Source: a virus
Length of the DNA stretch: 22,358 nt
Strand: one strand, 5' to 3'
IMG/VR virus record: IMGVR_UViG_3300025647_000313
Span: 1 to 22,358 of that record
A program made the position numbers and the translations under genes. A model generated the notes under the pieces. That model was not told the DNA's origin. It made no database searches and was given only the letters and a program-made list of their open reading frames with translations. Positions 1 through 22,358 of this stretch are shown here, in pieces; the first letter of the stretch is position 1; each line of letters opens with the position of its first letter.

Positions 1-5
1 ATAGT

Positions 6-34
6 TTGTAATTAAAATGCTATTTATATATTTG
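6..34 (+). promoter_or_regulatory. Bacteroidota-type promoter
   Basis: A TTG at 6-8 is followed by an 18-base spacer and TATATTTG at 27-34, an exact match to the Bacteroidota -33/-7 pattern (TTG, then TAnnTTTG). It stands just before the first gene of the window and probably drives the annealase/SSB operon that ends at the terminator at 1375-1401. The same TTG, 18-base spacer and TATATTTG arrangement occurs at 13222-13250. Confidence 0.7.
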
Positions 35-61
35 CCTCATCAAACAATAAATAATATACAA

Positions 62-226
62 ATGAAACAAACAGATTTACCAAGCGACTACTGCATATTT
101 GCAGAAAAATTAAAAGGGTTTATATTTTATAGACCAAATATGGAAAGATTTTATACTTATGAATTATTCCATTTAAGATACAAAGCAGAAGAAGTATTTA
201 CTAAACTATTTTACGCAGAAAGATAA
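62..226 (+). CDS. small hypothetical protein (54 aa)
   Basis: I do not recognise this gene. It encodes 54 residues, rich in aromatic and charged residues, with no membrane segment or clear motif. An in-frame ATG at 17 is possible, but it lies upstream of the -7 box at 27-34 and would not be transcribed from that promoter, so the ATG at 62 is preferred. The stop codon overlaps the next ATG (TAATG at 224-228), so the two genes are likely translationally coupled. It is probably an early phage accessory protein. Confidence 0.6.
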   Translation: MKQTDLPSDYCIFAEKLKGFIFYRPNMERFYTYELFHLRYKAEEVFTKLFYAER

Positions 227-396
227 TGAAAGATTTAATTGATTACCAGAGATTCCAAGTTGAAGCATTACAAAAAAGAGTATGTGAACTTGAAGCGAAG
301 TTAAATGAAACTAAAATGCATATATTTGAATTATGCGAAGAAGAATGTCCAAACGAATATAAAACAATTATTAAACAAAAAACTTACGAATTATGA
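226..396 (+). CDS. small coiled-coil hypothetical protein (56 aa)
   Basis: This is an uninterrupted 56-residue frame fitted exactly between its neighbours: its ATG overlaps the previous stop, and its TGA overlaps the ATG of the ERF gene (ATGA at 393-396). Residues about 8-40 form a likely amphipathic coiled coil (heptads around the segment QVEALQKRVCELEAKL). Two cysteines lie in the C-terminal half. No family is recognised. The tight overlaps on both sides are the main evidence that it is real. Its place directly before the annealase suggests a role tied to recombination or replication, but this is only context. Confidence 0.65.
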   Translation: MKDLIDYQRFQVEALQKRVCELEAKLNETKMHIFELCEEECPNEYKTIIKQKTYEL

Positions 397-1004
397 AACT
401 ATTACACGAAAAATTAAGCAAAATCCAAGTAGAATTTAAAGCAAACAAATCAAAGTTTAATTCTTTTGGTAAATACAACTTCCGTTCTGCAGAAGATATA
501 TTAGAAGCATTAAAACCACTTAACGACAAATACGGTGTTTACTTTACAATTAAAGAAGTATTTAGTAGTATTGAAGGTTTACCTATTATCACTTCTTATG
601 CTACAATACACGATGTTGATGGTGTTCAAGAAATTAGTGCAACTGCAATAGTTGGTGTTGATTTAGCACAAAAAGGTATGCAAATTCCACAAGCATTTGG
701 TTCAGCATCTTCTTACGCAAAGAAATACGCTTTAGGTAACCTTTTACTAATTGATGATACACAAGATGCAGATGCAACTAATACACACGGAAAAGGAAAA
801 GATGTGTTACAAGAATTAAAAGAAAGAATGTCTGTTACCACAAATAACCACCCAGCTGATGATGACAAAAAATGGTTAAATGTAGGTCAGCCAGAATTTA
901 CAAAAGCTATTGAATATTTAAAAAGTGGTGGTACTATTGATGTTATCGAAAAAAAGTATAAATTAGCAACTAAAACAAAACAAGAACTTTTAAAAGTTAA
1001 ATAA
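393..1004 (+). CDS. erf: ERF-family single-strand annealing protein
   Basis: This 203-residue protein matches the ERF recombinase family (P22 Erf type), which binds single-stranded DNA and anneals complementary strands during phage recombination and replication. The family hallmarks are visible: residues 28-42 (YNFRSAEDILEALKP), the glycine/serine-rich segment at 102-118 (FGSASSYAKKYALGNLL) and the acidic DDTQDAD at 121-127. The C-terminal part (about 160-203) carries the conserved WL...F..A...L..G...E.I..KY pattern seen in many Bacteroidota phage members. It is followed by an SSB-like gene, the usual partner. A RecE-like exonuclease at 8817-9581 may supply the 5'-resected substrate. The start is fixed by an ATGA overlap with the upstream small gene. 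Confidence 0.9.
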   Translation: MKLLHEKLSKIQVEFKANKSKFNSFGKYNFRSAEDILEALKPLNDKYGVYFTIKEVFSSIEGLPIITSYATIHDVDGVQEISATAIVGVDLAQKGMQIPQAFGSASSYAKKYALGNLLLIDDTQDADATNTHGKGKDVLQELKERMSVTTNNHPADDDKKWLNVGQPEFTKAIEYLKSGGTIDVIEKKYKLATKTKQELLKVK

Positions 1005-1067
1005 TTAAAAACAAAACTGAATAGCCGACAACAGTAAAAAAAGGTAGGCAAAGTAAATTATATAATT

Positions 1068-1367
1068 ATGAGTTCAATTATCAATTTAAGTATTAGAGTA
1101 GACAAATTACCAAAAGAAAAATTTGTAATGGGTAAAGATGGTGCAGTTTATTACAATTGTACATTAAGTATTAACGATGAAGCTAACCAATGGGGGCAAA
1201 ATGTTTCATTAACAGATTCACAAACTAAAGAAGAACGTGAGGCTAAAAAAGCTAAAAGCTATTTAGGTAACGGAAATGTAGTGTGGACTGATGGTAACAT
1301 TAAAGCAGTTAAAAAAGAAACTGCGTCACAAGTTAAAGAAGATGTAACTGCAGATTTACCATTTTAA
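1068..1367 (+). CDS. SSB-like single-stranded DNA-binding protein (99 aa)
   Basis: This 99-residue protein sits immediately after the ERF annealase. The N-terminal half has alternating strands resembling a short OB fold (residues 3-48, including the segment AVYYNCTLSINDEANQWGQN). The last residues are acidic and end in DLPF, reminiscent of the acidic tip of bacterial SSB (DDIPF in E. coli), which recruits partner proteins. It is shorter than a typical bacterial SSB and lacks a long Gly/Gln-rich linker. Function is inferred from the tip, size and neighbour; a divergent fold cannot be excluded. It is the last gene before a strong terminator. Confidence 0.65.
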   Translation: MSSIINLSIRVDKLPKEKFVMGKDGAVYYNCTLSINDEANQWGQNVSLTDSQTKEEREAKKAKSYLGNGNVVWTDGNIKAVKKETASQVKEDVTADLPF

Positions 1368-1374
1368 ATTAATT

Positions 1375-1401
1375 GGGTAGTGTAAAAGCTACCCTTTTTT
1401 T
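1375..1401 (+). terminator. Rho-independent terminator
   Basis: A perfect 6-bp stem GGGTAG/CTACCC (1375-1380 with 1389-1394) and an 8-base loop are followed by seven T residues (1395-1401). It closes the operon containing the annealase and SSB-like genes and lies 8 bases after the stop codon at 1365-1367. Confidence 0.85.
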
Positions 1402-1414
1402 ATGTTAATTAAAA

Positions 1415-1453
1415 GTTAAAATTTACATATTAAAAAATTAATTAATAAATTTA
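1415..1453 (+). promoter_or_regulatory. putative promoter upstream of the modification block
   Basis: GTTAAAATTT at 1415-1424 and TAAATTTAC at 1446-1454 are separated by a 31-base start-to-start distance. The same pairing at nearly the same spacing occurs at 3546/3578 and 7861/7892. TAAATTTA differs from the Bacteroidota -7 consensus TAnnTTTG only in the last base. The 69-base gap directly follows a terminator, so a fresh start of transcription is expected here. Confidence 0.5.
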
Positions 1454-1470
1454 CAAAAAAATTAAACAAT

Positions 1471-1734
1471 ATGAATATTTTAGAAGAAGCAAATAAAATT
1501 ATAAATTTACGTTCAGAAGAAAAAGAACGTATGTATGGACCATTCGAAGAAGGAATGGATAGAGCAGCATTGATATTATCAGGGATGTTAGGTTATGAAG
1601 TAGATGCAATACTTATATATAAAGCATTAATTGCATTAAAGTTGTCTAGAGAGTCATATAATCACAAAGAAGATAACTTGTTGGATGCAGTAGCATATTT
1701 AGGTAGTTTAAATAATTATATAAATAATCAATAA
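1471..1734 (+). CDS. DUF6378 family protein, MazG-like (87 aa)
   Basis: The 87-residue product matches the DUF6378 family common in phages. Visible hallmarks are an RMYGP motif near residue 20, a hydrophobic helix with ML and a late LKLSRESYNHKEDNLLDAVAYLG-type segment (about residues 55-78) rich in charged pairs and ending in D..AYL. The helical architecture with E/D pairs recalls the all-alpha NTP pyrophosphatase (MazG) fold, but catalytic activity cannot be shown from sequence. The ATG lies 17 bases downstream of a -7-like box, and the stop is separated from the glucosyltransferase ATG by one base. In this setting a role in nucleotide-pool cleansing is an inference. Confidence 0.7.
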   Translation: MNILEEANKIINLRSEEKERMYGPFEEGMDRAALILSGMLGYEVDAILIYKALIALKLSRESYNHKEDNLLDAVAYLGSLNNYINNQ

Positions 1735-1735
1735 T

Positions 1736-2779
1736 ATGAATATATTAACTTCATTATCGAATCCACAATATAGTTTAAATAACCATAGAGGTTTAGAAAT
1801 TGTATATTTTAAAAATTTATTTAACGAAAGAAATATGCATTTAGATATAGTTGGTAAAAAATGTAGAACAAACAATGATATTGATTTTTTTATTGATATT
1901 AATTCTAATTTAGAAAAAGTAGAAAATGTTTTCTTACAATTATCTCCTATAAATTTCTTTGGTGGTGTTTTAGATAAATATGTGTTAGATTTTATTAAAA
2001 ATATAGCTAAATTGAAAGATAGAAACTTTTATATTTTAGTTAATGACCCTAGAATAAAACCAGTAAATCCAGCTAAAGTTGTTTTTGAAAGATTTAATAG
2101 CTGTGAGGAATATATAAATGATTGGGAATTGATATACAATAAAGCTAAATATATTTTTCAAGGAAAAGACCTTAAAAAGTTTTTCAATGAAGATGTAGAT
2201 AGAGAAGTAGTTAATTTAGATTTCTTTACTTATATATTTAAAAACAATCTTAAAAAATCAAGTTTTATTAATTTAAACGATAAAGAATTTGATTTATTAT
2301 ATTATGGTGATAAAAGAGGAAGTCATAGGGAAAAGAAAATAAAAAAATATATATCTAATAATGATAAAAATCTTTTAGTTGGCTATAAAACAAATAATGT
2401 ACAGTGTAAATTTATTAATAAGGTTAAGCATAGAGAATTAAATGAAATAATAAATAAAAGTATTTGTAGCTTAATAATAGGTGATAAAGAACACGAGGAT
2501 AACATTGCTACATTTAGATTATATGAAACTTTAGCTTCTAGTACTTTATGTGCTATTGATATAGATTACGACCCAAACAAAGAGTTAATTAAGGACGAAA
2601 CATTAAGAAAAGTTTTATATGTAAAAAATAAAGAAGATATTGAAAAATTACGTAGTTTATATTCAGAAGAATTAATAAATTTGCAACATAAAGAATTAGA
2701 TAGAATAATTAATGAAGGTAATTACAATTTAAAAATAGAAACTAATGAAGTTAGAGATAAACAAATATTATTATTTTAA
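1736..2779 (+). CDS. T4-like DNA beta-glucosyltransferase homologue
   Basis: In T4, beta-glucosyltransferase transfers glucose from UDP-glucose to 5-hydroxymethylcytosine in duplex DNA. This 347-residue protein is close to the T4 length (351) and shows several blocks that line up with the T4 enzyme as I remember it. These are an N-terminal Glu in a helix (E21), SPINFFGG (70-77; T4 SSINFFGG), LVNDPR (101-106; T4 LFTDIR, holding catalytic Asp100), YYGDKRGSHREKK (189-201; T4 YGGSFRSGQRESK), SLIIGDK (245-251; T4 ALIIGDK) and FRLYETLAS (260-268; T4 LRVWETMAS, sugar-binding Glu272). The match runs along the whole length, so a GT-B DNA glucosyltransferase is favoured over a cell-envelope glycosyltransferase. 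The gene lies two genes before a dCMP-hydroxymethylase-like enzyme, as expected for a glucosyl-hmC pathway. Sugar donor and anomeric linkage are unproven. Confidence 0.87.
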   Translation: MNILTSLSNPQYSLNNHRGLEIVYFKNLFNERNMHLDIVGKKCRTNNDIDFFIDINSNLEKVENVFLQLSPINFFGGVLDKYVLDFIKNIAKLKDRNFYILVNDPRIKPVNPAKVVFERFNSCEEYINDWELIYNKAKYIFQGKDLKKFFNEDVDREVVNLDFFTYIFKNNLKKSSFINLNDKEFDLLYYGDKRGSHREKKIKKYISNNDKNLLVGYKTNNVQCKFINKVKHRELNEIINKSICSLIIGDKEHEDNIATFRLYETLASSTLCAIDIDYDPNKELIKDETLRKVLYVKNKEDIEKLRSLYSEELINLQHKELDRIINEGNYNLKIETNEVRDKQILLF

Positions 2780-2915
2780 ATTTGCAGGTGAAACTTTATA
2801 TTGTAAATTATTTAATATAGAAAAAACAGAAGGTGAATTATTATATTGGTTCACAGATAATAAATATAAATATCCAATTAGAAAACAAAATATATGTGGC
2901 AATTCAATACAATAA
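2745..2915 (+). CDS. tiny overlapping hypothetical protein (56 aa)
   Basis: An open frame of 56 codons overlaps the end of the glucosyltransferase gene by 35 bases and the start of the hydroxymethylase gene by 22 bases. It fills the only gap in an otherwise tightly packed operon. The product is beta-rich and aromatic (segments KYYYFKFAGETLYCKLF and ELLYWFTDNKYKYP), suggesting a small SH3- or Tudor-like barrel. No family is recognised. The overlapping arrangement and lack of any other use for the interval support it, but codon evidence is weak in such AT-rich DNA. An accessory role with the flanking enzymes is conceivable but not shown. Confidence 0.45.
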   Translation: MKLEINKYYYFKFAGETLYCKLFNIEKTEGELLYWFTDNKYKYPIRKQNICGNSIQ

Positions 2916-3544
2916 CAGATGCATTTGAATATTTTTATGAAAAAATAGATAGTCAAGTTCCACAACAAGAAACAGGAACAAAAGCTATATATAATCAAAT
3001 ATTTACAATATTAAATACTTCTGATAACATAGTAAGATCGGATTTTAGAAACTTTAAATTAGATTATGCTGAAAAAGAATGGGAATGGTATCTATCAAAA
3101 AATAGAAGTGCTAAAGAAATAGCTAAAACAGCTAAGATATGGTATAACCATATGGATGAACGTGGTTATGTTAACTCTAATTATGGTTGGCAATGGAGTA
3201 GAAACAATCAATTAGATTACGTAATTAATGAGCTTAAGAGGGACAAATATTCTAGACGTGCATTACTATCTATCTACGATGGAAAAGAACACTCAGAGTA
3301 CTCTAAAGACACTCCTTGCACTATATCAATACAATTTTATTTTACACCTGATTCAGAAAAGCTGCATATGACTGTTTTAATGAGAAGTAATGATTTATGG
3401 TTTGGATTTTGCAATGATGCTTATACATTTTTAAAGTTACATAAATTAATTAGCGATGCTTTAAATGTCGAGCAAGGTTTTTATACTCATTTTGCTCAAA
3501 ACCTACATATTTATGAAAGACATTATAATAAAATGATAAAATAA
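2894..3544 (+). CDS. thymidylate-synthase-fold deoxycytidylate hydroxymethylase
   Basis: The predicted reaction is dCMP plus methylene-tetrahydrofolate to 5-hydroxymethyl-dCMP. The 216-residue protein has the thymidylate synthase layout: NSNYGW (94-99), SRR (120-122, phosphate-binding), catalytic Cys142 in DTPCT, Gln147 in SIQF, MRSND (163-167), FGFCND (170-175) and a late HIYERH (205-210). It resembles T4 gp42 (which has INSNYGW, SRR, MRSND and FGFRND) more than ordinary thymidylate synthase. Asp175 falls where E. coli thymidylate synthase has Asn177. In T4 gp42 that position is Asp and confers preference for cytosine. The protein is shorter than T4 gp42 (246), mainly at the C-terminus. It lies beside a T4-like DNA glucosyltransferase and a MazG-domain gene. 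A plain thymidylate synthase or a dUMP hydroxymethylase is less likely because of the Asp. Confidence 0.88.
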   Translation: MWQFNTITDAFEYFYEKIDSQVPQQETGTKAIYNQIFTILNTSDNIVRSDFRNFKLDYAEKEWEWYLSKNRSAKEIAKTAKIWYNHMDERGYVNSNYGWQWSRNNQLDYVINELKRDKYSRRALLSIYDGKEHSEYSKDTPCTISIQFYFTPDSEKLHMTVLMRSNDLWFGFCNDAYTFLKLHKLISDALNVEQGFYTHFAQNLHIYERHYNKMIK

Positions 3545-3545
3545 T

Positions 3546-3585
3546 GTTAAAATTTAATGTTTTATATATATATATATTATATTTA
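3546..3585 (+). promoter_or_regulatory. putative promoter
   Basis: GTTAAAATTT at 3546-3555 is followed 32 bases later by TATATTTAC (3578-3586), a near match to TAnnTTTG, with a run of alternating T and A between them. The 58-base gap before the gene at 3603 contains no coding signal. The pair matches those at 1415/1446 and 7861/7892. Confidence 0.5.
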
Positions 3586-3602
3586 CATAAAAATAAAAAA
3601 TT

Positions 3603-3824
3603 ATGAAATTTAAAGAAGCAGGTTTTTTTATAGAATATCATTGTAATGGTAAATTTATTGGAACCACTTTATGTGATTCTAACGATAGAAATGAAATTGG
3701 TTATTATAGTAGAAAAAATCATTTTGCAGAAGAAGATGTATTATTGCAAAACAAAAAGAAAATAAAAAAAGGATGTGATTATTACACTTATATTTATCCT
3801 TTGTGTGGTAAAAAAATTAGCTAA
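3603..3824 (+). CDS. hypothetical protein (73 aa)
   Basis: No family is recognised. The 73-residue product is basic and aromatic, with four scattered cysteines and histidines (C14, C24, H40, C58, C68 and others), and a lysine-rich stretch near residues 50-57. It has no membrane segment. The stop codon shares its last base with the ATG of the next gene (TAATG at 3822-3826), so the two are likely co-translated. Its position between the hydroxymethylase and the MazG fusion makes a link to nucleotide or DNA modification possible, but nothing in the sequence proves it. Confidence 0.6.
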   Translation: MKFKEAGFFIEYHCNGKFIGTTLCDSNDRNEIGYYSRKNHFAEEDVLLQNKKKIKKGCDYYTYIYPLCGKKIS

Positions 3825-4585
3825 TGTATTATATATATAAAGTAAAAAATAAAATTGGTTGTACTAACAATATTGAAAATAGAGTTATAAAACAACAGGG
3901 TTATAAAGATTTTAAAATATTATTTAAAACAACAAATATATTATTAGTATCAAATTTAGAATTAGATTTACAAAAAAAACACGGATTTAAACAAGACAGA
4001 AACAAATATTACGAATTAATTAACTTAAAAAACAAAACTATGTATTACTTAACAGAGCAAACTATTACTTTTAAAAATTCAGATTTAACTAATTTAAAAG
4101 ATAAAATAACATCAACAATAGAAATTAAAGATGAAATTTATTTTATTGATGAAAACATTAAAAATTGGATTTTAAATAATAACTTTAAATCCCAACATAA
4201 TAATGAAAGATTTATATATGTAAATTCTTTTATAAACTATTATGATGCTAATTATAGAAAAAGCAATTTTGATAAAATTAGAAATTGGGCACAAGAAAGA
4301 GGTATTTATGAAAAAGGGGACCCTAAAACACAGTATTTAAAATTACAAGAAGAATGTGGCGAATTATCAAAAGCTATTTTAAACAATGATGATGCAGAAA
4401 TAATTGATGCTATTGGAGATTGCGTTGTGGTTTTAACAAATTTAGCAAAGCTATGTGGATTTAAAATTGAAGATTGTATTGATTCGGCTTATAATGAAAT
4501 ACAAAGTAGAAAAGGGAAAATGATAAATGGAACATTTGTAAAAAATAGCTCAATTTCTAATGATATAAAAGTAACAATTCAATAA
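3824..4585 (+). CDS. GIY-YIG-like domain fused to MazG pyrophosphohydrolase
   Basis: The 253-residue protein has two parts. The C-terminal domain (about 148-240) is a MazG-type all-alpha NTP pyrophosphohydrolase: EECGE at 176-180 and EIIDAIGD at 192-199 give the EExxE and ExxD metal-binding motifs. Such enzymes turn (d)NTPs into monophosphates. The N-terminal domain (1-70) resembles the GIY-YIG clan, close to the T5orf172/MUG113 style: YYIYKVKNKIGCTNN (2-16), Arg20, and Glu46 in an LELDLQKKHG helix. The YIG tyrosine is a lysine, so nuclease activity is uncertain. A linker of about 70 residues joins them. Next to a hydroxymethylase and DNA glucosyltransferase, the MazG part could act as a dCTPase (role of T4 gp56) and the N-terminal part as an endonuclease II-like enzyme (T4 denA is GIY-YIG). 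These roles are inference. Confidence 0.82.
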   Translation: MYYIYKVKNKIGCTNNIENRVIKQQGYKDFKILFKTTNILLVSNLELDLQKKHGFKQDRNKYYELINLKNKTMYYLTEQTITFKNSDLTNLKDKITSTIEIKDEIYFIDENIKNWILNNNFKSQHNNERFIYVNSFINYYDANYRKSNFDKIRNWAQERGIYEKGDPKTQYLKLQEECGELSKAILNNDDAEIIDAIGDCVVVLTNLAKLCGFKIEDCIDSAYNEIQSRKGKMINGTFVKNSSISNDIKVTIQ

Positions 4586-4586
4586 A

Positions 4587-5450
4587 ATGGCTAATGATAT
4601 AACAGAACAGCAAACAATAAACAGAATGTTAATGCAAGTTCTTGAAGAAGATTGCTATATAAATCCAAATGAAGAAATTGAATTTCCTGTACCTGCAATA
4701 AGCTGTGGAACTAAGCAATACGAAACAAAGGATGGTTACAAATCCTATCCTATTCCTATTGGAACTTATGGTAATTTTAGCTTTATACAAGCACCACCTA
4801 AATCAAAGAAAACATTTTTCATATCTTTATTAAGTGCTATATATATGAATGAAGAATTACAAGGATTTGGTGGAGATTTAAGAGGCAATAGACAAAATAA
4901 ACACCTTATACATTTTGATACTGAACAGGGCAATTTTCACGCTTCAATGGTTTTTAAAAGACCGTTACAAATGTCAGGCAAAAAAGATGATAAGTACCAT
5001 ACCTACGCATTAAGACAATTAGGATTTAAAGAACGTGTTGCATTTATTGAATATATACTTTATGATAAATTGGAAGGAAAGGATATTGGTTTAGTTATTA
5101 TTGATGGTGTAGCTGATTTATGTGCTGATGTTAATAATATAGAACAAGCAAGTGAAGTCGCTCAACATTTAATGCGTTGGTCAAAAGAATTAAATTGCCA
5201 CATTATTACAGTTATCCATTCTAATTTTGGAAGTGATAAACCAACAGGACATTTAGGTTCATTTTTAGAAAAGAAAGCAGAAACACAAATACAATTAGAA
5301 CTAAATACAGTTAACAAAGATTTAGTAAAAGCAAGTTGTAAAAGAAGTAGAAACGCAAGTTTTGAAGATTTTAACTTTAAGGTTAATAACTATGGGTTAC
5401 CACAAGTTGAAGGTGATTTGTATGATATACTAAAAGACATAAAATGTTAA
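4587..5450 (+). CDS. RecA-like AAA ATPase, RepA/helicase type
   Basis: This 287-residue protein is a RecA-fold ATPase of the RepA/AAA_25 kind found in phage replication modules. Visible motifs are a divergent Walker A APPKSKKT (69-76; the usual Gly-Lys is Lys-Lys), DTEQ (111-114), Walker B LVIIDG (169-174), and a sensor-like VIHSN (209-213). It probably acts as a hexameric helicase or DNA-translocating factor at the replication fork, or as its loader. It starts one base after the MazG fusion gene stops. No primase or polymerase is visible, so replication probably relies on host enzymes. The exact role (helicase against recombination mediator) cannot be settled from sequence. Confidence 0.75.
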   Translation: MANDITEQQTINRMLMQVLEEDCYINPNEEIEFPVPAISCGTKQYETKDGYKSYPIPIGTYGNFSFIQAPPKSKKTFFISLLSAIYMNEELQGFGGDLRGNRQNKHLIHFDTEQGNFHASMVFKRPLQMSGKKDDKYHTYALRQLGFKERVAFIEYILYDKLEGKDIGLVIIDGVADLCADVNNIEQASEVAQHLMRWSKELNCHIITVIHSNFGSDKPTGHLGSFLEKKAETQIQLELNTVNKDLVKASCKRSRNASFEDFNFKVNNYGLPQVEGDLYDILKDIKC

Positions 5451-5461
5451 TAACTTATTAG

Positions 5462-5469
5462 TAAATTTA
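5462..5469 (+). promoter_or_regulatory. possible weak promoter -7 box
   Basis: TAAATTTAC at 5462-5470 repeats the -7-like box at 1446, but the matching upstream GTTAAAATTT is not at the usual distance (a GTTAA occurs at 5446). It lies in the 23-base gap before the gene at 5474, so any transcript would be nearly leaderless. Confidence 0.25.
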
Positions 5470-5473
5470 CACT

Positions 5474-5773
5474 ATGGAAAACTTAACAATTAAAAACCAC
5501 TTACAAGAGTTGCAGGTTTCAACCTCAAGAATGTTAGTTTATAATTCAGACAATAAAGAACTATTATCTTATTTTAAAGATGTAACTTTTAAGTTACAAA
5601 TGATTGAGCAATTATTGGCTATTGATTCAGTATTAGATTGGTCGCAAATAGAACAAGCATACAAATCAATTCTTGTATTAGATTCTGAATTAACCAATGT
5701 AGAAATAAATTTAGAAGTTAAACCTATAACTACTGAAAAAAAGGTAGGAAAAATAACTGCAAAACTTTTTTAA
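5474..5773 (+). CDS. hypothetical helical protein (99 aa)
   Basis: The 99-residue product is not recognised. It is predicted to be mostly helical through residue 75 (segments NHLQELQVSTSRMLVYN and KLQMIEQLLAIDSVL), followed by a basic tail. It has no membrane segment or cysteines. It stands between the RecA-like ATPase and a small membrane protein, with one base separating it from the latter, which suggests co-transcription with the replication genes. A replication accessory role is only a guess from position. Confidence 0.65.
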   Translation: MENLTIKNHLQELQVSTSRMLVYNSDNKELLSYFKDVTFKLQMIEQLLAIDSVLDWSQIEQAYKSILVLDSELTNVEINLEVKPITTEKKVGKITAKLF

Positions 5774-5774
5774 T

Positions 5775-5978
5775 ATGATTTACTTACTTGCTTTCTTTTG
5801 GCTTATAATCCTTGTATTGACTTACGCAGTACAAATGGGAAAAGAGGTTAAATTAGCTATTATAAATGGCTTTATGATTGGTGCTTTATATGATGTTGAA
5901 GAAGTAGATGATGAAAAATGGCACACTTTTCAAATTTTAGTAGGTATATTATCAATAAACATTCTATGGGAATCTTAA
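5775..5978 (+). CDS. small membrane protein (67 aa)
   Basis: The 67-residue product begins with a strongly hydrophobic segment (residues 2-18, IYLLAFFWLIILVLTYAV region), has a second moderately hydrophobic stretch (28-39) and a third at the C-terminus (53-65). It is probably an inner-membrane protein with two or three spans. No family is recognised. Length and topology could fit a holin, but no endolysin is nearby and the neighbours are replication and transcription genes, so a holin call is not justified. Its 3' end overlaps the next gene by 13 bases. Confidence 0.6.
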   Translation: MIYLLAFFWLIILVLTYAVQMGKEVKLAIINGFMIGALYDVEEVDDEKWHTFQILVGILSINILWES

Positions 5979-6478
5979 ACAAAGTTGCAAAGTATCATAA
6001 AGATTGGGTTGAATTAGCTTCTGTGTTTGACAAAGATTTTGCAGAAGATATAGTTCAAGAAATGTACTTACTTTTGCATAAATATAATGTAAGTGAAGAA
6101 CAAATGTTTACTAACGGAAAAGTTAATAGAGGTTATATTTTTATAATAATTAGAAATATACACTTTCAATTACATAACATACGTAAGCGAATCAATAAAG
6201 TAGAACTTAATGATGAGATTTATAATTTAGAAGATGACTACGATATTCAAAAAGAGTTAGATTGGAATGATTTTAGAGATAAAGCAGAAGAAGAAGTAAA
6301 CAGTTGGGATTGGTACGAAAAGAAACTATTTACTTTATATAGAGATAATAAAACTTCTATAAGAAAATTAGCTGCTGAAACAGGTATTTCATTTGTTTCA
6401 ATATTTCATACGTTAAAAGATAGTAAAGGTAAGTTGAGAGAATTACTAAAAGAAGATTACAATAATTTAAAACTATAA
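5966..6478 (+). CDS. sigma-70-like transcription factor
   Basis: The 170-residue protein has a sigma region 2-like N-terminus (residues 20-75: FAEDIVQEMYLLLHKY and YIFIIIRNIHF, recalling the D.AEDIVQE..L and ..I.RN patterns of ECF-type factors), an acidic linker and a C-terminal helix-turn-helix (about 131-155, SIRKLAAETGISFVSIFHTL) like region 4. It may redirect host RNA polymerase to later phage promoters. The ATG at 5966 is chosen because it gives the full region 2 with only a 13-base overlap. An in-frame ATG at 5918 would overlap the membrane-protein gene by 61 bases. A DNA-binding regulator without sigma activity is the alternative. Confidence 0.7.
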   Translation: MGILNKVAKYHKDWVELASVFDKDFAEDIVQEMYLLLHKYNVSEEQMFTNGKVNRGYIFIIIRNIHFQLHNIRKRINKVELNDEIYNLEDDYDIQKELDWNDFRDKAEEEVNSWDWYEKKLFTLYRDNKTSIRKLAAETGISFVSIFHTLKDSKGKLRELLKEDYNNLKL

Positions 6479-6480
6479 TA

Positions 6481-6849
6481 ATGGCTAAAAGAAAATCAAA
6501 AGGTTTAGGTGATACAATAGAAAAGATTACCGAAGCAACAGGAATCAAATCAGTAGTTGAAGCAATATCAGAAGCAACAGGTGTAGATTGTGGTTGTGAT
6601 GAACGTAAAGACTTTTTAAACAAGTTATTTCCTTACAAGCAAGTAGAATGCTTATCTGATGTAGATAATGAATATTTAACAACTTTCTTTTCAACTACAA
6701 ATAATCAGTTAACACCAAAGCAACAAACGAGAATTACTGAAATATACTTAAATGTATTTAATGAAAAAATTCAGCCATCAAATTGTGGTTCGTGCTGGAG
6801 AGATAAAGTAAACGATTTAAAAATAGTATTTGAAGAACAAAATAAATAA
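6481..6849 (+). CDS. conserved-type cysteine-containing hypothetical protein (122 aa)
   Basis: The 122-residue protein begins with a basic segment and a near-repeated ATG(I/V) unit (KITEATGIKSVV, then AISEATGVDCGC). It then has a cluster DCGCDERKDFLNKLFPY and a late NCGSCWRD. The two CxC/CxxC-like groups could bind a metal. I have an impression of similar proteins in Flavobacteriia phages but cannot name a family. It starts two bases after the sigma-like gene stops and is followed one base later by a nuclease-like gene. Function unknown. Confidence 0.65.
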   Translation: MAKRKSKGLGDTIEKITEATGIKSVVEAISEATGVDCGCDERKDFLNKLFPYKQVECLSDVDNEYLTTFFSTTNNQLTPKQQTRITEIYLNVFNEKIQPSNCGSCWRDKVNDLKIVFEEQNK

Positions 6850-6850
6850 A

Positions 6851-7240
6851 ATGAAAAATTGGAAAGAGGCAGATTTGTTTAATTGGCTAAAAGAAAATAC
6901 TTATCCTGATTTAGTTAAATCAAAAAACCCTTTGTCAAGGTGGGATTGTTATAGCCCAAGTAAAAAGCATAGAATAGAATTAAAATGTAGAAAAAAGCAT
7001 TATGATACTATGTTACTTGAAAAGAAAAAATATGATGCTATGATTTTAGAATGTGAAAAGCATTTAGATATTCCAATTTACATTAATTCAACACCAAAAG
7101 GCATTTTCATTTGGGATTTACTACAACTAAAACCAAAGTGGGAAGTTAATTATTTGAATCCCGCTACAACACATTTTAACAACACACAACGAATAAAAAA
7201 AGAAGTTACATATTTAACATTAGAAAACAAATTAAAATGA
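6851..7240 (+). CDS. predicted PD-(D/E)XK nuclease-fold protein (129 aa)
   Basis: The 129-residue product shows a compact restriction-endonuclease-like core: Asp32 in RWDCYS, then IELKCR with Glu43 and Lys45, followed by a basic KKHYDTMLLEKKKYDAM helix. This D-(X)10-E-X-K spacing fits the PD-(D/E)XK fold, which includes Holliday-junction resolvases and phage nucleases. The exact substrate is unknown. The ATG at 6851 gives no overlap with the upstream gene. An in-frame ATG at 6830 lies inside the preceding gene and is disfavoured. The 3' end overlaps the next ATG by four bases (ATGA). Confidence 0.6.
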   Translation: MKNWKEADLFNWLKENTYPDLVKSKNPLSRWDCYSPSKKHRIELKCRKKHYDTMLLEKKKYDAMILECEKHLDIPIYINSTPKGIFIWDLLQLKPKWEVNYLNPATTHFNNTQRIKKEVTYLTLENKLK

Positions 7241-7587
7241 ATGAAACACAGTTAGAATACTTAAAATCAGTTATATTAGCACAATTACTTTTAGAAGCTA
7301 ATGAGAACTTGAGGTTAACAACGCAATACAGGCAGCAAATAAAACATAGGATTAATTCTTTAAACAAGGATTTAGAATTAATAGTATTTGAGGAATATAC
7401 AAAAATATATAAAACAGATGCAGAAATGACTACAAATATTTTAAATGCAATTGATGATTTAGTTTTAAAGTTAACATCAAGCACTTTAGATGATTTAGTT
7501 TTGATTAATGCAGTAATTGAAAAGTATAAAGAAAACAAAGAATGGTTCACGCAATATGGTGAAGCAGAATTTTTAAGATTAAAGTAA
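7237..7587 (+). CDS. helical hypothetical protein (116 aa)
   Basis: The 116-residue product is not recognised. It appears almost fully helical, with hydrophobic heptads around residues 8-30 and 55-95, no cysteines and no membrane segment. It overlaps the nuclease-like gene at its ATG (ATGA) and is followed one base after its stop by the DUF3310 gene, so it belongs to the same operon. Codon use is like its neighbours. No function can be assigned. Confidence 0.65.
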   Translation: MNETQLEYLKSVILAQLLLEANENLRLTTQYRQQIKHRINSLNKDLELIVFEEYTKIYKTDAEMTTNILNAIDDLVLKLTSSTLDDLVLINAVIEKYKENKEWFTQYGEAEFLRLK

Positions 7588-7588
7588 T

Positions 7589-7828
7589 ATGAAAGTAGAC
7601 CCAAGAGCAACACAGATGCATTACGAAAACGGAAAAGGTTACGATGTTATAGATTTTATTAAAGATTATGATTTGAATTTCAACATTGGTAACGTTGTAA
7701 AGTATTGTGCAAGATTAGGAAAGAAAGATGAAAGATTAAAAGAACTTCGTAAAGCATTAGACTATCTAAATAGGGAAATAGAATACGAAGAAAAGCAACA
7801 AATTAAATGGATTGATGATAATAGGTAA
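7589..7828 (+). CDS. DUF3310 family protein (79 aa)
   Basis: The 79-residue protein fits DUF3310: HYENGKGYDVIDFIKDY (about 11-27), NIGNVVKYCARLGKK (32-46), then an ELRKALDYLNREI helix. DUF3310 is linked to T7 gp1.7, a nucleotide kinase, but small stand-alone members are not proven to be kinases, and no P-loop is visible here. In this phage, which seems to make 5-hydroxymethyl-dCMP, a monophosphate kinase would be needed (T4 uses gp1), so the family is worth noting. It is the last gene before a terminator whose stem includes the stop codon. Confidence 0.8.
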   Translation: MKVDPRATQMHYENGKGYDVIDFIKDYDLNFNIGNVVKYCARLGKKDERLKELRKALDYLNREIEYEEKQQIKWIDDNR

Positions 7829-7849
7829 GTTAACGCTTACCTTTTTTTT
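7824..7849 (+). terminator. Rho-independent terminator
   Basis: The stem GGTAAG/CTTACC (7824-7829 with 7836-7841) and a 6-base loop are followed by eight T residues (7842-7849). The 5' arm contains the TAA stop of the DUF3310 gene. It separates the replication/modification operon from the accessory genes that follow. Confidence 0.85.
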
Positions 7850-7860
7850 GTTAAATTTTA

Positions 7861-7899
7861 GTTAAAATGTTAATAAGTAAAAAATAAATTATATATTTG
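7861..7899 (+). promoter_or_regulatory. Bacteroidota-type promoter
   Basis: GTTAAAATGT (7861-7870) is followed 31 bases later by an exact TATATTTG (7892-7899). The -33 position has TTA rather than TTG. It lies directly after a terminator and upstream of the accessory-gene stretch, so it likely starts that transcript, near 7906. Confidence 0.6.
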
Positions 7900-7923
7900 C
7901 TAAACAATTAAACAAAACAAATT

Positions 7924-8016
7924 ATGAAATTAGATTTAAAAACAAAATTAACAAATACAAACCGAACATTGGTTAATACTAAAACCGCAATAGAGCAAAA
8001 CCGATTTTATAAGTAG
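7924..8016 (+). CDS. possible leader peptide (30 aa)
   Basis: The first ATG after the promoter opens a 30-codon frame, ending at a TAG inside the inverted repeat at 8007-8021. The peptide is basic and rich in Thr and Asn. The DNA also contains the direct repeat AAAACCG (7981-7987 region and about 7997-8003) and a possible small hairpin AACCGA/TTGGTT. It could be a leader peptide, a tiny protein or a chance frame in a structured leader. Confidence 0.3.
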   Translation: MKLDLKTKLTNTNRTLVNTKTAIEQNRFYK

Positions 8017-8021
8017 CTTTT
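8007..8021 (-). repeat. cassette-edge inverted repeat, left copy A
   Basis: TTATAAGTAGCTTTT lies directly before the ATG at 8025. The same 15 bases occur at 9703-9717 before the ATG at 9720. Its reverse complement nearly matches AAAGTTACTTATAA, found after stop codons at 8409 and 9928, so the genes between are bracketed by inverted repeats. Confidence 0.6.
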
Positions 8022-8024
8022 ATT

Positions 8025-8183
8025 ATGAAACCATTAGGAAGATTAAAAAACATAAAAGGTTGTGGAGATTGGAAAAGGTCATTTTTTAAAATAGGCAATT
8101 GGTGGGAAGAAATGACAGAACCAATAAGCAATAAATCAGCAAGAAGAAAATTAAAACAACAATTAAAAAATGAAAGCTTATGA
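8025..8183 (+). CDS. small basic hypothetical protein (52 aa)
   Basis: This is a 52-residue basic protein with a tryptophan-rich centre (GDWKRSFFKIGNWWEEM) and a lysine-rich C-terminal helix. It starts four bases after the left inverted repeat, and its TGA overlaps the ATG of the next gene (ATGA at 8180-8183). No family is recognised. The coupling to the next gene and its position inside the repeat-bounded module are the support. Confidence 0.55.
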   Translation: MKPLGRLKNIKGCGDWKRSFFKIGNWWEEMTEPISNKSARRKLKQQLKNESL

Positions 8184-8410
8184 AAAGCAAATTATATCTT
8201 GAACCATTAGGAGAAAATGGTTTACCGTTACACAATATAGCAAATATTGATAATTGTATGAAATCTTATAAAAAAGTAGTAGGCATTTTTATAGATGAAG
8301 AAATACTATCCTGTTTTTTAGAATGGTGTATTTTAGAAGATAAAGATATTTACGAAGCAGAAACAAGATTACAAACTTCTATCGAGTTTATTGAAAACAA
8401 TGGTTGGTAA
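8180..8410 (+). CDS. hypothetical protein (76 aa)
   Basis: The 76-residue product is acidic in its second half (residues 48-73) and has three cysteines, with an ILSCFLEWCILEDKDIYEAE segment that is probably helical. It has no known family or membrane span. It overlaps the preceding small gene by four bases and ends right at the right-hand inverted repeat (stop TAA at 8408-8410, repeat from 8409). It may be part of a movable two-gene accessory module; its function is unknown. Confidence 0.6.
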   Translation: MKSKLYLEPLGENGLPLHNIANIDNCMKSYKKVVGIFIDEEILSCFLEWCILEDKDIYEAETRLQTSIEFIENNGW

Positions 8411-8435
8411 AGTTACTTATAACTAATGGCTAACC
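8409..8435 (+). repeat. cassette-edge repeat, right copy A
   Basis: AAAGTTACTTATAACTAATGGCTAACC starts on the last bases of the stop codon of the gene at 8180. Copy B at 9928-9954 differs at one position over these 27 bases (A for T after ACTA). The first 14 bases are an imperfect inverted match to the left element at 8007-8021. Confidence 0.65.
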
Positions 8436-8455
8436 TCTAAAAATGTATTACAATT

Positions 8456-8617
8456 ATGAAAACATTCAGAGTATTTTATTGGAGAGAAACAGGAGATGAT
8501 TGCATTGACTGTGAAATAGACTTACAAGCAAAAAGTTTTGATGAAGCGTATAAAATCTTTAGAGATATGTATGCTTTAGTTAAGATAAGAGAAATAACAG
8601 AAATAGTAGGAAGATGA
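8456..8617 (+). CDS. small hypothetical protein (53 aa)
   Basis: An uninterrupted 53-codon frame begins 20 bases after the right-hand repeat, and its TGA overlaps the ATG of the next gene (ATGA at 8614-8617). The product has an FRVFYWRE strand at the N-terminus, two cysteines (DDCIDCE) and an AYKIFRDMYALVKIRE helix, a strand-helix-strand layout. The pattern resembles small host-derived proteins with an F..A...A helix, but no family can be named. Coupling to the next gene supports it. Confidence 0.55.
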   Translation: MKTFRVFYWRETGDDCIDCEIDLQAKSFDEAYKIFRDMYALVKIREITEIVGR

Positions 8618-8820
8618 ACAAGCAAATAATAATAGAAGAAATAGATAACCTAATACAATTATCAGGTGATTTAGATAACATATACATTAAAAATAGATTG
8701 AGATATGTTAGAAAGTTATTAACTACTGATTGGAATGAGTCAGAAGATTATATGCAACAAATAAAAGAAGTATTAAATACAGAAGAAACTATGAACAACT
8801 TAGACGATTTGAAATTATGA
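8614..8820 (+). CDS. small helical hypothetical protein (68 aa)
   Basis: The 68-residue acidic product is likely all-helical. It has a leucine/isoleucine-rich N-terminal half (IIEEIDNLIQLSGDLDNI) and an acidic tail ending LDDLKL. No cysteines, membrane segments or known motifs are present. Four-base overlaps with both neighbours (ATGA at 8614 and 8817) place it firmly in an operon leading into the RecE-like nuclease. A regulatory or partner role for the nuclease is possible but unproven. Confidence 0.65.
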   Translation: MNKQIIIEEIDNLIQLSGDLDNIYIKNRLRYVRKLLTTDWNESEDYMQQIKEVLNTEETMNNLDDLKL

Positions 8821-9581
8821 TTAAAACATTTGACAACAAGATTTGGAACAAAGAAGAACTATTAGATAATATGTATGATGATAGTTTTTATTATGGTTAT
8901 TTAGGTAAAAATGCTTTGAGTAGTTCAAGCATTAAAACATTATTAAGTTCACCTAAAACTTATTATTTTACAACAAAATATGGCTCTGCTGAATCACAAG
9001 CATTACGTGATGGTAGATTATTTCATACAATGATTTTAGAACCTAATAAGTTAGATGATATTATATTTGTAGAAGCAGCAACAAAAGCAAGTAAAGAATA
9101 CAAATTAGCTAAAGAAACAGGAAAAGAAGTTTACACACAAACTGAAAAGAAAGCAGCAGAAAGATTATGTGATGCATTATTACGCAATGAAGCAGTAAAA
9201 GAATACTTAACAAAAGCAGAATTTGAAGTTCCACAGATAGCTATGATTGATGGTGTACCTATTAGAGCAAAAGCAGATATATTAAAAGGAAACACTATCA
9301 TAGATTTAAAGACTACTACTGGTATAAAAGACTTTAGATATTCAGCAGATAAATATTCTTATGATTTACAAGCGTGGTTATATAAAGAAATGTTTGGTGT
9401 AGATAATTTTGTTTTTATAGCTATTGACAAAGGAAGTTTAGACATAGCAATCTTTGAATGTAGTGATGAGTTTTATGATAAAGGTAAAGCTAAATTTGAG
9501 CAAGGTGTTTCGAACTACAAACACTTCTTTCAGACAGAAGGAGTTGATTTAGACCAATACGTTTTAAGAGGTGTATTATAA
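8817..9581 (+). CDS. PD-(D/E)XK exonuclease, RecE/exonuclease VIII-like
   Basis: The 254-residue protein fits the phage exonuclease family related to RecE/exonuclease VIII. Visible are SSSSIKTLLSSP (35-46), GRLFHTMILEP (66-76, with the family His70 and Glu75), EVPQ (137-140), IRAKADIL (149-156, Asp154), IIDLKTT (161-167, Asp163 and Lys165) and YDLQAWLY (182-189, Gln185). These give the PD-(D/E)XK metal-binding core. Such enzymes resect double-stranded ends 5' to 3' to make substrate for an annealase, here probably the ERF protein at 393-1004, although the two genes are 7.8 kb apart. The stop codon lies in a TTATAAC element that begins a hairpin-rich gap. Confidence 0.85.
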   Translation: MIKTFDNKIWNKEELLDNMYDDSFYYGYLGKNALSSSSIKTLLSSPKTYYFTTKYGSAESQALRDGRLFHTMILEPNKLDDIIFVEAATKASKEYKLAKETGKEVYTQTEKKAAERLCDALLRNEAVKEYLTKAEFEVPQIAMIDGVPIRAKADILKGNTIIDLKTTTGIKDFRYSADKYSYDLQAWLYKEMFGVDNFVFIAIDKGSLDIAIFECSDEFYDKGKAKFEQGVSNYKHFFQTEGVDLDQYVLRGVL

Positions 9582-9709
9582 CGTCCTGCAACTACACGAT
9601 GTTGCGTAAAAACATAAAAAACCCTTTCAGTTTAACACGGAATTGAAAGATACAAAACAATAATTAAATTAATCACAATATAGCAATAGCGTGTAATTGC
9701 TGTTATAAG
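9576..9709 (+). other. hairpin-rich intergenic region with inverted elements
   Basis: The gap holds three hairpins, each with an 8-base loop. They are GCAAC/GTTGC (9588-9592 with 9601-9605, loop TACACGAT), CTTTCAGTT/AATTGAAAG (9624-9632 with 9641-9649, one G-T pair, loop TAACACGG) and AGCAAT/ATTGCT (9682-9687 with 9696-9701, loop AGCGTGTA). The third is an inverted variant of the first, including an adjoining TTATAAC, with a compensated C-G to T-A change in the stem. TACACG of loop 1 is fully complementary to CGTGTA of loop 3. It could be a structured RNA, a recombination site or part of an origin. Confidence 0.5.
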
Positions 9710-9717
9710 TAGCTTTT
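9703..9717 (-). repeat. cassette-edge inverted repeat, left copy B
   Basis: TTATAAGTAGCTTTT, identical to 8007-8021, stands two bases before the ATG at 9720. Together with AAAGTTACTTATAAC at 9928-9942 it brackets the single gene 9720-9929. Confidence 0.6.
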
Positions 9718-9719
9718 TT

Positions 9720-9929
9720 ATGAAACTAATTGAAAAACAAAAAAACTTTCACGTTGAATTATGTGAGTTATTGAAAAAATATAATGCCGAAATTACATTG
9801 GAAGATTTTGGCAGAGAATATATGAGAGATGAAAAAATAGTAGTAACGTTTGGATATGATGAAAGTCTATTTGAAGAAAACGGAAGCGGAATTGTATCTG
9901 ATTTAGTTCTTGGCACATACGTTTCTTAA
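9720..9929 (+). CDS. hypothetical protein in repeat-bounded module (69 aa)
   Basis: The 69-residue acidic protein is predicted to be helix then beta strands (LCELLKKYNAEITLEDFG, KIVVTFGYDE). It resembles small phage proteins with an alpha-beta pattern, but no family can be named. The gene fits exactly between inverted repeats: the ATG is two bases after the left element and the stop overlaps the right element by two bases. This is the same arrangement as the 8025-8410 pair, while the protein sequence is unrelated to those. That suggests the repeats, and not the genes, are what is shared. Confidence 0.6.
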   Translation: MKLIEKQKNFHVELCELLKKYNAEITLEDFGREYMRDEKIVVTFGYDESLFEENGSGIVSDLVLGTYVS

Positions 9930-9958
9930 AGTTACTTATAACTATTGGCTAACCGATA
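9928..9958 (+). repeat. cassette-edge repeat, right copy B, with hairpin
   Basis: AAAGTTACTTATAACTATTGGCTAACC repeats the element at 8409-8435 with one change. Bases 9943-9958 can form TATTGG/CCGATA with loop CTAA (one T-G pair), so TTATAAC is followed by a hairpin here as at 9576-9605. The remaining 44 bases before the next gene show nothing further. Confidence 0.6.
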
Positions 9959-10002
9959 TAAAAGTATTACTTATTTATGCTTAAACCAAAAAATAAAGAT
10001 AT

Positions 10003-10239
10003 ATGTCCGTTTTAGAAATAACAAAAGATGAAGCATTTGCATTTACCTTATTAAATATATCAGAAGGTAGTAGTCACGAAGATATGCGTATTGTTTTAAA
10101 AGACTATGAAGAACGTGAGGAGTACGAAGTATGTGCTGGAATACATTTAGCAATAGAAGTATCTTCATTTATCGCTTTAACATTATTAATAAAAGAACAA
10201 GAAGAAATAAAAATAGAATTAACATTTGATGAATTATGA
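10003..10239 (+). CDS. acidic hypothetical protein (78 aa)
   Basis: The 78-residue acidic product is not recognised. It has a glutamate-rich centre (MRIVLKDYEEREEYEVCAG) and a hydrophobic helix at residues 50-64 (VSSFIALTLLIKEQEE) that is probably buried rather than membrane-spanning. The ATG is used because no earlier in-frame ATG follows the repeat element. Its stop overlaps the next ATG (ATGA at 10236-10239), so it is coupled to the DnaA-like gene. No function can be assigned. Confidence 0.6.
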   Translation: MSVLEITKDEAFAFTLLNISEGSSHEDMRIVLKDYEEREEYEVCAGIHLAIEVSSFIALTLLIKEQEEIKIELTFDEL

Positions 10240-10697
10240 ATTTTAAAGAAATAATACTAAAAGAAACAGGAATAGATATTACAAAGAAATGTAGAAAAAA
10301 AGAATACATAGAAATGAAAGCTTGTACTTCTTATGTAATGAGAAAAATGGGGTTTCAATATACTGAAATAGGTAAGTATATGAATTTAGACCACTCTACA
10401 ATTATCCACCATATTAAAATATATGATGCTATGAGGTTTTCAAGTGCAAGAGTTCAAGATATGGAAGATATATTGCTGGGCAAGTCAACAACTGCTTCTA
10501 AAGAAGTTAAGAGGTTAGAAGAAATTATTTATAACCAAAAGAAAATGATTAATAATTTACAAATGCAAATAGCAACAGTTGAAAACAACAATATCAAAAG
10601 ACTAATACCATTACTAAAGAATAAAGATATAGAGGTTAAGTTTAATGCGTTTGTAGAATTAAATGAAAAAGCTAAATTTTATCCTAAATTTAATTAA
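10236..10697 (+). CDS. protein with DnaA domain IV-like DNA-binding motif
   Basis: The 153-residue protein carries, at residues 21-62, a pattern like the DNA-binding domain IV of DnaA: ..A...YVMRKMGFQYTEIG followed by LDHSTIIHHI (51-60), which corresponds to the DnaA signature DHSTVLHA. A coiled coil follows (about 88-118), then a mixed C-terminal region. It lacks the AAA+ ATPase domain, so it is not a full DnaA. Proteins of this kind may bind DnaA-box-like sites to regulate replication or transcription. It sits 0.5 kb downstream of the hairpin-rich gap at 9576-9709. The motif is clear; the biological role is inference. Confidence 0.8.
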   Translation: MNFKEIILKETGIDITKKCRKKEYIEMKACTSYVMRKMGFQYTEIGKYMNLDHSTIIHHIKIYDAMRFSSARVQDMEDILLGKSTTASKEVKRLEEIIYNQKKMINNLQMQIATVENNNIKRLIPLLKNKDIEVKFNAFVELNEKAKFYPKFN

Positions 10698-10755
10698 CTA
10701 TATGCTTAAACAATTAAAACATCTATTTTTAATAATTTATACTTAAATACATATA

Positions 10756-10962
10756 ATGAAAAGATACACAACAAATGATATATTTTCTGATTTATTCTTT
10801 AAAGAAAATTGTACACAAATAGAATTTGGAAATAGAATAGATTTAGACAAACATTCAGTTTCAGATTGGGTTAAACATAAGAACCAAATTAGATTTAACA
10901 AGTTAGAAGAAATAGCTGAAAAATTAGGTAAAAGAGTAATAATTAAAATAGAAGATAAATGA
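10756..10962 (+). CDS. small helix-turn-helix DNA-binding protein (68 aa)
   Basis: The 68-residue basic protein has an XRE-like helix-turn-helix layout: QIEFGNRIDLDKHSVSDWVK (about 21-40) gives the two DNA-binding helices, then NKLEEIAEKLGKRVIIKI. It probably acts as a small transcriptional regulator. The 58-base AT-rich gap upstream has no exact TAnnTTTG box, though a promoter may be hidden there. Its stop overlaps the following ATG (ATGA at 10959-10962). It lies just before the packaging genes, so it could control late expression, but there is no direct evidence. Confidence 0.65.
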   Translation: MKRYTTNDIFSDLFFKENCTQIEFGNRIDLDKHSVSDWVKHKNQIRFNKLEEIAEKLGKRVIIKIEDK

Positions 10963-11183
10963 AACTAAAAGAAACACTTGAAGAAGCTGCTGAAAGAATT
11001 GTGATTGAAAGTAATATTCCCTATGATTTTAGCAATGAACTTATTAAAATGGCTAAATGGCAACAAGAAAGAATGTATAGTGAGGAGGATTTAAAAGAAG
11101 CTTTTATTGAAGGTAGTTCAAATTCAAAAGGATTAGAATTTGGAGAAGATAGATTTACTGAATGGTTTGAACAATTAAAATAG
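10959..11183 (+). CDS. hypothetical phage protein (74 aa)
   Basis: The 74-residue acidic protein has a layout often seen in phage accessory genes: an N-terminal helix, then MAKWQQERMYSEEDLKEAF (about 30-48), and a C-terminal ..FTEWFEQLK. I recall many short phage proteins with the WQQERMYSEE/WFEQFK pattern, but none with a known function. It overlaps the helix-turn-helix gene by four bases. Codon use matches the neighbours. Confidence 0.7.
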   Translation: MKLKETLEEAAERIVIESNIPYDFSNELIKMAKWQQERMYSEEDLKEAFIEGSSNSKGLEFGEDRFTEWFEQLK

Positions 11184-11190
11184 AAGATAA

Positions 11191-11373
11191 ATGAAATTAC
11201 AATTAACAAGTTACGGAAATACATACACAGTAGAAACTTCATCAAATGATTTAGATGCTAACGAGTATCTAGATATATTTAAAAGATTATTAGTACAAGC
11301 TACTTTTAACGAATCAACAGTTAATGAAGCTATAATAGAATTAGCAGATGAATTAAAAGAAATAGAAAAGTAA
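11191..11373 (+). CDS. small hypothetical protein (60 aa)
   Basis: The 60-residue acidic product has a short N-terminal beta pair (LQLTSYGNTYTVET) followed by two helices (NEYLDIFKRLLVQATF and VNEAIIELADELKEIEK). The pattern strand-strand-helix-helix, with an N-terminal residue run ending at a D.Y.F-type helix, looks like a small compact domain. No family is named. It begins seven bases after the previous gene and is followed two bases later by another tiny frame, consistent with one operon. Confidence 0.6.
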   Translation: MKLQLTSYGNTYTVETSSNDLDANEYLDIFKRLLVQATFNESTVNEAIIELADELKEIEK

Positions 11374-11375
11374 TA

Positions 11376-11495
11376 ATGAAATCAAAACAAACACCATTGC
11401 AAAGAATAAAAAGAATTATGAACTTCTATTATAACAGAGGAATAAATAAAGAAAATGTAAATGAATTATATAAAAAGATATTTAACAATAAGTAA
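11376..11495 (+). CDS. very small basic protein (39 aa)
   Basis: A 39-codon frame begins two bases after the preceding stop. The product is strongly basic, with RIKRIMNFYYNRGINKENV near the middle, a pattern like one half of a small nucleic-acid-binding helix bundle. It is too short to assign. It could be a chance frame; the tight spacing is the only support. The 39 bases that follow, before the terminase small subunit, are AT-rich with no clear promoter box. Confidence 0.4.
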   Translation: MKSKQTPLQRIKRIMNFYYNRGINKENVNELYKKIFNNK

Positions 11496-11534
11496 TATCT
11501 ATTATTTTTAAATTGATAATAAAGTTTTTCAATT

Positions 11535-11795
11535 ATGGAAGATAAAAGAAAATTAAACGGCGGACATCCAAACAGTGGTCGTAAATCTAAAGCAGAAGAA
11601 GTTGCTTTAATAGAAAAGTTAACACCATTAGAACCATTAGCATTTGCTGCATTAGAGAAAGGGTTAGAACGTGGTGATTTTAAATTCACACAATTGTTCT
11701 ATAATTACTATGCAGGTAAACCAAGAGAAACAAAAGATGTTACTCTAACAACTGAACAACCTATATTTGATTTAAACGATTTAGGTGACATATAA
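11535..11795 (+). CDS. probable terminase small subunit (86 aa)
   Basis: The 86-residue protein opens with a basic glycine-rich segment (NGGHPNSGRKSKAEE, residues 8-22) typical of the DNA-binding N-terminus of small phage terminase subunits in Bacteroidota phages. It continues with a helical part (LEPLAFAALEKGLERGDFKF) and ends in a GKPRE..acidic tail. It directly precedes the large terminase with a 9-base gap, the usual order. It would recognise the packaging site and load the large subunit. It is short for the family, and the call rests on the N-terminal motif and position. Confidence 0.7.
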   Translation: MEDKRKLNGGHPNSGRKSKAEEVALIEKLTPLEPLAFAALEKGLERGDFKFTQLFYNYYAGKPRETKDVTLTTEQPIFDLNDLGDI

Positions 11796-11804
11796 GCCAC
11801 GATA

Positions 11805-12971
11805 ATGGAATTTATAATAACTACTGCATTAAAGAAGTTATTGCGTCTTAAAAAGCGTATAAAGGTGGTTAGGGGTGGTACATCTGCCTCTAAAACCTTT
11901 TCTATTTTACCAATTCTGATAGATAGAGCAATTAAAACATCTAATTTAGAAATTAGTGTAGTATCAGAATCAATACCACATTTACGTAGAGGTGCATTAA
12001 AAGATTTCTTAAAAATAATGATGGCACTTGGTAGATACAACGATAACCAATTTAACAAATCAACTTTAAAGTATACATTTTCAAACGGAAGTTATATTGA
12101 GTTCTTTTCTGTTGACCAACCTGATAAACTACGAGGTGCAAGACGTAATGTATTGTATGTTAACGAATGTAATAATGTAGACTTTGATTCTTACTATCAA
12201 TTAGCTATTCGTACAAGTGGTGAAATATGGTTAGATTATAACCCATCAAGTTTATTTTGGGTAGATAGAGAAATAATAAATCAAAATGATGTTGACTTTA
12301 TTACCTTAACATATTTAGATAACGAAGCATTATCTGATACAATAGTAAAAGAAATTGAATCAGCAAAAGAAAAAGCAAAGACTTCATCTTATTGGGAAAA
12401 TTGGTGGCAAGTATATGGTTTAGGTTTAACAGGTTCATTAGAAGGTGTATGTATTCCTGATTGGCAAGAAATACAATTACCAACAGAAGCAAGGTTATTG
12501 TGTTACGGAATGGATTGGGGTTATAGTAACGATCCAACAAGTTTAGTAGCTATGTATAAATACAACGATGCTTATATATTTGATGAATTGATTTACAAGA
12601 AAGGTTTGTTAAATTCAGATATTAGTGACTTACTAAAAACAAATGATGTAAACGATATTGTTTATGCTGATAGTGCAGAACCAAAATCAATAGCCGAGTT
12701 GAATAGTTATGGTCATAATGTGTTACCTGTTAGCAAAGGTAGAGACAGTATCGTATATGGTCTTAATTTAATTAATCAAAATAAAGTTTACGTTACATCA
12801 AGAAGTAAGAACTTAATAAACGAATTAAGAAATTACACTTGGATGGTAGACAAACAAGGTAACAAAATGAACAAACCAATTGATGCTTACAATCACGCTA
12901 TTGATGCTATGCGTTACGCTATGACTTCACAGTTAGAAAACCCACACAAAGGAAACTATTATATCTATTAA
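11805..12971 (+). CDS. terL: terminase large subunit (packaging ATPase/nuclease)
   Basis: This 388-residue protein is a PBSX-type large terminase that pumps DNA into the prohead and cuts it. The ATPase domain has Walker A RGGTSASKT (23-31), Walker B VLYVNE (116-121) and the LRGAR segment (109-113) before it. The nuclease domain has GMDWGYSNDPTSL (235-247, Asp237), VYADSAEPKSI (286-296, Asp289) and DAYNHAIDAMRYA (360-372, Asp367). Length is normal for the family and no disruption is seen. The last base of its stop codon starts the next small frame. The portal gene that normally follows is absent at this position. Confidence 0.95.
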   Translation: MEFIITTALKKLLRLKKRIKVVRGGTSASKTFSILPILIDRAIKTSNLEISVVSESIPHLRRGALKDFLKIMMALGRYNDNQFNKSTLKYTFSNGSYIEFFSVDQPDKLRGARRNVLYVNECNNVDFDSYYQLAIRTSGEIWLDYNPSSLFWVDREIINQNDVDFITLTYLDNEALSDTIVKEIESAKEKAKTSSYWENWWQVYGLGLTGSLEGVCIPDWQEIQLPTEARLLCYGMDWGYSNDPTSLVAMYKYNDAYIFDELIYKKGLLNSDISDLLKTNDVNDIVYADSAEPKSIAELNSYGHNVLPVSKGRDSIVYGLNLINQNKVYVTSRSKNLINELRNYTWMVDKQGNKMNKPIDAYNHAIDAMRYAMTSQLENPHKGNYYIY

Positions 12972-13120
12972 TGACATACGGACAAATAATAGCCAAAATA
13001 CAATGTTACATACATCACGTTAAAGACGTAGAGGTTCAAATTAATTTACCAAGAAACGTAGGCGAAATAAAAAAAATGCAACAAATGTATAGAATAGCTG
13101 ATGCTTATTTTACTAGTTAA
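12971..13120 (+). CDS. small hypothetical protein (49 aa)
   Basis: A 49-codon frame starts on the last base of the terminase stop codon (TAATG). The product has an amphipathic helix at the N-terminus (GQIIAKIQCYIHHVKDVEV) and a basic middle (NLPRNVGEIKKMQQMYR), and no membrane segment. The TAATG overlap is the main evidence that it is translated. It is unlike any family I know. Confidence 0.5.
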   Translation: MTYGQIIAKIQCYIHHVKDVEVQINLPRNVGEIKKMQQMYRIADAYFTS

Positions 13121-13190
13121 ATGTATTGTATATAGTTCAATAACTTGAATAAATTGTAGTAATGCATTCTTTATGATACTTATTTGAAAT

Positions 13191-13250
13191 GTTAAAATTT
13201 GTTAAAGTTTGTAAAAAGTTTTTGTATTGTTAATAATTAATATATATTTG
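13191..13250 (+). promoter_or_regulatory. promoter with three tandem 10-bp repeats
   Basis: Three consecutive 10-base units, GTTAAAATTT, GTTAAAGTTT and GTAAAAAGTT (13191-13220), are followed by TTG at 13222-13224, an 18-base spacer and an exact TATATTTG at 13243-13250. The leader to the ATG at 13284 is A-rich. The unit repeat equals one helical turn, so it could be an UP-like element or an operator. Bases 13121-13190 show nothing else. Confidence 0.75.
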
Positions 13251-13283
13251 TACTCAGATAACAACAAACAAACAATAACAATT

Positions 13284-13466
13284 ATGAAAACATCAATTAA
13301 AAATCAAGATTATCAAGTAGGACAAAAAGTTTATTTTTCTGAAGGTATTGAAGATAAATATTTTATAGGAACAATAGTTAAAGTTTTAAAAATTTCAGTA
13401 AGAATTTCAAATAAAGAAAATAAAATTGAAACTATTGAAAAAAGAAATTTAGGTATAGTAATTTAA
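13284..13466 (+). CDS. small beta-barrel-like protein (60 aa)
   Basis: The 60-residue basic protein has an SH3/KOW-like pattern: YQVGQKVYFSEG, then DKYFIGTIVKVLKISVRISN and a final strand pair. It probably folds as a small beta barrel that binds nucleic acid or protein, but no family is named. An in-frame ATG at 13227 lies inside the promoter, so the ATG at 13284, about 34 bases after the -7 box, is chosen. It is the first gene of a unit that ends at the terminator at 13807-13833. Confidence 0.6.
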   Translation: MKTSIKNQDYQVGQKVYFSEGIEDKYFIGTIVKVLKISVRISNKENKIETIEKRNLGIVI

Positions 13467-13477
13467 AACAAACAATT

Positions 13478-13600
13478 ATGAAAACAATAGTAGGAATATT
13501 TTCAGCAACAGTAGCAATGCATTCAGATAATGTATATGTAGTTACAATCTTCACAATAATAACTTTAGTAATGCTTTATAAGAGTGTACAAGAAGATTAA
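13478..13600 (+). CDS. single-span small membrane protein (40 aa)
   Basis: A 40-codon frame begins 11 bases after the previous stop, with the same AACAATT leader context as the gene before it. Residues about 19-34 (VYVVTIFTIITLVMLY) form one hydrophobic transmembrane segment, followed by a short charged tail. It may be a small membrane peptide; a holin-like or superinfection role is possible but nothing proves it. Its 3' end overlaps the next gene by 17 bases if that gene starts at its GTG. Confidence 0.55.
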   Translation: MKTIVGIFSATVAMHSDNVYVVTIFTIITLVMLYKSVQED

Positions 13601-13802
13601 AAAATGTTGGGATAATGGAATAACAATTTACCCAATACCAACTGAACAAATGTATTTTGTAGGTAAAAAGAAAAAGCCATACGTTAAAATAGAAATAAAC
13701 GCAAATGGTAAAAAGAAACAAGGTACAGAACTTTATAAACAAGAAGAACAACTAACTAATAAGATTCATCAACTGTATGAATTATTAAGTGAAAAGTTTT
13801 AA
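13584..13802 (+). CDS. basic hypothetical protein, GTG start (72 aa)
   Basis: The 72-residue basic protein contains NGITIYPIPTEQ (11-22), KKKPYVKIEINANGKKKQG (29-47) and a C-terminal helix TNKIHQLYELLSEKF. It recalls Bacteroidota phage proteins with an IYP.P...K.P.VKIEI pattern, of unknown function. The GTG at 13584 is chosen because the N-terminal half looks part of the same protein. The only in-frame ATG (13650) would remove 22 residues. It is the last gene before a terminator. Confidence 0.6.
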   Translation: MYKKIKKCWDNGITIYPIPTEQMYFVGKKKKPYVKIEINANGKKKQGTELYKQEEQLTNKIHQLYELLSEKF

Positions 13803-13806
13803 AATT

Positions 13807-13833
13807 AAGCAATCAGAAATGGTTGCTTTTTTT
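13807..13833 (+). terminator. Rho-independent terminator
   Basis: The stem AAGCAATC/GGTTGCTT (13807-13814 with 13821-13828, one T-G pair) has loop AGAAAT and leads into a T tract (13827-13833). It ends the three-gene unit that begins at the 13191-13250 promoter. The next 43 bases to the tail chaperone contain TTATTTT/AAAATAA dyad symmetry (13853-13871) that could be an operator. Confidence 0.85.
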
Positions 13834-13876
13834 GTTTTATACATATATCAACTTATTTTATTTTTAAAATAAAAGA

Positions 13877-14548
13877 ATGAAGATTGATATTAAAATTCCA
13901 GAAACTTTAAATGAAATTACTTTATCACAATATCAGAAGTTTGATAAGTTAACTAAAGATAATGAACAAAGTGATTTTGTGAATCAAAAGACAATTGAAA
14001 TATTTTGTGGTATAGATTTAAAAGATGTTGCAAGAATTAGGTTGGCTGATGTAAGCGAAATACTTTTACATTTAGACAACGTTTTAAAATCACAAGCTAA
14101 ACACGTTTTAAAGTTTAAACTAAACGGTAAAGAGTTTGGTTTCATTCCTAAAATAGAAGATATAACATCAGGGGAATATATAGATTTAGAAAACTATTTG
14201 AGTGATATGCAAACAATGCATAAAGCTATGGCAATTTTATATAGACCAATTACTGCACAAACAAATGGATTGTATGTAATAGAAGAATATACAGGTGCTG
14301 ATAAGTATAGCGATGTAATGAAACAAATGCCTTTAGACGTTGCTTTAGGTTCTATGGTTTTTTTTTACACTTTGCTGAACGACTGCGTGAACGGTTTGAT
14401 GGACTTTATACACAACGAAGTGGAACAATCGGAATCAGCGAAGAATCTTTTGGAAAAAAATGGGGTTGGTATCAATCAATCTATGCAGCAAGTCAAGGAG
14501 ATGTTCTCAAATTTGATGCCGTCACAAAATTACCAATTACACAATTAA
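13877..14548 (+). CDS. tail assembly chaperone, short zero-frame form (223 aa)
   Basis: The 223-residue product begins with MKIDIKIPETLNEITLSQYQ, a start typical of Bacteroidota phage tail assembly chaperones, and continues with an FNxGKEF-like strand pair and mixed helices to residue 160. After a run of nine T bases at 14358-14366 the zero frame continues for about 60 more residues (hydrophilic, ending at 14548). The last part overlaps a second open frame (see the frameshift form). Tail assembly chaperones bind the tape measure protein. In many phages a short and a frameshifted long form are made at a fixed ratio (lambda gpG and gpGT). Confidence 0.7.
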   Translation: MKIDIKIPETLNEITLSQYQKFDKLTKDNEQSDFVNQKTIEIFCGIDLKDVARIRLADVSEILLHLDNVLKSQAKHVLKFKLNGKEFGFIPKIEDITSGEYIDLENYLSDMQTMHKAMAILYRPITAQTNGLYVIEEYTGADKYSDVMKQMPLDVALGSMVFFYTLLNDCVNGLMDFIHNEVEQSESAKNLLEKNGVGINQSMQQVKEMFSNLMPSQNYQLHN

Positions 14549-14619
14549 TGACTTGGTTATTATTTGAAAAAGAAAAAACTGAAATAGAAATGAAAAATAT
14601 AAAAAGAAATGGTATATAG
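13877..14619 (+). CDS. tail assembly chaperone, long -1 frameshift form (247 aa)
   Basis: Codons 1-163 are shared with the short form. A -1 shift within the nine-T run (re-reading 14365) opens 84 further codons up to TAG at 14617-14619, overlapping the next ATG (14609) by 11 bases. The extension carries KKWGWYQSIYAASQGDVLKF, LPITQLMTWLLFEKEK and a basic end. This W...I..A.GD..K...I..LP....L..L...K.K layout matches the T domain of long tail chaperones. The shared region 14366-14548 is open in both frames and is visibly richer in G and C (about 40% by hand count over 14367-14460). A base miscount in the T run is the main alternative. Confidence 0.72.
14358..14366 (+). promoter_or_regulatory. 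poly-T slippery sequence (9 T)
   Basis: Nine T bases lie at codons 161-164 of the tail chaperone (GTT TTT TTT TAC). In this run the tRNA can re-pair in the -1 frame, T TTT TTT, and transcriptional slippage is also possible. I see no strong downstream stem or upstream Shine-Dalgarno-like stimulator by eye. Confidence 0.65.
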
Positions 14620-15034
14620 TTTAATAAACAAAATAAAAGAAGCGTTACTTGAAGAACCTTTTGTAAATACTGCTACTGATGGAAACATATTTGATGTTGA
14701 TTTAAGTAAGCAAACAATCTTTCCCTTATCACACATAATGATAAACAACGCTACACACCAAGGAAATGTTATTAGCTTCAATATAACTATCTTAATGATG
14801 GATATATTAAATCAAAAAGACGATAGTAATAAAGTTGATGTTTGGAATACACAAATGGCAATAGGTGTTAGAGTGTTAGACAGATTAAATAGAGGTGATT
14901 TAAGAGATGACTTTTGGGAGTTAACAGGTTCTCCAAACTTTGAACCATTTACAGAAAGATTTGAAAATGATTTAGCAGGTTGGGCTGTTACATTTGATGT
15001 ATTAGTTCGTAACGATATGACAATTTGTAATTAG
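14609..15034 (+). CDS. probable tail terminator / neck protein (141 aa)
   Basis: The 141-residue acidic protein has a layout I recall from Bacteroidota phage neck or tail-completion proteins: DVDLSKQTIFPLSHIMINNA (residues 29-48), FNITILMMDILNQKDD, a central W, then FEPFTERFENDLAGWAVTFDV and a cysteine near the end. It starts inside the long frame of the chaperone gene (11-base overlap), typical of morphogenesis operons. It is followed six bases later by a gp10-like gene. The exact role (tail terminator or head-tail joining) is not certain. Confidence 0.55.
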   Translation: MVYSLINKIKEALLEEPFVNTATDGNIFDVDLSKQTIFPLSHIMINNATHQGNVISFNITILMMDILNQKDDSNKVDVWNTQMAIGVRVLDRLNRGDLRDDFWELTGSPNFEPFTERFENDLAGWAVTFDVLVRNDMTICN

Positions 15035-15040
15035 TAAGCA

Positions 15041-15547
15041 ATGTTAAGAAAAGAAACTGAAATATATTTAAACAACTTTGCCAAATACGTTATCCAACAA
15101 TCACGAAGCAATTTAACTAAAGGTGGTAAGAATACAACAAGTGATTTGTACAATAGTTTAGATAAAGAAATTGAAGTTGGTGCAAATAGTTTTCGATTAG
15201 CTTTCTTAATGGAGGACTACGGTAAGTTTCAAGACAAAGGTGTTAGTGGTACGGAAAAAAAGTACAACACAGAATTTAGTTATACAAGTAAAAGACCACC
15301 ATTAAAACCTATTACTGATTGGGTTAAAAATAAAAGATTTCAATTTAGAAATAAACAAGGTAAGTTTTTGAGTTATCAATCAACTGCTTATTTAGTTAGA
15401 AATTCAATATTTAAAAAAGGTATTAAGCCAAGTTTGTTTTTTACAACACCATTTGAAAAAGCATTTGAACGTTTACCTAATGAACTAATTGAAGCATACG
15501 GTTTAGATGTTGAGCAATTTTTACAATATACAATTAACAAGAAATAA
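15041..15547 (+). CDS. HK97 gp10-like neck / head-tail joining protein (168 aa)
   Basis: The 168-residue basic protein has AFLMEDYGKFQDKGVSG (around residues 54-71), RPPLKPITDWVKNKRF (84-99) and late SIFKKGIKPSLFFTTPFEKA. This pattern of a central aromatic D.G..Q.KG, a W...K helix and a GI.PS.FF..PF end is that of gp10-like neck proteins in tailed phages. It shares its stop with the ATG of the next gene (TAATG at 15545-15549). The protein would connect the tail to the head during assembly. Its place before the larger tail proteins is consistent. Confidence 0.6.
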   Translation: MLRKETEIYLNNFAKYVIQQSRSNLTKGGKNTTSDLYNSLDKEIEVGANSFRLAFLMEDYGKFQDKGVSGTEKKYNTEFSYTSKRPPLKPITDWVKNKRFQFRNKQGKFLSYQSTAYLVRNSIFKKGIKPSLFFTTPFEKAFERLPNELIEAYGLDVEQFLQYTINKK

Positions 15548-16575
15548 TGAAAAAGATATTTATTAGAAGTCCATATTTTATTGAAATAGATGAAGCAGGA
15601 CAAGTAGGTTCTAAAGTAGAATTAAGATTTTATTATAGTGGGGAGAGTGTTCCAACAAATGCAACTTATACATTAGCTAAAGTTATTGCGAGTGATTCAC
15701 AAACAAACACAATTTATAATATAAGCAATTATGCAAAAGATTTTATAAAACCACTTGAACCAAGAATAGTAACAGAACCAACCCCCGAAGATGTTAACAC
15801 TTGGTGTTTTGTACAAGTTAAAAGATACAAAGAAACTACAATAGGTAATTATACTTTATTAAATACGGAAACAATTGTTTGCTTAAATGGTTATAGCCAA
15901 TATTTAGATGGATATAATTATTCAACTACTGCTTTATATGTTCCAATGTTTAATACCGAAATTATTAATTATATAACTGCAGATAGACAAAAATACTTAA
16001 ATATATTTTTAGAGGCAGAGGCTTGTCAATGGAATACTCCTGATGGTTTATTTAGTTTTACACCAAGTGAGCCGACTGTATATAAGTTGCCATTGAATAA
16101 TAGTTTAACAACTGGTAATTTAAGTCAGTTCTTTCAAAATGAAGATGAGAAATTTAAAACTATTGCTTTATCAGTTTGCGAACCTAAATACACGCCTTTA
16201 ATTTGTAATTTTATTAATCGTTATGGTGGTTGGGAATTTCTTACATTCTTTAAGGCTAATAGTAGTGCAATAGAAGTAAATTCTAAAGACTTTAATCTAT
16301 TACCATCAAACGTAGATTATAATGTCTTACAAGGGCAGAAACAAGTATATAATAAACAAGGTAAACAGACAATCAAATGTAATACAGGTTGGGTTGATGA
16401 AAACTATTCAGAACTTATACAAGATTTGCTTTTAAGTAAAACTGTTTTATTAGATAATAAACCTGCAATTGTTAAAAGTCAAAACTTTGATGTAAAGACA
16501 AGTTTAAAGGATAAGAATATAAACTACGAAATAGAATTTGAATTTAACTACGGTTTAATAAATGATGTAATATGA
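15547..16575 (+). CDS. phage virion structural protein (342 aa)
   Basis: The 342-residue protein is beta-rich with no membrane span. Recognisable Bacteroidota phage patterns are YLNIFLEAEACQWNTPDG (about 158-175), SVCEPKYTPLICNFINRYGG (209-228), then WEFLTFFKA and NTGWVDENYSELIQDLLLS (280-298), ending INYEIEFEFNYG. I recognise this only as a tail or baseplate structural type whose function has not been assigned. It overlaps the next gene by four bases. A portal call is rejected because neither its length nor motifs fit. Confidence 0.55.
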   Translation: MKKIFIRSPYFIEIDEAGQVGSKVELRFYYSGESVPTNATYTLAKVIASDSQTNTIYNISNYAKDFIKPLEPRIVTEPTPEDVNTWCFVQVKRYKETTIGNYTLLNTETIVCLNGYSQYLDGYNYSTTALYVPMFNTEIINYITADRQKYLNIFLEAEACQWNTPDGLFSFTPSEPTVYKLPLNNSLTTGNLSQFFQNEDEKFKTIALSVCEPKYTPLICNFINRYGGWEFLTFFKANSSAIEVNSKDFNLLPSNVDYNVLQGQKQVYNKQGKQTIKCNTGWVDENYSELIQDLLLSKTVLLDNKPAIVKSQNFDVKTSLKDKNINYEIEFEFNYGLINDVI

Positions 16576-18776
16576 TAGTGTCTTTATATATTTATATTGA
16601 TGGGATTTCAAAACAAATAGAATTATTTGATGATGAAACAATTAGCGTTACTTCTTCTATTCAAAACATAAATGACATTAGTAAGGTCTTTACTGACTAC
16701 TCTAATTCTTTTACTATTCCTGCAAGTGATAACAACAATTCAATATTTAAACATTGGTACGAAAATTCTATTGAAGAATCTTTTGACCAAAGACAACGTT
16801 ATGATGGTTACATTGAAATAGATACACAACTTTTTAGAGTTGGTAAATGGCAGCTAGAAAGTGCATCGATTAAAAACAATAAAATAGAAGATTATAAGAT
16901 AGTATTTTATGGAAATTTAAAATCACTTACTGATGCATTTGGTGAAGATAAATTAAAAGACGTTGAAACTTTAAATGATTATACAATTGAGTATACAGGA
17001 CCAAATGTAAAAAATAGCATTACTTCAACTTCTGATTTAGATATTCATTTTCCTTTAATTAGTTCAGATAGGGATTGGCAATACAGTACTGGTGGTGGTG
17101 GTGGCTCAAATAATATTCATAACTCTGGAGGTTCAATAGATTATAAAGAGTTATTTCCTGCAATAAAATTGAATAGGATATTTGACGCAATAGCCACAAA
17201 ATACAACGTAACATTTAATGGCGACTTTCTGCAACAAAGTAGATTTGATAATGCGTTTCTATGGTTAAAGAATGGCGAAGCAAAACAAATGCTTAACTTA
17301 AGTGAAAAGCAAAGGATAAACTTTACAGTTACAGATACAGACACTTGGATAGTTGTAAATTCCACAAACGATACAGTTACACTTTTAACTTTTCCTGATA
17401 GCTATACAGAAAGCCAATTAAGTTTTCAAATCAACTTAACTTTTCCAAGTTCATTAACTTACCTATTTAACATTTATAAAAATGGTGCTTTATATACAAC
17501 TTTAAACGGAACAGGAACAAATGTATCTTTTACAATTGATTCAAACGTAGGACTTGGTGAATACTATTTTGAAATACAAACAAACATAACAAGTTCTTAT
17601 ACATTTAATTATTTAGCACAGTACTTTGAATATGACCCATTAGGACCAAGTCAATTTATAACTTTATTTAGTGGTTCAGGAAGTGGAACAACTAACAATA
17701 ATATTGACTTAACACAATTTGCACCTGATATAAAAGTAGCCGACTTTGTAAGTGGTGTTTTAAAAATGTTTAATTTAACTGCGTTTTCAATTAATGGTAC
17801 TGATTTTACTTTAGAACAATTAGAGCAATGGTATTATCAAGGAGATATAAAAGATTTTAGTGAGTACTGCATTAGTGATTTTGAATTTAATAGAATTAAA
17901 CCATACAAGAAAATAGATTTAAAGTATCAAAAAAGTGAGAATTTATTAAGTAGAAATTTCTATGATGTTAATTCACGTGAATATGGTGATGCTTCTGAAA
18001 ACTTCAACAACGATGGTGCTGATTATACGATACAATTACCTTTTGAAAACTTATTGTTCAATAAATTTACAGGAACTGATTTACAAGTTGGTTACACATT
18101 AAAACCCGATTTAAATACCTATGCACCAAAACCAATTATTTTATATAAATATGATAATGTAGGTTGCGACTTTCAATTTGATGCTGGTAGTGGTCACGAA
18201 ACAATAAGTAATTACAATGTATTTGGTCAAGACGTAAACTATCTAAACCAAATCCATACTTTAAATTTTGGAATTGAGTTTAGTAGCTTTACTTTGAATC
18301 CAATTAACAACACGTTATTTAGTAATTATTACCTACCGTATTTAAGCAATCTTTATTCTTTGAAATCACGAATGCTAAAAGTAAAAATGCGTTTATCTTA
18401 TGCTCAATTACTTGGTTTAAAATTAAATGATAGAATAGTTATAAGAGATAAAAGATATATCATAAACCAATACACAACAGACTTAACAACTTTTGAAAGT
18501 GATTTTGAATTAATACAAGATTTTAGAAGTATAAACTTTAACAACTCACGTTTAGTTAACTACGATAATACAGAACAAGCGTTGACTTTTTATAACACTT
18601 CTAACGAACCATTAACTTGGTCTATTGATTCTGATATTGATTCTATGATTAGTAGGGTAACAGACTATGATACTTATGTAGTTGTAGAGTTAAATATCAA
18701 TTCATCAGGACTTGCTAAAGTAGCTGCTATAATAAGTGATAAAAATGATTTAATAATAATACAACAAGATGCTTAA
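16572..18776 (+). CDS. large virion structural protein, tail/baseplate type (734 aa)
   Basis: The 734-residue protein starts with short strands and ETISVTSSIQNINDISKVF, then DYSNSFTIPASDNNNSIFKH (about 42-61). That is a pattern I recall from large structural proteins in Bacteroidota phages. It contains a Gly-rich segment (STGGGGGSNN) near residue 175 that may be a hinge, followed by a large beta-rich region with many Asn, Thr and Tyr. It probably forms part of the tail tip or baseplate and might bind the host; no receptor domain can be identified. The stop overlaps the ATG of a small frame (18769). Confidence 0.6.
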   Translation: MIVSLYIYIDGISKQIELFDDETISVTSSIQNINDISKVFTDYSNSFTIPASDNNNSIFKHWYENSIEESFDQRQRYDGYIEIDTQLFRVGKWQLESASIKNNKIEDYKIVFYGNLKSLTDAFGEDKLKDVETLNDYTIEYTGPNVKNSITSTSDLDIHFPLISSDRDWQYSTGGGGGSNNIHNSGGSIDYKELFPAIKLNRIFDAIATKYNVTFNGDFLQQSRFDNAFLWLKNGEAKQMLNLSEKQRINFTVTDTDTWIVVNSTNDTVTLLTFPDSYTESQLSFQINLTFPSSLTYLFNIYKNGALYTTLNGTGTNVSFTIDSNVGLGEYYFEIQTNITSSYTFNYLAQYFEYDPLGPSQFITLFSGSGSGTTNNNIDLTQFAPDIKVADFVSGVLKMFNLTAFSINGTDFTLEQLEQWYYQGDIKDFSEYCISDFEFNRIKPYKKIDLKYQKSENLLSRNFYDVNSREYGDASENFNNDGADYTIQLPFENLLFNKFTGTDLQVGYTLKPDLNTYAPKPIILYKYDNVGCDFQFDAGSGHETISNYNVFGQDVNYLNQIHTLNFGIEFSSFTLNPINNTLFSNYYLPYLSNLYSLKSRMLKVKMRLSYAQLLGLKLNDRIVIRDKRYIINQYTTDLTTFESDFELIQDFRSINFNNSRLVNYDNTEQALTFYNTSNEPLTWSIDSDIDSMISRVTDYDTYVVVELNINSSGLAKVAAIISDKNDLIIIQQDA

Positions 18777-18912
18777 ACTAATTATTCAAATGATGGAGTT
18801 TCAAAAGATTGGAACAAGCGAAGCTATTGACATAGCAAAAGGGAAATACAAACTACCAACTAACATTAAAGAATTTAAACAACAATTAAAATGGCAATTG
18901 AAAAAACAATAA
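18769..18912 (+). CDS. small basic protein (47 aa)
   Basis: A 47-codon frame overlaps the end of the large structural gene (8 bases) and the start of the tape measure gene (22 bases). Its product is basic and helical (MLKLIIQMMEFQKIGTSEAI, then KEFKQQLKWQLKKQ). The exact fit between two genes suggests it is real, and similar tiny frames lie ahead of tape measure genes in some phages. Function unknown. Confidence 0.5.
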   Translation: MLKLIIQMMEFQKIGTSEAIDIAKGKYKLPTNIKEFKQQLKWQLKKQ

Positions 18913-20684
18913 ATATAAACGTAGATTCTAAAGATGCTGAAAAGAATTTAGGCAAGGTTGTAAATCAGTTTGAAGGATTAGGTGAAGAAGCAAATAAGTC
19001 AATAAAGAATATTGAAAAAGGTGTTGATGCTGCTAGTAAATCAACTAAATCTTTATCAGCAGGCTTTAAATCAGCAGGTTTAGCATTAAAAGCTATGGGT
19101 GTTGGTTTAGTTATTGAAGCATTTAATATATTAAAAGACTTGTTTCAAAGCAATCAAGTTATTGCTGATAAATTTGGAGCTACATTCAAAGCGTTATCAA
19201 TTGCGTTTAATGACTTCTTTAATTACATTAATAAAAATGCAGGTGGTATTGTAGATTTCTTTAAAAATATATTTGAAAATCCTGTTGAATCTTTAAAACA
19301 ATTTGGACAATTAATTAAAGAAAACATAATTGAAAGGTTTAATAGTGCTTTAGAAGTTGCAGGTTTTGTTGCTGATGCATTAAAGAAATTATTTGAAGGT
19401 GATTTTAGTGGTGCTTTAGATTCAATCAAAGAAGCAGGTAAAGAAATGGTTGATGTCTTTACAGGTGTTGATGATACTGTTGGTAAAGTTGGTGATTTAG
19501 CAAACGCAGCAGCAAACTATGCAAAAGAAACTTTTAGAAGTGCAGAAGCACTACAAGCACAAGAGAACGCAGCATTAAGAGCAGTAGCAATTCAAGCAGG
19601 TTTGGTTGAACAATATGACAGACAAGCAGAATTACAAAGGCAAATAAGAGATGATGATACTAAATCTATACAAGAAAGAATTAAAGCTAATGATGAATTA
19701 GCTAAAGTATTAGATGAGCAAGAAAAAGCAATGCTTAAACAAGCTAATTTGCAAGTACAAGCAGCAGCTAATCAATACAGATTAAACAAATCTATTGAAA
19801 ATGAAGTTGCTTTAATAGATGCTAATAATAATGTAAAAGGAGTTCAAGCACAAATTGATGGTTTAAGAAGTGAACAAAAATCAAATGAAATTGCTTTAAA
19901 TAAAGAATCTAATGAATTACTTCAAAGTGAAATTGATACAAGAAACGAATTAAGTTTAAAAGCTAAAGAATTTGAAGAACAACAAGAAACTGACGCAATT
20001 GCTAAACTTGAAAGACAAAAAGAACTTTTAGAACTTCAACAAGAATTAGATTTAGCTGATTTAGAACGTAAAAAACTTTTATATAAAGAAGGTACACAAG
20101 CAAGACAAGATGCAGAAAATGAATATCTTTTAAAACAACAAGAAATTCAACAAGCATTAACTACTAATGAAAAAGAGCAAACAGCAGCAAGAATAACTAT
20201 TGCAGAAGCAGAAAGAAAAGCTAAAGAAGATAATATAAATGCAGTATCTAATTTACTTGGTAATATAGCAAGTCTTTTAGGAGAACAAACTGCAGCAGGA
20301 AAAGCAGCAGCAATTGCTCAAGCTACAATTAGTACTTATCAATCAGCAGTTCAATCTTATCAATCTTTGTCAGGGATTCCAATTATAGGACCAGCATTAG
20401 GGGCAGCAGCAGCAGGTGTAGCAGTAGCAAGTGGTATAGCAAATGTTAAAAAAATATTAGCAGTTAAAACACCAAATGGAGGTGGTGGAGGTTCAGCACC
20501 AACGGCAACTTCGGTACAAGCACCAAACGCACCACAATTTAACGTAGTAGGTAATACAGGAGTTAATCAAATAGCACAAACTTTAGGAAGTCAACAACCT
20601 GTTCAAGCGTATGTAGTTGCAGGAAATGTTACAACTGCTCAATCTTTAAATCGTAACATAATTAATAACGCTACTTTAGGATAA
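18891..20684 (+). CDS. tape measure protein (597 aa)
   Basis: The 597-residue protein has the classic tape measure layout. The N-terminus is helical with repeated KN.EK patterns, followed by a hydrophobic segment (about 65-90, SAGLALKAMGVGLVIEAFNI), a long charged coiled coil (about 215-455), a second hydrophobic segment rich in Ala and Gly (LGAAAAGVAVASGIANVKKI near 497-516), then a Gly-rich linker (NGGGGGSAP) and an Asn/Gln-rich end. It sets tail length; by the usual 1.5 angstrom per residue this is roughly 90 nm, a rule-of-thumb estimate. It lies four tail genes after the chaperone gene that would bind it, and not directly after it, which is unusual. Confidence 0.85.
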   Translation: MAIEKTININVDSKDAEKNLGKVVNQFEGLGEEANKSIKNIEKGVDAASKSTKSLSAGFKSAGLALKAMGVGLVIEAFNILKDLFQSNQVIADKFGATFKALSIAFNDFFNYINKNAGGIVDFFKNIFENPVESLKQFGQLIKENIIERFNSALEVAGFVADALKKLFEGDFSGALDSIKEAGKEMVDVFTGVDDTVGKVGDLANAAANYAKETFRSAEALQAQENAALRAVAIQAGLVEQYDRQAELQRQIRDDDTKSIQERIKANDELAKVLDEQEKAMLKQANLQVQAAANQYRLNKSIENEVALIDANNNVKGVQAQIDGLRSEQKSNEIALNKESNELLQSEIDTRNELSLKAKEFEEQQETDAIAKLERQKELLELQQELDLADLERKKLLYKEGTQARQDAENEYLLKQQEIQQALTTNEKEQTAARITIAEAERKAKEDNINAVSNLLGNIASLLGEQTAAGKAAAIAQATISTYQSAVQSYQSLSGIPIIGPALGAAAAGVAVASGIANVKKILAVKTPNGGGGGSAPTATSVQAPNAPQFNVVGNTGVNQIAQTLGSQQPVQAYVVAGNVTTAQSLNRNIINNATLG

Positions 20685-20761
20685 AACAAAACTAATAAAT
20701 ATTAATTTTTAAATAAAAAACAAATAACATAATTGAATTAATTATAGATGACAAAGATGAA

Positions 20762-21313
20762 ATGAGTGGTGTTGAAGCTATTAGCGTAGTTGAAAACCCT
20801 GCTATTGAATCTGACTTTGTTGCATTAAAAACAGAAGAAATTAAACTTGCAGAAGTAAGTAAAGAAAAGCGTATTTTAATGGGTGCAGTGTTAATACCCG
20901 AAAAGCCAATTTATAGACGTAATGGAGAAGATGAATATTATATCTATTTTTCTAAAGATACTGTCGTAAAAGCATCGCAATTGTTTTTTAAAAATGGTAA
21001 TCAATCAAATTGGACTTTAGAACATTCTAAACCAATTAAAGGTTTAACTGTTGTTGAAAGTTGGATAGTTGAGGATTTGCAAAAAGATAAAAGTTCTATT
21101 TACAATTTAAGTGTTCCTATTGGTACTTGGATGGCAAGTATAAAAGTTGATAATGATGAAATTTGGAATGATTACGTTAAAACAGGTAAGGTAAAAGGTC
21201 TAAGTTTGGAAGGATATTTTGCCGACAAATTAGAATCTAAAAAAGAATTATCTAAACAAAATGAAGAAGAAATATTAATTGAAAAAATAAAACAAATTTT
21301 AAATAACGTATAA
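20762..21313 (+). CDS. XkdF-like prohead protease (183 aa)
   Basis: The 183-residue protein fits the phage XkdF-type serine protease family, which trims the scaffold and capsid during prohead maturation. Features are AISVVENPAIESDF (6-19), RILMGAVLIPEKPIYR (37-52), WTLEHS (84-89, candidate catalytic His88) and VKGLSLEGYF (144-153, candidate Ser148). The ATG at 20762 is the only one, but the same frame is open upstream from 20717 and reads IIELIIDDKDE, as in family N-termini. The real start may be a non-ATG codon at 20729 (ATA) or 20732 (ATT). It overlaps the next gene by one base (TAATG), and a scaffold-like gene follows. Confidence 0.75.
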   Translation: MSGVEAISVVENPAIESDFVALKTEEIKLAEVSKEKRILMGAVLIPEKPIYRRNGEDEYYIYFSKDTVVKASQLFFKNGNQSNWTLEHSKPIKGLTVVESWIVEDLQKDKSSIYNLSVPIGTWMASIKVDNDEIWNDYVKTGKVKGLSLEGYFADKLESKKELSKQNEEEILIEKIKQILNNV

Positions 21314-21510
21314 TGAGTAAAGCTACAAAAAGTAAAACAAGTCCAAAAGGAGGTAATAGAGGTTGTCTTTGTAAAGATGGAACATACAATAAAGAATGTT
21401 GTAATGGAGATTTACAAGCACAAGGCATAGGTTCAACTACAAACCAAAATGCAGAACCAACAATAGAAAATGTTAATGGCACAAGAACAATAGTAAGAGT
21501 AAGTAACTAA
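21313..21510 (+). CDS. small cysteine-rich protein (65 aa)
   Basis: The 65-residue protein has a basic N-terminus (KATKSKTSPKGGNRG), then a cysteine group GCLCKDGTYNKECCNGDLQA (residues 17-36) and a Gly/Thr/Asn-rich end. Four cysteines (18, 20, 29, 30) could bind metal or form disulfides. I have seen this CLCKD..Y..ECC.G.LQAQGIG layout in Flavobacteriia phages and prophages near head genes, but no function is known to me. It sits between the protease and a helical protein. Confidence 0.65.
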   Translation: MSKATKSKTSPKGGNRGCLCKDGTYNKECCNGDLQAQGIGSTTNQNAEPTIENVNGTRTIVRVSN

Positions 21511-21562
21511 ATGTTAAAAATATAACAAATCTTTATAATATTAATTTTAAAAACAAAAGTCA

Positions 21563-21925
21563 ATGAATACACTAAAATCCGTAGGAGAAAAATTATTTAA
21601 AACAGAACTTGCTAACCATAAAGTTGATTTAGCTTTAACTGATGAAATAAATTCTGAAATACAAAAGTATAAAGGATTAAAAGGAAATGTAGAAAAAGCA
21701 AAAAGTAAAGCACAAGATGGTTTAATAGCTTATGCTGACAATGTTAGAGTTGCTTATCAAAATGCTAATAATGCAGTTGAAATGATTAACGAATTAGAGA
21801 AAAAAGCAAAAGATTTAGGTTTAGGTGACACAGGTTATGGTGGATATAAAAAAGAATTATCTGCAAAAGCAAATGAATACAAAAAACTATTTTCTTCTGT
21901 TGATAGTTTAGCAAAATCTTTATAA
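21563..21925 (+). CDS. helical hypothetical protein near head genes (120 aa)
   Basis: The 120-residue protein is almost all helical, with heptads from about 25 to 85 (SEIQKYKGLKGNVEKAKSKA, then VEMINELEKKAKDLGLG) and a glycine-rich turn (GDTGYGGYKK) before a final helix. It probably forms a coiled coil. It may be a minor head or assembly protein. The 52-base gap upstream contains GTTAAAAATA (21513-21522) and TAATTTTA (21542-21549), a weak version of the phage promoter pair. Confidence 0.6.
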   Translation: MNTLKSVGEKLFKTELANHKVDLALTDEINSEIQKYKGLKGNVEKAKSKAQDGLIAYADNVRVAYQNANNAVEMINELEKKAKDLGLGDTGYGGYKKELSAKANEYKKLFSSVDSLAKSL

Positions 21926-21943
21926 TAACTAAATTAAATATAA

Positions 21944-22358
21944 ATGTCGAACGTAATTAACCAAATTAAAACCTTATTGGGGATGGAAGTAAAACTTACT
22001 CAAATGGCTTTAGATAATGGTACTATTGTTGAAGCAGAATTATTTGAAGCAGGTCAATCTATTTTTATCGTAAACGGTGAAGATAGAGTTGCATTACCTG
22101 TTGGAGAATATACGCTAGAAGATGGTATGACTCTTACCATAGCTGAAGAAGGTATTATTGCTGAAATCAAACAAACAGAAGCACCTGCTGAAGAACCAGT
22201 TGCAGAAGTTGAAGTTGAAGTAGAGCAAGAAATGAGTGTAGAAAATACACCAAAGAAAATTGTTGAATCAGTATCTAAAGAAACTTTCTTTAGTGAGATT
22301 GAAGCATTAAGAAAAGAGATTGAATCTTTAAAAATGTCTAAACAAGTTGAGGAAGTAG
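21944..22358 (+). CDS. probable scaffold protein, 3' end outside window
   Basis: The frame is open to the end of the window (138 codons plus one base). The N-terminal part is a small beta domain (KLTQMALDNGTIVEAELF and VGEYTLEDGMTLTIAEEG), followed by an acidic repeat-like stretch (EPVAEVEVEVEQE), then a helical part (TFFSEIEALRKEIESLKM) suggesting a coiled coil. This layout, next to an XkdF-like protease, is that of a capsid scaffold protein or the N-terminal part of a capsid-assembly protein. A major capsid gene would be expected just downstream. Confidence 0.6.
   Translation, partial: MSNVINQIKTLLGMEVKLTQMALDNGTIVEAELFEAGQSIFIVNGEDRVALPVGEYTLEDGMTLTIAEEGIIAEIKQTEAPAEEPVAEVEVEVEQEMSVENTPKKIVESVSKETFFSEIEALRKEIESLKMSKQVEEV

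Follow-up and report, generated by a model that had tools for sequence, protein, structure and literature searches.

In the viral DNA analysed here (22,358 nucleotides, hereafter the window), a run of nine T bases lies within a gene of the tail module, and the sequence 3' of the run is coded in both the zero and the -1 reading frame. The switch of frame at this run is, as judged from sequence patterns shared by a whole family of related loci, most likely caused by transcriptional slippage, and its two products are most likely tail assembly chaperones. This large family is related to flavobacterial phages, and we consider it fairly probable that slippage of the polymerase on the conserved T9/T10 run, rather than ribosomal frameshifting, determines the proportion of the two chaperones. 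Frameshifting in tail chaperones is a textbook example of ribosomal recoding, so a recoded tail chaperone is already known, while the signal and the probable mechanism described here are likely to be new: the open-licence literature yielded no account of a tail chaperone gene on which the polymerase slips.

The T run and the two reading frames

The zero-frame gene (13877–14548, + strand) encodes a G-like product of 223 residues, belongs to a family conserved in 284 loci and matches PHROG 32199 (E 1e-14). The slip run occupies exactly the position given in the earlier note, 14358–14366 (+ strand), where it is read in the codons GTT TTT TTT TAC, and exceeds every other homopolymer of the window in length. 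From the run onward the -1 frame is open over 84 codons (14365–14616), with a stop ending at 14619, and this conserved C-terminal, T-like domain of 84 residues (14365–14619, + strand) would give a G-T fusion of 247 residues. The next gene (14609–15034, + strand) starts with the ATG at 14609, overlapping the -1 stop by 11 nt, so that the -1 frame indeed runs past the next ATG; the zero-frame stop claimed at 14548 likewise agrees with the open reading frame. The earlier note took the run to be the end of the shared part, and its coordinates stand, with the refinement that the zero-frame protein does not end there: a predicted long helix (residues 153–184) spans the slip point and continues in the zero-frame product. 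A terminator-like hairpin with a T run (13807–13828, + strand) is found immediately upstream of the G-like gene.

The stretch coded in the zero and -1 frames (14367–14548, + strand) has a GC content of 38.5%. Over 14367–14460, where a value of about 40% had been reported, we measured 40.4%, a value that 1.4% of all 94-nt windows reach or exceed; the shared part has 28.3% and the window as a whole 27.3%. Given the -1 protein, the probability that the zero frame stays open by chance is ~0.006 in the window and 0.02 on average in 38 representatives (mostly ~0.01 to 0.02; these per-sequence values are not independent, since the sequences are related), the exception being the Nonlabens phages, with a short zero-frame tail and p 0.24. 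As an open zero frame is expected at the level of about 1% in most sequences, the dual coding 3' of the run is real. The variability of codon positions shifts as well: before the run the variable position is zero-frame position 3 (~0.35, clades A to E), and after it the pattern is mixed and variability generally lower; in several clades this damping is most marked over roughly the 60 nt that follow the run. The -1 domain itself is kept, with invariant residues F3, F29, W35 and L65 in 61 sequences, and is predicted to form four helices (pLDDT 78.5). The proposal that the bases after the run serve both frames is therefore borne out, and both frames are conserved in the relatives. In the third frame, 147 of 148 non-redundant members have a +1 stop no more than a few codons away from the run, represented in the window by the TGA at 14376–14378 (+ strand), which would truncate the products of 8-T or 11-T sequences. 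Such stops would suit insertions and deletions made in both directions, although they may also simply result from dual coding.

Conservation of run length in the family

Among 284 related loci with a readable site (148 non-redundant, with identity down to ~26%), the run has nine or ten T's without exception: T9 in 262 and T10 in 17 in the phase of the window, and T9 in four and T10 in one in the other phase, with no 7-T or 8-T run in the set. This is far beyond chance. An initial scan had given 80 related loci, each of them with exactly nine T's, phased alike, and with the -1 frame open. Since 117–119 of the loci were obtained with a pattern itself holding nine T's, only the loci found through the protein are free of this bias (80 + 80 viral loci, two genome loci and the Nonlabens phages), and the T9/T10 rule holds there as well. 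All matches to the 9-T motif are family members. Dedicated scans for the 7-T version and for the 8-T version shortened at the 3' side revealed no member with such a site, and a looser, broader 8-T scan, the only one to cover the variant shortened at the 5' side, found none among the 120 matches listed. Members with T10 have compensating codons that preserve the frames, and there is no scatter of out-of-frame lengths. In three non-redundant members the codon after the Phe pair begins with C, and there the preceding codon is TTT rather than NTT, so the count remains nine. Some relatives carry an additional T9 about 500–600 nt upstream of the slip run.

The isolate phages of Nonlabens, P12024S and P12024L, carry genes only 26.5–27.3% identical to the window gene. 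Their gene pairs _38/_39 and _40/_41 belong to the same family and differ in being annotated as two hypothetical genes and in the shorter zero-frame tail, which has only 28 residues from the first run codon on. Reading P12024S base by base, we found T9 in the same phase together with the -1 domain, so genes annotated in isolate phages as two unrelated hypotheticals can now be joined. These isolates and a Bacteroidetes genome bin suggest that the host of the window virus belongs to the Bacteroidota. An annotated sigma-70 region 2 protein is found upstream of the terminase in a Nonlabens relative, and in the window the ORF at 5918–6478 looks sigma-factor-like by eye. Flavobacterium phage 6H gp10 (10352–10927, 191 residues), which, judging by its length, is probably the BFVD entry related in fold to the G-like protein (E 5e-5), has a neighbouring -1 ORF, yet it contains only T6, with a -1 stop directly 3' of it; the T9 device is therefore not general to all flavobacterial phages.

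Polymerase or ribosome as the origin of the frame switch

In the mechanism that we propose, a single start would lead to two proteins, the zero-frame product of 223 residues and, less often, the product of 247 residues with the helical C-terminal domain. RNA polymerase would slip on the T9 run (A9 in the template) and add one U, so that transcripts with 10 U encode the 247-residue protein; alternatively, it could lose two U, and transcripts with 7 U would encode 246 residues. Transcripts with 8 U or 11 U would meet the +1-frame stop at once, and the bases 3' of the run would encode both C-terminal tails. The G-like and T-like products would then act around the tape measure protein as tail assembly chaperones. 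The sequences themselves establish the run, the conservation of both frames and the constraint on run length; from there on, the occurrence of slippage, its origin in the polymerase, the ratio of the products and their chaperone role are inferred. If correct, the chaperone ratio would be fixed in the mRNA pool, independent of the host ribosome.

The length of the run fits this proposal. A run of about nine or more A or T, the hallmark of programmed transcriptional slippage, is present in 284 of 284 loci; T runs longer than eight have been used as the criterion for transcriptional slippage (PMC3711429), and nine A or T allow efficient slippage by bacterial RNA polymerase (PMC5009743). Individual bases are fixed as well. 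Bases 2, 5 and 8 of the run show no change in the 131, 131 and 128 members, respectively, where a change would be silent, while nearby silent sites upstream of the run have changed at least 8–58 times on the tree (131 T9 members in the main phase), a doubly silent site within the overlap 20 times, and other Phe columns of the gene show at least 19–29 TTT/TTC changes each.

The main alternative is that proposed in the earlier note, a programmed -1 shift of the lambda type, in which two Phe-tRNAs slip on T_TTT_TTT. Both routes have the same main product of 247 residues, and we regard the ribosomal one as a real, if lesser, possibility. The heptamer is present in the zero-frame phase in every member, and the extra T's would on this reading merely follow from the flanking residues. 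The residues on either side of the Phe pair are indeed always V/L/I/F and Y/W/L/F/S/C, and comparable aromatic columns are T-initial at 0.71–0.97, so hydrophobic and aromatic residues do account for some of the conservation of T at the flanks of the run. Base 8 speaks against it: its change from T to C would alter neither protein in 128 of 148 members and would leave U_UUU_UUC, which in E. coli is shift-prone just as U_UUU_UUU is (PMC4066793), but this change never occurs. That U_UUU_UUC should be tolerated at the site is an expectation from E. coli rules and not a strict definition, and these heptamer rules may fail for Bacteroidota ribosomes. A preference for TTA over CTA among the Leu codons of the -1 frame (0.42 against 0.13) reduces the number of changes expected at base 8, though hardly to zero. 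A ribosomal heptamer requires seven T's; sites with 7 or 8 T did not appear in the motif scans (for 8 T, partly among the matches listed). Neither of the usual stimulators was found: downstream RNA structure gives no signal over shuffled sequences (mean z -0.31 for 50 nt and -0.04 for 90 nt), and an upstream Shine-Dalgarno-like motif is seen in only 9 of 132 members, without a pattern. Ribosomal shifting is classical for phage tail chaperones, where stimulators are sometimes absent, and shifts of the lambda type can do without one (PMC5009743). The anti-Shine-Dalgarno is hidden in Bacteroidia ribosomes (PMC8710568), which may make Shine-Dalgarno-stimulated shifting a rarer option; yet prfB frameshifting persists in Bacteroidia. 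Taken together, the unbroken run of at least nine T, the unchanged doubly silent base and the lack of a stimulator favour slippage of RNA polymerase over the ribosome; of the earlier proposal, recoding at the run is supported, and its ribosomal mechanism is the less probable of two options.

Two further readings would do without recoding or without one of the frames. The -1 ORF might be a separate gene with a start of its own, which is how the pairs in P12024S and P12024L are annotated, and some ATG, GTG or TTG codon does occur 3' of the run in 45 members. In 135 of the 141 members scored, however, the open -1 stretch is free of ATG as far as the conserved W motif, which makes shifting the simplest way to reach this frame, and the run is invariant, with the -1 frame conserved from right behind it. 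The -1 stop overlaps the start of the next gene in 113 of 123 scorable members, in 71 of them as ATGA. A separate gene is thus very improbable and we reject it. Homopolymers are generally error-prone in sequencing, and the run could be phase-variable or truly 8 or 10 bases long, with one of the frames spurious. This is hardly credible and was also rejected: length and phase agree across loci from many assemblies and an isolate phage, both frames are under constraint, and all 284 readable loci keep their frames with T9 or T10, the latter with adjusted codons, which also answers the concern about a miscounted run.

A family apparently needing an unbroken T9/T10 would show that transcription can be the step at which the output of short and long chaperone is determined. 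Such a family further offers natural dual-coded slip sites, where the contributions of polymerase and ribosome are separable by a mutation silent in both frames.

Probable chaperone role, neighbourhood and known systems

Architecture and position make a G/GT-like tail-chaperone role likely. The G/GT chaperones bind the tape measure and tail tube proteins and are absent from virions, and their ratio matters. As in G/GT, there are two overlapping ORFs, the second frame-shifted, joined at a slippery site, and the gene belongs to the tail module, where four genes separate it from a tape-measure-like gene further downstream. The product of the latter (18891–20684, + strand) matches PHROG 3336, tape measure, with E 1.6e-14, its best match being phrog_21537, virion structural protein (1.2e-24). 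Of the label of T-domain and tail chaperone given in the earlier note, the conserved -1 domain stands, and the chaperone part draws on architecture, position and weak fold matches; Pfam, NCBIfam and PDB gave no match. Searches of solved structures by sequence or fold gave no match for the zero-frame fold or the T-like domain. The zero-frame protein is modelled by AlphaFold with a pLDDT of 81.6, and its predicted fold has strong matches among phage proteins lacking characterisation, as well as weak BFVD matches, with E of 0.12 and 0.13, to a named tail assembly chaperone and to a chaperone of the tape measure. PHROG 166, 'tail protein', is matched by 7 of 65 members.

The analogy with lambda drawn in the earlier note is well founded as regards recoding at the run, the dual-coded stretch and the C-terminal domain in the -1 frame. 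In lambda, gpG/gpGT are produced at a lambda-type heptamer, whereas the window family uses a pure T9/T10 run, for which the evidence favours slippage of the polymerase; the two lack detectable sequence homology, and in the window family four genes precede the tape-measure-like gene. Thermus dnaX and Shigella mxiE and spa13 are similar in having a coding run of ~9 A or T that gives two C-termini. Unlike them, the window gene is a phage morphogenesis gene, with candidate slippage conserved across a whole phage family.

Elsewhere in the window, the region from the terminase to the tail genes contains no recognisable portal gene. The ORF at 1736–2779 weakly matches T4 beta-glucosyltransferase (PF09198), with an E of 4.5e-4 that falls short of the curated cut-off, and the tape-measure-like gene is followed by a protease-like gene (20762–21313, PF14550).
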